DNA of 64,000 nt from Rhodobacteraceae bacterium SB2 (GTDB lineage Bacteria; Pseudomonadota; Alphaproteobacteria; Rhodobacterales; Rhodobacteraceae), in assembly GCA_001642945.1 (NCBI GenBank), contig LGRT01000034.1, positions 186,001 to 250,000 on the forward strand. The letters run 5' to 3'. The notes under the pieces are model-generated. The model had not been told where the DNA came from, did no database searches, and saw nothing but the letters and a program-made list of their open reading frames with translations. Of this stretch, positions 1 to 64,000 are shown piece by piece; position 1 is the stretch's first letter, and each line of letters starts with the position of its first letter. A program made the position numbers and the translations under genes.

Positions 1-46
1 ATGTAAGAATGGCAACCAGTTTGGCGTATATCGGAAAAAGCTGATC

Positions 47-373
47 TCATAAAATCACGCAGCTCCCAATCAGGTTGAAATTGCCATTTTCAAGTTCTAA
101 ATCGGGGCTGTCAGGGCCCATTATCCAAGCAATATCTGAGGTTCCAAACTTTTCAACGCAATATTTCGTTGCTTCATAACGCCCGGCTTCGCGTGCACCC
201 ACGACACTTTTGACAGCTTTCTTTACGCGCAGCGAGAAGGCTTCAGGAGCATTTTTTTCCGCTTTCAAGGATGCACTAAATTTCACACCGTCAAACGCAT
301 GTTGGTTGTCTTTGTAGCTTTCACCACAAGCGACGCAGAACATGATTGGCAGTATGGCTATCAAGCAACGCAT
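47..373 (-). CDS. Small exported protein / putative lipoprotein following nuoF
   Basis: Product of 108 residues with no function I can name. The N-terminus is a short signal sequence rich in Leu, Ile and Phe that ends at a cysteine near residue 17 (FCVACGES), which could be a weak lipobox. The mature part is polar and ends with a tract containing GTSDIAW and a final Cys near the C-terminus. A longer reading in the same frame begins inside nuoF. I prefer the ATG at 373 because it lies only 4 bases after the nuoF stop, in keeping with the tight nuo operon, and because it exposes the signal peptide. I remember similar short proteins at this place, between nuoF and nuoG, in other Rhodobacteraceae. 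nuoG would be expected just beyond base 1. Confidence 0.6.
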   Translation of the reverse strand: MRCLIAILPIMFCVACGESYKDNQHAFDGVKFSASLKAEKNAPEAFSLRVKKAVKSVVGAREAGRYEATKYCVEKFGTSDIAWIMGPDSPDLELENGNFNLIGSCVIL

Positions 374-377
374 TGTT

Positions 378-1673
378 TTATTCCGCCGCAACCGCATCGA
401 TCGAACCAGATCGCTTATGCGCGATCCGATCCTCGATTTCGTCCCTGAAGTTGCGGATAAGGCCCTGAATCGGCCAGGCTGCAGCATCGCCAAGCGCACA
501 AATCGTGTGGCCTTCCACTTGTTTGGTCACATCCAACAGCATGTCAATTTCTTCAACACCAGCCTCGCCCGTTACCAAACGGTCCATTACGCGCATCATC
601 CATCCGGTACCCTCACGGCACGGCGTACATTGCCCGCAACTTTCATGCTTATAAAACTTAGAAAGACGCCAGATCGCTTTAATAATATCGGTTGATTGAT
701 CCATCACAATCACCGCCGCGGTTCCTAAACCCGAGCGCTGTTCGCGCAAGTAATCAAAATCCATGATCGCATCGCGCATGTGCTCACCGCGGATACAAGG
801 AACCGAAGAACCGCCCGGAATTACGGCTTTTAAATTGTTCCAACCGCCACGAATGCCGCCGCAATGCTTTTCAATCAATTCTTCAAAACTAATCGACATC
901 GCCTCTTCAACAACGCATGGATTGTTCACGTGCCCGGAAATCGCGAACAGTTTTGTTCCCGCATTATTGGGCCGTCCAAAACTGCTAAACCAGTCAGGGC
1001 CTCGGCGCAAAATGGTTGGAACAACCGCGATCGATTCCACGTTATTCACCGTTGTAGGGCACCCGTAAAGCCCGGCACCTGCAGGAAATGGCGGCTTCAT
1101 CCGCGGCATTCCTTTTTTGCCCTCAAGGCTTTCCAATAAGGCTGTTTCTTCACCGCAAATATACGCGCCCGCCCCATGATGCAGGTAAAGATCAAAATCC
1201 CAGCCCGATTTGGCTGCATTCTTACCAAGCAAGCCAGCATCATAGGCTTCATCGATCGCCGCCTGCAATGCTTCGCGCTCGCGAATATATTCGCCGCGAA
1301 TGTAAATGTAACACGCATTGGCATTCATCGCGAAACTGGCAATCAAGCAACCCTCGATTAATGTATGCGGATCATGGCGCATGATTTCGCGGTCTTTGCA
1401 CGTTCCCGGCTCTGATTCATCTGCGTTAACAACGAGATAAGCCGGACGCCCATCGCTTTCCTTGGGCATGAAGGACCATTTAAGTCCCGTCGGAAACCCA
1501 GCACCACCGCGGCCACGCAAACCGGATGCTTTCATCGTATCAACGACCCAGTCGCGACCCTTTTTGATAATAGCCGCCGTACCATCCCAATGGCCGCGCG
1601 CACGCGCACCCGCGAGCGAACGATCATGCATGCCGTAGATATTAGTAAATATCCGGTCTTTATCCGTTAGCAT
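378..1673 (-). CDS. nuoF: NADH-quinone oxidoreductase subunit F (NADH/FMN-binding)
   Basis: The 431-residue peripheral-arm subunit of respiratory complex I that binds NADH and FMN and carries the N3 [4Fe-4S] cluster, facing the cytoplasm. The glycine-rich NADH/FMN motif [10 protein letters not shown] is at residues 54-63. The cluster motif [12 protein letters not shown] is near residue 345, with the fourth ligand in the later TICALGD. Length is normal for the family. It is the last large nuo gene in the window. The small ORF at 1681-1908 precedes it by 7 bases and the putative lipoprotein gene follows by 4, so it is transcribed in the nuo operon. Nothing is missing. Confidence 0.97.
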
Positions 1674-1680
1674 ACGCGCC

Positions 1681-1908
1681 TCATTTCCCTTGTTTCTGGC
1701 GGTGCCGCCACATGCGCAGAGACACCACCATAGCCCAAATAAACGCTGCCAAAACAGCGAGATCTATCAATATTGCAAACCGCCCAGCAAGACCCAACTG
1801 GGGACCAAGCCATTGCACAACAATCCAAAGCAGCATCGCGCCCGCGATAACCAGAGCCACCAAACGGCCCTGTCTGTTTTCATGTTGCCCTGCGCCCTGC
1901 GCCATCAT
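1681..1908 (-). CDS. Small two-helix membrane protein in the nuo operon (DUF5337-like)
   Basis: A 75-residue protein with a basic N-terminus, two hydrophobic segments (about residues 17-33 and 43-62) and a basic tail. The second ATG at 1905 also fits well, since AAGGGAAG lies directly upstream. It resembles the small DUF5337 proteins I recall in nuo operons of Rhodobacteraceae; the family name is from memory. A role in assembly or anchoring of complex I is possible by position, but nothing in the sequence shows it. It sits between the helix-hairpin-helix ORF (45 bases before) and nuoF (7 bases after). Confidence 0.7.
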
Positions 1909-1953
1909 CTTCCCTTCGAACGCGAGCCCCGCCGCATCCTTTAATTGCCATTT

Positions 1954-2571
1954 CTAGGGCGTTAAGGCTTTCGCCTGCGCCACCCAATCATCGCGGCTGA
2001 CTCGCCCCTTAAATCCGTTCAAGCTTTCATCCATCCAAGCGATATCATCTGGCCCCCAAGCCATGATTTGATCGAAATGAAACACGCCAAGCGTATTCAA
2101 AATCGTTTCCAACTTTGGCCCAACGCCTTTTATTTTTTTCAAATCGTCTGCTTGCCCGTTGCGCGGCTGCGCCAACGCACCCGGGGCGGTAGCATCTGCT
2201 GCGGTTGCGGCCGGTGCATAAGCCCATTCAGATTTACGCGCGGCAAGTTCAATCTCTCCGGGAAGCTGCGTCGAGGCAGACCCAGTCGTTGCAGCAGATT
2301 GCTCAGCGAAAACGCCGCCAACCGACGGATCTACAGCGCTGGCGTCAACCAAAGGATAAGCGCGCGCGCTGCCGAGCGGGGTCAAAGGTGTGCAAAGGAC
2401 CCCCCCCAACAGCAAACCCAAGGCGACGCAAACGGTCGCGGCAAAAAATACCGCGCCCATAAAGGCTATTTCGCCCAAACCAAAACACATGATGAAGGTC
2501 AACACAGCTGCAGCGCCCGAAATCGCCCAGCAGCCCAGCTGGCAGCTTGTATTCTTAATCGGCTCTAACAT
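1954..2571 (-). CDS. Membrane protein with C-terminal helix-hairpin-helix domain, paralogous to the NuoE tail
   Basis: A 205-residue protein with two N-terminal membrane segments (about residues 14-32 and 36-58), an Ala/Pro-rich linker (60-140) and a C-terminal domain (141-203) containing IKGVGPKLE, the signature of a helix-hairpin-helix fold of the kind found in DNA-binding and protein-binding modules. The same domain forms the C-terminus of NuoE encoded just upstream, about 57 percent identical by eye. The start has a good ribosome site (GAGAGGAG). The gene is in the nuo operon, 39 bases after nuoE. Function is unknown; a complex I accessory or assembly factor is an inference from position. 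Confidence 0.8.
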   Translation of the reverse strand: MLEPIKNTSCQLGCWAISGAAAVLTFIMCFGLGEIAFMGAVFFAATVCVALGLLLGGVLCTPLTPLGSARAYPLVDASAVDPSVGGVFAEQSAATTGSASTQLPGEIELAARKSEWAYAPAATAADATAPGALAQPRNGQADDLKKIKGVGPKLETILNTLGVFHFDQIMAWGPDDIAWMDESLNGFKGRVSRDDWVAQAKALTP

Positions 2572-2610
2572 ATTGAAACTCCTCTCTAATGGAACTCGCG
2601 CTTAAAAACG

Positions 2611-3657
2611 CTATTCCTTTATACCATGAGTTTGAGTTTTCGTCTTGTTTTGCGCGACAAGTGCATCTGCCTGCTCTGGCCAAGCATCACGGCTAGCACA
2701 GCCTTTGAAGCCTGGGAAATGCGCGTCAGCCCAGGCCACATTTTCGGCGGTCCATTTTGAAATTTGGTCAAAGTGAAAGATACCAGCAGCGTTTAAAAGC
2801 GCCTTTAACTTTGGACCAATACCTTTGATTAGGCCCAAATCATCAGCGCCCGCTTTGCGCGCCACCTTCAAAAGCCGCGGCTGTTTCGGCACAATGCCTG
2901 TTGAGCTATCAGTTGCACCGGATTTAGCACCTTTGGCGTTTGTCTTTGATTTGCCAAGCCACGGCGTTGTCACCGGCACTTCGCTTCCATCGATGCGCTT
3001 GAGTGTATCGTTGAGTTCAACCGCTAGCGCGGCACTGGCGTTATGGGCCTGGCGGTTAGCTTCATATTGCTTCAGAGACGTCGCGCCCCCCAAAGGTTCG
3101 CAAGAAAAACGCCCGTTTTGTGGGCCCGGCAGCGGTATCGTGCCCTCTGCCATCTCATCGATCATCGCGGCAAAGCCGTCTGCCGTTAGGTTTTCGTAAT
3201 AATCCTTGCCGATCTGGGCCATTGGCGCGTTTGTACAAGCGCCCAAACACTCGACCTCTTCCCAGCTGAACCTCCCGTCAGCTGAAAGCTGATGGGCCTC
3301 GGATGCGATTTTTTCCCGACAAACTGAGATCAGATCTTCCGCGCCACATATCATACAGGATGTGGTTCCACAGACTTGAATATGCACAACAGATCCAACT
3401 GGTTGCAATTGAAACATAAAGTAAAACGTCGCCACTTCCAACGCCCGCATATACGCCAAGCCGAGCATATCCGCTACGGCTTCGATGGCAGGACGTGGCA
3501 ACCAACCCACTTGTTCTTGCGCGCGCCAAAGAAGCGGGATGATTGCCGAAGCTTGGCGGCCTTCGGGGTATTTGCTTATTTGCGCTTCCGCCCAAGCTTT
3601 ATTTGCAGACGTAAACTCAAAACTATCCGGTTGATCAGGGTGTAAGCGGCGCAGCAT
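2611..3657 (-). CDS. nuoE: NADH-quinone oxidoreductase subunit E with C-terminal extension
   Basis: The 24-kDa type subunit of complex I, carrying the N1a [2Fe-2S] cluster. The thioredoxin-like core covers about residues 10-175, with the four cluster cysteines at 96, 101, 137 and 141 (VCGTTSC and CLGACTNAP). At 348 residues it is about twice the bacterial standard length. The extra part is a variable linker (180-265) and a helix-hairpin-helix-like domain (271-335, motif IKGIGPKLK). Extended NuoE proteins of this sort are what I remember from Rhodobacteraceae. Its ATG shares one base with the nuoD stop (TAATG), so translation is probably coupled. Confidence 0.95.
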
Positions 3658-4870
3658 TAGCGGTCAATCTCTCCAAAAACAACGTCCATCGTACCAATGA
3701 TTGCAGCCACATCCGCAAGTTGGTGCCCGGACGCGATGTAATCCATAGCTTGCAAATGCAAGAACCCTGGCGCACGCAACTTTGCCCGATACGGTTTATT
3801 GCTGCCATCCGCCACCAAATACACGCCAAACTCACCCTTCGGGGCTTCTACCGCAGCGTAAACTTCACCGGCGGGAACATGAAAACCTTCTGTGTAAAGT
3901 TTAAAATGATGAATAAGCGCTTCCATCGATTGCTTCATCTCGGTGCGCTTTGGCGGTGTCAGCTTACCACGCGCCAAAACATCGCCTTTTTCGACACGTA
4001 ACTTAGCAATGGCCTGCCGAATAATCGAAACCGATTGGCGCATTTCTTCCATCCGCACCAAATAGCGATCATAACAATCCCCGTTCTTTCCAACCGGGAT
4101 TTGAAACTCAAACTCATCATAGCACTCATATGGCTGTGCGCGCCGTAGATCCCAAGCCAAACCGGATCCACGCACCATCACGCCCGAGAAGCCGTAATTC
4201 AGAATATCTTCTTCGCTGATCACACCAATATCGGCATTGCGCTGCTTGAAAATTCGGTTTTCTGTTAATAGCCCATCGATGTCATCCATCACTTCTGGAA
4301 ACGCCAAGGCCCAAGCCTCTATATCATCGATCAAATCATCGCTGATATCCTGATGCACCCCTCCGGGACGGAAATAAGCCGCATGCAAACGCGCGCCGCA
4401 CGCGCGTTCATAAAACACCATCAGCTTTTCACGCTCTTCGAAACCCCAAAGAGGCGGCGTCAAGGCGCCCACATCCATCGCCTGCGTTGTCACATTCAAC
4501 AAGTGATTTAAAACGCGGCCTATTTCACTGTAAAGAACCCGTATCAGCGAGGCACGACGTGGCACCTCGACGCCGGTCAGCTTTTCAATCGCCAAACACC
4601 ACACATGTTCTTGGTTCATCGGGGCGACATAATCCAGCCGGTCAAAATAGGGCAGATTCTGCAAATAAGTGCGGCTTTCCATCAACTTCTCAGTGCCACG
4701 ATGCAACAGGCCAATATGCGGATCGCAGCGCTCTACGATTTCGCCATCAAGCTCCAAGACCAGCCGCAACACACCATGCGCCGCCGGATGCTGAGGGCCA
4801 AAATTTATGTTGAAATTTCGAATTTTCTGTTCGCCCGTCAGCGCATCGTTAAATTCGTTGGAGCCATCCA

Positions 4871-4874
<4 letters not shown>
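3657..4874 (-). CDS. nuoD: NADH-quinone oxidoreductase subunit D
   Basis: The 49-kDa subunit of complex I (405 residues), which with NuoB forms the quinone-binding pocket. It opens with the conserved stretch [14 protein letters not shown] around residue 22 and has [12 protein letters not shown] near residue 58, both hallmarks of the family. The C-terminus ends with DVVFGEIDR as in other alphaproteobacterial NuoD. NuoC and NuoD are separate here rather than fused. The start codon overlaps the nuoC stop by four bases (ATGA), and the stop overlaps the nuoE start by one. Confidence 0.97.
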
Positions 4875-6386
<1,512 letters not shown>

Positions 6387-6471
6387 ATTTTGGCGTTACG
6401 GTGGCAAACCCAACGCCCAGTTGGCTTGGCGAGGGTTTACCCCTCTGGGAACTCGGGGTCAACATGCCAAG
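6387..6471 (-). promoter_or_regulatory. Structured 5' leader of the nuo operon with two competing hairpins
   Basis: On the coding (minus) strand this stretch reads as a series of pairable segments. CTTGGC and GCCAAG (6466-6471 and 6425-6430) close a domain that contains GAGGG-GTAAA-CCCTC (6431-6445). Next comes CCAAC-TGGGC-GTTGG, and overlapping it GGCGTT with AACGCC (6412-6417 and 6392-6397). The last two hairpins share GTT and cannot both form. AACGCC lies 6-11 bases before the nuoA ATG, where a ribosome site would be. This looks like a translation-control element. The pairing was found by eye; no known RNA family is claimed. Confidence 0.45.
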
Positions 6472-6576
6472 AGAAGAATTCACCGCCCAGAATAGCGCAA
6501 CCTAACCATATTGATCGCAAACCTCTAAAATTCGGAAAATTCGATCAAAAAAATCTCGTTTCAAACCATAAAAAAT

Positions 6577-8511
6577 TTAATTTTGATCATTTTTTAGCTG
6601 AATAAGCAGTGCTTGCGCCTCAACATAAGCGCCCTCTTGCACAGCAATCTCATCAACCCTGGCGGAAAAAGGGGCAGAGAGCACTTGCTGCATCTTCATT
6701 GCCTCTAACGTGATCAAAGGCTGGCCCTCTTCCACCTCCTGCCCCGCGCTCACAGATACTGCTATTACAAGCCCGGGCATCGGAGCCTCGATCTGTGTTG
6801 TGCCAACAGCAGCCACTTCCGCGCGGCTTAAAGGGTCAATTAGCTTCAGCGCTATACCGCCCTGATCAAACACTGTGATATCGCGCCCCGCCCGGTGAGC
6901 CGCCGGCAAAGCCTCCCCCTCAAATTGCCACCCCGCATCGCTGTAAACCGCGGGATAATCTGCACCCTGCCATTTTAAAATAATTTGGTTTTCAATCAGC
7001 TGTACCGGCAATACGATCTGTTGCCCCTCAAAGATTACTTGCACCCTTTGTGACGCGCCTTTCCAAAGACAAAACCCGCTTAAACGCGACTTGGTGGCCT
7101 GGTTCCCAACAGCACAGACCACGCCCGCCAATAGGGCGCGTGCCGTCAACTTGACCGGCGCAGTCAGCACGGATGAATTTCTAGAAATCAAACCTGTATC
7201 GAGCCGGCAGGATGTGAAATCGCTAATTTGGGTTAACGCAGCGAGAAAACCCAGATTTGTCTTAATACCGGCAATCTCAATCGCGGCCAAGCTCTGACCC
7301 ATTTTATCGATCGCCGCGCGCCGATTTTGACCAAACACGATAACTTTCGCCAACATCGGGTCGTAAAATGCGCTTATCATATCATTGGCAATTACCCCAG
7401 AATCGATGCGGCACGCGCTGGGAAAGGCCAAATGCGTCAACTGTCCCGCCATTGGCAAAAAATCTTGCTGGGGATCTTCGGCGTAAAGCCGCGCTTCGAT
7501 CGCATGGCCAGTGATCTTTAAATCTTTTTGCTGCATTGGCAATTTACCGCCCGCGGCCACATTTAACTGCCACTCCACGAGATCCACGCCGGTAATGGCT
7601 TCGGTCACAGGATGCTCAACTTGCAAACGGGTGTTCATTTCCATGAACCAAAAGCGATCTTCACGCAGCCCATCAGATCCATCAACAATGAACTCAACCG
7701 TGCCTGCTCCGCGATATTCTATAGCCTTGGCCGCTGCAACTGCAGCCTTGCCCATCACCGCGCGCATCTGCTTGGTCATCCCGGGCGCCGGCGCTTCCTC
7801 GACAACTTTTTGATGGCGCCGCTGTAAAGAGCAATCTCGTTCAAATAAATGCAGAACATCCGTCCCGTCACCAAATACCTGCACTTCAATATGACGCGGT
7901 TGCGAAATGAATTTTTCAAGTAAAACATCGCCATTGCCAAAGGCATTTACCGCCTCAGAACGCGCCTCGGATAGCGCTGCTGCAAAGGCATCAGCCGTAT
8001 CGACCAAACGCATACCTTTCCCACCGCCGCCCGCAACCGCCTTAATCAAAACCGGAAATCCAATTTTTTCAGCCTCTTTAAGCAAACGCGCGGGATCTTG
8101 ATGGCCAGAAAACCCAGGCACCACGGGCACTCCTGCCTTCGCCATAAGGGCCTTCGCCGAGTCTTTTAACCCCATGGCTCGAATGGCGCTGGCCGAGGGC
8201 CCAATAAAAACCAAACCCGCAGCCTCTACCGCCTCAACAAACTCAGGGTTTTCGGATAAAAACCCATAACCAGGATGAATAGCCTGCGCCCCAGAGCTTA
8301 AAGCGGCGGCAATTATTTTATCACCGCAAAGATAGCTTTGCGCTGGCAATGCGCCACCAATATGAACCGCGTGATCGGCCTGCAAAACATGTTGTGCATT
8401 TTGATCCGCGTCGGAATACACCGCGATGCAACGCACCCCCATTCGCTGCGCGCTACGCATCACGCGCAAGGCAATTTCACCACGATTCGCGATTAAAATA
8501 CCCTCAAACAT
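6577..8511 (-). CDS. mccA: 3-methylcrotonyl-CoA carboxylase biotin-carrying alpha subunit
   Basis: 644 residues: biotin carboxylase domain (1-445), with the ATP-grasp glycine loop VAGGGGKGMR near residue 163 and the catalytic EMNTRLQVEHPVTE near 290, then a linker domain and a C-terminal biotinyl domain whose attachment lysine is in EAMKMQ near residue 609. It carboxylates biotin for transfer by MccB, making 3-methylglutaconyl-CoA in leucine breakdown. Assignment to MCC rather than propionyl- or acetyl-CoA carboxylase rests on the neighbours mccB and ivd. A clear ribosome site (AAGAGG) lies 6 bases before the ATG. The 95-base gap from mccB holds a tandem repeat and a perfect palindrome. Confidence 0.9.
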   Translation of the reverse strand: MFEGILIANRGEIALRVMRSAQRMGVRCIAVYSDADQNAQHVLQADHAVHIGGALPAQSYLCGDKIIAAALSSGAQAIHPGYGFLSENPEFVEAVEAAGLVFIGPSASAIRAMGLKDSAKALMAKAGVPVVPGFSGHQDPARLLKEAEKIGFPVLIKAVAGGGGKGMRLVDTADAFAAALSEARSEAVNAFGNGDVLLEKFISQPRHIEVQVFGDGTDVLHLFERDCSLQRRHQKVVEEAPAPGMTKQMRAVMGKAAVAAAKAIEYRGAGTVEFIVDGSDGLREDRFWFMEMNTRLQVEHPVTEAITGVDLVEWQLNVAAGGKLPMQQKDLKITGHAIEARLYAEDPQQDFLPMAGQLTHLAFPSACRIDSGVIANDMISAFYDPMLAKVIVFGQNRRAAIDKMGQSLAAIEIAGIKTNLGFLAALTQISDFTSCRLDTGLISRNSSVLTAPVKLTARALLAGVVCAVGNQATKSRLSGFCLWKGASQRVQVIFEGQQIVLPVQLIENQIILKWQGADYPAVYSDAGWQFEGEALPAAHRAGRDITVFDQGGIALKLIDPLSRAEVAAVGTTQIEAPMPGLVIAVSVSAGQEVEEGQPLITLEAMKMQQVLSAPFSARVDEIAVQEGAYVEAQALLIQLKNDQN

Positions 8512-8522
8512 GCAAGCCTCTT

Positions 8523-8558
8523 ATGTGCGATTTCATGCCAATGTGCGGTTTTATGCCA
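8523..8558 (-). repeat. Two tandem 18-bp repeats before mccA
   Basis: Bases 8523-8540 and 8541-8558 are direct tandem copies of an 18-base unit with 16 identities (plus strand ATGTGCGATTTCATGCCA and the next copy with two changes). They lie immediately upstream of the mccA ribosome site on the coding strand and next to the palindrome at 8562-8583. They may be paired binding sites for a regulator or a leader RNA element. Confidence 0.6.
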
Positions 8559-8561
8559 AAC

Positions 8562-8583
8562 TGACCAAATATAAATTTGGTCA
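8562..8583. promoter_or_regulatory. Perfect palindrome between mccB and mccA
   Basis: A 22-base inverted repeat with perfect 9-base arms TGACCAAAT and ATTTGGTCA and a 4-base centre (ATAA). Its symmetry, AT-rich centre and location upstream of mccA suggest an operator for a dimeric regulator (the TGACCA half-site is reminiscent of GntR-type operators), giving mccA its own control point inside the operon. As RNA it would be a hairpin without a U-tract, so a terminator is less likely. Confidence 0.45.
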
Positions 8584-8606
8584 CACGCGCTGCGCCTGCG
8601 CTTATG

Positions 8607-10211
8607 TTACATTCTGAATAGGCCAAAGCGGGTCTCCTCTATGGGCGCGTTTAAGGCGGCCCGCAATGAGCAATAAAGCGTCTCACGGGTTTTTCGCGGA
8701 TCGATGATCCCGTCATCCCAAAGTCGCGCCGAGGCGTAAAGCGGATGCGATTGCTCTTCAAACATATCCAAAGTGGGTTTTTGAAAGGCCGCTTCTTCCT
8801 CTGCAGACCAAACGCCGCCCGCGCGCTCAATATTATCACGCTTCAACGTGGCCAAAACTTGCGCGGCTTGCGCGCCGCCCATCACCGAAATTCGGCTATT
8901 GGGCCAAGTCCATAAAAAACGCGGCTGATAGGCACGCCCCGACATGCCGTAATTCCCCGCCCCAAAACTTCCCCCGATCAGAACCGTCACTTTAGGCACT
9001 GCCGTGGTGGCAACCGCTGTCACCATTTTTGCACCATGGCGGGCTATACCTTCATTCTCGTAGCGCTGCCCCACCATGAAGCCTGTGATATTTTGTAAAA
9101 ACACCAATGGTATTTTTCGTTGGCTGCAAAGTTCAATGAAATGCGCGCCTTTTTGCGCCGCTTCGCTCAGCAAGACCCCGTTATTGGCGACAATTCCGAC
9201 AGGGCACCCCATCACATGCGCAAAGCCTGTTACCAAAGTTGTACCGAAACGGGCTTTAAACTCATCAAACCGTGAACCATCAACCAGACGCGCCAACACC
9301 TCGCGAATATCATATTGACTTCGCAAATCTCGCGGCACAACGCCCAAGATTTCGTTTGGATCATATTGGGGATCCTCGGCAGGTTGCAAATTTGGCAGAT
9401 CCAATTTTGGACGATTGAGATTGGCCACAGCTTGGCGCGCCAAAGCCAGCGCGTGATCATCATCCTCAGCCAAATAGTCAGCCACCCCAGATAAGCGTGT
9501 ATGCACATCCGCGCCACCAAGATCTTCGGCGCTTACAATTTCTCCCGTTGCAGCCTTGACCAAGGGGGGACCAGCTAAGAAAATCGTTCCCGCGCCGCGC
9601 ACGATAATTGTGATATCAGACATCGCCGGAACATAGGCACCACCCGCTGTGCAAGAGCCCATCACCACGGCAATTTGCGCGATGCCTTTTGCCGACATTC
9701 TGGCTTGATTATAAAAAATCCGCCCAAAATGGTCTCGATCGGGGAAAACATCATCTTGATTGGGCAAGTTGGCACCGCCACTATCCACCAAATACAGGCA
9801 GGGCAAATGACATTCTTCTGCGATCTCCTGCGCGCGCAAATGCTTTTTGACGCTCATCGGGTAATAGGTTCCCCCTTTAACCGTGGCATCATTGCAAATG
9901 ATCATACAGTCCAAACCGTGCACCTGACCAATGCCCGCAACCAGCCCAGCCGATGGCGCATCGCCATTATACAGGCCATGCGCCGCGGTCGCGCCAATTT
10001 CCAAAAACGAGCTTCCATAATCCAACAAATTAGCCACCCGTGCGCGCGGCAGCATTTTGCCACGGTCCAAATGACGCTGCCGGGCCTTTTCGCCGCCGCC
10101 TGCCGCTGCAAGCTCGGCCGCCGATCGAACCAAGTCTAGGCTTTCCAGATGCGCAGATTGATTACTCATGAAATCTTCTGATGCCGTTTTTATTTTAGAG
10201 AAAAGACGCAT
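8607..10211 (-). CDS. mccB: 3-methylcrotonyl-CoA carboxylase beta (carboxyltransferase) subunit
   Basis: 534 residues. Both acyl-CoA carboxyltransferase halves are present. The N-half has GKMLPRARV and [23 protein letters not shown], typical of MCC rather than PCC beta subunits. The C-half has [15 protein letters not shown], which helps form the acyl-CoA site. It moves CO2 from biotin on MccA to 3-methylcrotonyl-CoA. A start at 10253 (in-frame upstream) is possible, but MRLFSK... at 10211 matches the family N-terminus. With this start it overlaps the preceding small ORF by 17 bases. Part of the ivd-orf-mccB-mccA leucine unit. Confidence 0.94.
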
Positions 10212-10566
10212 TTTGACCTCCGATAAACGCTGCCTGCAAATCATCAGAGCCAAGAGGCGCGCGCGATGTGCCGATCAATTGCCCCCAAGGCGCGATCAGA
10301 AAGCGATAAGGTGCTGCGGCGCCTGGCTGGCAAATCACCTCAAGGCGCACCCAAAGCAAATGATGCGGCGTTGCATAGCAATCGCTCTCAGACCCGCTAT
10401 GCCCCTCTTTGGTTGAGGCGATGATATAGTGCGTTGCATAAAAGGTGATGGTTGCTGTCTCATCCAAAACGGCAGCTTTCACCCCCAAACGCAACGCCAA
10501 AAAAAGTAAGAGCAGGCAAAATACGCCCAAAACAAACCAGGCGGGATGCAAGTTTCGCAGCGTCAC
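10195..10566 (-). CDS. Single-pass membrane protein between ivd and mccB
   Basis: A 123-residue protein with one N-terminal hydrophobic helix (about residues 9-29) and a periplasm-facing soluble part with two Cys. I do not recognise a domain. Small ORFs of this type in the same ivd-mccB interval are familiar from other roseobacters, so it is probably real and co-transcribed. It starts 46 bases after ivd and overlaps the mccB start by 17 bases, suggesting coupled translation. Function unknown. Confidence 0.65.
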
Positions 10567-10612
10567 CTGACGCCCGCCTTTATATCAGCCATTATGATCC
10601 GCCTCTTCCCCA

Positions 10613-11776
10613 TCAGCGCATCGCTGACATCAGCTCTCGACCGATCAACATACGCCGAATTTCAGACGTACCGGCACCAATTTCCATCAATTTTGCATCT
10701 CTAAAAAGGCGCGCAACCGGTGCGTCAGCCAGAAACCCTGCCCCGCCCATCGCCTGCACGGCTTGGTGGGCTATTTTCATCGCTTGCTCGGATGCATAAA
10801 GTACGCAACCGGCGGCATCCTGACGCGTAATTTCGCCCCGATCGCAGGCTTTTGCCGCCTCATAAACATAGGCGCGGGCTGAATTCATCGCCGTATACAT
10901 ATCAGCAATTTTGCCCTGCATCAGTTGAAAATCTCCGATACTTTGGCCAAATTGTTTACGGTCAACCAAATAGGGCATCACCTCATCCAGACAGGCGGCC
11001 ATAATCCCAGTACCAATTCCCGATAAGACAACCCGCTCGTAATCCAAACCAGACATAAGAACCTTAGCCCCTCTGCCCTCTTCCCCCAAAACGTTTTCAA
11101 ACGGCACTTCAACATCTTCAAAAATAAGTTCCGCCGTGTTGGACCCGCGCATACCTAACTTGTCAAAATGCGATGAGGTCGAAAAGCCTGACATCGTATT
11201 TTCGATCAAAAAGGCGGTAATACCTTTTGATCCCGCTTCCGGATCGGTTTTGGCATAAACAACCAATGTATCCGCGTCAGGCCCATTGGTAATCCAATAT
11301 TTGCTGCCATTTAACCGATAGTAACCGTTTCGTTTTTCCGCGCATAACTGCATTGAAACCACATCAGACCCCGCTGCAGGTTCTGACATCGCCAAGGCCC
11401 CAATATGGTGCCCCGACACCAGCTTGGGAAGATATTTTTGTCTTTGCTCTTCAGTGCCGTTTAAACTGATTTGGTTTACGCATAGGTTTGAATGCGCGCC
11501 ATAGGACAACGCCACGCTCGCGCTGGCGCGGGCAATTTCTTCAATCGCCACAGTATGCGCTAAATAGCCCATCTCAGCGCCACCATGCGCGCCCGAAATG
11601 GTAATGCCGAGCAATCCCATCTGCCCAAGCTCTTGCCAAAGCGCATCAGGAAATTGGTTTGACCGGTCAATTTCGCCGGCCATGGGGCGGATACGATCTT
11701 GAGAAAATCGATGCACGGCATCCTGCAGCGCCTGCACATCTTCGCCAAGATCAAACCGCATAGAGGCTAAAAACAT
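10613..11776 (-). CDS. ivd: Isovaleryl-CoA dehydrogenase
   Basis: 387 residues from this start, the usual length of alphaproteobacterial IVD. It is an FAD acyl-CoA dehydrogenase: LAMSEPAAGSDVVSM and YWITNGPDADTLVVYAKT in the middle domain, and GLDYERVVLSG with the family-specific catalytic Glu in the helical region, then QAMGGAGFLAD near the C-terminus. It oxidises isovaleryl-CoA to 3-methylcrotonyl-CoA, the substrate of MccAB. An ATG at 11788 would add four residues but lies inside a 30-base palindrome; MFLASM... at 11776 fits the family. First gene of the leucine-degradation operon. Confidence 0.95.
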   Translation of the reverse strand: MFLASMRFDLGEDVQALQDAVHRFSQDRIRPMAGEIDRSNQFPDALWQELGQMGLLGITISGAHGGAEMGYLAHTVAIEEIARASASVALSYGAHSNLCVNQISLNGTEEQRQKYLPKLVSGHHIGALAMSEPAAGSDVVSMQLCAEKRNGYYRLNGSKYWITNGPDADTLVVYAKTDPEAGSKGITAFLIENTMSGFSTSSHFDKLGMRGSNTAELIFEDVEVPFENVLGEEGRGAKVLMSGLDYERVVLSGIGTGIMAACLDEVMPYLVDRKQFGQSIGDFQLMQGKIADMYTAMNSARAYVYEAAKACDRGEITRQDAAGCVLYASEQAMKIAHQAVQAMGGAGFLADAPVARLFRDAKLMEIGAGTSEIRRMLIGRELMSAMR

Positions 11777-11784
11777 ATCGCAAT

Positions 11785-11814
11785 CCATTTATTGAACACT
11801 TGTTCATTAAATGG
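11785..11814. promoter_or_regulatory. 30-bp near-perfect palindrome upstream of ivd (candidate operator)
   Basis: Outer arms CCATTTA and TAAATGG and inner arms TGAACA and TGTTCA are each perfectly complementary about one centre (13 of 15 base pairs; mismatches only at 11792/11807 and at the two central bases). It ends 8 bases before the ivd start codon. The core TGAACA-CT-TGTTCA has the look of a TetR- or MerR-class operator, and such regulators control leucine-degradation genes in other proteobacteria. No regulator gene is adjacent. Confidence 0.6.
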
Positions 11815-12132
11815 AATACTTTGGATCAATAGTCAATAGTTTTACACCTGCAATCGCAGCCCTAAAAGCGCAAAAAAACCCCCAAGCAGACCCTCGCTTT
11901 AAATACGAAGAAAAGTAAATTTAACCGTTAAAACGGTGTGAAGCTTTCACGACAATTTGCACGTGAATTTTATCTATATGCGAGAATTATGTCGTTGAGA
12001 GCCTCTTCCGGTGCTCAAAAACGTCCTGGTTAGGGATTTGGCCCCCAAAAAGCCATTTTTATATTTAATTGAGATTTTATAGACCAAAACATTTCGGATT
12101 TTATCATTTGTTACTTAAATAAGGAATTTATT
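11815..12132. other. Divergent intergenic region between ivd and the carbonic anhydrase
   Basis: About 320 bases without a coding frame I can support. It should hold promoters for both flanking genes. A short palindrome, ACCGTTAAAACGGT (11924-11937, perfect 6-base arms with an AA centre), stands out. The last 70 bases before the carbonic anhydrase gene are very AT-rich. Nothing else is recognised. Confidence 0.6.
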
Positions 12133-12921
12133 ATGAAACAGGTTTCGATTGTTGCATGGCTTTTGTTTACGCTTAGTCCCGCATTCACCGCCGCCGATCA
12201 CATTTGCCTTGGCTCGGGCCCTCAAACACCCCGTGATATCTCTCAGAAATTTGGCACCAATACCAGCAGCTTTAATCTCGCACCGAGCTATCGCGATATG
12301 AACTTATGCAACATACACACCCACACTTTCGCTGAGCATAAAGGCCCTGGATTCTCAATTTCCGCTAATAATGGACAAACTGACGGATATCGCTGCAATG
12401 ACACTGCAGGACTATCTCAAGAAGAACTCACAGATCCAACGCATGGAAGTGGCGCTTTTCAAGGCGTCGCCCCAGGTGATACTATTGAAGTGCATTGGGT
12501 ATATTCCTCTTGCGCCGTTCAGCCAGGTCAAGGATTGGGCTCTTGCCTCAGCGCCGCTTGTGCGAACCCCCAACTAAGGGTTGAGGCGCAAGTTTTTTTA
12601 TTGGTCAACGACCCCTATGCCCTCAATTTTCAAACCATGGTCTATGACAATACGGTGATTGATGCGCGCCATCAAGCGAAGGCCCTGCCGACCCATACTG
12701 GAACGCCTATCGTTTTTGCAGGTTCTACCACCGGCCCAAAATACACAGCAAAAAAATGCTCGCCCTATCAAGTCACCTGGAGCGTTCGCCCAAATTGCGC
12801 AAAGTTAAATATCGCATCTCTGCATGATTGGGCTGCCAATAGGAATATTTTCAATGAAAGTCACTCTCATGGAGTTCGCGCGCTTGTCACTGAACCAGAG
12901 CTGTTGGCGCCCATAAATTAA
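12133..12921 (+). CDS. Periplasmic delta-class carbonic anhydrase
   Basis: 262 residues starting with a clear signal peptide (MKQVSIVAWLLFTLSPAFTAA), so it acts outside the cytoplasm. The mature protein has the conserved delta-CA stretches CLGSGPQTPRDI, MNLCNIHTHTFAEHKGPGF and VHWVYSSC, then a second half with HQAKALP, STTGPKY and WSVRPNCAKL, and ends HGVRALVTEPELL. The clustered His of NIHTH and AEH are the likely zinc ligands (inference). It would interconvert CO2 and bicarbonate in the periplasm. Many Cys suggest disulfides. The gene stands alone behind a 300-base upstream region. The start follows an AAGGAATT ribosome site. Confidence 0.9.
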   Translation: MKQVSIVAWLLFTLSPAFTAADHICLGSGPQTPRDISQKFGTNTSSFNLAPSYRDMNLCNIHTHTFAEHKGPGFSISANNGQTDGYRCNDTAGLSQEELTDPTHGSGAFQGVAPGDTIEVHWVYSSCAVQPGQGLGSCLSAACANPQLRVEAQVFLLVNDPYALNFQTMVYDNTVIDARHQAKALPTHTGTPIVFAGSTTGPKYTAKKCSPYQVTWSVRPNCAKLNIASLHDWAANRNIFNESHSHGVRALVTEPELLAPIN

Positions 12922-12932
12922 ACGCAATCTGC

Positions 12933-14150
12933 TTATATTGCGGTTTGGGCCGCGCTATCTGCAAGCTGGTAGAGCGCGCCCACTTCAGCGCGAATAATGC
13001 GCCCAATCACCGCGCAATCTTCAAGACTGAAAGTAAGGGGTAAGCGCATATCAATCACCCCAGCCAAAACACGGTCGCTTTTTGGCATTGCAGATGATGG
13101 GGCGTAGCGCCAACTGTCATAGCGTGATGTGAAACCAGTTGGCTCTTTCCCGCCAAACCACTTCAGCTCAACCCCTCTTGACGCACAGCGCGCCAGCAGG
13201 TTTTCAACCCTGTCAGGTGTCCAATCTAGTAATAAAAACTGAATGGATGACCCAACATAGCTTTCTTCTTTTGGGCGCGAAATAAGCTTCAATCCCGGCG
13301 TATGCGCGAGCGCTTCCTCAACGGCTTGATAGCGCATGTTCCACGCCCGCGCCTGCGCCTGTAGATTGGCCAATTGTGGACGCAAAATTGCGGCGCGCAA
13401 ATGATCCATCCGACCCGAAACATTGGGCGTGTGATACCGGATGTCAGCATAATGGCTGGCCGCCGGTGCGGCAATATGGCGATCATAAAGCATATAAGAA
13501 CCCGACAAGATAACCGCTTTGGCCATCACATCCGCATCATCAGTGACCAAAAAGCCCCCCTCGCCCGAATTTATATGTTTGTAGGTTTGCGTGGAATAAC
13601 ACCCCACCAACCCATGACGCCCAGACCATGTTTCACGCCATTTTGCACCCATCGTATGCGCACAATCCTCAATAACCCGGACACCCGCTTGGTCACAGAT
13701 CTTCATCAAATGATCCATATCGCAAATATGCCCACGCATGTGGCTAAGCATAAGCACATCCGCTTGAGCGATCTTTGCCTGTAAATCCTCTAAGTCGATC
13801 ACTAGATCTTCGGTCACCCCAACATAAACCGGTATCGCGCCAACAGAGGCAATAGAGCCGGGAACTGGCGCAAGCGTAAACGCATTAGTTAAAACCCTAT
13901 CACCCGGCTGCACATTCAACGCGCGCAGCGCCGTCGCCAACGCATATCCGCCGGAGGCAACCGCCAAGCAAAACGACGCCTCTACGCTGACTGCAAATTC
14001 CTGTTCAAGCAAAGCCACATGACCTTGCTCGCCCTCTGCAACATTATAACGATGCAATCGACCGCTGCGCATCACGGCAACGGCAGCTTCTATTGCCGCT
14101 TCCGGGATGGGTTCCTGCTGGGTAAATTCACCCGTGAAAATTTCTGTCAT
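12933..14150 (-). CDS. DegT/DnrJ/EryC1/StrS family PLP aminotransferase
   Basis: 405 residues from the ATG at 14150 (a TTG at 14171 in frame is rejected). Fold type I PLP enzyme of the sugar aminotransferase family. The PLP lysine lies in TQTYKHINSGEGGF (near residue 195), the preceding VIEDCAHTMGA carries the Asp that contacts the pyridine nitrogen, and the N-terminal LAVASGGYALATAL binds the phosphate. Such enzymes aminate keto-sugars for cell-surface glycans or antibiotics, but no sugar-nucleotide genes are adjacent, so the substrate is unknown. It is convergent with the carbonic anhydrase gene, 11 bases apart. Confidence 0.85.
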   Translation of the reverse strand: MTEIFTGEFTQQEPIPEAAIEAAVAVMRSGRLHRYNVAEGEQGHVALLEQEFAVSVEASFCLAVASGGYALATALRALNVQPGDRVLTNAFTLAPVPGSIASVGAIPVYVGVTEDLVIDLEDLQAKIAQADVLMLSHMRGHICDMDHLMKICDQAGVRVIEDCAHTMGAKWRETWSGRHGLVGCYSTQTYKHINSGEGGFLVTDDADVMAKAVILSGSYMLYDRHIAAPAASHYADIRYHTPNVSGRMDHLRAAILRPQLANLQAQARAWNMRYQAVEEALAHTPGLKLISRPKEESYVGSSIQFLLLDWTPDRVENLLARCASRGVELKWFGGKEPTGFTSRYDSWRYAPSSAMPKSDRVLAGVIDMRLPLTFSLEDCAVIGRIIRAEVGALYQLADSAAQTAI

Positions 14151-14254
14151 ATTATCTTGTTGCCTCTTCAAAAGCGAAGGTCAAGAGCGCAAGCCCCCCG
14201 GTTGCGCTAAGATCAGATTATCACCCTTATATAAGCCTATGGCCCTCAGCATGA

Positions 14255-14932
14255 TCACCGCGTCGCTAAGCGTGCAATCAAGGGCGGCAGCTCTTCAAAA
14301 GACTTTATCACCGCTTCAGGCCTCAGCGCATGGATTTCTTGCGAAAGCGCTGAACCTTTGGGATGAAAATCAACCAAAATGCTGGGTACATTTGCAGCCT
14401 TTGCGGTAGAATGGTCGGTGAGCGTATCACCGATCATAAACGCCTTTTCGGGCCGGCCACCGGCCTGACGAACCGCTTCAAAAAACGGCGCTGGATCAGG
14501 CTTTCGCACGGGCAAACTGTCTGCGCCAATAAGCGAGTCAAACAACGCACGCTGCCCCATGCGGATCATCAGATCTTCGGCAAGATCGAAGGGCTTGTTT
14601 GTACAAATTCCAACTTTAAACCCTGCAGACTTCAAATCCTGAACCGCTTGAAGAGCACCAGGATAAAACGTTGTGAAGCGGTCAATTGAGGCACCATATG
14701 CTTGCAAAAGAACCGGATAAAACTCATCAATCACAGCTTGATCAAATTTCCCCAATCGGGTCAACCCAAGCGTCAACATCGCCCGCCCGCCCCGCAAGGC
14801 GTTCGCCGCATCCTCAGGCCACGTCAAAAGCTCGGGATGACCCATCTGTTCAAAACAAAAATTTGCGGCCGCCAATAAATCGCCGCTGGTATCTGCCAAA
14901 GTCCCGTCTAAATCAAAAATAACTGTCTGCAT
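14255..14932 (-). CDS. gph: Phosphoglycolate phosphatase (HAD family)
   Basis: 225 residues with all HAD motifs: I FDLDGTLADT at the N-terminus with the nucleophile Asp, II GICTNKP, III the Lys in VRKPDPAPF, and IV IGDTLTDHSTA. The size and the helical cap fit Gph, which clears 2-phosphoglycolate from oxygenation or DNA repair. The frame is open far upstream to 15220, but that part overlaps the glmU promoter and beginning; the ATG at 14932 puts motif I at the expected residue 5. It is divergent from glmU. Confidence 0.88.
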   Translation of the reverse strand: MQTVIFDLDGTLADTSGDLLAAANFCFEQMGHPELLTWPEDAANALRGGRAMLTLGLTRLGKFDQAVIDEFYPVLLQAYGASIDRFTTFYPGALQAVQDLKSAGFKVGICTNKPFDLAEDLMIRMGQRALFDSLIGADSLPVRKPDPAPFFEAVRQAGGRPEKAFMIGDTLTDHSTAKAANVPSILVDFHPKGSALSQEIHALRPEAVIKSFEELPPLIARLATR

Positions 14933-15071
14933 TGCCCCTGCCGATCGATTGTTCGGCGTGTAATTGCCACGACCCGTAACATTGTGCAATGAAACTTGTG
15001 CAGCGCGGGCTTGCACTTTGTGACCCACTCGATAAAAGAGCTTTGCAGTTTTAGTAATGGGTTGAAATTTT

Positions 15072-16427
15072 ATGCAAACCGCCATTGTGATTTTAGCAGC
15101 AGGCAAAGGCACTCGGATGAAATCAGAGATGCCAAAGGTTTTGCACGAGGTCGCGGGCGCGCCACTACTCGTGCATTGCATGAAAACAGCGCAAACAATT
15201 GATCCCGAACATTTGATCATCGTGGCAGGTCACGGCAGCGAAGATGTGACAAAAACGGCCAGAACTTATGCCCCAGATAGCCAAATTGTGACGCAAAGCG
15301 CGCAATTGGGCACCGCGCATGCGGTTGCACAAAGCCGCGAAATTTTAAGCGGCTTTGAAGGTGATCTGATCATTCTTTATGGCGACACACCTTTTATTAG
15401 GCCGGAAACGCTAGGAAAGCTGGCGCAAGCACGGCAAAAGAGCGACCTTGTTGTCTTAGGGTTCCAAGCCAATGATCCCGGCCGTTACGGCCGTCTGGTC
15501 ACATCCGGAACAGATTTGCTTGAAATCGTTGAATATAAAGAGGCAAGCGCGGCACAAAAAGATATTAAACTTTGTAACAGTGGCGTTTTGGCCGGCCCAG
15601 CTCAACTAATCTTCCAGCTGATCGAGCAGGTCGAAACCTCCAACAATGCCGGTGAGCTTTACCTCACTGATTGCATTGCTTTGGCGCACGCTGCTGGAAA
15701 ATCTGCGGGCGTGGTGACATGCCCCGAAGCAGAAACGCTTGGGGTGAATTCTCGCCGTGACCTCGCGCAAGCTGAGCAGGTCTTTCAAAACAATGCGCGG
15801 GCGGCTTTAATGGATACAGGCGTTAGCCTATTGGCGCCTGAAACGGTGTTTTTAAGCTTTGATACGGTGATTGGCCGCGACGCTCTTATTGAACAAAACG
15901 TGGTTTTCGGCGCTGGTGTAACGGTTGAAACCGGCGCAAAAATCCGCGCTTTTAGCCATTTGGAGGGCTGCCATGTGTCGCGAGAGGCGGTGATTGGCCC
16001 TTATGCCCGCTTGCGCCCCGGGGCTGAAGTTGCAAATGCTGCCAAAATTGGAAATTTTGTTGAAATAAAAAATGCCCAAATTGGCGAAGGCGCGAAGGTC
16101 AACCATCTAAGCTATATTGGCGATGCGGATATCGGCTCAGACAGCAATATTGGCGCCGGAACGATCACCTGCAATTATGATGGAGTGATGAAACATCATA
16201 CACAAATTGGCCAGAACGTTTTTATCGGTTCAAATACCATGCTGGTTGCACCGGTTGACATAGGCGATGGAGCAATGACAGCAAGCGGCGCCGTCATCAC
16301 CAAAAATGTTCCCGAAGATGCGCTGGCCCTCGCGCGCGCCGAGCAAATCAACAAGCCGGGACTGGCGCGAAAACTTCGTAAACTTTTGGCCAAACGGAAA
16401 CAGCAAAACGAAACTGGAAAAAGCTGA
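15072..16427 (+). CDS. glmU: Bifunctional GlmU: GlcN-1-P acetyltransferase / GlcNAc-1-P uridyltransferase
   Basis: 451 residues. N-terminal pyrophosphorylase domain (1-230) with the nucleotide-binding loop AAGKGTRMKS at residue 9, and C-terminal left-handed beta-helix (250-435) of hexapeptide repeats with the acetyl-CoA part NYDGVMKHHTQIG. It makes UDP-GlcNAc for peptidoglycan and lipopolysaccharide. The stop overlaps the glmS start (TGATG), so the two enzymes that begin and end the pathway to UDP-GlcNAc are coupled. Confidence 0.97.
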   Translation: MQTAIVILAAGKGTRMKSEMPKVLHEVAGAPLLVHCMKTAQTIDPEHLIIVAGHGSEDVTKTARTYAPDSQIVTQSAQLGTAHAVAQSREILSGFEGDLIILYGDTPFIRPETLGKLAQARQKSDLVVLGFQANDPGRYGRLVTSGTDLLEIVEYKEASAAQKDIKLCNSGVLAGPAQLIFQLIEQVETSNNAGELYLTDCIALAHAAGKSAGVVTCPEAETLGVNSRRDLAQAEQVFQNNARAALMDTGVSLLAPETVFLSFDTVIGRDALIEQNVVFGAGVTVETGAKIRAFSHLEGCHVSREAVIGPYARLRPGAEVANAAKIGNFVEIKNAQIGEGAKVNHLSYIGDADIGSDSNIGAGTITCNYDGVMKHHTQIGQNVFIGSNTMLVAPVDIGDGAMTASGAVITKNVPEDALALARAEQINKPGLARKLRKLLAKRKQQNETGKS

Positions 16428-18247
16428 TGTGTGGAATTGTTGGAGTTTTAGGGAAAAATGAAGTTGCCCCTATACTGGTCGAGTCGTTAAAGCGGCTTGA
16501 ATATCGCGGCTATGACAGCGCCGGGGTTGCCACGATTGAACATGGCAAGTTGGACCGCAGACGGGCCGTTGGGAAATTGGTTAAATTAAGCGATGTGCTG
16601 GTGCGCGAACCGTTGCGAGGCCGCGCTGGCATCGGGCATACAAGATGGGCCACCCATGGAAAGCCCACGCTATCAAACGCCCATCCGCATCAATTTGGCG
16701 CTGTAAGCGTAGTCCACAACGGAATTATTGAGAATTTTCGTGAATTGCGGCGTGAATTATCCGAGCACAATATCCACGCTGAAACCGATACTGACACCGA
16801 AACCATTGCGATGCTTACGGGGCATTTTATTGCCAAGGGGCAAAGCCCGACCGACGCGGCGCGCAGCACGTTGAAAAAGTTGGATGGCGCATTTGCGGTT
16901 TGTTTTTTATTCGCCGGGCATGATGACTTGATGATCGCAGCACGCAAAGGCTCGCCCCTGGCGATCGGATATGGCAAGGGGGAGATGTTTGTTGGGTCGG
17001 ACGCAATCGCCTTAACGCCCCTAACCAATCAACTCAGCTATCTTCAAGAAGGCGATTTTGCCATTTTAACGCGGCAAAGCGTGGAGATCCGCGACCAAGA
17101 CGGCCAACCCGTTCAACGCGAAAAGCGGACCATTCGCGGCGATAGCAGTCGCTATGACAAGGATGGTTACACCCATTTCATGGAAAAAGAGGTTTTTGAG
17201 CAACCCAGCGTTATAAAAACCGCAATTACTCAATATTTCTCTCCGGAGAAGGTACAAGAAACGCAGCTTAAAGATATTGATTTCAGTCGATTTGATAGAG
17301 TTTTGCTGATCGCATGCGGCACCGGCTATTACGCCTGCCTGACGGCAAAATACTGGCTGGAACAATTGGCAAATATGCCCGCTGAAGTCGATATTGCATC
17401 AGAATTTCGATATCGCGAGCCGCCCATTACCCCAAACACTTTGGCAATCTTCGTCAGCCAGTCTGGTGAAACCGCAGATACTCTGGCCGCCCTGCGCTAT
17501 TGCGCGGGAAAAGCCGCCGAAATTTGGTCGGTAACCAATGTTGCGGAAAGCTCAATCGCCCGCGAAAGTGGCGTCAATTTACCCATTTACGCCGGAATTG
17601 AAATCGGTGTTGCATCAACAAAAGCCTTCACCTGCCAATTAACGGTTCTGCTCGCAATCGCAATGAAAGCAGCCGAGGCGCGCGGCGCTATGAGCGCGCG
17701 CGCACACGAAACCTTATCACAGGCAATTTTGGATCTGCCGGCCTTAATCAACCGCGCTCTTGATCAGCGTGAAGCCTACCAAATAGTTGCCAATGATCTG
17801 GCGAAAACCCAAGATATTTTATTTCTTGGGAGGGGTTTAATGTATCCACTGGCGCTTGAAGGTGCGCTAAAGCTAAAAGAAATCAGCTACATACATGCCG
17901 AAGCCTATGCAGCGGGTGAATTGAAGCACGGACCGATTGCATTGGTGGATAGCGCCGTGCCTGTGGTTGTGTTTGCCCCTAAAGATGCATTGTTCGAAAA
18001 AACCGTATCCAATATGCAAGAAGTGATGGCGCGCAAAGGCAAAATAGCCCTTTTTTCTGAGCCTTCAGGGCTTGAAGCGGCTGAAGAAGCGCTTTGGCAT
18101 CAAGTTCCCATGCCGCCATGCCATGAAGCTCTCACGCCTATTTTATACGCCATTCCCGCGCAATTATTGGCCTATTACACTGCCGTGGCGATGGGGACAG
18201 ATGTTGACCAACCCCGCAATTTGGCCAAGTCGGTTACCGTGGAATAG
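16427..18247 (+). CDS. glmS: Glutamine--fructose-6-phosphate aminotransferase (isomerizing)
   Basis: 606 residues, standard length. The N-terminal glutaminase begins MCGIVGVLG, where Cys2 becomes the nucleophile after Met removal, followed by GIGHTRWATHG and HNGIIENF. Two SIS isomerase domains follow, with SQSGETADT near residue 345, and the C-terminus is the conserved NLAKSVTVE. It supplies glucosamine-6-phosphate, the first committed step toward UDP-GlcNAc. There is no glmS ribozyme upstream because the start lies in the glmU stop. Confidence 0.97.
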   Translation: MCGIVGVLGKNEVAPILVESLKRLEYRGYDSAGVATIEHGKLDRRRAVGKLVKLSDVLVREPLRGRAGIGHTRWATHGKPTLSNAHPHQFGAVSVVHNGIIENFRELRRELSEHNIHAETDTDTETIAMLTGHFIAKGQSPTDAARSTLKKLDGAFAVCFLFAGHDDLMIAARKGSPLAIGYGKGEMFVGSDAIALTPLTNQLSYLQEGDFAILTRQSVEIRDQDGQPVQREKRTIRGDSSRYDKDGYTHFMEKEVFEQPSVIKTAITQYFSPEKVQETQLKDIDFSRFDRVLLIACGTGYYACLTAKYWLEQLANMPAEVDIASEFRYREPPITPNTLAIFVSQSGETADTLAALRYCAGKAAEIWSVTNVAESSIARESGVNLPIYAGIEIGVASTKAFTCQLTVLLAIAMKAAEARGAMSARAHETLSQAILDLPALINRALDQREAYQIVANDLAKTQDILFLGRGLMYPLALEGALKLKEISYIHAEAYAAGELKHGPIALVDSAVPVVVFAPKDALFEKTVSNMQEVMARKGKIALFSEPSGLEAAEEALWHQVPMPPCHEALTPILYAIPAQLLAYYTAVAMGTDVDQPRNLAKSVTVE

Positions 18248-18780
18248 ATGGAGGTGAATATACTTATTCCTCAGGTTCACCGTTAAACAAGCTATTTCTC
18301 ATGACCTTTTTTTTCAAAACGGAATAAACCATATCACCTCTCAAAAACACTTGGTCTCCTTAGAATAACTTTCGAAATATAAAATAAAAATGTAAAGATC
18401 CTGTCTCTAGCCAAAAAAACTGGCATCCAGCTTCTTACCTTAAAAGACACTCGAAAAGGCCATCTGGCCCAGCTTTGCTTGATTGAGACCCTATATAACA
18501 TGGATTTAAATTTCGGCCGTATCCTTAACTTTCTGAGAAAACGCTATTTACCTACCCAAACTGAACTTCGATAAAACCAAAAAACATCAAGTTCATACGC
18601 GGCACATTTCAAAAAGATGGACATCCGGCCGCCGAAACCAATGCCTCGTCCAAAGTCTTTCAACGCGCCTCACAGGACGTAAAATACTGAACAAGGCGGG
18701 TAGAAAATATTTCTATAATTGTTTGATTTTCAAGATCGTTAATCAGCGATCTATAGAATATTTTCGCTTTTAAATTACTG
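18248..18780. other. 533-base non-coding stretch after glmS
   Basis: No gene of normal size is present on either strand. The only short frame with a ribosome site is a 22-codon minus-strand ORF at 18264-18332 (GAGAGGTGAT before ATG; product MVYSVLKKKVMRNSLFNGEP plus two Glu). GGTGAA and TTCACC near 18252-18281 could pair as a weak hairpin after glmS. The remainder is AT-rich with no feature I recognise. Confidence 0.5.
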
Positions 18781-19362
18781 TTAGTTTGGCTGCCAATTGC
18801 GTTGTGTCGGAACAAATAAACTCACCGTGTCACCGATTGAAAGCATGCCCGGTCGTTCGACCCAAGCGGTGATCCCCCGCCGCCCTTTGGCTGCGCTTTT
18901 AAACGCTTTGCCATGACCTGGGCGATCAGTTTCAATTTCTTTGGCCGGCCAATTGCAAGGCGCGTTTTCTAAGTCAACAGTAAAGGTGGTGCCGGCTTGC
19001 GTTTGCAGCCGTGAACCGGGTGGAATATGCGTGAAATCAGGGAGCCCGGCGATAACGATCGATGCCCCAAGCCAGCTTGGATCAAGCTGCGTTACGCCAA
19101 TACGCGCTGCAATTTCGGCATTTTCCTCTGCGGACAAGATTGAGAGCTGACGCGTATTTCGTATTTCGGTACCTTTTGGGTAAAGCGTCGTCACGCGCAC
19201 GCAAGATGGGCGCGTTGCGCCAGAATGCGCTTCCCCAATGATACCCTCAAAGCTGGCTTCAGCGCTTGTAAGGTATTCAGACCTGATATTATTTTCTGGC
19301 GTAGAAACCCGCCCTAACCAAGCGATAGTGCCTTTAAAATCGGTTTTAACAAGGCAAGACAT
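18781..19362 (-). CDS. MOSC-domain protein
   Basis: 193 residues. The pattern IIGEAHSGATRPSC, TRQLSILSAEENAEIA, LDPSWLGASIVIAG and IPPGSRLQ matches the MOSC (molybdenum cofactor sulfurase C-terminal) beta-barrel family; a single conserved Cys lies in NAPCNWP near residue 138. MOSC proteins handle sulfur or bind the molybdenum cofactor; the specific role is unknown. It is a stand-alone MOSC domain without the radical or reductase partners. It lies 72 bases downstream of the sirtuin gene on the same strand. Confidence 0.8.
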   Translation of the reverse strand: MSCLVKTDFKGTIAWLGRVSTPENNIRSEYLTSAEASFEGIIGEAHSGATRPSCVRVTTLYPKGTEIRNTRQLSILSAEENAEIAARIGVTQLDPSWLGASIVIAGLPDFTHIPPGSRLQTQAGTTFTVDLENAPCNWPAKEIETDRPGHGKAFKSAAKGRRGITAWVERPGMLSIGDTVSLFVPTQRNWQPN

Positions 19363-19434
19363 GCAAAGTCCTTTCTGTCACATATGACACTGCAAAATGG
19401 GATAGCGATTTTTACGCTGGCTTCTTTAAACGAA

Positions 19435-20181
19435 TTATTCCCTTGAAACATAAGTTTGGGCCGTCATTTGGTGATACGTGATGCCCTTTAATCCAAGATC
19501 AACGGGTTCAGGATCAACCACTTCAATTTTGGCGCCAGAGGCCAACGCATAGCGGAGCGCGATATTTGTAATATTCACGCTGAATGAAGTTCCCATAAAA
19601 ACAAAATGCTCCGCCTCACGCATCCAGCTTTCCGCCAGAGACATGCGGTACAGCTCTGTATAATATTCATCGAATAATAGTACGAAAGGCTTCAAAGAAT
19701 GCTCTACTGCTGGGGCCAGGGTGGTTTTGGAAATTTTAAAGGCCTCTAATAACGCGGCTTTAACCTCGGCATCGTTTTCAAGGTTAGAACAGGTTGCGAC
19801 AACCTTTTCCCAAGGCGCATCAATCAGATCTACCTCATCGCCTTGAGCATGCAACACCGTTACCTTATCCAACCGACCATGGATCGGAATATAATCAGTA
19901 TTGCCCGCCTTCCCGTCTAATCCATCAATGTTTTGGGTGATAAGTTTCTTGCCAGCCAACCAATCATGCACATTATTCGGCTGAATATGCCGATAGGAGG
20001 CAAAACGCCGGAAGTACCATAGAAGAAATTCATCTGGATGGGTCAAATACATGGCACGAGTGGCAATTTCTTGAGGTGTATAATTCACGCTCCCGATTGT
20101 CCAAAAACCATCTTTGCCTCTGAAGGTTGGAATGCCACTTTCCGCACTGACGCCGGCGCCGGTGATGTATAATATGGACAT
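19435..20181 (-). CDS. Sir2-family NAD-dependent protein deacylase lacking zinc cysteines
   Basis: 248 residues. The Rossmann part has the sirtuin motifs GAGVSAESGIPTFRG at residue 8, TQNIDGLD near 103 and the catalytic His in IPIHG near 120, then MGTSFSVN and VVDPEP for NAD binding. The zinc module normally shown by two CxxC pairs after the catalytic His is missing: only one Cys (VATCSN) occurs in the whole protein. It could be a zinc-free sirtuin or an NAD-binding relative with another activity. The next gene downstream is the MOSC protein. Confidence 0.85.
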   Translation of the reverse strand: MSILYITGAGVSAESGIPTFRGKDGFWTIGSVNYTPQEIATRAMYLTHPDEFLLWYFRRFASYRHIQPNNVHDWLAGKKLITQNIDGLDGKAGNTDYIPIHGRLDKVTVLHAQGDEVDLIDAPWEKVVATCSNLENDAEVKAALLEAFKISKTTLAPAVEHSLKPFVLLFDEYYTELYRMSLAESWMREAEHFVFMGTSFSVNITNIALRYALASGAKIEVVDPEPVDLGLKGITYHQMTAQTYVSRE

Positions 20182-20370
20182 TTCTTTTCCTTCTAGTGGT
20201 TCAGAAATTACGCCGCGTTGTAAAGCTTATGTTCATCTGCAAAACAACTTTACATAGATAAGACTTTATCAACCGCAATGTTTTTCTGCCCCTATTTAAG
20301 CATTAACAGCCCCATCTTTCTTAGCTTCAAACCTAAAATTCAACACCGCGCCCGCAACAGGCTCTCCCCC

Positions 20371-21156
20371 TTAATTGGCATCCAAAACGGCGTGAAGAAA
20401 CTGTTTCGTTCTTTCATTTTTAGGATTGTCCAATAGCTCTTTTGGGGGGCCCTGTTCCAAAATCTTTCCTTCCGTGAAAAAACAAACGCGATCCGATATT
20501 TCTCTGGCAAACCCCATTTGATGCGTGACCATGATCATTGTCAGATCATATTCCTTATTCAGCGACCGGATAACATTCAAAACCTCTCCCACCACTTCTG
20601 GATCCAGAGCAGATGTGATTTCATCCAAAAGCATGAGCTTTGGACGCATCGCAAGCGCCCGTGCTATCGCCACCCTTTGCTGTTGACCGCCGGATAAACG
20701 GCTTGGGTGCTGGTCTTTCTTACTGCTCAAGCCGACCAATTCAAGCAATTCAAGCGCCCGTTCTTCGGCAGCCTCTTTATTCATACCAAGGACTTGCATT
20801 GGCGCTTCGATACAATTTTGTAGCGCCGTCATATGCGGGAACAAATTAAACTGTTGAAAGACCATCCCGATTTTGGAGCGACGTTGCCTAAGATGCTTTT
20901 CATCCGCTTCAATGATCGAGCCGTTAGAAGCCATATGGGTAAGCGGCGCGCCATCAAAATGAATTACACCACCATCGATTTTCTCTAACGTCATCAGCAC
21001 TCTGAGCACGGTTGTTTTCCCTGAGCCAGACGGACCAATGATTGATATCATTTCATTTTTTTTAATCTCTAAGTTCAGTTTATCGAGGACAACAAGGTCA
21101 CCATACCTTTTTGTCACCTGATCAAACTTAACGATACAATCATCTTTTTCTGCCAT
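20371..21156 (-). CDS. Polar amino-acid ABC transporter ATP-binding protein (EhuA-like)
   Basis: 261 residues. Walker A GPSGSGKTT near residue 40, signature LSGGQQQRVAIARAL, Walker B LMLLDEITSALDPE and the switch His in VTHQMGFA. It belongs to the GlnQ/EhuA group that energises uptake of polar amino acids and related zwitterions. It is the last gene of the transporter, 18 bases after the second permease, in the order binding protein, permease, permease, ATPase. The substrate is not fixed by sequence. Confidence 0.92.
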   Translation of the reverse strand: MAEKDDCIVKFDQVTKRYGDLVVLDKLNLEIKKNEMISIIGPSGSGKTTVLRVLMTLEKIDGGVIHFDGAPLTHMASNGSIIEADEKHLRQRRSKIGMVFQQFNLFPHMTALQNCIEAPMQVLGMNKEAAEERALELLELVGLSSKKDQHPSRLSGGQQQRVAIARALAMRPKLMLLDEITSALDPEVVGEVLNVIRSLNKEYDLTMIMVTHQMGFAREISDRVCFFTEGKILEQGPPKELLDNPKNERTKQFLHAVLDAN

Positions 21157-21174
21157 GTCTCAACTTTTCTATTA

Positions 21175-21852
21175 CTACCGAGTCGTTTTGCCTTGAGCTT
21201 TGTTCACGCGCTTCTCAAGCCGTCGCACCCACATTGCGGCTGGAATTGATAAGGTCAAAAAGATCAATCCAACCATCGTATAGGGCTCTAAATATCTATA
21301 ATTATAACCTCCAACGGCAGTGGCGGCGTGAAACAGCTCGGCCACCCCAATGGTTGACAGCAAGGGTGTATCTTTAAAAATACCCACGAGATAATTCCCC
21401 ATGCCAGGAATAGCGATTGGGAATGCTTGCGGCAGTATAATTCTTCTATAGGCATAAACATTAGAGAAATTTAACGCTCGGCAAGCTTCCCATTGAGCTT
21501 TGGGAACGGCTTCTAAAGCCCCCCGGTAAACCTCGCAGAGATACGTTCCAAAATGTAGGCCAATGGTGAGCATCCCGCAGACCCAAGCCGACAGCGTTAT
21601 TCCGAATTGAGGCAACACAAAATAAACGAAAAACAATTGTATCAAAAGCGGCGTCGAGCGAATAAACTCGACAATCTCTCTGGTGATCATATTCAGTATT
21701 TTAGATGATGTTTTTTGCCCCAAAAGAAAAACCAAACCCACGAGGACCGCAATCAAATATCCAATACCAGCTGCAAGAATGGTGTTGCCCGTTGCACGGA
21801 TAAGCGTTGGCAAAATTTCGTAGGCAAAATCCCATCTGAACCCAATTTCCAT
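21175..21852 (-). CDS. Polar amino-acid ABC transporter permease (second)
   Basis: 225 residues with about five membrane segments and the HisM/GlnP permease motif EVYRGALEAVPKAQWEACRAL near residue 120, the loop that docks on the ATPase. It starts 3 bases after the first permease gene ends on the same strand. The pair would form a heterodimeric channel. It is EhuD-like in position and length. Confidence 0.9.
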   Translation of the reverse strand: MEIGFRWDFAYEILPTLIRATGNTILAAGIGYLIAVLVGLVFLLGQKTSSKILNMITREIVEFIRSTPLLIQLFFVYFVLPQFGITLSAWVCGMLTIGLHFGTYLCEVYRGALEAVPKAQWEACRALNFSNVYAYRRIILPQAFPIAIPGMGNYLVGIFKDTPLLSTIGVAELFHAATAVGGYNYRYLEPYTMVGLIFLTLSIPAAMWVRRLEKRVNKAQGKTTR

Positions 21853-21855
21853 TGT

Positions 21856-22527
21856 TCAATGATCTCCCTGTCCAACTTTTCTTGCGGCTACAACTTCTAG
21901 CCACCGCAAGAACGGAACAAGTGCAAACCGCGCCATGATATAATAGATCAGCAAGGCTGTTCCGAAGCTTTGAGCTGACAGCCATGTGATAGAATTAATT
22001 TGTCGGGCTTCAAAAGTTAAATCAACAACGGTAACCAAAGCAACAAGCGCCGTTGCCTTCAACAATTCCACGGTTAAATTCGAAATGGGTGGCAGAATTA
22101 TGGGAAAAATCTGCGGAATAATTATCCTGCTCATGCGTTTCGCAGGTGTAAAGTTAAGCGCATGCGCTGCCTCCCATTGGCCTTGAGGCACAGCCAGTAT
22201 TCCGGCTCGGACCACTTCTGCACCATACGCCCCAAAATTGAGCCCCAGCGCAAGCACACCGGCAGAAAATGCCTCTAAAGACACGCCAAAGAAGGGTAAG
22301 ACATAATAGGCCCAAAACAATTGGACCAACAAAGAAGTTCCCCTGAAAAACTCAATATAGACAGTTGCTATTCCCTGAATGGCTGCATTTTTCGACAGGC
22401 GCATCAATCCAAAAATCATGGAGATAATAAGAAAAAGAAAAAAGGAACATGCGAACACTTTCACGGTCGTGACTGTTCCAAATAACAGGGTGCCGCCGTG
22501 TTCGGACAAGAACTGTAAATAATTCAA
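21856..22527 (-). CDS. Polar amino-acid ABC transporter permease (first)
   Basis: 223 residues, hydrophobic throughout, with the conserved amino-acid permease loop AEVVRAGILAVPQGQWEAA near residue 105. It is EhuC-like. The gene follows the binding-protein gene after a 69-base gap that contains a 9-bp hairpin, which may reduce expression of the membrane and ATPase genes relative to the binding protein. Confidence 0.9.
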   Translation of the reverse strand: MNYLQFLSEHGGTLLFGTVTTVKVFACSFFLFLIISMIFGLMRLSKNAAIQGIATVYIEFFRGTSLLVQLFWAYYVLPFFGVSLEAFSAGVLALGLNFGAYGAEVVRAGILAVPQGQWEAAHALNFTPAKRMSRIIIPQIFPIILPPISNLTVELLKATALVALVTVVDLTFEARQINSITWLSAQSFGTALLIYYIMARFALVPFLRWLEVVAARKVGQGDH

Positions 22528-22551
22528 TGTTCAGCCTTAATGATCTTAAAG

Positions 22552-22576
22552 CAGACGACCCAAAACAGGCCGTCTG
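22552..22576 (-). terminator. Intercistronic hairpin after the binding-protein gene
   Basis: On the coding strand CAGACGGCC-TGTTTTG-GGTCGTCTG forms a 9-bp stem with one G-U pair. There is no U-run after it in the minus direction, so it is more likely a message-stabilising or partial-stop hairpin than a full terminator. The position, between binding protein and first permease, is the common place for such elements. Confidence 0.55.
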
Positions 22577-22596
22577 ATTTTTACGTAAAAAAGGGT

Positions 22597-23442
22597 TTAT
22601 TTGGTTGAGCAAGCCCATTCGGTTGTCATAGAGGCCGGTGGCAATTGCGCGCGATCGTACCCATATTGACCTGCACGTTCCAGCATAGTGTCAGGATTTG
22701 CCAATACCTTCGCCAAAGCGGCGTTGAACGCTTGTCTGAATTCCTCATCAGATTTTCTAAAGCCAATTCCAACGACATTTAAAGTTTCTTTCGGCATAAG
22801 TTTAGGGTCAGTCACTTCAAATTGGCCACCGGTTTTTTCTTCATGCTCTTTCGCGCCAAAAAACGTTTGCACCGCAACATCTGCTCGGCCGGCTTTCATT
22901 GCAGCTAAAATGCCCACTTCGCCTTCAACCAAAAGCATTTGGCTGTCTGGCACGCCATATTTCTTTGCCGCTTCAACCGTGTTGAAGCCCGTGCCTGTAA
23001 CCAGCTTGGCACCCGTGTCGATGACATCTTGATAGTTGTTGATATTCTTTGGGTTTCCTTTGGGGACCAACATTGCATCACCGAAAACACCAATAGGATC
23101 TGAGAAGTTTATGTTTTCACATCTACTTTTTAAAATATACATGCCGCCTGTGATCATGTCCGAGCGGTTTGCATTTATCCCAGGGATCAGACCAGACCAT
23201 TCAAAAACTTTCGTTTCATGCTCGTCTATACCCATTTCTTCCAATACGGTCAAAGCTATCGCGTTCACAAAACCCAAAGCTTCGCCATTGTCACCCGCGT
23301 AGGCCCAAGGCACCGCTGTTCCGAACCCAAGCCTTAATTTATCTCCATTTGCCAATCGTTCCGTCAATGTTTCTGCCTGAACAGAAGACACCGTAAATAC
23401 TGATGCCAAAAGGACCGTCGCTACTTTAAAGAATCGTGTCAT
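22597..23442 (-). CDS. Polar amino-acid ABC transporter periplasmic binding protein (EhuB-like)
   Basis: 281 residues from the ATG at 23442, which has GGGGAAAG six bases upstream; in-frame extensions to 23499 are rejected. A signal peptide (about 22 residues, cleavage after VQA) leads a SBP_bac_3 type protein with FEWSGLIPGINANRSDMI and RCENINFSDPIG, the ligand-pocket region. This region resembles EhuB, the ectoine/hydroxyectoine binding protein, but no ectoine-degradation genes are near, so related zwitterions or amino acids remain possible. Confidence 0.88.
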   Translation of the reverse strand: MTRFFKVATVLLASVFTVSSVQAETLTERLANGDKLRLGFGTAVPWAYAGDNGEALGFVNAIALTVLEEMGIDEHETKVFEWSGLIPGINANRSDMITGGMYILKSRCENINFSDPIGVFGDAMLVPKGNPKNINNYQDVIDTGAKLVTGTGFNTVEAAKKYGVPDSQMLLVEGEVGILAAMKAGRADVAVQTFFGAKEHEEKTGGQFEVTDPKLMPKETLNVVGIGFRKSDEEFRQAFNAALAKVLANPDTMLERAGQYGYDRAQLPPASMTTEWACSTK

Positions 23443-23494
23443 TGCTTTCCCCATCTGATAATACAATTTGACTTGTACCAAAAATAAAACATCG

Positions 23495-23515
23495 TGCATA
23501 GTTTGTTAACATGCA
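23495..23515. promoter_or_regulatory. Imperfect palindrome in the divergent transporter/Lrp promoter region
   Basis: TGCAT and ATGCA arms flank an 11-base AT-rich centre within the 157-base gap between the binding-protein gene and the Lrp-type gene. This is the kind of site and position expected for an Lrp-family regulator acting on the transporter, but the symmetry is short. Confidence 0.25.
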
Positions 23516-23599
23516 GAGCAAGTAAAACTTAATTTTATGATAGATTAATTGCGACAATGCACAAAATTACGACAAAGTTTATCAAATAAGAGGACTTTT

Positions 23600-24079
23600 A
23601 TGAAGGAAAATATCACGAGCGCTGATGCGATTATTTTAAATTTACTGCAAAAAGATGCAAAACTTGGCTTAGATGTTCTGGCTTATGAAACTGGCTTATC
23701 CGTGGCATCGGTTCAAAGGCGTCTAAAGTCTTTGAGAACCAGAAAACTCATCCTTGGGGACGTCGCGATTGTAGATCCGGTAAAAGTTGGTCTGCCAATG
23801 ACCTTCATCGTATTGGTTGAGCTGGAGCGGGAACGCATTGATCAAATAGATGCATTTATTCGCCGTGCCCAAGATGAGCCCTTGGTTCAACAATGTTATT
23901 ACGTAACCGGTGAAGCTGATTTTTGTTTAATCTGCGTCGCTAAAAGTATGTTTGACTTTGAAGATTTAACAAAACGCCTCTTTTTTGAAAACTCTAACGT
24001 CCGACGTTTCAGAACGTCTGTCGCTATGGGAAACAAAAAAGTAAGCCTCAAAATACCAGTAGAACCCAATATAACTTAA
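23600..24079 (+). CDS. Lrp/AsnC-family transcriptional regulator
   Basis: 159 residues from the ATG at 23600, preceded by AAGAGGA at 6 bases. N-terminal winged helix-turn-helix (about residues 5-55, with LAYETGLSVASVQRRLKSL) and C-terminal RAM domain (about 70-150, VQQCYYVTGEADFCLIC), the usual effector and oligomerisation module. It is divergent from the amino-acid transporter, which is its most likely target. The family typically senses amino acids. Confidence 0.92.
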   Translation: MKENITSADAIILNLLQKDAKLGLDVLAYETGLSVASVQRRLKSLRTRKLILGDVAIVDPVKVGLPMTFIVLVELERERIDQIDAFIRRAQDEPLVQQCYYVTGEADFCLICVAKSMFDFEDLTKRLFFENSNVRRFRTSVAMGNKKVSLKIPVEPNIT

Positions 24080-24450
24080 CATTTATGTCGTAATAGCACG
24101 TAAGATCTTTTAGGCCTCTCTCTTGAACCATAATATTCTAGAGCAAATTGTTAGATAACAGATTTGAAGCCTTTTATCGCCCCTACGGACCGTTGCGCGA
24201 CTTTCCACCCGTTTGATTTCAAGTGGGAATACCTTGAAAATCAGAGCTGTGTTTGGCAAACAAGCCCAGCTAAAATGGAGCTGACACGCATCTGGAACTG
24301 ACATGATATCCCTTTTTTCCGCTAGGTAAATTGATCGGCTTATGTTGCTGATAGATTTAAGTAACGTAACTTTTAGTGATGTACGGCCGGCAATAATGGG
24401 TCCAAAGATCAGCCAGCACGCGCCTTGTAAATAAGATTGTGGTGACCAAA
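24080..24450. other. Non-coding gap between the Lrp gene and the LprI-like gene
   Basis: About 370 bases, AT-rich. No ORF with a ribosome site is seen. A stretch around 24160-24220 reads RFEAFYRPYGPLRDFPPV before a stop, which could be a fragment of an old gene, but I cannot name it. Confidence 0.4.
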
Positions 24451-25212
24451 ATGTTGAACATGATCAGGTTGTTGGTATTAAGTGTTTCTTTTATTGCAGT
24501 ATGCGCGCATGTAAGTGTGGCTGCCAGCTTTGACTGCAATAATGCACTTAATGAGACTGAGATCGTAATTTGTGATAATCCGCAGTTATCTGCCTTGGAT
24601 AACCTTATCGGTGTGTGGTGGAAAACTGATCGACAACCCATAGGTGATACAGAAAACCCAACAGTGGACAGCCAGCGTGAATGGGTTAAGCGCAGAAACA
24701 CTTGCGCCAGCGATCAAATTTGCATCTTAGCCTATTACAAATCTCGTATTGAAGAGTTTGGATTTGGAACTGTTGGCATATTTGATCACGCGAAGGGAAA
24801 ACCAGAATTTTTTTTGTACTCTGAACTTTTCTATGCATACCAGTCATCAGGATTTTTATATCGTTTTACAAACGCTGAAAGAAAGGCAGGTCAAGCCAAA
24901 CTGGAAAATCCAACAATCATAATCCCTGACCTGCGATATTTGGAAAAAATAAATTCATGCAATAAAAACTCAATTAAAGCAGAAGTTCTCTTGGTGAAAG
25001 CGACATTCAAAGATGTCCTTGGAGTTAACTTATCGAATAATGGGCAAGTTATGAAAGAAATTGGCACCCATGCAAAGTGGGCGGGACACGGAGATCAAAG
25101 TTCGTCAGTGCGTTATCGCCTGATAAATGGCGACTTTATCCCTTATAAAATTTTAATCGACTCTTGTCTCGATAACATCAGCAATCAAGTGGAAGTAATA
25201 TTTGAACAGTAA
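24451..25212 (+). CDS. Secreted protein with LprI/DUF1311-like N-terminal domain
   Basis: 253 residues. A signal peptide (to about VSVAA) is followed by FDCNNALNETEIVICDNPQLSALD and then RNTCASDQICILAYYKSRI, the Cys pattern of the LprI/DUF1311 family, which includes lysozyme inhibitors. The remaining 150 residues match nothing I know. In-frame GTG codons at 24439 precede it; the ATG at 24451 follows GGTGA at 5 bases. Low GC compared with the core genes. It is alone, with long non-coding flanks. Confidence 0.7.
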   Translation: MLNMIRLLVLSVSFIAVCAHVSVAASFDCNNALNETEIVICDNPQLSALDNLIGVWWKTDRQPIGDTENPTVDSQREWVKRRNTCASDQICILAYYKSRIEEFGFGTVGIFDHAKGKPEFFLYSELFYAYQSSGFLYRFTNAERKAGQAKLENPTIIIPDLRYLEKINSCNKNSIKAEVLLVKATFKDVLGVNLSNNGQVMKEIGTHAKWAGHGDQSSSVRYRLINGDFIPYKILIDSCLDNISNQVEVIFEQ

Positions 25213-25782
25213 CCTAGCCCAAAAAAATGTGCACTTTGCCAACCGTCCAAGAAAAGCGGTTTTCTATTTTCATGCATAGTAAGGAGCTCTAGCAAGAAGG
25301 CAGAATGGTAGGCTTTTTAACTAAACCCAGTTTCTTCGCAGAGGCATGAACCGCAATGCCAATCGTTCGAAAAAGAATAAAAATAGACAATCATTCAATA
25401 CTTTACGACTTCAAAGTTGCCAAGAACGTTAAAGCGCATATACGCAAGTTTTCTATTATCCCAAATATCAGCTTATATCGCAATCTTATGTATGCTTTAT
25501 AAGCATGAAACGCGCCGCAGTTTGATGGTTTTTAAAGCTGATCTGTCTTGCTTTTTCTCAATGCTACGATATCGCATTTCAACACTCGCCACTGGTCTTT
25601 TAGCAGAGTTTTAAGAAAACTTTGATATCGTCATCCACGCCGATTATTGGAAAACAATTTTCAAATTCCTGTTTTGAAAACATTGGTTTTGTCGGTCAGT
25701 GCCGTGTGAATCAACTCGACCAAGATATCAATTTCTGGCGCAGTTCTATCTGTTGCGCTGCACACAGAAGCTATTGAACTGA
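25213..25782. other. 570-base gap with possible gene remnants
   Basis: No convincing gene. On the minus strand around 25620-25790 two adjacent frames give short coding-like pieces (one with EIDILVELIHTALTDKT, the next MFSKQEFENCFPIIGVDDDI), as if a small gene had decayed by frameshift. I cannot assign a family. Confidence 0.35.
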
Positions 25783-25944
25783 TTATCTTTGCTTAGCACC
25801 AGTTTTACCTTTGCCGGCCCCCAATTGGCCTTTGCGCTTTGAAGACGACCTATTGGCCTCTTCGCTTTTGAATTTATTTTTTGCAAAAGACTGCTGCTTA
25901 TTTTTCAACATTTCAGCCATGCTGATTTTAGGTTTATCTGACAC
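25783..25944 (-). CDS. 53-residue lysine-rich basic protein, GTG start
   Basis: The frame encodes a small, strongly basic protein: SDKPKISMAEMLKNKQQSF in the N-half and a Ser/Lys/Gly-rich tail ending KGKTGAKQR. The GTG start at 25944 has AAGGGA six to eight bases upstream. MAEML... begins at an internal ATG that could also be used. The composition suggests a nucleic-acid- or ribosome-associated disordered protein; similar tiny basic proteins with an N-terminal MAEML motif exist in several bacteria as I remember. The stop lies in a gene-poor stretch. Function unknown. Confidence 0.55.
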   Translation of the reverse strand: MSDKPKISMAEMLKNKQQSFAKNKFKSEEANRSSSKRKGQLGAGKGKTGAKQR

Positions 25945-26368
25945 AAGGTTCCCTTTTCAAAAAAAGACCTTAGCAGACCAAGAGAGAATGACAATAAATG
26001 CACAGAGATCACTTCAAAGATTTTATGTTCAAAAAAATTCAATTCCGTGTTTTGGCACATAAAATTTTGCTTTTAACCGTTGTTCACATAGTTCTTCGTT
26101 GCTTATATGGCGGTGCTATGGCGGTTGTCCTCGCTTGCCGGATCACATCAGAATAGAGCGATCCTATCTGGGCATTTCAATTCTTAATAAAAAACGTATT
26201 AATATGTACGCTTTAATAATATGTTGTAACATAAGTAAAACAAACATTATCAACAAGTTATCCAATGATAACTTTCATATTTTAATGACAAATCAATTCG
26301 AGGATGTGAGTGTTTAAAGCATGATTAAGCTTTTTATTTAACAAACAAGCAGAGCAATAAGGGGCAGT
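25945..26368. other. AT-rich gap upstream of the cupin gene
   Basis: Over 400 bases without a supported gene. The notable element is the perfect palindrome at 26255-26274. The rest, including repeated TTAATA stretches around 26185-26225, looks like promoter DNA. Confidence 0.5.
26255..26274. promoter_or_regulatory. Perfect palindrome upstream of the cupin gene (candidate operator)
   Basis: AAGTTATC and GATAACTT are perfect 8-base arms around CAAT. It lies about 95 bases before the cupin start, a position suited to a repressor or activator site. No adjacent regulator gene. Confidence 0.4.
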
Positions 26369-26716
26369 TTGGAATGTAAAGATTTTTCCACACAAGCTGA
26401 CGAAGTGATGACACCTAACAATGCAAAAGTTGAAATGGTGAATGTTGGTGGTCAAAGAGTGATGAAAATTTTCGCAAAACCTGGCTGGAAATGGTTTACA
26501 GACATCAAACCTGTGGTCGGTACAGAAAGCTGCCAAGCAAAACATGTCAGCGTTATTGTCGAAGGTTCAATGACATGCAGGCATGAAGATGGGTCAGACA
26601 TGACCTATAATGCAGGAAGTGCTTATTCAATTGAACCAAGCCATGATGCTTGGGTAAATGGAGATACCGCCGCTGTCGCATACGAATTTCACGGTTTATG
26701 GAGTGGCAAAGGGTAA
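26369..26716 (+). CDS. Small cupin-domain protein
   Basis: 115 residues forming one cupin barrel: KHVSVIVEGSMTCRHEDGS (cupin motif 1 region) and GSAYSIEPSHDAWVNGD (motif 2 region, with His). The metal-ligand set of motif 1 is only partly kept. The first start in the frame is TTG at 26369, with AAGGGG four bases upstream; an ATG at 26408 would shorten the N-terminus by 13 residues. Small cupins of this sort are often ligand sensors or simple enzymes; no function is evident. It is isolated. Confidence 0.7.
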   Translation: MECKDFSTQADEVMTPNNAKVEMVNVGGQRVMKIFAKPGWKWFTDIKPVVGTESCQAKHVSVIVEGSMTCRHEDGSDMTYNAGSAYSIEPSHDAWVNGDTAAVAYEFHGLWSGKG

Positions 26717-27341
26717 AGCCGCCTGCTTGACGGCCCCAAACAAGCCTTAATGTAGCTAAGGGGCAGTCATGGTCTTCATGTTTGCCTCAAAGGGTATAGA
26801 AAAACTGTTGATCACCCGTACTAAAGGCGTTGAATATGTATTTGGCAAAGAGTTGTCACGCTTAAACGCTTTTTTTTGTTAAGATCATTCTGCTATCTTT
26901 TGATTTCAAAATATAAGAACGTGGGTGGGTGGGGTGCCGCTACATTTCTCTCGTAAGCGGGCTCCTTTTCGATGAAAAGCCCCTTCTCTGCGTTACTCAT
27001 ATTAGCTTTGGTTGTAATGTTTGCACTTGGCTTGCCGGAACGCTAAGACAACTTAAAAGATTGGCCAATCGGTCTTACATCATGCCCAACCCCATCATGT
27101 GATTTTCAATAATTTCGCTTGCGCGCGAAGCAAACTGACAAGACATTTAAATCGATGACAAGATTTTTCTGCCTAACTGTGCGGATACAAAATTGATCTA
27201 AATCTTATTTTTCATCGTATCTTATACATCAATTATAAAAAAGCATATGTCCTCTCCTATCTGCGCCAGTTGCCACTTTCGTTAACGCGGCTCAAGCCAC
27301 CGCTGATCAAGATGCGGCATAAAACAGTAAGGAAATAATTC
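26717..27341. other. 625-base gap; possible sRNA or tiny ORF
   Basis: No normal gene. A T8 run at about 26870-26878 follows AAACGC, with GCGTT about 35 bases before it, so a transcript may end here. A 24-codon ORF at 26972-27046 encodes a hydrophobic peptide (MKSPFSALLILALVVMFALG then LPER) but lacks a good ribosome site. The last 150 bases are promoter-like for the following lipoprotein/TPR pair. Confidence 0.35.
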
Positions 27342-27479
27342 ATGTTTTTGGCAAAAAAGATCTTGGCAACAAACCTCGTATTGACGGGAGCTTTAATCGG
27401 AACAGCTGCCCTCACAATTATAGCATATGGCTGCAAAAATAAAAAAGACAGCTCGATAACAGAGGAACGCACATCATGA
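27342..27479 (+). CDS. 45-residue membrane-anchored peptide (possible lipoprotein)
   Basis: A tiny gene with AAGGAA eight bases before its ATG. The product has a basic start (MFLAKKILATN), one hydrophobic segment (LVLTGALIGTAALTIIAYG) and a charged tail after Cys31; AYGC could act as a lipobox, otherwise it is a single-pass membrane peptide. Its stop overlaps the start of the next gene (ATGA), so the two are translationally coupled and probably work together. Confidence 0.6.
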   Translation: MFLAKKILATNLVLTGALIGTAALTIIAYGCKNKKDSSITEERTS

Positions 27480-27949
27480 AAAAGGCATTTGTGTTATTTC
27501 TAGGTGCATGCTTGATTGGCACCTTTACCTTTGCGGCGGGCAGTTCTAGCAACTCGTCTTCCAGCTCTGATCGATATGGAGCATCAAGTGCAGAAACAAA
27601 CCGCTTTTCCAAGATCAATGCTCTGATCAGGCTAGAAAAATTTGCTGAAGCACATGCCGAACTGAAAAACCTCTCGCCTCAAACAGACGAGGCAGAGCGT
27701 CAAAACCTTTTAGGGTTTACCGCTCGAAAATCTGGCGATTTGGCAGCAGCTGCCAGCTATTATAATACTGCATTGACGATTGACCCCAAACATATTGGCG
27801 CGCTGGAATATCAAGGCGAGTTATTTATTCAACTTGGCGATATTGAAAAGGCTCAGGGAAATTTAGCAAAATTAGAAAAGATATGCTGGCTTCCTTGCAA
27901 TGAAGAATATGAGCTTAGAAGTGCTTTAGAAAAAATGCTCACCAATTAA
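27476..27949 (+). CDS. Exported tetratricopeptide-repeat protein
   Basis: 157 residues: signal peptide (about 1-21), a serine-rich linker (SSSNSSSSS), then two or three TPR-like helix pairs (about residues 40-130, e.g. NLLGFTARKSGDLAAAASYY and GALEYQGELFIQLGDIEKA), ending with the conserved-looking LEKICWLPCNEEYEL with two Cys. Proteins with this C-terminus recur in alphaproteobacteria in my memory. TPRs mediate protein contacts in the periplasm; the partner is unknown. Coupled to the 45-residue peptide gene upstream. Confidence 0.75.
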   Translation: MKKAFVLFLGACLIGTFTFAAGSSSNSSSSSDRYGASSAETNRFSKINALIRLEKFAEAHAELKNLSPQTDEAERQNLLGFTARKSGDLAAAASYYNTALTIDPKHIGALEYQGELFIQLGDIEKAQGNLAKLEKICWLPCNEEYELRSALEKMLTN

Positions 27950-28050
27950 GTGTGCTGCTATGCAAAAGCGTTCTGGCGCTAGATATTATCTTCGTCAGAA
28001 CACTACTTTCATGCTTAAAAAGCGTTTTTTTTTAAAGTTAGGGGCCGTAA

Positions 28051-28518
28051 TTGAAACTGAAAATAGCAGTTTGGCTTTCATTATACGCTTGCACGATTGT
28101 AGCAGCTTCGGGCGCTATTTGGTTTGCAGGTAATTTGAATGCTAACAATTGGATTGCGCCTGATGTAGCGCCGCCTGCATGGCTTTTTGGCCCCGTTTGG
28201 ACTGTCTTATATCTGTTTATTGCAACAAGCGCCTATCGCGTGATTTATGCAGACCCTCATAAGCTAAAAGGCGTTGTCTTAGCTTTATGGAGCTTACAAA
28301 TGTGTTTGAATACGCTTTGGACACCTGTATTCTTTGGCGCATTTGATTTACCCGGCGCTCTCGCTCTCATTGTGGTTCTTTGGGCGGTAATTGGAGCGTA
28401 TAGTGCTGTTAGCTTCTCAGTTGATCGAAAAGCTGGATACCTGTTTTTGCCTTATTGGGCATGGGTCTCCTTCGCCACAATTCTAAACTATAAATATATG
28501 ATTTTGAATCCGCTTTAA
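28051..28518 (+). CDS. tspO: TspO/MBR family tryptophan-rich sensory protein
   Basis: 155 residues with five membrane helices. Family motifs: APPAWLFGPVWTVLYLFIATSAYRV, LNTLWTPVFFGAFDLP and YWAWVSFATILNY. TspO binds porphyrins and in Rhodobacter down-regulates photosynthesis genes in response to oxygen, which fits an organism with bacteriochlorophyll genes (bciA, 37674-38630). The start appears to be TTG at 28051, with AGGGG six bases upstream; no ATG is available nearby. Confidence 0.9.
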   Translation: MKLKIAVWLSLYACTIVAASGAIWFAGNLNANNWIAPDVAPPAWLFGPVWTVLYLFIATSAYRVIYADPHKLKGVVLALWSLQMCLNTLWTPVFFGAFDLPGALALIVVLWAVIGAYSAVSFSVDRKAGYLFLPYWAWVSFATILNYKYMILNPL

Positions 28519-28575
28519 CCTATTCTTAAAATGAATGCCGTGTCGGTTCCCCTAAATAAGGTTTGACTATTCATC

Positions 28576-29466
28576 ATGCGACCTCTTAATCGAACCGGCC
28601 TCGCTATCATATTAAGCTTACTTGCATTGGCATTGTTCGATTCAATGGGTTTGATAATAAAACTGCTTTCTTCAAAATTTTCTGCTGCCGAGCTTTCGAC
28701 CTGGAGAAACCTATTCGGATTAATTCCAGCTTTTTTAGTACTTTATTCGTCTAGAGCTTGGCGCCAAGCAGGGCAGATTTTTAAAATTAGGCAATGGAAA
28801 CTAGCTCTTTTTAGGGGCGTTATTGCCACGCTAGCTCAGCTTTGTTTTTACATGTCACTCGGCCTGATGGCATTTGCAACCGCGTCTACAATTACCTATG
28901 CCGGAGCGCTTTTTACAACTGCGTTTGCAATACCAATTTTAGGAGAACGCGTGGGTTGGATGCGCTGGGGGGCGGTTCTCGTCGGGTTTGTTGGTGTTGT
29001 TTTTATATTGCAACCTGGCAGTGATGCGTTCTCATTTTTCTCAATCTTACCCTTAGCCGCAGCGGCATTCTATGCGCTGCTGACAATCACGGCTAAATTA
29101 TTTGATGATGAGGTACCTAGTGCTTTGGTAAATCTGTACTCTTCAGTCATTTCAACCGCTTGCGCCACGATTATAACCTTGTTCATTGGTGGATTTACTA
29201 TGTTTACTTCTTTTAAAGAAGTTCTCTGGTTAGTCCTTATGGGAGGGTTTGGCGGATCTGCAGTTCTTTTATTGGTGACCAGTTACCGAATGACAGAACA
29301 AAGCAATTTGGCGCCATTCAGTTATTTTGGAATTCCTATCGCTTTTTTATTTGGGTGGGCATTTTTCGACGAAACACCTTGGAATACGTTATTCCCAGGC
29401 GCAGCACTCATCATTCTTGGAGGTTTGTTAATTGTTTGGCGCGAAAGTGCCCTCGCAAAACGTTAG
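28576..29466 (+). CDS. EamA/DMT-superfamily transporter
   Basis: 296 residues, ten predicted membrane helices in two five-helix EamA repeats; the first has STWRNLFGLIPAFLVLY and ATASTITYAGALFTTAFAIP, the second ends NLAPFSYFGIPIAFLFGWAFF. These are drug/metabolite exporters of unknown substrate; amino-acid or metabolite efflux is common. The ATG follows a short spacer from tspO (57 bases), so the two may share a transcript. Confidence 0.88.
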   Translation: MRPLNRTGLAIILSLLALALFDSMGLIIKLLSSKFSAAELSTWRNLFGLIPAFLVLYSSRAWRQAGQIFKIRQWKLALFRGVIATLAQLCFYMSLGLMAFATASTITYAGALFTTAFAIPILGERVGWMRWGAVLVGFVGVVFILQPGSDAFSFFSILPLAAAAFYALLTITAKLFDDEVPSALVNLYSSVISTACATIITLFIGGFTMFTSFKEVLWLVLMGGFGGSAVLLLVTSYRMTEQSNLAPFSYFGIPIAFLFGWAFFDETPWNTLFPGAALIILGGLLIVWRESALAKR

Positions 29467-30120
29467 AACTAGAATTTTCATTGCGATAAAATTTGTTCAA
29501 CGAAACTCTACACCCCTTTCAATAGCTTTGGCAGGTTGTTTTTGAAGTTTGACTTATGAGTTGCGTATCCAAAAATATTTTCTGCCGACGCCAAGTATAA
29601 ATATACCCCTAAGGGCATTGCAGGCACCCCACTGCTTTATAAGTAAGCCCTGCAATCTTAATAATAAGTTCGCGCAACAAACATCAACAAGCCCCGCCCC
29701 CTCTGCCATCTGAAAGGTTTTCGCTTTGCCTGTTTGGTATTGGCTATGCAGTTTGGATCTATCACCGCTGGGGCGATTTCCAGCAGCCGTTCCGCTATGC
29801 CACCCATCCGTCGAATTGAGCGCGCTAGGCCCGAACAGCTGACGGTGAGATTGGACGCTGGCGTGGTGAATGATGCGGTAGCACATGAATGTCGCGATAT
29901 TGTCATGCCCGATCTGTGCTGTCCTTCCCGGCAAGGCTTTAGATTGAATGCCAGAACGGAAGTTTGCACTCTTGATTGCAGGAAAGCTGCGTCTGTAAAA
30001 GGGGCTCACGCATATGGCCGATATCAGCAGTCGCACTTAGAGTCTTAAGAGTGAATTTTCAAAATCATTATTTTTGGCGCGGTAATTGCAAACCTATCCT
30101 CTAAGAATAGGAGGATAGAC
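29467..30120. other. Gene-poor stretch with a GC-rich block (about 29690-30040)
   Basis: The AT-rich flanks enclose about 350 bases of markedly higher GC. Long frames exist on both strands there, none with a ribosome site or a recognisable protein. One plus-strand frame reads LFGIGYAVWIYHRWGDFQQPF then stops, another gives AGVVNDAVAHECRDIVMPDL. This is best read as a decayed foreign fragment. Confidence 0.4.
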
Positions 30121-30438
30121 ATGTCAGAGGTCAATAATGTTGGGCTAAATGCATTTCTCGCGCAGCAATACGCGCCGAAGCAATCGGAAAAAATACCTAC
30201 CCCCGCTTCAACCGAAAAAGTAAAATCTGAACCAAGCAAAAATGCCGATGAGCGCTCTGTCGTGGTTAAGATAAGCGCTGCCGCACGCTCGATGCTTGAA
30301 GAGACGCGCGCGCTTGAAAAGCGTCAGGCCGATGCAAATATAGCCAATGCGGCGATTGATAAGCGTTTGGAGACCGTACGCTTGGACAGCCAACGCCTTG
30401 AAGAAACGCTATCTGCAAAAGCCACAGAGGCCGCTTAA
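30121..30438 (+). CDS. Small hydrophilic coiled-coil protein
   Basis: 105 residues with a strong ribosome site (AGGAGG, 7 bases before ATG). The N-half is Lys/Glu/Pro-rich and disordered; the C-half (about 50-103) is Ala/Glu/Arg-rich and helical with heptad-like spacing (ARSMLEETRALEKRQADA and later RLDSQRLEETLSAK), so a coiled coil is likely. No signal peptide. The function is unknown. 51 bases before the next TPR gene, same strand. Confidence 0.65.
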   Translation: MSEVNNVGLNAFLAQQYAPKQSEKIPTPASTEKVKSEPSKNADERSVVVKISAAARSMLEETRALEKRQADANIANAAIDKRLETVRLDSQRLEETLSAKATEAA

Positions 30439-30489
30439 AAACCGAACTATATAATTTGACGAAACGCCAATATAGTCTACCTTTTGGCG

Positions 30490-31050
30490 ATGATGACGTG
30501 GTGGAGACATATTTTTAAGCCCTGGAGTGCGTTTGCGACGCTGTTCATTATCACGGCCAGTCTTAGCCTGGCAAACCCAGAAGACCTATTAGATCAGTTG
30601 GCGCTCAGCGCCTCTGAACAAGAGGCGCAGCCGATAATTTCAAAGCTTTGGGGTGAATGGACCAGCGCGCATAGCTCTAATGCCGAAGGAAGCTTGATGC
30701 AACGTGGCATCATTGCGATGAACCAAGGCCGTATCGATGATGCAGATGTGCTCTTCGGCAGGTTAATTTTTATAAATCCTGATTTTACCGAGGCGTGGAA
30801 CAAACGTGCCACTTTACGTTTTATCAAGGGCGATTACGCAGGCTCTGAAGCCGATATTTATGAAGTTTTGATCCGGCAACCACGCCATTTTGGAGCCTTA
30901 TCAGGCTTGGGTTTAATAAATATGAAATTGGGGGAATGGCAAAAGGCCATAAACGCGTATGAAAGCCTTCTAGGCGTGTATCCCCATAGCCCCGATGCCA
31001 AAACCTATCTTCCCGCATTGAAGCGGAAACTGGGTGAAATTGAACTTTAG
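30490..31050 (+). CDS. Exported tetratricopeptide-repeat protein
   Basis: 186 residues from the ATG at 30490 (a TTG two codons upstream and an ATG one codon downstream are alternatives). N-terminal signal/anchor (FATLFIITASLSLANP) followed by TPR units at about residues 65-165, with GIIAMNQGRIDDADVLFGRL, NPDFTEAWNKRATLRFIKGD and GALSGLGLINMKLGEWQKA. A conserved alphaproteobacterial periplasmic TPR protein type; role unknown. Confidence 0.8.
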   Translation: MMTWWRHIFKPWSAFATLFIITASLSLANPEDLLDQLALSASEQEAQPIISKLWGEWTSAHSSNAEGSLMQRGIIAMNQGRIDDADVLFGRLIFINPDFTEAWNKRATLRFIKGDYAGSEADIYEVLIRQPRHFGALSGLGLINMKLGEWQKAINAYESLLGVYPHSPDAKTYLPALKRKLGEIEL

Positions 31051-31198
31051 ACGTTTTTGAACCAGTAAGGGATCTGGCGTGAAACGAGGGCAGAGCAAAC
31101 CCTAATAAGCCTGCGGGGCCTTTAACACGTGCCTGCTGTTCTTTTTCCCAAAATAATCTATAGATAACTCCACCCGATCTTGGAACAAATGGTGGGTC

Positions 31199-32098
31199 AT
31201 GAATTTTCGACAATTAGAAGCCTTTCGAGCTACAATGCGTTCCGGCTCAATCACGCGTGCGGCAGCGTCATTGAATCTTTCGCAACCCACGGTGAGCCGT
31301 CTGATCAAAGATCTCGAAGCTCAGATAGGCTTTGCCCTTTTTATCAAATTGGGGCGTGGCATCAGACCAACGACAGAGGGACAAAAATTTTATGAAGGCG
31401 TAGAGGCCACGTTTATGGGCCTTGACCGGCTGGATGATTTGGCCAAAACACTGGAAAGCAGTTCCGGGGGCACCCTTTCTTTGGGGGTCATCCCGTCGCT
31501 GGCAACGATAGAAATTCCAAGTGCTATAAACAGCCTATATCAGGCCCGACCTGACGTTAAATTACAGATCTACCTGCGTAACACACCTGCCATTATCGAA
31601 GCTATTCAATTGCAGCAATTGGATCTGGGCGTGATCAGCCGGCAACCGCCCTATAATGGCGTTGAAATCCTGTATCAAACCACCCTGCCCTATGTTTGCT
31701 TGGTTCCCGAAGAGCACGCTTTGGCTGGTTCTCAAACTGAGGTGAATTTGAACGACCTAGCGCAGACAGAAACCTTTATTACTTTTGGTGGCATTTTTCC
31801 CGAACAGATAGCCGGTCTGGATACGGCAACCATCGCCCATCTAAAGCAACGCTCGCGTTTATCGGCGGCCAATATGCCGATGGCCGCGGCATTGGCAAAA
31901 GAAACCGGCGCGCTGGCGATCGTTGACGTTTTATCCGCCGGAGTCGCTGTCGGAACAGGTGGTGTGACCAGCCTGCCACTGGTTCAAAACCTTGAATATC
32001 ATCTGGCTGTTGTCGCGCAAAATGCTGGTACATTGTCACGTCACGGGCAAGAATTGGCGGGCATTATTGCCAAGCGCTTAGACAGAATTCGATGTTAA
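31199..32098 (+). CDS. LysR-family transcriptional regulator
   Basis: 299 residues. N-terminal winged HTH (1-60: FRATMRSGSITRAAASLNLS, then QPTVSRLIKDLEAQIGFALF) and a periplasmic-binding-protein-like effector domain (90-295). It points toward, and overlaps by four bases at the stops, the DmdA-like gene, so it is convergent with the operon at 32095-36574. It is the nearest regulator for that operon, but divergent placement, the usual sign of a LysR target, is absent. Effector unknown. Confidence 0.9.
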   Translation: MNFRQLEAFRATMRSGSITRAAASLNLSQPTVSRLIKDLEAQIGFALFIKLGRGIRPTTEGQKFYEGVEATFMGLDRLDDLAKTLESSSGGTLSLGVIPSLATIEIPSAINSLYQARPDVKLQIYLRNTPAIIEAIQLQQLDLGVISRQPPYNGVEILYQTTLPYVCLVPEEHALAGSQTEVNLNDLAQTETFITFGGIFPEQIAGLDTATIAHLKQRSRLSAANMPMAAALAKETGALAIVDVLSAGVAVGTGGVTSLPLVQNLEYHLAVVAQNAGTLSRHGQELAGIIAKRLDRIRC

Positions 32099-33207
32099 GC
32101 AACCGGCAAATCTCTTATCCAGCCCGCGCGCGGCGGTTGATCTTCCACCCGCACCTCAACGTTTAAGCCCGCGCGCCAATAGCCTTTCTCAAGAAGAGAC
32201 AAACCTATATTGTTTTCTAAACGCGGCGAATATATCCCCGATGTGATTTCACCAATTTTTTGTCCCTCACAAATCACAGGCCATGGGATTGCGCAGGTTG
32301 GCACGGGGGGACCTTCAAATTCAACTGCATGGATCAACCGCTGAGGGCCTTGCGCAGCGATCGCGCATACCGCATCCCGGCCGATGTAATCAATAGAACC
32401 GCTCACATCACAAAATTTACCCAGCCCTATTTCAAATGGATTGTTTTGAAGGGTCATCTCATTGCCATATGAAAAAAGGCCGCCCTCAATCCGTTCGATC
32501 AGATTGGGGCAACCGGGGCGGATGTTATACGCTTGCCCTGCCCTCCAGAGCAAATCCCATAAACCGGGGCCATGCGCCGCCCCCTGCACATAAATCTCAA
32601 ACCCGCCTTGGCGCGAATACCCGGATCGGGCGATAAGCTGCTGGGTTCCCTCAACCTCAATCCACCCAAATTTGAAAAATCCAATATCGCGTATATCTGG
32701 CCCGAAAACCTCGGCCAGCAAAGCCTCAGCTTGCGGCCCCTGCACGGATAAAGGAAAAACATCAGGTTCATGAATATAGGCATTTAGCCCCCGGCCCAAG
32801 GCCAGCCCTTTGGCATAAAGCAGTAAATCGCTATCGGCGATTGACAGCCAAAACCGATCTTCGGCCAGCTTTAAAAGAACCGGATCATTTATCAGCCCCG
32901 CTTGGTCATCAATGATCGGCACATATAGACACTGCCCCACCTGTGCCTTGCTGATGTTGCGCGGGGTCATCAATTGCACCAAAGCGCCAGCATCTGGGCC
33001 CGATATTTCAACCTGCCTTTGGCAAGACACATCCCAAAGCTGCACATAGGCGCGCAAATGCCAATAATCTTCTTCAACACTGGTTTCAAAGGCTTTGGGC
33101 AAGAGCATATGGTTGACCACGGAAAACCCCCGAACCCCCAACGCCTCGACGCGATCCGTATAAGGTGTGCGACGAATACGCCGCGACATATTTAAGCCAT
33201 CAGCCAT
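32095..33207 (-). CDS. DmdA/GcvT-family folate-dependent methyltransferase (DMSP-demethylase-like)
   Basis: 370 residues, three GcvT-type domains. Motifs: YVQLWDVSCQRQVEISGP near residue 52, LMTPRNISKAQVGQC, LINDPVLLKL, CPNLIERIEGGLFSYGNEMT and NNPFEIGLGKFC near residue 255. These match DMSP demethylase DmdA, more of the SAR11 type as I recall it, better than glycine-cleavage T protein. One difference: ARSGYSRQGGFEIY has Tyr where DmdA sequences I remember have Trp (SGWSKQGG). It would pass a methyl group from a sulfonium or amine to tetrahydrofolate. Last gene of a four-gene operon with AGGAG before the ATG. Substrate uncertain. Confidence 0.8.
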   Translation of the reverse strand: MADGLNMSRRIRRTPYTDRVEALGVRGFSVVNHMLLPKAFETSVEEDYWHLRAYVQLWDVSCQRQVEISGPDAGALVQLMTPRNISKAQVGQCLYVPIIDDQAGLINDPVLLKLAEDRFWLSIADSDLLLYAKGLALGRGLNAYIHEPDVFPLSVQGPQAEALLAEVFGPDIRDIGFFKFGWIEVEGTQQLIARSGYSRQGGFEIYVQGAAHGPGLWDLLWRAGQAYNIRPGCPNLIERIEGGLFSYGNEMTLQNNPFEIGLGKFCDVSGSIDYIGRDAVCAIAAQGPQRLIHAVEFEGPPVPTCAIPWPVICEGQKIGEITSGIYSPRLENNIGLSLLEKGYWRAGLNVEVRVEDQPPRAGWIRDLPVA

Positions 33208-33210
33208 TGG

Positions 33211-33561
33211 TTAATCTCCTGACCACCAAACAGAGTAAGAATTCGGGTTGATAATGATCGGAATGTGGTAATGGCCTTCTCGATCAGGCATCGAAAAACG
33301 AAAGATGATTTCATCCATAATGTGCAGCCTTGCGCGAATGAGATCTTGGTTTTGCCAGTAATCTTTGGTTTCAAAGACCAGTTCATAGCGCGCCTCGGGG
33401 CTCAAAAGTCGCGCATCCAAGGTTTCTTTAAGCCGCCCGCCAGCATCCATCTGAGTGTCAAATAAACAATTTTGATTGGTCAGATTGATCAGGCGGACAG
33501 GAATAAACCCAGCATGTGTGCCATCAAATCCGTTCAGCGTGTGAGATGTTAAAACGGCCAT
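33211..33561 (-). CDS. 5-hydroxyisourate-hydrolase-like (transthyretin-related) protein, variant C-terminus
   Basis: 116 residues of the transthyretin-like fold. It begins LTSHTLNG (His of the active site), has GGRL where the catalytic Arg sits (near residue 40), and HYHIPIIINPNSY near the C-terminus. The family's diagnostic terminal YRGS is replaced by WWSGD. No other purine-degradation gene is present; it sits within an operon for a hydroxyacid oxidase, a ThDP enzyme and a DmdA-like enzyme, so hydrolysis of a different substrate is likely. Its start overlaps the previous stop by one base. Confidence 0.75.
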   Translation of the reverse strand: MAVLTSHTLNGFDGTHAGFIPVRLINLTNQNCLFDTQMDAGGRLKETLDARLLSPEARYELVFETKDYWQNQDLIRARLHIMDEIIFRFSMPDREGHYHIPIIINPNSYSVWWSGD

Positions 33562-35300
33562 TATTCAATCGATGCCTTATCACGTTTATCGGAGGTGGCT
33601 GCTACGATCGGGCTAATAACACCACGACATTTCACGTTGAGGCAAGCGGTCTTTCCGCTGGCCATCGCCCGCGCCAAAGCAGGGCCCAAAGCGGCACGAT
33701 CCTCGACCAATTCTCCATATCCCCCCATACCTTCAAAAAGGGTGTGAAACGGGATATCGCGAAAATCGGTGGCAAAATGGGAACCGTTCGCAAATAAACG
33801 CTCTTGCTGCTGGCTGATACAATCCAATCCGCCATTATTATCTATTACAACGGTGATCGGCAGCTTTTCCTGAAACGCCGCTTCGATGGATAAGCCACCC
33901 GACAAAAAGGCGCCATCCCCCGAAATTAACACGACATTACGTTCCGGATGCGCCGCTTTTGCTGATAGGGCAAAGCTTACCCCTACGCCCAGCAAGCTAT
34001 AATTCCCCGGGTGCAAAATACCGCCAAGTTTTTGACCACGCCACCCAGCCATATTAACAGCAATTTCCGACCAGAAATGCGTGTTGCCGCCGTCAAAAAC
34101 CAACCAATCCTGATCCTGTAACTGGCTTTGCACATCCAATGACAATTGCAGCGGGTGCATTTTGCGCCCCTGCGCTTGATCGAGTGTATTTTCTGTATCC
34201 AAATGCGCGTACCATTCATCAACCCATTTGGCGCGGCGCGCTTGCTGCAGCTCAAGCCAAGGGGCAAAATTAACTTTCACACCTGACAAAAGATCCAAAA
34301 ATGCAGCGGGGTCGCTGAGTATCAACCGATCTGCCGCGCGATTGTAATTCAGTTCTTCGTGGCTGCCATTGATACAGATCAAATGCGTTTCCGCTTTGAT
34401 AAAAGGCGGATTTCCGAAATTCATTTGATTGTCGAGCCGCCCTCCAATCATCAATATTATATCCGCGTCCTGCAACGCCTCTTTAGAGGGGTGATATTGG
34501 TGAAAATCTGCCAACCCCATATAGGTTTCACATTCCTCACCCAGTAGTTTCTGATGATAGGGAACGTTGAATACAGGAATTTTCAAAGCTTTCGACGCGT
34601 CTTCAAGGTTTTTTTCCGCGTGTGACCACCACACCCCGTGCCCTGCGATGATAACAGGCCGCTTTGCCATATTAAGCAGGTTTATCACATCTGCCATCAC
34701 CGCTGGTTCTGGCCAAGCTTTTGGCAAAGGCCTGTCGCTACGGTCAAATGGGCGCTCATGACGACCTGCATCCGCTGGAAAACTCGCAAACATTAAATCA
34801 ACCGGCAAGCTGATATGCACAGGCCCTGGATAACCAGTGGTTGCCGCTGTCCAGGCCCGATCGACAAATTCGCTGATCCGCTCACCATCGGTAATTTGAA
34901 CCGAATATTTCACCAATGGGGCCGCGATGGCGACATCATCAATTTCTTTAAATCCGCCTGCACCTTGGCGCTTCAGCGTCGAAGACCCAGTCACAAATAT
35001 CACCGGCGCTCGTTCGCCGCCAGCCTCCAACATGGCCGGCACCGCATTTGCGAAACCTTCCGGACCAACCAAGCAGACAGCCGGTTTGCGCGTGATACGC
35101 GTATGACCATCAGCCAAATGTCCAGCAACCTGTTCATGGGGGCAGTTGATCACAGGCATTTGACATTTCATAAACCCTTCGAGCGCAGGGTTACAAAAGC
35201 CACCAGCAAGCGTAAACACATGCTCAGCACCTTTTTCTTTGAGTGCACGGGCGAGTATCTCGCCACCACGCAGTTTTATCTCTTTGCTCTTTTCGTTCAC
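33561..35300 (-). CDS. Thiamine-diphosphate-dependent decarboxylase/lyase (acetolactate-synthase-like)
   Basis: 579 residues with the three ThDP-enzyme domains. The N-domain has the catalytic Glu in CPHEQVAGHLADG near residue 55; the C-domain has the ThDP/metal motif GDGAF...DNNGG near residue 445. It resembles acetolactate synthase, 2-hydroxyacyl-CoA lyase and benzoylformate decarboxylase but the exact branch is not clear. The start is GTG at 35300 with AGAAGG upstream. It follows the FMN hydroxyacid oxidase gene by 32 bases; oxidase plus decarboxylase recall the mandelate pathway (hydroxyacid to ketoacid to aldehyde). Confidence 0.85.
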   Translation of the reverse strand: MNEKSKEIKLRGGEILARALKEKGAEHVFTLAGGFCNPALEGFMKCQMPVINCPHEQVAGHLADGHTRITRKPAVCLVGPEGFANAVPAMLEAGGERAPVIFVTGSSTLKRQGAGGFKEIDDVAIAAPLVKYSVQITDGERISEFVDRAWTAATTGYPGPVHISLPVDLMFASFPADAGRHERPFDRSDRPLPKAWPEPAVMADVINLLNMAKRPVIIAGHGVWWSHAEKNLEDASKALKIPVFNVPYHQKLLGEECETYMGLADFHQYHPSKEALQDADIILMIGGRLDNQMNFGNPPFIKAETHLICINGSHEELNYNRAADRLILSDPAAFLDLLSGVKVNFAPWLELQQARRAKWVDEWYAHLDTENTLDQAQGRKMHPLQLSLDVQSQLQDQDWLVFDGGNTHFWSEIAVNMAGWRGQKLGGILHPGNYSLLGVGVSFALSAKAAHPERNVVLISGDGAFLSGGLSIEAAFQEKLPITVVIDNNGGLDCISQQQERLFANGSHFATDFRDIPFHTLFEGMGGYGELVEDRAALGPALARAMASGKTACLNVKCRGVISPIVAATSDKRDKASIE

Positions 35301-35332
35301 AGGATCTTCACCTTCTTACCCATAAAACCCAC

Positions 35333-36574
35333 CTAATCTAGCAGGGCATGATTATTTTTTACGATCATCGCAGGCGTCAAATCGGATATGTTTCGCGCAC
35401 CCAATTGTGCCATCGCAGCAGAAACATCATAGGCCAAACCGCTGAACAACGCGTCCAGCCCCCGCGCACCATCAGCCGCCAACGCGTAAAGCACCGGACG
35501 GCCCAACATCACCATATTGGCGCCACAAACCAAGGCCTTCACGATATCTTCGCCATTGCGAACGCCGCTATCAATAAGCAACGGATAATCCGGACCAAGC
35601 GCTTGCCGGATCAATGGTAACACTGCAATTGACGCCGGCGCGCTGTCCAACTGGCGCCCCCCATGCGTGGAAATATAAATCGCATCTGCGCCGCACTCTT
35701 GCACCTGCAACGCGTCGGGCACCGAGGTAATTCCTTTGACCACCAGCTTGCCCGGCCACAATTCACGCAATCGTTTCAAAAATTCCCAATCCGCTAAAGC
35801 GCGGCTTGCATCTCGATCAAAACCATCTCCATTATCCGGAAAGTTCAGGGGTTTGGGCACGCCGTTTGCCAAAGTTGCGAGACTCCACCTTGGATGGGTT
35901 GCGAAATCAAAAAATTGTTTTGACCTCATCCGAAAGGGCATTTTAAACCCATTCGCAACATCGCGCAAACGCCGGCTCACTTGAGGAACATCCACCGTGA
36001 ATACCAAGGTTGAATATCCGGCATTTTGGGCCCTTCGCACCAAAGAAAGCGTATGATCGAGCGGCGGTGTTACATAAAGCTGAAACCATGCATAAGTACC
36101 GGCCCATTTGCGCATATCCTCGAGGCGGCTAGACGCTGCAGATGACAATCCCACCGGAATCTGCGCAGTTTTCGCAACTTGCCCCATTATTTGGTCCGCC
36201 TTGGGATGCGAAAGATTACACATTCCCATCGGCGCGATTCCAAAGGGCAGCTGAAACGATTGATCGATAAATTTTGTGGTTAGGTTTCTGGGGTCAACCT
36301 GGCGTAAAACACGTGATTGCAGTTGAATATCACCAAATGCCTGTTTATTGCGTACCTTGCCAATTTCGCGCCCCGCCGCTCCATCAATAAAGTCAAAAAT
36401 AAGTTTGGGAAGCCGCTTTTTGGCCAGAAAGCGCGCATGAGTTGCGTCAATGACGCAGGGCGCGCCCGATTTGATTGAACTTTCGTAAGACACATATCCC
36501 CCAACGCCTTTGCAAAAGGGGATACTAAAGCCGCTAGGCAAAAACAATTCGCTTTTATTTTGCCATTCATACAT
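35333..36574 (-). CDS. FMN-dependent 2-hydroxyacid oxidase/dehydrogenase
   Basis: 413 residues. The (S)-2-hydroxyacid oxidase barrel: FDFIDGAAG, FGIAPMGMCNL, WFQLYVTPP, the flavin-contacting Lys in LVVKGITS, the catalytic His and Arg in THGGRQLDSA near residue 300, and the FMN-phosphate segment DSGVRNGEDIVKAL. It oxidises a 2-hydroxy acid to a 2-oxo acid. The first 27 residues are unlike the family; an alternative GTG at 36493 would give a conventional N-terminus. First gene of the operon; the annotated ATG lies inside an inverted repeat at 36565-36587. Confidence 0.9.
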   Translation of the reverse strand: MYEWQNKSELFLPSGFSIPFCKGVGGYVSYESSIKSGAPCVIDATHARFLAKKRLPKLIFDFIDGAAGREIGKVRNKQAFGDIQLQSRVLRQVDPRNLTTKFIDQSFQLPFGIAPMGMCNLSHPKADQIMGQVAKTAQIPVGLSSAASSRLEDMRKWAGTYAWFQLYVTPPLDHTLSLVRRAQNAGYSTLVFTVDVPQVSRRLRDVANGFKMPFRMRSKQFFDFATHPRWSLATLANGVPKPLNFPDNGDGFDRDASRALADWEFLKRLRELWPGKLVVKGITSVPDALQVQECGADAIYISTHGGRQLDSAPASIAVLPLIRQALGPDYPLLIDSGVRNGEDIVKALVCGANMVMLGRPVLYALAADGARGLDALFSGLAYDVSAAMAQLGARNISDLTPAMIVKNNHALLD

Positions 36575-36587
36575 TTTTTGTATGAAT
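36565..36587. promoter_or_regulatory. Inverted repeat at the start of the hydroxyacid-oxidase operon
   Basis: ATTCATACA and TGTATGAAT are perfect 9-base arms about a T5 centre. It overlaps the first possible ATG of the oxidase gene. It may be the operator of the operon, which would favour the downstream GTG start at 36493, or an RNA hairpin hiding the start codon. Confidence 0.45.
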
Positions 36588-36766
36588 TTATTGAAGCAAA
36601 TATTCGTTATCGAGGTAACAAACTTATTTTAAATTCTGACAATTGTTATGTTCTGTTCGCCATCTAATACGGGGGCCAAATGGCAAACACCGTCAATTTA
36701 GATGGAAAACTAAAATAAATCTGTTAATGATTACGCATGCTGACGTTTTACTAAAAAGAAAATTTG

Positions 36767-36979
36767 ATGAATAAAGTCATAACGATCACATGCATCGTAC
36801 TTTTTTGCGCCATTGCCGCAAGCGCACAAACGGTGCCATCGACGCAAAATGGTAAAACAAATTTGGAAAATGCAACGTCAAATTTAGGCCCCGCGTCGAA
36901 ATTAACAGGCAGTTTTTTATTTATAGCCCTGTTATCGTTAATCGGCGGCAGCAGTTCAAGCTCTGCTTCCGGCTCATGA
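36767..36979 (+). CDS. Small exported serine-tailed protein
   Basis: 70 residues from the ATG at 36767. A signal peptide (MNKVITITCIVLFCAIAASAQ) precedes a short polar part, a second hydrophobic stretch (GSFLFIALLSLIGG) and a Ser/Gly tail (SSSSSASGS). No family is recognised; such short proteins may be membrane-attached. The 3' end overlaps the convergent IalB stop by 6 bases. No ribosome site is obvious, so confidence is moderate. Confidence 0.45.
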   Translation: MNKVITITCIVLFCAIAASAQTVPSTQNGKTNLENATSNLGPASKLTGSFLFIALLSLIGGSSSSSASGS

Positions 36980-37528
36980 CTTTATCGGGTTAAGTTTTGC
37001 TATTGCCCGTGAAAACCCTTTGAGACTTACCTTTGCCAAGATTGAGTCTTCGTCATTTAGCATTCTAAACCGCAAAGAAAACTCACGGTTTTTCTTCATG
37101 CTCTCAATAAGTGGTTCATCCAACTCGAAAGAGACCAAACACCCCTGAGAAACACAGGTGACAAAACGGTAGGTTTTTGGATCAATATTTTCCGATGACA
37201 TCTCTAAGCCAAATGCCAGATCTATTTGAAGCGGAAGCAGCACCTCAAAGATCATTTATTCCTGTTTCAACGCAATTGTAATCATTGAAAAGGCCCGTTT
37301 TTCTCCAGTATTTTCACGTAAGGTTTGTTGTAATATGCAAGTTTCAATTTCCTGCTCAAGCGTGCAAATACTTTCCCAAAAATCATGCTGTGTGCGCGTT
37401 ATAGAGATATCATTCACCTCTCCTTCGGGTTCTTGCGAAGCAACAGAAGCCGGGCTAAGCCCGAACACACTTATCCAAAAACAACATGACAAAACCGAAA
37501 AAATAAAACTGCGTCGAATGTTAGACAT
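36974..37528 (-). pseudogene. Invasion-associated locus B (IalB)-family gene with an in-frame TAA
   Basis: Two frames that abut in the same phase together make one IalB-type protein of about 184 residues. The first part (ATG at 37528, AAAGGTGA 6 bases upstream) gives a signal peptide and WESICTLEQEIETCILQQTL. The second gives VLLPLQIDLAFGLEM, FVTCVSQGCLVSFELDE and VSLKGFSRAIAKL. Between them is TAA (37256-37258) immediately followed by ATG. IalB proteins are normally continuous here (hydrophobic strand then LPLGI/LG-type turn). So it is a nonsense pseudogene, a sequencing error, or a gene relying on read-through or re-initiation. The four Cys typical of the family are present across the two parts. 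Confidence 0.8.
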
Positions 37529-37673
37529 TTTCAAATCACCTTTATTAAAAATTTATGTTTACGGAAGTCCAAAACTGTGGATCACGGTTAGAAGGATCCA
37601 CCGAGGAGGCTGCCATACATATGCTTTACCTTCACTTTTAATTTGAAAAGATCTGTCAGTGTGACGGCAAATT

Positions 37674-38630
37674 CTAAAATAATTTATGCGCCCCTAAATC
37701 CTGACCATCCAGACCGGTCTTTAAAACCCGACGATAAAACGCCTCCAAGCTCTGACCGCCAAATTCTGGGGTGTTTTGAGCTGAATATACTGACAGCTCT
37801 GGATCCCAAAGCAACATCGACTCAGTCGCATAATAATGACCGATATTCACAAATTCACGTTTGTCAGCCAAACGCGCCGACAGCAACGCAGGCCCCGTCA
37901 AGACGCCGCCGATCACTTTGAAAAGCGCACTGGGAATGCGCCAAATTTTTTCAGGCTTTTGCAATAGCCGAAACAACAATTGCCCCTGCTCTTTCGGCGT
38001 TATCGCAGGGCCAGGCCCCCCAATCGGCAAAATTGCATTGTGGCGTTTAATATCGCTTAAACACCCGCAAATATAAGCAGCCAAATCCGCTTCTGAAATT
38101 GGTTTACACGCTGTTTGCATGCCATCATCGAACATCACAAAGGCTTTTCCAGCCTTTACCTTTTCCACCTGCCCCGCGAGCGATTTGAAAAACGCAGTCG
38201 GTCGCACAATGCTATAGGTAAGACCAGACGCCTGAAGCTTTTGTTCAAATGCGCGCTTGGCATGTTGAAATTCCAAGCGCGGTTTTTGTACGCAAATCGC
38301 CGATAATAAAATAAAGCGCTCGATCGCCAATTCTTGCGCGGTTTCCAGCAACGTCATATTGGCGCGATAGTCGACCAACCACGCATCTTGGCGCCCGCCC
38401 GTGCGCGAGGCAATACAGGATATAATCGCTTCAATGCCTGAAAATCGCTGCGCCAACTGCTTTATAGCAACAGTATCGGTACAATCACAAATTTCATAAA
38501 TCACGCCAGTAAGAGGTGCTTTGGGGATCTGTCGCACCGGGCACAACACCTTATACCCCTTCTCCACAAGGGCCATTGCCACTGCCGAGCCGATATAGCC
38601 AGTGGCGCCTGCAAGCAAAATGTCACACAT
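37674..38630 (-). CDS. bciA: Divinyl (bacterio)chlorophyllide a 8-vinyl reductase, BciA type
   Basis: 318 residues, an atypical short-chain dehydrogenase with the NADPH loop LAGATGYIGSAV at residue 6. The BciA signature follows: EQKLQASGLTYSIVRPTAFFKS, CKPISEADLA, LPIGGPGPAITPKEQG and RLADKREFVNIGHYYATESM. The enzyme reduces the 8-vinyl group during bacteriochlorophyll a synthesis with NADPH. It is the sole photosynthesis gene in the window and implies a photosynthetic cluster elsewhere. Stand-alone, start MCDILLAG. Confidence 0.93.
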   Translation of the reverse strand: MCDILLAGATGYIGSAVAMALVEKGYKVLCPVRQIPKAPLTGVIYEICDCTDTVAIKQLAQRFSGIEAIISCIASRTGGRQDAWLVDYRANMTLLETAQELAIERFILLSAICVQKPRLEFQHAKRAFEQKLQASGLTYSIVRPTAFFKSLAGQVEKVKAGKAFVMFDDGMQTACKPISEADLAAYICGCLSDIKRHNAILPIGGPGPAITPKEQGQLLFRLLQKPEKIWRIPSALFKVIGGVLTGPALLSARLADKREFVNIGHYYATESMLLWDPELSVYSAQNTPEFGGQSLEAFYRRVLKTGLDGQDLGAHKLF

Positions 38631-38777
38631 ATCTGACGTTTACCAAAACAGCTTCAACGCGAAATTTCATTCGCTTAAACAACGGCAACTTGGCCCGAAG
38701 GTCAATAAATTTCTAGGTTGAAAGGCACGCATCAAACTGTGAAAGCTCTGGCCTTCATTCACAAAAGCACAATCGGT

Positions 38778-39200
38778 TTAAACAAAATTTACCGGTGCGT
38801 CTGTAACTGAAAATTCGGTGAAAACGGCCATGCGCGCGCTTGGTTTTGATTTCGCTTGCGGCGCTTCTACCGCCTCGGAAAACGGCATCAGTAAGCGGTG
38901 AATTACTGAAATATAATCTTCACCCAAAGCTAAAAGAAGGTCATCGCATAAATAGGTCTGAATCAGTTCATCCACCAGCCTTGCCTCTTCTGTGGTGATT
39001 TTATTGGCGCTTAAAATCGCTTCGAATGCCTGAATCACGCAATTTGAAAAAACAAATTGCTTGCGCAAAAGCGCATGGTTATTTTGGGATGGGCCTTTTT
39101 CAGACAGAGCCAAAGATAGCAGCGCACTGCGCATCCAGCTGGCCGGTTCAATCGGGGTTGGTGTGGCTGAATTGGATGGTTGAAAATCAGCAAGGTTCAT
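38778..39200 (-). CDS. Hypothetical cytosolic protein
   Basis: 140 residues from the ATG at 39200 (GGAG eight bases upstream); the frame is open to 39311, but that extension has no ribosome site. No signal peptide or membrane segment. The middle (about 50-115) is predicted helical: LLRKQFVFSNCVIQAFEAIL and EEARLVDELIQTYLCDD. I do not recognise a family. It is separated from bciA by 147 bases and from the chemoreceptor by about 400. Confidence 0.6.
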   Translation of the reverse strand: MNLADFQPSNSATPTPIEPASWMRSALLSLALSEKGPSQNNHALLRKQFVFSNCVIQAFEAILSANKITTEEARLVDELIQTYLCDDLLLALGEDYISVIHRLLMPFSEAVEAPQAKSKPSARMAVFTEFSVTDAPVNFV

Positions 39201-39617
39201 AGCAGCGCTCCGGCGGTAGATAGGGCTTTTCGTGTGAAGAAATTTTGCAAGTTCTATGCCAGTCTTCTTGCAGCCTTTAAGGAGACTAAATTTTTTACAC
39301 GCAAAGCGCATGTTCGCAAAGATTTACACCGCAAACCCTTCTTTTAAGCTGATCACTTTTCCAAAAACGCTTGAAACAATCTTAAAAAGATCAATACTGG
39401 CATTATAATTTAAAGTGCTAATAACATAAAATACCCATTTTTAGACAACTCATTCACGCCCCGATGCCTATAAACGTCGTTTTACACTAATAATTCGTTC
39501 TGCAACCTAAGATTAAGAATACTCAAAAAGTTTAGATTTGCGCATTTTTTTACTAAATAAATCGCGCATAAAAGTCTCAAAATTATTTTTATAAAGTTTA
39601 TTAAAAAGGCTTACATC
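39201..39617. other. AT-rich promoter region of the chemoreceptor
   Basis: About 417 bases without a gene; very AT-rich from 39380 on. It probably holds the promoters of the hypothetical gene (minus) and the chemoreceptor (plus). No distinct repeat or hairpin is seen. Confidence 0.45.
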
Positions 39618-41823
39618 ATGACCATATGGCGCAATTTAAATATAGGCACGAAAGTATTAACCGCGCTTTTGCCGCTTATCTTACTTTCCATCGCTTTAGT
39701 ATCATCAATATCAATCCTAATTGCTCAACGCGAACTTGAAGAGCAAGCCTTCAACAAACTCATCGCGACGCGCGAGATAAAAGCGACCCAGATCGAAAAT
39801 TACTTTTCCCAGATCAGGCATCAAATTGAAACTTTTTCGGAAAACCATATGGTTATTTCAGCGATGAAGGATTTCGCAGCAGCGTTTAAAACAATTTTTG
39901 AAGAGCGCAACCTTACACCGGAAGCTGAAGCAGCGCTGCAAACCCGCGTCGGGGAATATTACCAAGGGAATTTTTTACCAAAACTTGCTGATAATTCACA
40001 AATCACGCCTCATTTCACCGATTATTTTCCAAACGAAGAAAGCACTCAGATTCTACAGGATTTATATATTGCAAATAATCCCAATCAACTGGGGTCAAAA
40101 CATAAGCTTGCTCGTGCAAGCGACAACAGCCGGTACAGTGACCATCATGCGCGCTATCACCCGGTCTTGCGAAATTTTCTAAAAAAAATTCGGCTATTAC
40201 GACATTTTTCTAATTGATATTGATACGGGGCATATCGTGTATTCTGTGTTTAAAGAAGCCGATTATGCCACCTCGTTGCTCACAGGACCCTATGCCAACA
40301 GCAATTTGGGGAAAGCCTTTCAAATTGCCAGAACAGCCAAAGCGCCAAGCTTTACATATTTGATTGATTTCTCGCCATATGCGCCCTCTTACAACGCCCC
40401 GGCTTCCTTCATTGTCTCACCGATATTTGAGCAGGATAAATTATTGGGTGTTGCGGCGTTTCAAATGCCGGTGGATCAGATCAACAATATTATGACCAAC
40501 CACCAAAATTGGCGGGATATAGGTTTGGGGGAAAGCGGCGAAACCTATATGGTCGGTTCGGATCTTACGCTTAAAAATGAATCCCGCTTCTTAATTGAAG
40601 ATCCCTCTGGTTACCTCGCACAAATGAAAAATCTTGGAATGGAGCAAAATTTACTGCGTGAAATTGAAAAGTCAGGGAGCGTCATTGGCCGCCAAAAAGT
40701 GAATACAACCGCCTCGCAAATGGCCTTGAAGGGTCAAACCGCATCCTTAGTTATAAAAGATTATCGAAACATTTCTGTATTATCAGCGTTCAAACCCTTG
40801 GCGATTAAGGATGTAGATTGGGCAATTTTAAGCGAAATTGATGAAGCCGAAGCTTTTGCGGCAACGCAGAACATGCGCACTACTATTTTAATATTTGTCG
40901 CACTGATCATTGCCGTCATCGCCGCTGTGATCGTTATATTTTCGCGGCAAGTGATTTCTAAACCCATCAACCAAATGCTGGATGCTGTCGAAAACCTTCG
41001 TGCCGGTAAAGGGGATTTAACACTCAGACTGCCCGATTTTGGTAGCAATGAAATTGGCCAAACAGCTGCCTCTTTAAACGGATTTATTCAGCGCATTCAG
41101 TTGATCATGCAGGATATAAAAACCGCTGTAACATCGGTTTCAACGGCGTCGTTGCAATTGAATGCCACCGCGGAAAGTTTTAAAATCAACGCGGGAACGC
41201 AGGCAGGTTCCATTGAGGAAACCAGCGCTGCACTAACGCAAATCAGCGTCTCGATCACCCAAAACGCTGATAATGCCCAATCGACCAAGACGCTTGCCTC
41301 GCAGGCGGCCTCCTCAACCACAGAAGGCAGCGAAGCGGTGAAGCAGACCGTTTTGGCAATGAAAGAAATTGCGGGTAAGGTGACCTTGATTCAGGATTTT
41401 GCTTACCAAACGGATCTGCTGGCTTTGAATGCGATGATCGAAGCGGCCCGCGTGGGAGAGGCCGGAAATGGGTTTGCGGTTGTGGCAGACTCGGTCCGAA
41501 GTTTGGCCGAAGACAGTCAGATTGCGGCTAAAGAAATCAGTGACCTCGCTGAAAATAGCCTGCAGATCGCAGAAGAAGCGGGCCAATTGGTCGAAGGCGT
41601 GGTGCCCAATATTCAAGATACCGCACAATTAGTTCAAGAAATTGCCTCGGCCTCAGAAGAGCAAGCAAAAGGGGTCACCGAAATAAATGAAGCGATGAAA
41701 AAACTTGACGGCGCGGCAAGCGAAAGCAGCGCCGCATCAACGGAATTGGCCGCTACCTCCGATGAATTCAACAAAATGGTGGAAAAAATTGAAAGCCAAG
41801 TTTCAAAGTTCAAAAGTGAATAA
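39618..41823 (+). pseudogene. Methyl-accepting chemotaxis protein split at an A8 tract
   Basis: The two overlapping parts form a 734-residue chemoreceptor. The 5' part: N-terminal membrane helix (about 13-34) and the start of a large periplasmic sensor, ending [11 protein letters not shown]. The 3' part continues [15 protein letters not shown] in the +1 frame, then a second membrane helix ([19 protein letters not shown]), HAMP ([17 protein letters not shown]) and signalling domain with [21 protein letters not shown]. The break is at the eight A's 40181-40188; seven would keep the frame (CTA AAA AAA TTC). It may be a real frameshift, phase variation, transcriptional slippage, or an assembly error. 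Everything else is intact. Confidence 0.85.
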
Positions 41824-42407
41824 ACCAGCGTATGCTGCCATCAAGAATTTAAAACAGGCTATGCTTGAAGGTTTTACAGATAAACCGCCGGCTCAGGCAA
41901 CCATGGCCTGCATCCAATGGTTCTTAAATAGTTCAACGGCTTAGTGGGCAAATCCTCTGAAACGAGGACTCTGATCATTTCCCAGAAGTCTTAAAGCAAG
42001 TTCAACCCTTTCTAGTGGGTGTTTTGGCTTACTCAGATCCAAGCGTATCCCCCAACAAATTCATCCATACCAGCCTCGCAAACATCCATAATTTTCGACG
42101 GCGCCTTTTGTTTCAAAAGCAAAATCTTGCCCGTAAATGAACGGCTATCGATTAGCCGCCACCCAAGACGATTTTGGGCATTAGGCCTACAAGCAGAGAA
42201 TGCGATAAAATTGAAACGCAGTTCCAACCTGGCCTGCTGAAAGGCGCAGAAGGCCCGAAATAACGGCAGCAAAACCCGCTTAGCTAGGCTGCGTATGAAC
42301 TCTAATTGAAATTAAACAGAGCGGCAGACGGTTTTGGCTTTGAAAATGATCTGCGATTGGTTACTTATCGTGGCTAGAATTTTATAACTAAATAGGGAGA
42401 ATCGATA
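41824..42407. other. 584-base gap before the peptide transporter
   Basis: No gene with a ribosome site. A plus-strand frame at 41861-41944 (AMLEGFTDKPPAQATMACIQW) and a minus-strand frame at 42033-42270 look mildly coding but match nothing; they may be remnants. TCCTC-GAGGA near 41948-41964 could be a small hairpin after the chemoreceptor. The last 60 bases carry the dppA promoter/ribosome site (AGGGAGAA). Confidence 0.4.
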
Positions 42408-43952
42408 ATGATGAACAAACTCTTGGTAACAGCGGCGGCGCTGGCGCTGACAGCGGTGTCAGCCTCGGCAGAAACCATCCGCTGGGCGCGCGCAGGCGAT
42501 TCAATCACCTTGGATCCACATTCACAGAATGAAGGCCCAACCCATGCGCTGGCGCATCAAATGTATGACCCGCTGCTTCAGCGTGATATGTCGGGTGCTA
42601 TTATTCCTGTTTTGGCCACCGAATGGGCGGCTCTGCCGGATAATCCCAATATTTGGCGTTTCAAATTGCGCCAGGGCGTCACCTATCATGACGGCGCGGC
42701 CTTTGATTCTGAAGATGTGGTGTTTTCCTTAAACCGTGCAATGGCCGATGGTTCGGAAATGAAAGAATTGCTGTCATCTGTGAAAGAGGTGCGCGCAGTT
42801 GATGCTCATACGTTGGACATCGAAACCCATGGTGCAAACCCGCTGCTGATCAACAATTTGACCAATATGTTCATCATGGACAAAGGCTGGGCCGAAGCCA
42901 ATGATGTGATGACCCCGCATGACGTTGCGAAAGGCGAAACAAATTTTGCGACGATGAATACCAATGGGACTGGCGCCTTCATGCTGGTAAGCCGCTCGGT
43001 GGATGAAAAAACGGTTTTAACCGCCAATCCGAATTACTGGGGCAAAGATATTTACCCCAATCAGGTTTCTGAGCTTATTTATACGCCGATCCAATCCGCG
43101 GCAACGCGCGTTGCGGCTTTGCTATCTGGGGAAGTGGATATCATCCAAGATGTTCCAGTTCAGGATCTTGGACGGGTCAGCGCAACCGACGGGTTGACCG
43201 TTGGAACAGCCGCGCAAAACCGCGTGATCTTTTTTGGTTTGGACACGAAAGAAGGCCCAACGAGCAATCTTAAGGTGCGTCAGGCGATGAATATCGCGAT
43301 TAACCGCGATGCCATCAAACAAGTTGTGATGCGCGGCCAGTCAGATCCAACGGGCGTGATCATGCCGCCCTTTGTGAATGGTTGGACAGAGGCGCTGAAT
43401 GCCTACCCAGCCTACGATATTGAAGCAGCAAAAGCATTGATGGCAGAAGCCGGCCTTGCGGATGGGTTTGATATCACGCTGAATTGCCCCAATGATCGCT
43501 ACATTAACGATGAGGCCATCTGTCAAGCCGCCGTTGGGATGATGGGGCAGATCGGTATTAACGTGACCTTAGACGCCAAACCAAAAGCCCAGCATTTCCC
43601 AATCGCCAAAGGCGGCGAAGCGGATTTCTACATGCTAGGATGGGGCGTTCCAACGTTTGATTCACATTATATCTTCAACTATCTGGTCCATACGCAAACC
43701 AATGATCGCGGATCATGGAACCCAACCGGATTTTCGGATGCTGACGTCGATGCGATGATTGCAAGCCTTGAATCTGAGACTGATTTGGCCAAGCGTGATG
43801 CAACGATCGCGTCTATCTGGAACAAAGTTCAGGATGCACAAATGTACCTGCCAATCCATAACCAAGTGCTGAACTGGGGAATGAAAAGCAATATTGAATT
43901 TGCCGTACAGCCTGAAGACCAGCCGCATTTTCAATTCTTGAAAATGAACTAA
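42408..43952 (+). CDS. Peptide ABC transporter periplasmic binding protein (DppA/OppA type)
   Basis: 514 residues. Signal peptide to ASAE, then SBP_bac_5 fold: ETIRWARAGDSITLDPHSQNE, YDPLLQRDMSGAIIP, WRFKLRQGVTYHDGAAF and TSNLKVRQAMNIAINRDAI. Binds di-/oligopeptides or other compounds in the periplasm. First of five genes dppA-B-C-D-F; a 14-bp hairpin follows it. The substrate is not shown by sequence; the next operon degrades arginine and proline, so peptides of these are an attractive but unproven guess. Confidence 0.92.
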   Translation: MMNKLLVTAAALALTAVSASAETIRWARAGDSITLDPHSQNEGPTHALAHQMYDPLLQRDMSGAIIPVLATEWAALPDNPNIWRFKLRQGVTYHDGAAFDSEDVVFSLNRAMADGSEMKELLSSVKEVRAVDAHTLDIETHGANPLLINNLTNMFIMDKGWAEANDVMTPHDVAKGETNFATMNTNGTGAFMLVSRSVDEKTVLTANPNYWGKDIYPNQVSELIYTPIQSAATRVAALLSGEVDIIQDVPVQDLGRVSATDGLTVGTAAQNRVIFFGLDTKEGPTSNLKVRQAMNIAINRDAIKQVVMRGQSDPTGVIMPPFVNGWTEALNAYPAYDIEAAKALMAEAGLADGFDITLNCPNDRYINDEAICQAAVGMMGQIGINVTLDAKPKAQHFPIAKGGEADFYMLGWGVPTFDSHYIFNYLVHTQTNDRGSWNPTGFSDADVDAMIASLESETDLAKRDATIASIWNKVQDAQMYLPIHNQVLNWGMKSNIEFAVQPEDQPHFQFLKMN

Positions 43953-43960
43953 GAGCCATG

Positions 43961-43992
43961 GCCACCAGCCGCTTATCAAAGCGGCTGGTGGC
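43961..43992 (+). terminator. 14-bp hairpin between dppA and dppB
   Basis: GCCACCAGCCGCTT and AAGCGGCTGGTGGC pair perfectly around ATCA, followed by TTTC. It is 8 bases after the dppA stop and 108 bases before dppB. It should stabilise the dppA message and partly end transcription, giving excess binding protein. Confidence 0.75.
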
Positions 43993-44099
43993 TTTCATGT
44001 GGACCCACGTATAATAATGACGGCACATCAAAAGGCGGCCAAAGCTTAGACTGTTCCTGTTTAAACCACAGCTGCATATTTTAAAAACGAAAAGCTATA

Positions 44100-45083
44100 A
44101 TGGTATTGATCTTACTCAGGCGTTTGGGCCAGGCAGTTCTGGTTTTATTTATCGTCGCACTGATTTCTTTTCTCATCTTTCGATATGTGGGCAGCCCCGT
44201 CGATAACCTGTTGGCGCAAGAAGCCACCGTGCAACAGCGCGCGGATTTAGAAGAAGCCTTAGGGCTGAACGATCCAGTTTATGTACAATATTTCGGATTT
44301 GTCTGGAAGGCCTTGCAGTTTGACTTTGGCAATTCCTATCGCGGCGCCTTGCCTGTTGCCGAATTAATCTCGAGCCGGTTGCCGGCGACTTTGGAATTGG
44401 CATTCACATCGGCGCTATTCGCCCTGATTTTAGGCGTGATTACTGGGATTTATACGGCAATCCGGCGCGGAGGGCTGTTTGCAAATGTCATATTGTCCCT
44501 GTCGCTTATTGGCGTATCACTGCCCACATTTTTAATCGGTGTGCTGTTGATTTGGGTGTTTGCGGTTGAACTGCAATGGCTGCCCTCGTTTGGACGCGGC
44601 GAGGTTGTCGAGCTTGGGTGGTGGTCAACCGGATTTCTGACCCTATCGGGGCTGAAATCACTGATCCTGCCCAGCATAACGCTTGGCCTTTACCAATTGA
44701 CCTTAATCATGCGGCTAACCCGCTCGGAAATGCTGGAGGTTTTACGCCAAGATTATGTACGGTTTGCCCGTGCGCTAGGCCTGTCTGAGCGCAGCGTTAA
44801 TTTCAGGCATGCCCTGCCCAATACATTGATCCCCGTAACCACGATTGCAGGACTCCAGCTTGGCTCGATCGTGGCATTCGCCATCATTACGGAAACCGTG
44901 TTCCAATGGCCGGGCGTGGGGTTATTATTCATTAACGCGGTATATTTCGTGGATATCCCTGTGATGAGCGCATATTTACTGCTGGTCGGTGTGCTGTTCG
45001 TATTGATCAATCTGGCCGTAGATCTTTTATATCTCGCGATTGATCCGCGCTTGCGCGACTCTCAGCTGAGCGGAGAAGCTTAG
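44100..45083 (+). CDS. Peptide ABC transporter permease (DppB type)
   Basis: 327 residues, six membrane helices, with the peptide-permease loop RLTRSEMLEVLRQDYVRFARALGL near residue 205 that contacts the ATPases. The N-terminal helix starts VLILLRRLGQAVLVLFIVALISF. The stop is 3 bases before dppC. Standard length. Confidence 0.94.
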   Translation: MVLILLRRLGQAVLVLFIVALISFLIFRYVGSPVDNLLAQEATVQQRADLEEALGLNDPVYVQYFGFVWKALQFDFGNSYRGALPVAELISSRLPATLELAFTSALFALILGVITGIYTAIRRGGLFANVILSLSLIGVSLPTFLIGVLLIWVFAVELQWLPSFGRGEVVELGWWSTGFLTLSGLKSLILPSITLGLYQLTLIMRLTRSEMLEVLRQDYVRFARALGLSERSVNFRHALPNTLIPVTTIAGLQLGSIVAFAIITETVFQWPGVGLLFINAVYFVDIPVMSAYLLLVGVLFVLINLAVDLLYLAIDPRLRDSQLSGEA

Positions 45084-45086
45084 CCT

Positions 45087-45992
45087 ATGAAACGTTTCTT
45101 TGCTTCTGATTTTTTTTATGATTTCGTGCGCAGCCCTGTTGCACTGGTATCGTTTTTAATCGTTTTGTTTCTGATCCTCTCGGCTGTTTTCGCAGGTGTT
45201 ATAGCACCAACCAATCCTTTCGATGCCGCCAGCCTAAACCTTATGAACGGGTTCACCCCACCGATGGAGCCAAATCTTTTCACCGGAGATGTGTTTTGGA
45301 TGGGCACTGACGATCAAGGCCGCGATTTATTTTCTGCAATTCTCTACGGGCTGCGTATCTCGCTTTTCGTGGGGGCAATGGCTGTTGCCCTCGCCACCGT
45401 GATGGGCGTCTTGCTCGGCTTGATCGCTGGCTATATGGGGGGCTGGCTGGATAATTTGATCATGCGCTTTGCGGATATCCAAATGACTTTCCCCTCGATT
45501 TTAATTGCGATGCTCATCTTTGGGGTGGCGCGTGGAATTTTACCACCAGAATTGCGCGATGAGATGGCCATCACCGTATTGATCGTTTCTATTGGCCTGT
45601 CTGAATGGGTTCCATTTGCGCGCACAGTGCGCGGATCAACCCTGGTTGAAAAGGAAAAAGAATATATCGCAGCAGCACGTTTAATAGGCTTGAACCGGTG
45701 GCAAATCATGATCAGACATATTTTGCCCAACGTTTTGAACCCCGTTTTGGTGATTGCCACGATCACCTTGGCTTTGGCGATTATCGCCGAAGCCACGCTG
45801 TCCTTTTTAGGGGTTGGCGCGCCACGCACAGAGCCAAGCCTTGGCACACTAATCCGCGTTGGCCAAGATTTTCTATTTTCGGGCGAATGGTGGATTTTGT
45901 TGTTTCCTGCCAGCACGCTTTTGGCCTTGGCGCTTTCCGTCAACTTATTTGGCGATTGGCTGCGCGACAAATTGAATCCGAGGTTAAAATAA
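45087..45992 (+). CDS. Peptide ABC transporter permease (DppC type)
   Basis: 301 residues, six membrane helices. The motif ARTVRGSTLVEKEKEYIAAARL near residue 180 is the ATPase-binding loop; GTDDQGRDLFSAILYGLRISL near residue 75 is the typical DppC signature. Pairs with the preceding permease. The stop shares one base with the ATG of the next gene (TAATG). Confidence 0.94.
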   Translation: MKRFFASDFFYDFVRSPVALVSFLIVLFLILSAVFAGVIAPTNPFDAASLNLMNGFTPPMEPNLFTGDVFWMGTDDQGRDLFSAILYGLRISLFVGAMAVALATVMGVLLGLIAGYMGGWLDNLIMRFADIQMTFPSILIAMLIFGVARGILPPELRDEMAITVLIVSIGLSEWVPFARTVRGSTLVEKEKEYIAAARLIGLNRWQIMIRHILPNVLNPVLVIATITLALAIIAEATLSFLGVGAPRTEPSLGTLIRVGQDFLFSGEWWILLFPASTLLALALSVNLFGDWLRDKLNPRLK

Positions 45993-46951
45993 TGACGCAG
46001 CCATTGCTTGAGGTCAAAAATATCAGCGTAGAATTCAAAACCCGTCGCGGTGCTTTAAAAGCAGTCGATGATTTGTCGATTGACGTGCAACCGGGTGAAA
46101 TATTGGGTCTGGTGGGGGAATCTGGCGCTGGAAAATCAATGATGGGTGCGGCGATTTTAGGCTTGATCGATCCGCCGGGCCGCCTGTCAAAGGGCGAAAT
46201 TTGGTTTAAGGGCCAACGGATAGATCAAAACCCGGAAACATTGCGCGGATGCGAAATTTCAATGATCTTCCAAGATCCATTGGTCAGCCTGAACCCGTTA
46301 AAGAAAATTGGCGATCAATTGGTTGAAACCATCTTGCGGCATAAGAAGATGTCGCGGGCGCAGGCAATCGACAGAGCCCGCAAAGGCCTGATCGAAGTGG
46401 GGATCGACCCAGAACGGTTGAATGCTTATCCACATACGTTTTCAGGAGGCATGCGCCAACGCGTGGTGATCGCCCTTGCCCTTGCCCCAGAGCCGTCGCT
46501 CATTATTGCAGATGAACCCACCACCGCTCTTGACGTGTCGGTTCAGGCGCAAATTTTGGAACTGTTGAAAAAGCTATGTCGCGGCCGCGGCACTTCGATT
46601 ATTTTAATCACGCATGATATGGGCGTGATTTCAGAAACCGCCGGTAGGGTTGGCGTGCTCTATGCGGGCCGCCTTGCTGAAATTGGCAGCACGAACCAAG
46701 TTTTAAGATCTTCAAAACACCCCTACACGCAAGGTTTGGTGGCCTCAACACCCAAAATCGACACCTCTTCATTTGGGCAAAGCCTCTATCAAATCCCTGG
46801 CTCCATGCCTAAATTAGACGCAATTCCGACAGGCTGCGCCTTTCATCCCCGCTGCACACAAGGAACCTTGAAATGTAGCCAGGAACGCCCTCCGATGATG
46901 AACAATGCTGCGGCGTGCTGGCTGTTGGAAGAAACGAGACAAGGGATATGA
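45992..46951 (+). CDS. Peptide ABC transporter ATP-binding protein (DppD type)
   Basis: 319 residues from the ATG at 45992 (the frame is open further upstream within dppC, but [10 protein letters not shown] fits the family). Walker A GESGAGKS near residue 40, signature FSGGMRQRV, Walker [12 protein letters not shown], and the oligopeptide-ATPase C-terminal tail with GCAFHPRC, whose Cys residues bind a [4Fe-4S] cluster in some DppD proteins. Overlaps dppF by four bases. Confidence 0.95.
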
Positions 46952-47757
46952 GTTTCATAACCGCCAAAAATCTGACCCGCCGTTATGACCTGTCAGACCC
47001 GTGGATTGTGCGGCAATTAACCTTTCGGCCCAAACGGTTTCTGACCGCGGTGAATGATGTCAGTTTCAGCGTTGAGAAAGGCACCACCTACGCCTTGGTC
47101 GGAGAAAGCGGTTCCGGAAAATCAACGATTGCCAAAATGGCAGTGGGTCTGCTTGCGCCCTCGGCAGGAACCATCACCCTCGACAATCACAATTTAAACG
47201 ATCGAAACTTAAGCCCACAAAGCCAACAATCGATGCGGCGACGTATTCAAATGGTGTTTCAATCCCCCTATGCCAGCCTAAATCCGCGTTGGCGCGTTGG
47301 TGATATTTTAGCGGAACCGATTCAAAGTTTTGATCTTATCCAAGGCGCAAAAAATCAAGCCAAACGCGTGGATGAACTTTTAGAGCAAGTTGGGCTTTCA
47401 CCAAGCGACGCTAAAAAATATCCACATGAATTTTCCGGTGGGCAAAGACAACGTATTTCAATTGCCCGCGCCCTGTCCTCGCAACCTGAAGTTATTATCT
47501 GTGATGAGCCAACCTCTGCATTGGATGTTTCCGTTCAGGCGCAGGTTTTAAACCTTCTTAAATCGCTTCAAAAAGAATTTTCCCTCACTTATTTGTTTAT
47601 CACGCATGATTTAGCGGTGGTGTCGAGCGTCGCAAACCGCATAGGCGTGTTGAACAAAGGCGCGCTTGTCGAAGAAGCAAGCCCGAAAGAGTTATTCACA
47701 AATCCGAAGCAAGACTATACCCGGATGCTGTTAAACGCCGCCCCAAAAATGCTTTAG
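46948..47757 (+). CDS. Peptide ABC transporter ATP-binding protein (DppF type)
   Basis: 269 residues from the ATG at 46948 (ATGA overlap with the preceding gene; AAGGGA six bases before). Walker A GESGSGKST near residue 47, signature FSGGQRQRISIARAL, Walker B VIICDEPTSALD. The insert RQLTFRPKRFLTAVND near the N-terminus is usual for DppF. Last gene of the operon. Confidence 0.95.
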   Translation: MSFITAKNLTRRYDLSDPWIVRQLTFRPKRFLTAVNDVSFSVEKGTTYALVGESGSGKSTIAKMAVGLLAPSAGTITLDNHNLNDRNLSPQSQQSMRRRIQMVFQSPYASLNPRWRVGDILAEPIQSFDLIQGAKNQAKRVDELLEQVGLSPSDAKKYPHEFSGGQRQRISIARALSSQPEVIICDEPTSALDVSVQAQVLNLLKSLQKEFSLTYLFITHDLAVVSSVANRIGVLNKGALVEEASPKELFTNPKQDYTRMLLNAAPKML

Positions 47758-48083
47758 CTTGATGCATGTTGCGGCTTTGAAATTTAAAACGTCAGATTTG
47801 AATGACGAAGTTTGGATTTGAACGCCATTGCGTTTTTGAAAGAGTGGCGAGGAGGATCTGACAAACCAACGGCTCGACTTTAAAAATGCGCCTCACGGTA
47901 AGCAAATCTTCGCATTTAGGATCAGCGATCAACTTCTTGCTCGGCATACCCCCCTCGCAAAAGTAGCGCAGAGCGCGCTTCGGAAATCCGAATGACGTGC
48001 AAATCAAAAGATTACGTTTCCGCAAATTTTCGGCAACCCATAACGGTGCAGGGAGCTTAAAGCCCAGCACAATGCCCCGCAAC
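47758..48083. other. Gap between the peptide transporter and the Lrp gene
   Basis: About 325 bases. A minus-strand open frame runs through it and into the Lrp gene in another phase, but it has no ribosome site or family. I see no distinct terminator. Probably 3' untranslated sequence with decayed DNA. Confidence 0.4.
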
Positions 48084-48512
48084 CTAACCGATCTGGCGCA
48101 ACAACGGACAGGTTTCGGAATTTGAAACGCCCGGCAACTCTCGAATACGCGCCAATATACCATCAAACTCAACCAGATTGGTGGTTTCGATCTCTACCAC
48201 CAAATCCCACACGCCGCAGGTTCGATGCAGCGAAGTGATCTCAGGCATCCGTTGCAAGGCTTTTTGAACCGAATTGGCCGTATTCCCTCGCACTTCAATC
48301 ATCATCACCGCGCAGACCAAATCATGCGCCTCTGGCGCATTTAATTCCACCGTAAAACGCTTAATCACCCGTGCCTCAATCAGACGCGTTAAACGACTTT
48401 GCACCGTGCCACGCGCCAAGCCCAATACACCCGATAATGTGGTTACCGAGGCCCGCCCATCAATCTTTAACCGGGCAAGTAGTTTTCTATCAACTTCGTC
48501 TATACTCATCAT
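48084..48512 (-). CDS. Lrp/AsnC-family regulator divergent from the arginine/proline operon (PutR-like)
   Basis: 142 residues from MMSIDEVD at 48512 (an extension to 48533 is less likely). N-terminal HTH with VTTLSGVLGLARGTVQSRLTRL, then RAM domain with GVWDLVVEIET. It is divergent from arginase-ocd-putA across a 118-base AT-rich promoter region. In Rhodobacter an Lrp-like PutR adjacent to putA activates it; the same role is inferred here, with arginine, ornithine or proline as effector. Confidence 0.88.
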   Translation of the reverse strand: MMSIDEVDRKLLARLKIDGRASVTTLSGVLGLARGTVQSRLTRLIEARVIKRFTVELNAPEAHDLVCAVMMIEVRGNTANSVQKALQRMPEITSLHRTCGVWDLVVEIETTNLVEFDGILARIRELPGVSNSETCPLLRQIG

Positions 48513-48630
48513 TTTGATGAAACCTATGAACATTTTTTACAAATTATCGACTTTTTGAACAATAATTTGGCTTATTGGTCAAGCCAGAAGCTGACATCTT
48601 CTTCCCATCTTACAATCAATGGATCAACTG

Positions 48631-49560
48631 ATGTCCAAGCATTTCACAATTTTGGGATTGCCGGTTGAGGCCGGAGCCGGCCGTGGCGGATGTTTAATGG
48701 GCCCGGATTCTCTTCGAACCGCAGGGCTTTGCGAGGTTATCAGCGACCTCGGACGAGCGGTGAACGATTTGGGCAACATGGCGCGGCCTTCTTCCATTGC
48801 GCCAGCAGCGGGGCCCGCGCATTTGAAAAAACTTCCCGAAATAGTGGCTTGGACGCAGCATATACAAGCCTTGGCTTTTGATCTCGCTACGCAGGATAGC
48901 TTTCCATTTTTTTTGGGCGGCGATCACTCGATAGCGGCCGGCACGCTTAGTGGGATCGCGCAAGCTGCCGCGCACGCGGACCAACCCCAATTTGTTCTTT
49001 GGTTGGATGCCCATCCTGATTTAAACACATTGTCGAGCAGTCTCAGCGGTAACCTTCACGGCACGCCAATGGCCTATGCATTAGGCTTGCACAGTTTCGC
49101 CGATATATTTCCGCCGCTTGCGGTGCCAATTGACCCTGCCAATATCTGTATGATGGGGCTTAGATCGGTGGATGACGCGGAGCATCATGTCATCAATGAG
49201 CTGGGTTTAGACGTCTATGATATGCAGCGCCTAGACGCGCTTGGCGTTGTGAAACCCATCACCGATTTTCTAAACCGGGTCGCAGCAGCCAAGGGCCGGT
49301 TGCATATTAGCCTCGATGTTGACTTCTTAGATCCAGAAATTGCGCCGGCTGTTGGAACAACCGTTCCAGGTGGAGCCAGCGGCAGAGAGGCGCATCTGAT
49401 CATGGATATGATCTGTGACAGCGGTCTAGCAACCTCGCTCGAGCTATCCGAGTTGAATCCATATTTGGATGTTGAAGGCAAAACAGCCGCGTTGCTTTGC
49501 GATCTCGTAGGTTCTCTTTTGGGTCAAAAAACCTTGAAATCCCACAAAAAGGGTGAATGA
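48631..49560 (+). CDS. rocF: Arginase
   Basis: 309 residues (start at MSKHFTILG, 48631; an ATG at 48619 is also in frame). The ureohydrolase metal motifs are GGDHSIAAGT near residue 95, DAHPDLNT near 125 and SLDVDFLDP near 228; GNLHGTPMA and the C-terminal LELSELNPYLD fit arginase rather than agmatinase. It hydrolyses arginine to ornithine and urea with two Mn ions. First gene of the operon; ocd follows after one base. LDVDFLDP is a small variant of the usual FDVDxLDP. Confidence 0.88.
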   Translation: MSKHFTILGLPVEAGAGRGGCLMGPDSLRTAGLCEVISDLGRAVNDLGNMARPSSIAPAAGPAHLKKLPEIVAWTQHIQALAFDLATQDSFPFFLGGDHSIAAGTLSGIAQAAAHADQPQFVLWLDAHPDLNTLSSSLSGNLHGTPMAYALGLHSFADIFPPLAVPIDPANICMMGLRSVDDAEHHVINELGLDVYDMQRLDALGVVKPITDFLNRVAAAKGRLHISLDVDFLDPEIAPAVGTTVPGGASGREAHLIMDMICDSGLATSLELSELNPYLDVEGKTAALLCDLVGSLLGQKTLKSHKKGE

Positions 49561-49561
49561 T

Positions 49562-50632
49562 ATGAACGTTTCTTGCCCCTCCCCGCGGGCCATGGTGCCT
49601 TTTGTGTCGGTGCATAATATGATGCGTCTGATCCATGAAGTCGGCGTCAATGAAATGATCATTGGCCTTGCCGCTTACATAGAAGAGGATTTCGACCGTT
49701 GGCCATTATTTGACAAAACACCGCGCGTTGCAGCGCATGCGCAGGACGGCGTTGTCGAGCTTATGCCGACGACGGATGGGCATCAATATGGATTTAAATA
49801 TGTTAATGGTCATCCTGGAAATACGGCTCGAGGCCTGCAAACCGTAACGGCGTTCGGCGTGTTGGCAAATTTGTCTAACGGCTATCCTGTGTTGATGTCA
49901 GAAATGACCCTCCTGACGGCCTTGCGCACCGCCGCAACAAGCGCGCTTGCCGCGCGCTATTTGGCGCCCAAATCTGCACGCATAATGGCAATGATTGGCG
50001 CAGGAGCGCAATGCGAATTTCAAGCAATCGCTTTTCACGAAATGCTTGGCATAACCAGAATACACCTCTTTGACATTGATCCACTGGCCACGCAAAAAAC
50101 CGCACAGCACCTTGGCGAATTAGGATTTAATATCACGATCTGTGCGAGTGCCGAGCAAGCTGTGACCGGTGTTGATATCATAACCACTTGCACCGCAGAC
50201 AAACAAAACGCAACGGTTTTGACCGATAATATGGTTGGAGCCGGAATACATATTAACGCGATAGGCGGTGATTGCCCGGGCAAAACAGAACTGCATCGCG
50301 ATATCCTTCTGCGGTCTGATGTTTTTGTCGAGTATTTGCCGCAAACCCGAATAGAAGGCGAAATTCAAACGCTTGCACATGATCACCCCGCCACTGAACT
50401 TTGGCAAGTTATCCGAGGCGATGCAGCGGGCCGCTGCGCGGTTGATCAAATCACTTTATTCGACAGCGTTGGCTTTGCCACTGAAGATTTCTCAGCCCTG
50501 CGTTATGTTTACGATCAAATCCAAAAAACTGAGTATTACCAAAACTTAGATCTTTTGGCCGACCCAGATGATCCGCGTGACCTTTATGGAATGCTTCAAC
50601 GCTCTAAAGAGGATGGACGATGCAAAACCTAA
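49562..50632 (+). CDS. ocd: Ornithine cyclodeaminase
   Basis: 356 residues of the OCD/mu-crystallin family. NAD-binding loop MIGAGAQCEFQAIAF near residue 140 and RTAATSALAARYLAPKSA before it; GFKYVNGHPGNTARGL carries substrate residues. It converts ornithine to proline with release of ammonia, linking arginase to PutA. Start at ATG 49562, directly after the arginase stop, with AAGGGTGA before it. Its end overlaps putA by 13 bases. Confidence 0.92.
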   Translation: MNVSCPSPRAMVPFVSVHNMMRLIHEVGVNEMIIGLAAYIEEDFDRWPLFDKTPRVAAHAQDGVVELMPTTDGHQYGFKYVNGHPGNTARGLQTVTAFGVLANLSNGYPVLMSEMTLLTALRTAATSALAARYLAPKSARIMAMIGAGAQCEFQAIAFHEMLGITRIHLFDIDPLATQKTAQHLGELGFNITICASAEQAVTGVDIITTCTADKQNATVLTDNMVGAGIHINAIGGDCPGKTELHRDILLRSDVFVEYLPQTRIEGEIQTLAHDHPATELWQVIRGDAAGRCAVDQITLFDSVGFATEDFSALRYVYDQIQKTEYYQNLDLLADPDDPRDLYGMLQRSKEDGRCKT

Positions 50633-53600
50633 GAGCCAAAATACGCGCGGCAAGTTTCATCAGGGATGAAGAGGCGTTAAAAGATCTGCTGCCGCTTGCG
50701 TCCTGCCAAACCGATCGCACCAAAATCGCAAGGCATGCGACGGAGATGGTCACCCAATTACGAAAAAGCGCCCATCCGTCGGTCATGGAATTATTTTTGA
50801 TGGAATATGGCCTATCATCTGAAGAGGGTGTGGCCTTGATGTGCTTGGCAGAAGCGCTTCTTCGTGTGCCTGATGGCACAACCATCGACGCCTTAATCGA
50901 AGATAAAATTGCGCCCTCACAATGGCGCAAACATTTGGGGGAAAGCCCGTCAAAATTTATCAATGCTTCATCGTGGGCTTTGTTTTTCACAGGAAAAGTT
51001 TTGAGCGTTCCGGAACAGGGTATCGCAAGCTTGTTACGCGTGGCGGTAAAGCGCTTAGGCGAACCTGTCATCCGGCAGGCAGTGGCCCATCTTATGCGCG
51101 AAATGGGTCAACAATTTGTACTTGGAGAAACGATCCAAGGCGCGCTCAAACGCGCCCGCAAAGCCCGCGCCAGCACGGTTTATCACAGTTATGATATGTT
51201 GGGCGAGGCTGCGATGCATGAGCAGGATGCGAGAGCCTATCATATGGCCTATGCGGATGCGATTGGGCAAATCGCCAAAGCCGCAACCAGCTCCGACCCA
51301 CGTTTAAATCCCGGTCTTTCCATCAAATTATCCGCCCTTCACCCCAATTATGACCCGCTTCACCGCCAGCAGGTTTTATCAGAATTGGCCCCGCGCCTGC
51401 TGTCTTTAGCTGTCTTGGCAAAATCGGCAAATATTGGCATGAATATCGATGCAGAAGAGGCCGCCAGGCTGGATTTATCCTTAGACGTGATTGAACGCGT
51501 TTTATCAAATCCAAGTTTGGCCGATTGGGATGGGTTTGGCGTGGTGGTGCAAGCCTATGGAAAGCGCGCCGCCTTTGTTATTGATTGGCTCTATGCACTA
51601 TCGAAGCATTTGAATCGGCGTATCATGGTACGGCTTGTCAAAGGCGCCTATTGGGATAGCGAGATAAAACTGGCGCAAGCCGAAGGGCTTCCCGGATTTC
51701 CCGTTTACAGCGCCAAGCATCACACCGATATAAGTTTTATTTGTTGCGCCGCCAAACTGTTCGATATGTCAGACCGGATCTATCCGCAATTTGCCACGCA
51801 TAATGCGCATACAATCGCTGCGATTTTGCATCTAGCTCAGAAAAAGTACGTGACAGATTTTGAATTTCAACGCTTACATGGCATGGGGGAAGCCTTACAT
51901 CTTCAAGTTACAAACACATTTGGCACGCCCTGTCGGGTCTATGCGCCGGTCGGGCAACACCGCGATCTTCTGGCCTATTTGGTACGTAGATTGCTGGAGA
52001 ATGGGGCGAACTCATCTTTTGTAAATCAAATTTTTGATGCCAGTGTTGCATCCAGATTGGTAGCGGCGGATCCGTTTGACAAATTAGGCATGTCCGGCCC
52101 TGCCCTGAAACACCCCCAAGATCTTTTTGCCCCAGAGAGACAAAACTCAACCGGTTATGATCTTTCAAATCCAGACCTTCTGGAAAGATTACAAAGCGCC
52201 AGAACCACGCCAGGAAGATGGTCCTTCGGCCAAGAGGGCGCTATCCGGCAGGTGCATAATCCGGCCACCGGCAAAAGCCTAGGGCAAGTGCGATTTTTAT
52301 CGCCAGAGCAGACTCAAGAAAAAATAAATGCTGCGCAGCCTTGGGGGGTAGCATCACGCGAACGCGCCACTATTTTACGCAGGACCGCTGATCTCTTTGA
52401 GGACCATGCAGAAGAGTTTTTTGCTCTTTTAACGCAGGAAGCAGGCAAAACTCTGCCCGACTGCATTGGCGAATTACGCGAGGCCGTTGATTTTCTGCGC
52501 TATTATGCGTGCCAGTCAGAGGTGCTTTCCGATGCAGAGGCCGGCGTCTTCACCTGCATCAGCCCTTGGAATTTTCCATTGGCAATTTTCACCGGGCAGA
52601 TTGCGGCAGCTTTGGCGGCCGGAAATGCAGTCTTGGCTAAGCCCGCAGAAAGTACCAGTATGATTGCATATTTTGCCACCGAATTGATGCATAAAGCCGG
52701 CGTTCCAGCTGCCGCGTTACACCTGCTCGCAGGCGATGGTCCCAAATTAGGTGCCTGCTTATGCAGTTCGGATAAAGTTACAGGTGTTTGTTTCACCGGC
52801 TCAACCAAAACCGCTCAAACCATCAATCGCCTCATGGCGCGGCACCTGCCCCCCCATATTCCGCTAATCGCGGAAACCGGTGGTTTAAATGCGATGATCG
52901 TCGATAGTACGGCGCTGCTTGAGCAAGCTGTAAGGGATGTAATCATCAGCGCGTTTCAATCGGCTGGCCAACGCTGCTCTGCCTTGCGCATGCTTTACGT
53001 GCAACAAGATATAGCCGAGGCTTTTAAAAACATGTTGTTTGGAGCAATGCGCGCGCTTTGCATTGGGGACCCGGCAGAGGCCTCCTGTGATATTGGCCCG
53101 GTTATAGATCAAGCCTCTCAAGAAAAGATCACTCGATATATTCAAGAGAGCCACGTTTTGTTCGCCGCAAGCGCCCCCGAAACAGGCTGTTTTGTGGCGC
53201 CAACCGTTCTATCTGTCGCCGGAATCCAGGACCTTCCAGAAGAGATATTCGGCCCGGTTTTGCATTTTGCAAGCTTTGATATAAAGGATTTAGACCGCGT
53301 GATACGCGATATTAACGGCTGTGGTTTTGGGCTTACCTTCGGATTTCACAGCCGCATTGATGAACGCGTGCAACGCGTCATCGCTCAGATCGATGTTGGA
53401 AACCTTTATATCAACCGCAATCAGATCGGCGCGGTTGTCGGCTCTCAACCTTTTGGGGGGCACGGATTAAGCGGCACTGGCCCCAAAGCGGGCGGCCCCC
53501 ATTATGTGGCGAGATTTGCAAAACAAACGCTTTTGAAATCGGCCACAAGCAAACCACCTAAAATGAACGCAGCACAAGTTGCGCGCACCTTTCAACACCA

Positions 53601-53985
53601 AGAGCAAACCGCCTTTTCAGGGTCAAAACCCATTAACCTGCCAGGGCCTACCGGCGAATTAAATCAATACCACCTTACTCCTCGGCAACGGGTGCTTTGC
53701 TTGGGGCCTGGTGCCGAGCAGCTGGCCAAGCGCGCCTTGGCCTTGGGGTGCTGCGCGATTGCAGCGGATATAAGTTCACAGGACCTAAGCGCAGTGCCAC
53801 AATTGGATGCGGTGGTATATTCGGGCTCAGATGGGCGTCATATCCGCAAGGCTTTAAGCACCCGAGACGGGGCAATCGTACCCCTTTTGATGGATGAAAC
53901 CTTTGAGACCTGGCTCATGAAAGAGCGTTCGGTTTGCATTGACACTACAGCCGCAGGCGGAAATACAGCTTTATTGGCAAGCTAG
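50620..53985 (+). CDS. putA: Bifunctional proline dehydrogenase / pyrroline-5-carboxylate dehydrogenase
   Basis: 1121 residues. Proline dehydrogenase barrel (about 150-460) with LVKGAYWDSEIKLAQ, FATHNAHTIAAI and FQRLHGMGEALH; aldehyde dehydrogenase domain (about 530-985) with the general base Glu in AETGGLN (near 750) and catalytic Cys in AGQRCSALR (near 785); and a C-terminal tail (985-1121). There is no N-terminal ribbon-helix-helix, so it is not the self-regulating PutA of enterics; the Lrp gene likely regulates it. It oxidises proline to glutamate, feeding electrons to quinone via FAD and making NADH. Confidence 0.96.
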   Translation: MQNLRAKIRAASFIRDEEALKDLLPLASCQTDRTKIARHATEMVTQLRKSAHPSVMELFLMEYGLSSEEGVALMCLAEALLRVPDGTTIDALIEDKIAPSQWRKHLGESPSKFINASSWALFFTGKVLSVPEQGIASLLRVAVKRLGEPVIRQAVAHLMREMGQQFVLGETIQGALKRARKARASTVYHSYDMLGEAAMHEQDARAYHMAYADAIGQIAKAATSSDPRLNPGLSIKLSALHPNYDPLHRQQVLSELAPRLLSLAVLAKSANIGMNIDAEEAARLDLSLDVIERVLSNPSLADWDGFGVVVQAYGKRAAFVIDWLYALSKHLNRRIMVRLVKGAYWDSEIKLAQAEGLPGFPVYSAKHHTDISFICCAAKLFDMSDRIYPQFATHNAHTIAAILHLAQKKYVTDFEFQRLHGMGEALHLQVTNTFGTPCRVYAPVGQHRDLLAYLVRRLLENGANSSFVNQIFDASVASRLVAADPFDKLGMSGPALKHPQDLFAPERQNSTGYDLSNPDLLERLQSARTTPGRWSFGQEGAIRQVHNPATGKSLGQVRFLSPEQTQEKINAAQPWGVASRERATILRRTADLFEDHAEEFFALLTQEAGKTLPDCIGELREAVDFLRYYACQSEVLSDAEAGVFTCISPWNFPLAIFTGQIAAALAAGNAVLAKPAESTSMIAYFATELMHKAGVPAAALHLLAGDGPKLGACLCSSDKVTGVCFTGSTKTAQTINRLMARHLPPHIPLIAETGGLNAMIVDSTALLEQAVRDVIISAFQSAGQRCSALRMLYVQQDIAEAFKNMLFGAMRALCIGDPAEASCDIGPVIDQASQEKITRYIQESHVLFAASAPETGCFVAPTVLSVAGIQDLPEEIFGPVLHFASFDIKDLDRVIRDINGCGFGLTFGFHSRIDERVQRVIAQIDVGNLYINRNQIGAVVGSQPFGGHGLSGTGPKAGGPHYVARFAKQTLLKSATSKPPKMNAAQVARTFQHQEQTAFSGSKPINLPGPTGELNQYHLTPRQRVLCLGPGAEQLAKRALALGCCAIAADISSQDLSAVPQLDAVVYSGSDGRHIRKALSTRDGAIVPLLMDETFETWLMKERSVCIDTTAAGGNTALLAS

Positions 53986-54381
53986 TGCCACACCGGTAAA
54001 TCTTGCATTTCATGTTAAAAGGCTAAAAACTAGGATTCCAGCGGCAAAGTACGAGGCACACGCATCCTCCTAAACGCCCGTCTCCAAAGCTTTAGCCCGG
54101 CTTGAAACTTGCGGCCTATCAGTCCGCTCTGACCATGCGGTCTAATAAAGCCTAGACTTTGGGAAGCTTTTTTGGCCTGCCATCTGTTTTTGTACTGCAA
54201 TCCGGAAAAGGATATTTAGCGCGACATACCAAACACACCTGCCAACGCACTGAGATATTTCAAAAAATACGCCGCCAATGAGGGTTTTTGAATAGCATTT
54301 AAAAACCAAAAGACTCCGCTCAAACGGGGCCGTAGATCAAGAATTATGACAGTGTTTGTCGGTGAGGCCGCGCAACGCGTT
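53986..54381. other. Gap after putA
   Basis: About 396 bases. A minus-strand frame encodes a tail such as VFWFLNAIQKPSLAAYFLKY ending FGMSR, without a start or ribosome site, so it is probably spurious or a remnant. No clear terminator was seen after putA. Confidence 0.4.
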
Positions 54382-54843
54382 TCAATGACATTGCCCTTGA
54401 AGGTGGCACCCAAGCAAGCGTTGCGCATTTTCATCGAACTCTACCGGGAAAACAGTAAAATTGCAGGGTTGAACGCGCAATCTAAGTTCAAAATCTTCCA
54501 CTGCGGCAAAAGCAATAATTTCTTCCTCAGCTGCAAGACTGCCACACCATTCCGCAAAACACTCAAAAATCAACGTGATCGGTTCTGAATACGGAATTTC
54601 AAATCCACGATGATGAAGCATAAAACCATCAAACTGCCCTTGCGTCGTCAAGGTTTCAAATGTCTGCTGTTTTTTCCAAACCGGTTGTTTGAAGGATATA
54701 GTTCCTTTTAAGATAACCACGCTATGTTCGCTATGAACACTGTTTAGATAACTTTCGACAACATCAGGCCGAACGCAGCTGAGCGCAACCGCTTGAGTAA
54801 AGCTGAAAACGTAAAGAAAAAGCATATAAATAATTTGTTTCAT
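54382..54843 (-). CDS. Secreted hypothetical protein with conserved cysteines
   Basis: 153 residues from MKQIIYMLFLYVF at 54843, which follows AAGGG; the ORF is open to 54864. A signal peptide (about 1-22, cleavage after AVA) is followed by a beta-rich part: HSEHSVVILKGTISF, FDGFMLHHRGFEIPY, ITLIFECFAEWCG, and C-terminal VQPCNFTVFP and LGCHLQGQC. The Cys pattern suggests disulfides in the periplasm. I recall similar conserved proteins of unknown function in Rhodobacteraceae. Confidence 0.7.
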   Translation of the reverse strand: MKQIIYMLFLYVFSFTQAVALSCVRPDVVESYLNSVHSEHSVVILKGTISFKQPVWKKQQTFETLTTQGQFDGFMLHHRGFEIPYSEPITLIFECFAEWCGSLAAEEEIIAFAAVEDFELRLRVQPCNFTVFPVEFDENAQRLLGCHLQGQCH

Positions 54844-55000
54844 CTCATACCCTTCGGGTGCCAAACCACCAAGGCTTAACCATACGCTTTTTCAAAGCCA
54901 CAAAACAAGAAAAGGCGCTTTGCAATGCGTTAACCGCTTTTCAAGTATAGGGCAGAGAAAGGGTTATAATTTTAAACCTCTGAATACGTCGCCCTTTGGA

Positions 55001-56287
55001 TCAAGATTTGGGGGCAAAGCTTGACGGATCAATGGTTGTGGGGCGACCGGGCAAATCCATTTCGCTGCTTAGCGGCGCGTTGCGCGCGATAATTTTGCCA
55101 CGCCGCACAACCCTCAATCTATGTGCTCGCAATCTAATCGCCTCAATGCTGTCTTTCGCTTGCAGCAAGTTGAAATCTGCGAAGGCGCCTTTTTCGATAC
55201 CATAGCCCTCAAGCCCCATTATTTGTGCTGAATTTTCAGTGATTGCGGTGAAGCACCAGGCCATATCCTGACGGCTTGATAATTGACCCGCATGCAAACC
55301 CATAAACGCCACATCCAGCATATCTGCCCGGCCCAAAGAATACCAAGGGTCCATCACGCAATCCGAACCAAAGCCAACCGTCACCCCCGCATCCCGCAGC
55401 TCGCGTACCCGCGTTTGGCCACGCCGCTTTGGGTAACTGTCATGCCGGCCCTGCAGCATGATATTGATCAAAGGATTAGGAATGACGCCAATGCCGGCCT
55501 CAACAATAAGTGGGATAAGCTTGGACACATAGTAGTTATCCATAGAATGCATTGATGTCAGATGCGACCCGGCAACCCGCCCTTGCAGTCCAAGGCGCTG
55601 CGTTTCAAAGGTCAAAGTTTCAATATGTCGGCTCATCGGATCATCGCTTTCATCGCAATGCATATCCACCCTCAACCCGCGCTCAGCGGCAAGCTCGCAC
55701 AATATCCGCACCGATGCTGCGCCATCGGCCATCGTTCGTTCAAAATGAGGGATACCACCCACGATATCCACCCCCATATCCAAAGCCCGAATGGTGCGTT
55801 CAAGCGCTGCGGGATCGCGCAGCACCCCATCTTGCGGGAAGGCAACCAGCTGCAAATCCAGATAACCTTTTACCCGGTTGCGCACCTCTAAAAGCGCCTG
55901 CACACCGGTTAAGTTTGGATCGCAAGTATCCACATGCGAGCGGATTGCCCCAATGCCCATTGAAACCGCCAAATCACAATAGCGCAGCGCCCGCTCAATG
56001 ATATCATCGATGCTTTGCACCGCCTTTAACTCCCCCCAAAGCTCAATGCCTTCAAGCAATGTACCCGACATATTCATCCGAGGCGTGCCTAAAGAAAGCG
56101 TGGCGTCCATATGAAAATGCGGATCGACAAACGGCGGCGCAAGCAAGCAGCCTTCGGCCTCAATCACCTGCCGAGCCTCGGCTGAGATATCGCGCTCTAC
56201 CGCCGCAATGCGATCACCTTTGCACCCAATATCCACGCCACTGCGCCCGTTTGGTAGAACCGCATTCTTTACCAATAAATCAAACAT
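55001..56287 (-). CDS. codA: Cytosine deaminase
   Basis: 428 residues, an amidohydrolase-superfamily TIM barrel. Metal and catalytic motifs: FVDPHFHMDATLS (near residue 54), IRSHVDTCD, MHCDESDDP (near 213), GSHLTSMHS and GFGSDCVMDPW (near 312). The FHMDATLS and GSDCVMDPW patterns fit cytosine deaminase/isoguanine deaminase. It would convert cytosine to uracil after uptake by the adjacent BMP-type transporter; the gene is 8 bases after the last permease. Confidence 0.88.
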   Translation of the reverse strand: MFDLLVKNAVLPNGRSGVDIGCKGDRIAAVERDISAEARQVIEAEGCLLAPPFVDPHFHMDATLSLGTPRMNMSGTLLEGIELWGELKAVQSIDDIIERALRYCDLAVSMGIGAIRSHVDTCDPNLTGVQALLEVRNRVKGYLDLQLVAFPQDGVLRDPAALERTIRALDMGVDIVGGIPHFERTMADGAASVRILCELAAERGLRVDMHCDESDDPMSRHIETLTFETQRLGLQGRVAGSHLTSMHSMDNYYVSKLIPLIVEAGIGVIPNPLINIMLQGRHDSYPKRRGQTRVRELRDAGVTVGFGSDCVMDPWYSLGRADMLDVAFMGLHAGQLSSRQDMAWCFTAITENSAQIMGLEGYGIEKGAFADFNLLQAKDSIEAIRLRAHRLRVVRRGKIIARNAPLSSEMDLPGRPTTIDPSSFAPKS

Positions 56288-56295
56288 ACCAGCTC

Positions 56296-57243
56296 CTAGC
56301 GTTGGCCTTTAAACCAAGGGGTTAACAAAGCCCGTGGATAATCCGCGCTTCTGGCCGCGATCACAAGCGCAAAGATTGATAAGACGTAAGGAGCCGCTAG
56401 AAAAACTTGGCTGGGCACAGACGCGCCCACCTCGGTTTGAAGGCGTACCTGCAAAGCATCAAAGGCCCCAAATAAAACCGCCCCCAAAAGGGCCTTTCCG
56501 GGCCGCCAACTGGCGAAAATAACCAATGCGATGCAAATCCAGCCACGCCCATTTACCATTCCAAAAAAGAATGCATCAAAGGCAGACATCGTTAAAAACG
56601 CGCCGCCAAGCGCCATCAAAGCCGATCCGGCCATCACGGCTCCAATGCGCAGCGCATAAACGCTTAATCCTTGCGCATCCACCGAGTTTGGATTGTCGCC
56701 AACCGCCTTTAAAGCAACACCCAGTGCGGTTTTGTTGAAAATGTACCAAACCACGGCAACGCAAAAAAGCGCCAAGAACGTAAGCGCCGTTTGCTGAAAC
56801 AAAATCGGACCAATGAAAGGCAAATCCGACAAAATCGGAATATCCAGCGCTCGAAAGGGCGTAATACGCGGCGGTGACGACACGGTTGGAAGCGCCGTAC
56901 GGTATGAGAAATAGCTAACAGAGGTGGCAAAAAGCGTGATGCCCAAGCCCGATACGTGCTGGCTTAAGCCCAGCGGGACCGTTAAAATGCCATGCAAAAA
57001 CCCAAAAAACGCCCCTGCAAGCGCGGCAGCTAACACCCCACCCCATAAGCCAGCGCCCAACCAAACTGCCATCCAGCCGACCATTGCACCAGCCACGAAA
57101 ATACCTTCGATACCAAGATTCAAAACACCAGATTTTTCGCAAATCAATGCGCCCAAAACGCCAAAGATAAGCGGAGTTGCGATCCTGATCGAGGCAGACC
57201 AAAAGCTTTCGCTGAGCAAAATTTGAAGAATATCCATGATCAA
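56296..57243 (-). CDS. Nucleoside/nucleobase ABC transporter permease (second)
   Basis: 315 residues, eight or more helices, of the BMP/ribose type branched permeases. It has ICEKSGVLNLGIEGIFVAGA (near 35), the conserved NLGIEG motif, and PNSVDAQGLSVYALRIGAV. It forms the channel with the preceding permease, with a four-base overlap. NupQ-like by arrangement. Confidence 0.9.
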   Translation of the reverse strand: MIMDILQILLSESFWSASIRIATPLIFGVLGALICEKSGVLNLGIEGIFVAGAMVGWMAVWLGAGLWGGVLAAALAGAFFGFLHGILTVPLGLSQHVSGLGITLFATSVSYFSYRTALPTVSSPPRITPFRALDIPILSDLPFIGPILFQQTALTFLALFCVAVVWYIFNKTALGVALKAVGDNPNSVDAQGLSVYALRIGAVMAGSALMALGGAFLTMSAFDAFFFGMVNGRGWICIALVIFASWRPGKALLGAVLFGAFDALQVRLQTEVGASVPSQVFLAAPYVLSIFALVIAARSADYPRALLTPWFKGQR

Positions 57244-58313
57244 CGTCGCTCCAACTGTCGGCGCACCCGCACAATTTTATAACGTGCCACAAAGCCACCA
57301 ACCAAAACGCAGAGTAAGGCCGTTGCCACAACCAGATCGGCAAGATAGGATGAAACTCCCATAGCGCGGCTCATGCTATCGGCCCCCACAAAGACTGAGG
57401 CGATAAAAAGCGCCGACACGACCACCCCGCCGGGAGACAACCCCGCAAGCATCGCAACAACAATGCCTGTATAGCCAAAACCTGGGGATAGATCTGCGGT
57501 CAGATAGCCTTTTAATCCGGCTACTTCGCTTACACCCGCCAATCCTGCCAGCGCGCCCGAAATAGCCGCCGCTGTCAACAAGCTTCGATTGACCGGTATG
57601 CCTGCATGTCCGGCTGCATTTCTATTTTCACCAACCGCGCGCAATTTGAACCCCCAAACCGACCGCAATAGCATAAATTGCGCCACGGCGGCGCAGATCA
57701 GCGCGATAACAAACCCGTAATGAATGCGCATACGCTCCATCAAAGGCGGCAACATGCCTTGATCCAAGATGGGCGCTGTCTGCGGCCAGCCAAGACCCAT
57801 CGGATCTTTTAGCGGCCCCTCCAACATATATTGCAGAAAAATTAAGATAATAAAATTCAGCAGCAATGTGGTGACCACCTCATCTGCCCCAAAGCGAATT
57901 TTAAGCGCCGCGGGCACCGCCATGCCAAAGGCACCAGCGGCACAGCCGCATAGAATAATCACTGGGATCAACAGCAGCCCTGAAATATCCAGCACCCCTG
58001 TGCCAATCGCTGCTGCGGCCAAAGCACCCAAATAAAGCTGGCCTTCCGCACCGATATTCCACAGTTTGGCCCGAAAGGCCAAGGCGGCGGCAAGCCCCGT
58101 AAATATCAACGGCGTGGCGCGCGTGAGCATTTCGGAAAACGCAAATTTTGAACCAAAAACGCCCATAAACATCTGCACGTATGAAGCCCCAACGGGGGCG
58201 CCTGCAAACATCAACGGAATTGCCGCCAAGAGCAACGCCACGCACGCAGACAGGACAGGAATGCCCAGTTTCATAAAAGATGAAGCAGAGTCTCTGGCCT
58301 CAATTCGGATCAT
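57240..58313 (-). CDS. Nucleoside/nucleobase ABC transporter permease (first)
   Basis: 357 residues, about ten helices. The motif LWNIGAEGQLYLGALAA near residue 85 is the counterpart of NLGIEG in the second permease, and GENRNAAGHAGIPVNRSLL is the cytoplasmic loop to the ATPase. Overlaps the ATPase gene by four bases upstream and the second permease by four bases downstream. NupP-like. Confidence 0.9.
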   Translation of the reverse strand: MIRIEARDSASSFMKLGIPVLSACVALLLAAIPLMFAGAPVGASYVQMFMGVFGSKFAFSEMLTRATPLIFTGLAAALAFRAKLWNIGAEGQLYLGALAAAAIGTGVLDISGLLLIPVIILCGCAAGAFGMAVPAALKIRFGADEVVTTLLLNFIILIFLQYMLEGPLKDPMGLGWPQTAPILDQGMLPPLMERMRIHYGFVIALICAAVAQFMLLRSVWGFKLRAVGENRNAAGHAGIPVNRSLLTAAAISGALAGLAGVSEVAGLKGYLTADLSPGFGYTGIVVAMLAGLSPGGVVVSALFIASVFVGADSMSRAMGVSSYLADLVVATALLCVLVGGFVARYKIVRVRRQLERR

Positions 58314-59827
58314 GCCGCCTGCCCTGCCATCATCAAACCCAATTGCGCGCGGTCACGCGTTTTTGCGGTGGAAAACGCGCCATCATGAACCACTAAAATG
58401 CGATCAGACAGCTTCAGAATTTCGTCTAAATCTTCGGATATCAGAACAATACCGGCGCCACGGCCGCGGGCCTCAAGAAGCCGCCGCGCCACCTCAGAGG
58501 CTGCCCCCATATCTAAACCGCGAGTGGGTTGATTTGCGAGAATAAGCTTGGGACTGCGATCAAAAACCCGCGCCAAAATCAATTTTTGGATATTGCCGCC
58601 TGATAACAAGCGCGCCGAAGCCTGCGCCCCTGGCCCCCGCACGTCATATTCTAACGATAGCGTCTCGGCATAATCGCGAATCGCATCGCGCCGCAGCAAT
58701 CCGTTTTGTTGTATAGTCGGATCGTCCAACTGCTCTATAACCATATTCTCAGCAACACTCATCGATCCCACAATTCCATCCCGATGGCGATCTTCTGGAA
58801 TGCGCCCAACGCCGCGCGAAATCATCGCGGCCGGGGTAATATCCAACAGAGGTTGGTCTTCTATCAAGACCTCTCCGCTCTCGACCGAGAGCATGCCAGA
58901 GATCACGCCGGCCAAGGCTGTTTGGCCATTGCCCGAGACGCCTGCGATCCCTAGGATTTCACCAGAGAAAACGGTCAGGTCAACATTTTGCAAACTGTCG
59001 CGCCGGGCGCGCTCTTTCACAGAAACCCCCTTGAACCGCAGTATCGCCGGTCCATTTGCTTGCGTTTCACGGGTATGGGATGGCGTTTCCGCCCCCACCA
59101 TCAGTCGCGCAATTTGTTGCTCATCTGCCTGATCGGTTTTAATTTCTCCTGCATTTTTGCCATGGCGCAAAACGGTGATGCGATGCGAAAATGCCAAAAC
59201 CTCACGCAATTTATGCGAAATAAAAATAACCGATAGCCCGTTCTGCGCCATAGCCCGAATGTTTTCAAACAGCGTATCCGCTTCTTGCGGCGTTAAAACG
59301 GCGGTTGGCTCGTCCAAAACGAGTATTTTTACATCGCGATATAGGGCTTTTAAAATTTCAACGCGCTGACGTTCGCCCACCGTCAATTTACCCACAGCAA
59401 CATCTAAAGGCGCCGTCAGACCGCTTTCGGCCAGAATCGCGCGGATCTTCTTTTCAGCGGCGGCGCGTTTTCTTGGCAATAAGGTGAGACGTTCAGCCCC
59501 CAACATAATATTATCAACCGCATCCAAATTTTCGGCCAAGGTGAAATGTTGATGCACCATACCAATCCCCGCGGCAATCGCCGCCTGAGGATGCCCGAGC
59601 GTGAGCGGTAAAAACCGTTGATTGGCATCGGCCACTTCGATTTGCCCCGCATCCGGCGTGTAATGTCCGAACAACATATTCATCAAAGTGGTTTTTCCAG
59701 CCCCATTTTCACCCAGCAACGCCAATATCTCTCCGCGGTGCAGATCAAGATCAACATCGCAATTAGCAGCGATGGTTCCAAAGGTTTTGGACAGGCCTTT
59801 TAGGGCTAATATTTTATCAGAATGCAT
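58310..59827 (-). CDS. Nucleoside/nucleobase ABC transporter ATP-binding protein (tandem ABC domains)
   Basis: 505 residues with two ABC domains, as in sugar and BMP-type ATPases. The first (1-230) has a full Walker A GENGAGKTT near 38, signature LTVGERQRVEILKAL and Walker B LVLDEPTAVL. The second (250-500) has a degenerate Walker A VSGNGQTA, typical of this family, and LSGGNIQKLILARV. There is no ribosome site: the ATG is 3 bases after the T-run of an intrinsic terminator. Confidence 0.92.
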   Translation of the reverse strand: MHSDKILALKGLSKTFGTIAANCDVDLDLHRGEILALLGENGAGKTTLMNMLFGHYTPDAGQIEVADANQRFLPLTLGHPQAAIAAGIGMVHQHFTLAENLDAVDNIMLGAERLTLLPRKRAAAEKKIRAILAESGLTAPLDVAVGKLTVGERQRVEILKALYRDVKILVLDEPTAVLTPQEADTLFENIRAMAQNGLSVIFISHKLREVLAFSHRITVLRHGKNAGEIKTDQADEQQIARLMVGAETPSHTRETQANGPAILRFKGVSVKERARRDSLQNVDLTVFSGEILGIAGVSGNGQTALAGVISGMLSVESGEVLIEDQPLLDITPAAMISRGVGRIPEDRHRDGIVGSMSVAENMVIEQLDDPTIQQNGLLRRDAIRDYAETLSLEYDVRGPGAQASARLLSGGNIQKLILARVFDRSPKLILANQPTRGLDMGAASEVARRLLEARGRGAGIVLISEDLDEILKLSDRILVVHDGAFSTAKTRDRAQLGLMMAGQAA

Positions 59828-59830
59828 TGT

Positions 59831-59861
59831 AAAAAAGGCCGGCCCTCTATACGGGCCGGCC
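59831..59861 (-). terminator. Intrinsic terminator directly before the ATPase start codon
   Basis: On the minus strand GGCCGGCCC and GGGCCGGCC pair around GTATAGA (59837-59861), followed by six T (A's at 59831-59836 of the plus strand). It is a textbook Rho-independent terminator after the binding-protein gene. It ends 3 bases before the ATPase ATG, so it also occupies the position of a ribosome site. Confidence 0.85.
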
Positions 59862-59868
59862 CGCTCTT

Positions 59869-60861
59869 TTATCCGTCAGACGCAGGTCGCGCATCATTCA
59901 CATTCACACGAAACAGACCGTTGAGAATGTCTTTTTCGGTGGCTTTCACCGCGGCAGCAACATCAGCCGGTACCAGTTCTTCATCTAGAACCATAGATCC
60001 ACCGCCAAAGGCCATGAAACTATATTGTCCATAATCAGCCGCCTCAAAATCATCTGAGGCCACCTTGGCGATGGCTTTATCTATGGTTGCTTCCATATGC
60101 CAAATCGCCGATGCCAAAATCGTTCCAGGATAATCACCGGACGTGTCAATCACATTCCCAATCGCTTTTACTCCGCGCTCTGCGGCAGCATCCGCAACGC
60201 CAAAGCGTTCTGCATACATAATATCAGCACCCGCATCCATCATCGCAAACGCGCTTTCTTTGGCTTTGGGCGGATCATACCAGCTGTCAATAAAGTTCAC
60301 GAGGAACTTCACATCCGGGTTCACTGCGCGTGCGCCATCCATGAAAGCATGCATCAAGCGGTTTACCTCAGGAATAGCGTAGCCGCCCACCATGCCAATC
60401 ATATTTGATTTGGTCATCGAGCCGGCGACCATGCCCGTCAAATAAGAGGGTTCATGTATCCAATTGTCAAACACCGAGAAGTTCGGTGCCACGGGGCCGA
60501 AAGACGAGCCCATTAAAAACGCGGTTTCCGAATAATCTTTCGCCACTTTGCGCGCGGCCCGCTCAAGGCCAAACACCTCGCCAACAATCAAATCATGTCC
60601 TTTTTCGGCATATTCGCGCATCACCCGCTCATAATCCGTATTGGCCACGTTTTCTGAAAACGTATATTCGATGGTTCCGCTTTCGGCGGCAGTGTTTAAA
60701 GCCTTATGAATGCGACTTATCCATTGCTGTTCGACGGGCAAAGTATAAATCGCGGCCACCTTAACTTTTTCCGCGGCAACAGTCCCGGCGCTTGCCAGCA
60801 ATCCCACGGCGAGCGCTGCAGTGGTAAACAACCGCCGCCCCATTTTTTGTGAAATATTCAT
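59869..60861 (-). CDS. BMP-family ABC transporter substrate-binding protein
   Basis: 330 residues. An N-terminal signal peptide with a double-Arg-like GRRLFTTAALAVG and cleavage after VAA is followed by the BMP/PnrA fold: VKVAAIYTLPVEQQW, GHDLIVGEVFGLERAARKVA, MVAGSMTKSNMIGMVGGYAI and GVKAIGNVIDTSGDYP. This group binds purine or pyrimidine nucleosides or bases; with cytosine deaminase downstream, cytosine or related compounds are plausible ligands. First gene of the operon, set apart by a strong terminator. Confidence 0.9.
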   Translation of the reverse strand: MNISQKMGRRLFTTAALAVGLLASAGTVAAEKVKVAAIYTLPVEQQWISRIHKALNTAAESGTIEYTFSENVANTDYERVMREYAEKGHDLIVGEVFGLERAARKVAKDYSETAFLMGSSFGPVAPNFSVFDNWIHEPSYLTGMVAGSMTKSNMIGMVGGYAIPEVNRLMHAFMDGARAVNPDVKFLVNFIDSWYDPPKAKESAFAMMDAGADIMYAERFGVADAAAERGVKAIGNVIDTSGDYPGTILASAIWHMEATIDKAIAKVASDDFEAADYGQYSFMAFGGGSMVLDEELVPADVAAAVKATEKDILNGLFRVNVNDARPASDG

Positions 60862-61161
60862 AAATTTCTCCCTCTAAGGTAATACGCAACCATCACTATA
60901 TTTGATCATTTGGTCAATAAATAGATTCTCAAACGGCCTTAAAATGTGAAAAACCGTCAATTTTTTGAGCGATTTTTTATCCCCTAAAAAACTTTCTGAA
61001 ACCCAAAACATCTAAATTACGAAAAATTATTTCGTAGCCTTCATTGCGCCAGAAGGTTTAAAAGGGTTCACCCGCTCTGCACGCGCTGTGCTGATCAGGG
61101 CACAAGATCGGCTTCCTAATATAAGCTTACGATTGAGGTTGTATTTTACCTTGCCATATCA
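60862..61161. other. Promoter region of the BMP transporter operon
   Basis: About 300 bases, AT-rich. It has the operator-like site at 60902-60917 and no riboswitch I could recognise. No gene is seen. Confidence 0.45.
60902..60917. promoter_or_regulatory. Operator-like palindrome before the BMP binding-protein gene
   Basis: TTGATCA and TGGTCAA arms around TT differ from perfect symmetry at one pair. The site lies about 40 bases before the start codon at 60861. The half-site TGGTCA also occurs in the mcc palindrome (8562-8583) and has the look of GntR-type operators. Confidence 0.4.
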
Positions 61162-62034
61162 TCACGTAAATTTTCGAAAAAGCTTCGTCTGGTCAAACAT
61201 CTCTTCAAGCGCCTCCATCCTATCTTTTGTATCGCCCCAGGTGATGGCTTGAACCGTAGAAATCATCGTTTCCAGCAAGAGCAACGGCGTGATCGCAGAA
61301 TCCCACGCCGAAGGCACAACGATGCGGCTGCCAAAACTTTGCTCCGCCATCCGATGAACCGGCGAACGCCATTGATCGGTGAATAATATAATTTTCGCGC
61401 CTTTGTCATAGGCCATTTCTGCCAGTTTCAGCGTATTGTTTTCATAACGACGCATATCGAAAATGATGAAGACATCCCCCGCTTTGACATCAAGCAAGTA
61501 ATGAGGCCAGGTATTCGACGTCGATTGAATATGCGTAATTTTGGGTCGGATAAGCTGCATATGTAAAAATAGATACTCCGCCAAAATATGCGAAATTCGC
61601 CCCCCAACAATATAAAGATGATGGTTTGTGTCGGCCGCGATACGGCAGGCTTCATCAAACGCAACAGAATCAATTTGTCCAAGCGTATGGCGGATATTAT
61701 CAATCACCGACTCGGTAAACCTATTCAACAAATGTTCTGAAGGCGCCCCCTCTGACCAAGCATCATGTTTTGCAATGGGGCTTTTCACCTTTGCCCGAAG
61801 CTCTTTGCGCAGCTCTGTTTGAAACTCAGGATAACCTTGAAAGCCAAGTTTTTGCACCATACGGGCAACAGTTGGAACAGACACTTTCGCATCTTTCGCC
61901 AAAGCGCTGAGAGGCCCCAAACCTGAGGCAGGGTAATTCTCAAGAATAGAATGCGCCAATTGCCGCTCTGCGCGCGTTAAATCATCAAGCTTGTTCTGAA
62001 TGCGATCCGAAATTGTTAAACTGGCTTCAGTCAT
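61162..62034 (-). CDS. MurR/RpiR-family transcriptional regulator
   Basis: 290 residues from MTEASLTISD at 62034; the frame is open to 62310 but that overlaps the divergent gene. N-terminal HTH_6 domain (1-75) with LSALAKDAKVSVPTVARMVQKLGFQGYPEF and C-terminal SIS sugar-phosphate domain (about 120-260) with IVGGRISHILAEYLFLHM and ILFTDQW. It is divergent from the N-formylglutamate amidohydrolase/TRAP genes, its likely target, and sits between them and the BMP operon. Confidence 0.9.
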   Translation of the reverse strand: MTEASLTISDRIQNKLDDLTRAERQLAHSILENYPASGLGPLSALAKDAKVSVPTVARMVQKLGFQGYPEFQTELRKELRAKVKSPIAKHDAWSEGAPSEHLLNRFTESVIDNIRHTLGQIDSVAFDEACRIAADTNHHLYIVGGRISHILAEYLFLHMQLIRPKITHIQSTSNTWPHYLLDVKAGDVFIIFDMRRYENNTLKLAEMAYDKGAKIILFTDQWRSPVHRMAEQSFGSRIVVPSAWDSAITPLLLLETMISTVQAITWGDTKDRMEALEEMFDQTKLFRKFT

Positions 62035-62065
62035 TGGCGCGCCCCTGCAGTTTTGATAAATAAAT

Positions 62066-62108
62066 AACACAATTAAAGTGCTGGGTAATATATTATCACT
62101 ATTGTGTT
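62066..62108. promoter_or_regulatory. Nested inverted repeats in the RpiR/hutG-like divergent promoter
   Basis: AACACAAT (62066-62073) and ATTGTGTT (62101-62108) are perfect inverted 8-base arms. Between them lie AGTG/CACT and the palindrome TAATATATTA (62086-62095). Located in the 120-base space between two divergent genes, it is a likely binding region for the RpiR protein. Confidence 0.5.
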
Positions 62109-62154
62109 GACAGAAGCTTGTTTTGGCAAGAGCCTTGTCTGTGAAAGAGGAATC

Positions 62155-62934
62155 ATGACCAGCACGCCGATTGAATATTTCAACGACTACGTTGCCACGA
62201 TAAACCCATCTGGCGCTTCCTCTATTGTGCTTGCCTGCGAGCACGCCTCTTCTTACATTCCTGCTGCCTACAACGCTTTGGGTCTGACCGCGGAAGACCA
62301 GAGCAGCCATGCGGCCTGGGATCCAGGGGCTTTAGGTGTTGCACAAAAGCTATCTCACCTATTGAACGCAGTTTTGGTGGCCAGCCAAGCATCGCGCTTA
62401 TTATATGACTGTAACCGCCCTCCAAGCGCGACAAGCGCCATGCCAACGCGCAGCGAGTTGATCGATATCCCCGGAAATAAAGATCTTTCCGCCACCGAAA
62501 AATCACAGCGAGTCAAGTTGTTTTATGAACCTTTTCGCGAACAATTGCATCAAGCCATGATGCGGCGACCTGATCCCATTTTGGTAACGGTTCATAGCTT
62601 TACGCCCGTTTATTTTGGCAAGCCAAGAGCCTTGAAAATAGGCATTTTACACGATTCGGATACCCGGCTTGCGGATGCAATGCTGGATATTTCCAACGAA
62701 GAACGTGACAAAAATATAAAGCGTAACGCCCCTTATGGGCCTGAGGACGGCGTAACACATACCCTGCAAGAACACGCGATTTCGCGCGGCCATCTCAACG
62801 TTATGCTAGAAATCCGCAATGATTTAATCGCAACAGACGATCAACAAAACACCGTGGCAAAAATGATCGCGAAATGGATTGATCGCGCCTGCAGCCGCTT
62901 AGGCGTGCCCGGGGATGTACAATGTCGCGCCTGA
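62155..62934 (+). CDS. N-formylglutamate amidohydrolase family protein
   Basis: 259 residues from the ATG at 62155 (AAAGAGG five bases before). Family motifs: IVLACEHASSYIPAAYN near residue 24, LVTVHSFTPVYFGKPRALKIGIL near 142, and HAISRGHLNVMLEIRNDLI near 220, with clustered His and Glu that likely bind zinc. It hydrolyses N-formylglutamate or a related N-acyl amino acid to glutamate. No other histidine-degradation gene is nearby; its place ahead of a TRAP transporter and under an RpiR gene suggests that the imported acid is the substrate. Overlaps the next gene by 13 bases. Confidence 0.85.
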   Translation: MTSTPIEYFNDYVATINPSGASSIVLACEHASSYIPAAYNALGLTAEDQSSHAAWDPGALGVAQKLSHLLNAVLVASQASRLLYDCNRPPSATSAMPTRSELIDIPGNKDLSATEKSQRVKLFYEPFREQLHQAMMRRPDPILVTVHSFTPVYFGKPRALKIGILHDSDTRLADAMLDISNEERDKNIKRNAPYGPEDGVTHTLQEHAISRGHLNVMLEIRNDLIATDDQQNTVAKMIAKWIDRACSRLGVPGDVQCRA

Positions 62935-63491
62935 TGCAGCTTTATATTGCGTCGATTGACGGGGTCAATTTGCGGATTGGACGTATCGTGATGTACGGTA
63001 TTTTTGTTTTGATGGGCATTTTATTATGGTCTTCGATCAGCAAAACATTTTTCTTACCCTCTTTATGGACGTTAGAAATGGCCCAATTTACCATGGTGGC
63101 CTACTATATTTTAGGGGGGCCTTATTCCCTACAAATGGGATCGAACGTGCGCATGGATTTATTTTACGGCACGTGGTCTTTGCGCAAAAAAGCTTGGTTT
63201 GATTTGCTGACTGTTTTGTTTTTGATCTTCTATCTTGGGGTTCTGCTTTATGGCGCAATCAGCTCCACGGCCTATTCATTGGGATATTGGGGCGCCGAGC
63301 CGTTCTCGTTTTTTGCAGGATTGCTCACCGGCGCTGAAGAAATCGGCCGGATGGAGCGCTCATCAACGGCTTGGCGCCCTTACATGTGGCCCATCAAAGC
63401 TTTGATGATCGTAGGCATGTTTTTAATGCTGCTGCAATGCCTGTCAGAATTGTTCAAAGATATTCTGCGCGTTAAGGGTGAAGCCATCTGA
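62922..63491 (+). CDS. TRAP transporter small permease (DctQ family)
   Basis: 189 residues with four membrane helices (about 20-42, 55-73, 98-118 and 150-172). YYILGGPYSLQMGSNVRMDLFYG in the middle is the DctQ-type motif, including the NVRMDLF loop. The stop overlaps the ATG of the large permease by one base (TGATG). With the large permease and a periplasmic receptor (outside the window) it imports an organic acid with a sodium gradient. Confidence 0.92.
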   Translation: MSRLMQLYIASIDGVNLRIGRIVMYGIFVLMGILLWSSISKTFFLPSLWTLEMAQFTMVAYYILGGPYSLQMGSNVRMDLFYGTWSLRKKAWFDLLTVLFLIFYLGVLLYGAISSTAYSLGYWGAEPFSFFAGLLTGAEEIGRMERSSTAWRPYMWPIKALMIVGMFLMLLQCLSELFKDILRVKGEAI

Positions 63492-64000
63492 TGCCGTATG
63501 AAATGATCGCCACGCTGATGTTTTCCACCATGATGCTGATGCTGCTTACAGGGCAGCGGGTGTTCGGCGCCATCGGGTTTGTTGCGGTGGCTGCCGCATT
63601 GCTGCTTTGGGGGGATAAAGGCGGTTTTGACATAGGCTTCTCTGCCGCAATGAAATTGATGAAATGGTACCCATTGCTGACGCTGCCTATGTTTATTTTT
63701 ATGGGTTATGTGCTGTCAGAAAGTAAAATTGCGGATGATCTTTACAGAATGTTCCACGTTTGGATGGGCGGCCTTCGCGGCGGTTTGGCGATCGGAACCA
63801 TCGGATTAATGGTGCTGATTTCAGCCATGAATGGGCTCAGCGTTGCCGGTATGGCGATCGGCTCGACGATTGCGCTGCCCGAACTTTTGAAACGAGGTTA
63901 TGATAAGCGCATGGTCACCGGCGTGATCCAGGCCGGCTCTAGCCTTGGTATTTTGGTGCCGCCCTCGGTGGTTCTGGTGCTCTATGCGATGATTGCACGT
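63491..64000 (+). CDS. TRAP transporter large permease (DctM family), 5' part
   Basis: The first 170 codons of a DctM-type permease; the gene runs past the window edge. The visible part has hydrophobic segments and typical sequence LTLPMFIFMGYVLSESKIADDL, SAMNGLSVAGMAIGSTIALPE and GILVPPSVVLVLYAMI. It is the substrate-translocating subunit. No ORF of full length can be judged here. Confidence 0.93.
   Translation, partial: MPYEMIATLMFSTMMLMLLTGQRVFGAIGFVAVAAALLLWGDKGGFDIGFSAAMKLMKWYPLLTLPMFIFMGYVLSESKIADDLYRMFHVWMGGLRGGLAIGTIGLMVLISAMNGLSVAGMAIGSTIALPELLKRGYDKRMVTGVIQAGSSLGILVPPSVVLVLYAMIAR

Follow-up and report, generated by a model that had tools for sequence, protein, structure and literature searches.

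Four consecutive minus-strand genes at positions 32095-36574 of the window (the whole 64,000-nucleotide stretch of Rhodobacteraceae bacterium SB2 DNA analysed here) form a well-supported conserved module, encoding an FMN 2-hydroxyacid oxidase/dehydrogenase (HAO), a ThDP enzyme, a transthyretin/HIU-hydrolase-like protein (TTR) and a diverged DmdA of the tetrahydrofolate-dependent sulfonium demethylase family. The unit is apparently an undescribed breakdown unit of a marine-type bacterium, and no description of the four-gene set was found in the open literature searched. We put the chances at about even that it breaks down a DMSP-related 2-hydroxy acid bearing a dimethylsulfonio or methylthio group. 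The leading, still tentative, candidate for the substrate itself is 4-dimethylsulfonio-2-hydroxybutyrate (DMSHB), an intermediate in the synthesis of DMSP, which is an abundant algal compound.

The first gene, HAO (35333..36574, 413 aa; PF01070, 380.6 bits), is followed by that for the ThDP enzyme (33561..35300, 579 aa with a GTG start; PF02776, PF00205 and PF02775), a member of the acetolactate synthase/2-hydroxyacyl-CoA lyase branch, then by TTR (33211..33561, 116 aa; PF00576, 61.3 bits) and finally by DmdA (32095..33207, 370 aa; GCV_T/GCV_T_C, NF009133). HAO and ThDP are separated by 32 bases, ThDP and TTR overlap by 1 base and TTR and DmdA lie 3 bases apart. The ORF list of the window confirmed these coordinates and junctions as given in the initial annotation, and the families it had named agree with the Pfam and NCBIfam profile results, the FMN_dh, TPP_enzyme N/M/C, Transthyretin and GCV_T/GCV_T_C domains each exceeding the gathering score. 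From the junctions and the conserved order, we infer that the unit is co-transcribed. A LysR-family gene (31199..32098, plus strand; PF00126 and PF03466) converges on the unit with a 4-base overlap at the end of the DmdA gene and is probably the regulator of the unit; at many loci a homologue of it flanks the unit on one side or the other.

Conservation of gene order was scored by centre distances, because stop-to-stop segments overlap, in the 80 best-matching named loci among 521 ThDP relatives. Within this sample, TTR follows ThDP in 72 of 79 loci, HAO lies directly upstream of ThDP in 51 of 68, a DmdA-like gene is found downstream in 57 of 71 (leaving 14 without one) and the complete four-gene order is present in 40 of 61. 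The remaining architectures of these 61 loci were ThDP-TTR-DmdA (eight), HAO-ThDP-TTR (five), ThDP alone (five) and ThDP-TTR (three). The full order recurs in ThDP-orthologue loci of the same family, of other families of the class and of gammaproteobacteria; culturable carriers include Planktotalea frisia (L088) and Nioella (L119). The initial annotation had regarded dispersal of the relatives in other genomes as one observation that would speak against its proposal; instead they are co-located in many, and conservation of the order at so many loci rules out a chance neighbourhood. Some of the 14 genomes with DmdA-less ThDP loci hold only DmdA relatives at about 40-44% identity, so the ThDP-TTR core can work without a near DmdA. 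Searches of plasmid records gave no ThDP match at E 1e-60.

The DmdA of the unit scored 538.7 bits against the NCBIfam model for DMSP demethylase (NF009133, cut-off 410). In a tree from a short search with SH-aLRT rather than bootstrap support, all 32 rows of operon DmdA grouped together (SH-aLRT 97) within a clade (SH-aLRT 99) that also contains the SAR11 DmdA 3TFH and the acuI-linked roseobacter DmdA. This score and position rule out a distant GcvT relative; 'DmdA-like', the wording used previously, placed the protein correctly but understated its closeness. Nine columns otherwise conserved in both reference groups are not kept by the operon DmdA (Y29F, T30S, Y32V, E63Q, I121L, V207L, V229I, D250E and I297F, in 3TFH numbering). 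Y32V and D250E are present in all 32 operon rows and absent from every other DmdA relative examined. By sequence, the operon demethylase branches off on its own among the known DMSP demethylases. Membership of the DmdA clade argues for a sulfonium substrate, while the nine changed columns and the separate canonical dmdA-acuI of the SB2 genome argue for one other than DMSP. A tryptophan at the 3TFH W197 site (from its spacing, probably the 'W171' of PMC7487153) was rejected as a mark of DMSP specificity, as acuI-linked DmdA rows also have tyrosine there. DmdA of the operon type (at least 56% identity) was found only in ThDP genomes (4 of 4 and 5 of 5 carriers), one exception being removed by its residues: G661 of the class sample, with a 59% DmdA and no ThDP match at E 1e-90, was classed as canonical because Y32, E63 and D250 are present and, judged by eye, an acyl-CoA synthetase-like gene follows.

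Alternatively, the DmdA of the unit could be an ordinary DMSP demethylase, with HAO, ThDP and TTR first converting DMSHB or another precursor to DMSP for DmdA or a DMSP lyase. The score above the NCBIfam cut-off fits this reading, and in three genomes (G663, G829 and G752) the operon DmdA is the sole DmdA relative above 45% identity. A cupin of the DMSP_lyase family adjoins this DmdA in three loci (L088, L096 and L097), and PF16867 was matched in 20 of 34 ThDP genome handles (19 of 33 distinct genomes, G353 and G850 being the same) and 0 of 14 controls, these controls being the only comparison for the count. However, Y32 and D250, altered throughout the operon branch, go together outside it, where all 40 rows with Y32 also keep D250, and the canonical dmdA-acuI already present in SB2 also tells against this reading, which we consider unlikely.

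HAO has a PF01070 domain together with conserved catalytic-type residues, as expected of an FMN 2-hydroxyacid oxidase: all 57 aligned orthologues keep Y167, D195, R202, K280, H304 and R307. Its start codon is uncertain, because the first 20-49 residues are unaligned in the nine complete orthologues from outside the genus. In the ThDP enzyme, the catalytic-type Glu56 and the GDG...NN cofactor motif are invariant (11 of 11). None of the NCBIfam equivalog cut-offs is reached by HAO, ThDP or TTR, the best ThDP score being 261 bits where 587 would be needed, and the DmdA is close to two known groups yet distinct from them; placement in well-characterized clades with unrelated roles, another outcome that the initial annotation had held against its proposal, was therefore not what emerged. 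We propose that the ThDP protein acts as a 2-oxo acid decarboxylase. A GlcD-type FAD oxidase, unrelated to HAO, stands beside ThDP-TTR where HAO is missing (L089 and the first ThDP copy of L108). This replacement supports the logic put forward earlier, in which a 2-hydroxy acid is oxidized to a 2-oxo acid that is passed to the ThDP enzyme.

The best solved relatives of the ThDP protein are 2-hydroxyacyl-CoA lyase and oxalyl-CoA decarboxylase rather than simple decarboxylases, and it could instead serve an α-oxidation-like route fed by dioxygenases, as 2-hydroxyacyl-CoA lyase or carboligase, leaving HAO and DmdA in side steps. PhyH proteins are encoded directly upstream of ThDP in L079 and TauD proteins nearby in L089, L102 and L108, and the surroundings of related loci repeatedly include genes of the acyl-CoA dehydrogenase, enoyl-CoA hydratase, thiolase and CoA_binding_2 families. 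Against this, the frequent position of HAO directly upstream fits a free 2-oxo acid, and the four-gene unit has neither a CoA ligase nor a dioxygenase; we judge such a route improbable.

The reading as a sulfonium or methylthio pathway is also favoured by the conserved gene order, by 2-hydroxy-acid oxidoreductases from several unrelated families next to ThDP-TTR and by neighbours linked to sulfur or methyl groups. Among these neighbours, the DMSP_lyase cupin is confined to one lineage, and its presence there may be due to chance. A Cys/Met PLP enzyme is encoded 30 bases behind DmdA in L137, and L040 contains a homocysteine S-methyltransferase family gene. SBP56 was found in 10 of the 43 loci whose flanks reach 6 kb or more in both directions; it scored far below the cut-off for the known MtoX (157.8 versus 650) and was rejected as such. 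The ORF list shows no dmdB, dmdC or dmdD within the four-gene unit of the window. The idea that acyl-CoA dehydrogenase and enoyl-CoA hydratase genes near related loci encode DmdC and DmdD was provisionally set aside, as the L089 copies had other best matches in a comparison made without direct DmdC or DmdD references. For the TRAP and Opp binding proteins, the nearest solved chains were too distant for a ligand to be deduced.

MttB-like genes occur in 11 of the same 43 loci, the one in L028 reaching 387 bits with Pfam MTTB and falling below the TIGR02369 cut-off, and GcvT relatives act on nitrogen compounds. The same chemistry might accordingly be directed at a nitrogen betaine (an N-methylated 2-hydroxy acid), the DmdA having shifted from sulfonium to ammonium, but its place between two groups of sulfonium demethylases and the sulfur-linked neighbours in several lineages make this very improbable. 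The least probable reading, that the four genes lie side by side but serve different functions (HAO-ThDP-TTR acting, for instance, on a common hydroxy acid and DmdA supplying only methyl-THF), could draw on the architectures lacking DmdA or HAO and on Granulosicoccaceae, where TTR-DmdA is located apart from ThDP, but is at odds with the four-gene order of most loci and with the restriction of this DmdA type to ThDP carriers.

For the substrate, the order of steps and the products of a pathway acting on a sulfonium or methylthio hydroxy acid, we infer the following. The diverged DmdA would transfer one S-methyl group to tetrahydrofolate, HAO would oxidize a 2-hydroxy acid to the 2-oxo acid, the ThDP enzyme would decarboxylate this to a product one carbon shorter and the TTR-like protein may contribute a hydrolytic or ring-opening step. 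In our preferred order, DMSHB and THF would give 4-methylthio-2-hydroxybutyrate, which would be converted via 4-methylthio-2-oxobutyrate to methional and thence enter methanethiol metabolism. DMSHB had already been suggested as a speculative substrate; the idea is compatible with our findings and gains support from them, but no result names the substrate. It is possible, if rather doubtful, that the unit is a dedicated marine DMSHB pathway in which a second type of sulfonium demethylase, derived from DmdA and mistaken for it, is combined with oxidative decarboxylation of DMSHB or the demethylated acid by the FMN oxidase and ThDP enzyme. A literature search on methylthio chemistry gave no paper. 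On the other side of the balance stand the DmdA-less loci, the low MtoX score of SBP56, the restriction of the cupin to one lineage, the chemistry of the ThDP relatives and the MttB-like genes, the last of which could point to nitrogen compounds.

The gene dmdA is a main marker of DMSP demethylation in the sea. Among its surveyed groups, subclade B/3 has the SAR116 bacterium 'Ca. Puniceispirillum marinum' as representative (PMC6309047). One SAR116 study places dmdA only in the LGC2 subgroup and reports isolates relying on DMSP lyase (PMC8547437). Should the substrate of the ThDP-linked branch be a different sulfonium, dmdA counts would overstate DMSP demethylation for its carriers. DMSHB could be a prominent marine compound in its own right, and knowledge of the DMSHB step is said to be lacking (PMC11306096). 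Should DMSHB be the substrate, the unit would provide a turnover route for this compound and candidate enzymes for the DMSHB step. V32 and E250 offer an easy screen separating the DmdA branches.

Each protein can be compared with known systems. HAO shares PF01070 and the catalytic-type residues with lactate oxidase, mandelate dehydrogenase and glycolate oxidase, but differs from the last in having Phe62 (55 of 57 aligned orthologues) at a site, equated by eye, that we take to be Tyr24 in glycolate oxidase numbering. TTR belongs to the same fold family as HIU hydrolase (UraH/PucM), whose catalytic residues are presumably His, Arg, His and Ser; H7, R43 and H99 align with three solved relatives, and S114 is conserved near the C-terminus, where the reference sequences used end before their own Ser. 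In contrast to HIU hydrolase, it scores 59.6 with TIGR02962, below the threshold of 87.45, has His16 where the three references have Pro, and ends in a W-x-S that we assume replaces YRGS. All six positions (H7, H16, R43, H99, W112 and S114) are invariant in 68 of 68 sequences. The ThDP enzyme shares domain order and cofactor motifs with the 2-hydroxyacyl-CoA lyase/oxalyl-CoA decarboxylase/acetolactate synthase branch, a comparison that includes 5-guanidino-2-oxopentanoate decarboxylase; unlike these enzymes, it scores far below all the equivalog cut-offs and has an invariant C-terminus of its own. DMSHB decarboxylase activity has reportedly been observed in L. aggregata, and since ThDP is found in only 2 of 45 genomes of the genus of Labrenzia sp. 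DG1229, the unit is probably not its source. R. pomeroyi DSS-3 is reported to have no such activity (PMC11306096). To our knowledge, only DsyGD is known for the oxidative decarboxylation of DMSHB. Its DsyD part, a domain resembling ureidoglycolate lyase, has no relationship to HAO or ThDP, and DsyGD works in DMSP synthesis; if the leading candidate is right, the unit would share with this decarboxylase (PMC11306096) the ability to act on DMSHB. Finally, the operon DmdA has the same domains as the SAR11 and roseobacter enzymes and 91 conserved columns common to all three groups, but its partners are HAO, ThDP and TTR instead of acuI.

The window carries a minus-strand run of four ORFs with no gene between them (36574-32095), encoding in order an FMN hydroxyacid oxidase (HAO, 413 aa), a ThDP enzyme (579 aa), a transthyretin/HIU-hydrolase-like protein (TTR, 116 aa) and a DmdA-like protein (370 aa). 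HAO and ThDP are 32 bases apart, ThDP and TTR overlap by 1 base, and 3 bases separate TTR from DmdA; the ORF listing thus confirms the tight spacing described in the initial annotation, and Pfam and NCBIfam assign the proteins concordantly. A LysR gene is convergent with the unit; the genome comprises 3,636,317 bases in 38 contigs. Elsewhere in the window, a methyl-accepting chemotaxis-like gene (39618-41823, plus strand) is broken into two ORFs, 39618-40217 and 40237-41823, whose reading frames differ; by eye this looks like a frameshift. A stop codon divides an IalB-family gene (36974-37534, minus strand) into two same-frame ORFs; a locus from the same genus, L025, has a single 186-aa ORF at the matching place.

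The ThDP orthologue is rare yet dispersed across lineages, being present (own genome included) in 6 of 147 relatives (E 1e-100) and, at E 1e-90, in 7 of the 390 genomes of the order sample and 6 of the 385 of the class sample; the match in one of the seven order genomes, G361, is just 36% identical. Flanks were inspected for 16 ThDP loci, where the neighbours included TTR at 15 and HAO and a DmdA orthologue at 12 each. Three loci (L033, L034 and L036) hold ThDP-TTR alone, L035 holds the 36% relative alone, and L040 has an additional DmdA relative (29% identical) besides the orthologue. By eye, the L035 gene (G361:C24:63648-65372) has a class III aminotransferase-like gene on either side, and agmatinase-like genes and genes of an Opp-type transporter are in the surroundings; it represents another uncharacterised ThDP subfamily.

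A scan of named genomes with peptide patterns yielded 575 matching stretches, 521 of which encode a ThDP relative at E 1e-3; the following counts hold for the 80 closest of these 521. Record titles span Rhodobacteraceae, SAR116, Rhizobiaceae-type genera, Kiloniella, Pelagibius, Granulosicoccaceae, Oceanospirillaceae and others, chiefly marine as judged by name. Where flanks sufficed, TTR lies immediately 3' of ThDP in 72/79 loci, DmdA downstream in 57/71 and HAO upstream in 51/68. Among 61 loci classified by architecture, 40 have all four genes, eight ThDP-TTR-DmdA, five HAO-ThDP-TTR, five ThDP alone and three ThDP-TTR; the gene order of the window recurs in other genomes. In two Granulosicoccaceae genomes ThDP accompanies TctCA and a TTR-DmdA pair lies at a separate place; in one of the two genomes this pair follows SBP56 and genes resembling a CoA-binding protein and a ferredoxin. 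One contig labelled Sulfurimonas (L117), the lone such label amid alpha- and gammaproteobacterial records, has the unit and a second DmdA; the label is possibly a binning error. We conclude that the four genes form a genuine, conserved module around a diverged DmdA, apparently new to the literature as far as our searches on it reach.

The window's genome encodes a second DmdA, 51% identical to the operon protein, with a gene resembling acuI (by eye) directly 3' of it; excerpts of two papers give dmdA followed by acuI as the usual roseobacter arrangement (PMC5395565, PMC3338564). In a 51-row tree (SH-aLRT support, short search, no bootstrap), a single group (97) unites 32 of 33 operon-labelled rows and is nested in a clade (99) with the SAR11 DmdA (3TFH) and an acuI-linked group (97; acuI-like neighbour in 5/8 rows). 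The initial DmdA-like assignment is therefore borne out, on a branch of its own. The 33rd row, the second, non-operon L117 copy, lies inside the 99 clade and outside the operon group, while paralogues of approximately 40% identity and L068 fall outside the clade. A third group of approximately 40% identical relatives (L055, L067, L069, L070 and similar) has Y32/D250 and mostly Trp at W197 (3TFH numbering); by eye, an enoyl-CoA-hydratase-like gene lies beside the L067 member and an acyl-CoA-synthetase-like gene beside that of L055.

At nine columns the operon group departs consistently from both reference groups, which have 10 and 2 rows; these changes include Y29F, T30S, Y32V, E63Q and D250E (E250 in 32/32 rows). 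Conservation extends through all three groups at 91 columns. A larger check covered 124 rows. The 70 operon-labelled rows comprise 67 with V32+Q63, two with V32+E63 and the Y32+Q63 copy of L117; the 54 others comprise 38 with Y32+E63, two with Y32+Q63 and 14 with V32+Q63, all 14 from ThDP carriers and several being repeat copies of operon genes. Every Y32 row inspected at position 250 has D250 and every V32 row E250, an inspection lying outside the 67 operon-labelled V32+Q63 rows. V32 and E250 therefore mark the operon branch, and Q63 by itself does not.

This DmdA also travels with ThDP. A DmdA match at E 1e-95 is present in 198/390 order genomes, and proteins at least 56% identical in four, all ThDP carriers; in the class sample they occur in 6/385, of which five are carriers and the sixth, G661, has canonical residues. 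The 56% cut was our choice, and the residue check in both samples was confined to proteins at or above it. Three carriers lack a DmdA of at least 56% (G278 and G418 in the order sample, G814 in the class sample). Independent linkage events are fewer than these counts, since one genome (G000) is in both samples and several carriers are congeners.

HAO retains catalytic-type residues, with Phe in 55/57 orthologues at the position that aligns, by eye, with Tyr24 of glycolate oxidase. The ThDP enzyme has Glu56 and the cofactor motif in 11/11 and passes no NCBIfam equivalog cut-off; it scores 170 bits (cut-off 500) against 5-guanidino-2-oxopentanoate decarboxylase, an enzyme of the same broad branch that acts on a cationic 2-oxo acid. 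TTR has H7, R43, H99 and S114 in 68/68, a distinctive C-terminus and His16. Two ThDP-TTR sites that lack HAO, L089 and the first of the ThDP copies in L108, have a GlcD-type FAD oxidase alongside; PanE-type genes occur at 8/43 and Ldh2-type genes at 5/43 loci with at least 6 kb each side, and L113 has one D-2-hydroxyacid dehydrogenase gene. This convergence of varied 2-hydroxy-acid oxidoreductases on ThDP-TTR is the main reason to suspect a 2-hydroxy/2-oxo acid pair, although it is not universal, since several HAO-less loci have none of these types nearby. There are precedents for such chemistry: hydroxyacid oxidases accept the hydroxy analogue of methionine, and methional is formed from 4-methylthio-2-oxobutyrate by 2-oxo acid decarboxylases.

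Some neighbours concern sulfur. L137 has a Cys/Met PLP enzyme 30 bases behind DmdA, and in L040 two genes lie 5' of HAO on the same strand, one from the homocysteine S-methyltransferase family and the other a second GcvT-like gene. A DMSP_lyase-family cupin is convergent on DmdA in L088, L096 and L097, a single lineage (52.7 bits in L088 and L096, cut-off 27), and at no other locus searched by sequence; as many lineages were looked at, this could be chance. DMSP_lyase matches occur in 20/34 ThDP genome handles (19/33 distinct genomes), a count over carriers alone with no baseline. SBP56 genes are close to 10/43 loci with at least 6 kb each side; MtoX-clade SBP56 is described as methanethiol oxidase in an excerpt of PMC5739008, and these neighbours belong to a different subfamily. 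SBP56, 2Fe-2S ferredoxin and CoA_binding_2 genes frequently cluster near ThDP or TTR-DmdA (L089, L131, L139, L144, L150, L185 and others); acyl-CoA dehydrogenase, enoyl-CoA hydratase and thiolase genes often accompany them, and the set is possibly a new SBP56 pathway. A block of MttB-like, PanE-like, FAH-like, peptidase-S51 and Opp-type transporter genes recurs beside the unit (L028, L131, L139, L148 and others), with DmdA, PanE and Opp genes consecutive in L187. By eye, sulfatase-like genes (L112, L126, L132) and hydantoinase-like genes (L112, L126) lie near ThDP units.

The DmdA tree and the residue changes of its operon branch, taken with the 2-hydroxy-acid partners and sulfur-related neighbours, lead us to infer that a sulfonium or methylthio 2-hydroxy acid would fit best as substrate. 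To our knowledge, the simplest marine compound of this type is 4-dimethylsulfonio-2-hydroxybutyrate (DMSHB), named in the initial annotation as one speculative candidate. In an excerpt of PMC11306096, DsyGD is the only enzyme known with DMSHB decarboxylase activity, others being described as unidentified. Since ThDP is found in just 2/45 genomes of the genus of Labrenzia sp. DG1229, the ThDP enzyme is probably not the DMSHB decarboxylase activity reported for L. aggregata, and the version of the idea that equates the two is disfavoured.

The module may also bear on earlier dmdA assignments. Excerpts of SAR116 papers attribute dmdA to DMSP demethylation on genome evidence, and their distributions disagree: dmdABC is placed throughout the clade save subclade Ib.III (PMC12262181), or dmdA is confined to LGC2, with isolates said to depend on lyase (PMC8547437); 'Ca. 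P. marinum' is the representative chosen for dmdA subclade B/3 (PMC6309047). In three genomes of a family taken to be SAR116 (G663, G829 and G752), the operon copy is the sole DmdA relative above 45% identity, and the literature excerpts searched contain no assay of this branch.
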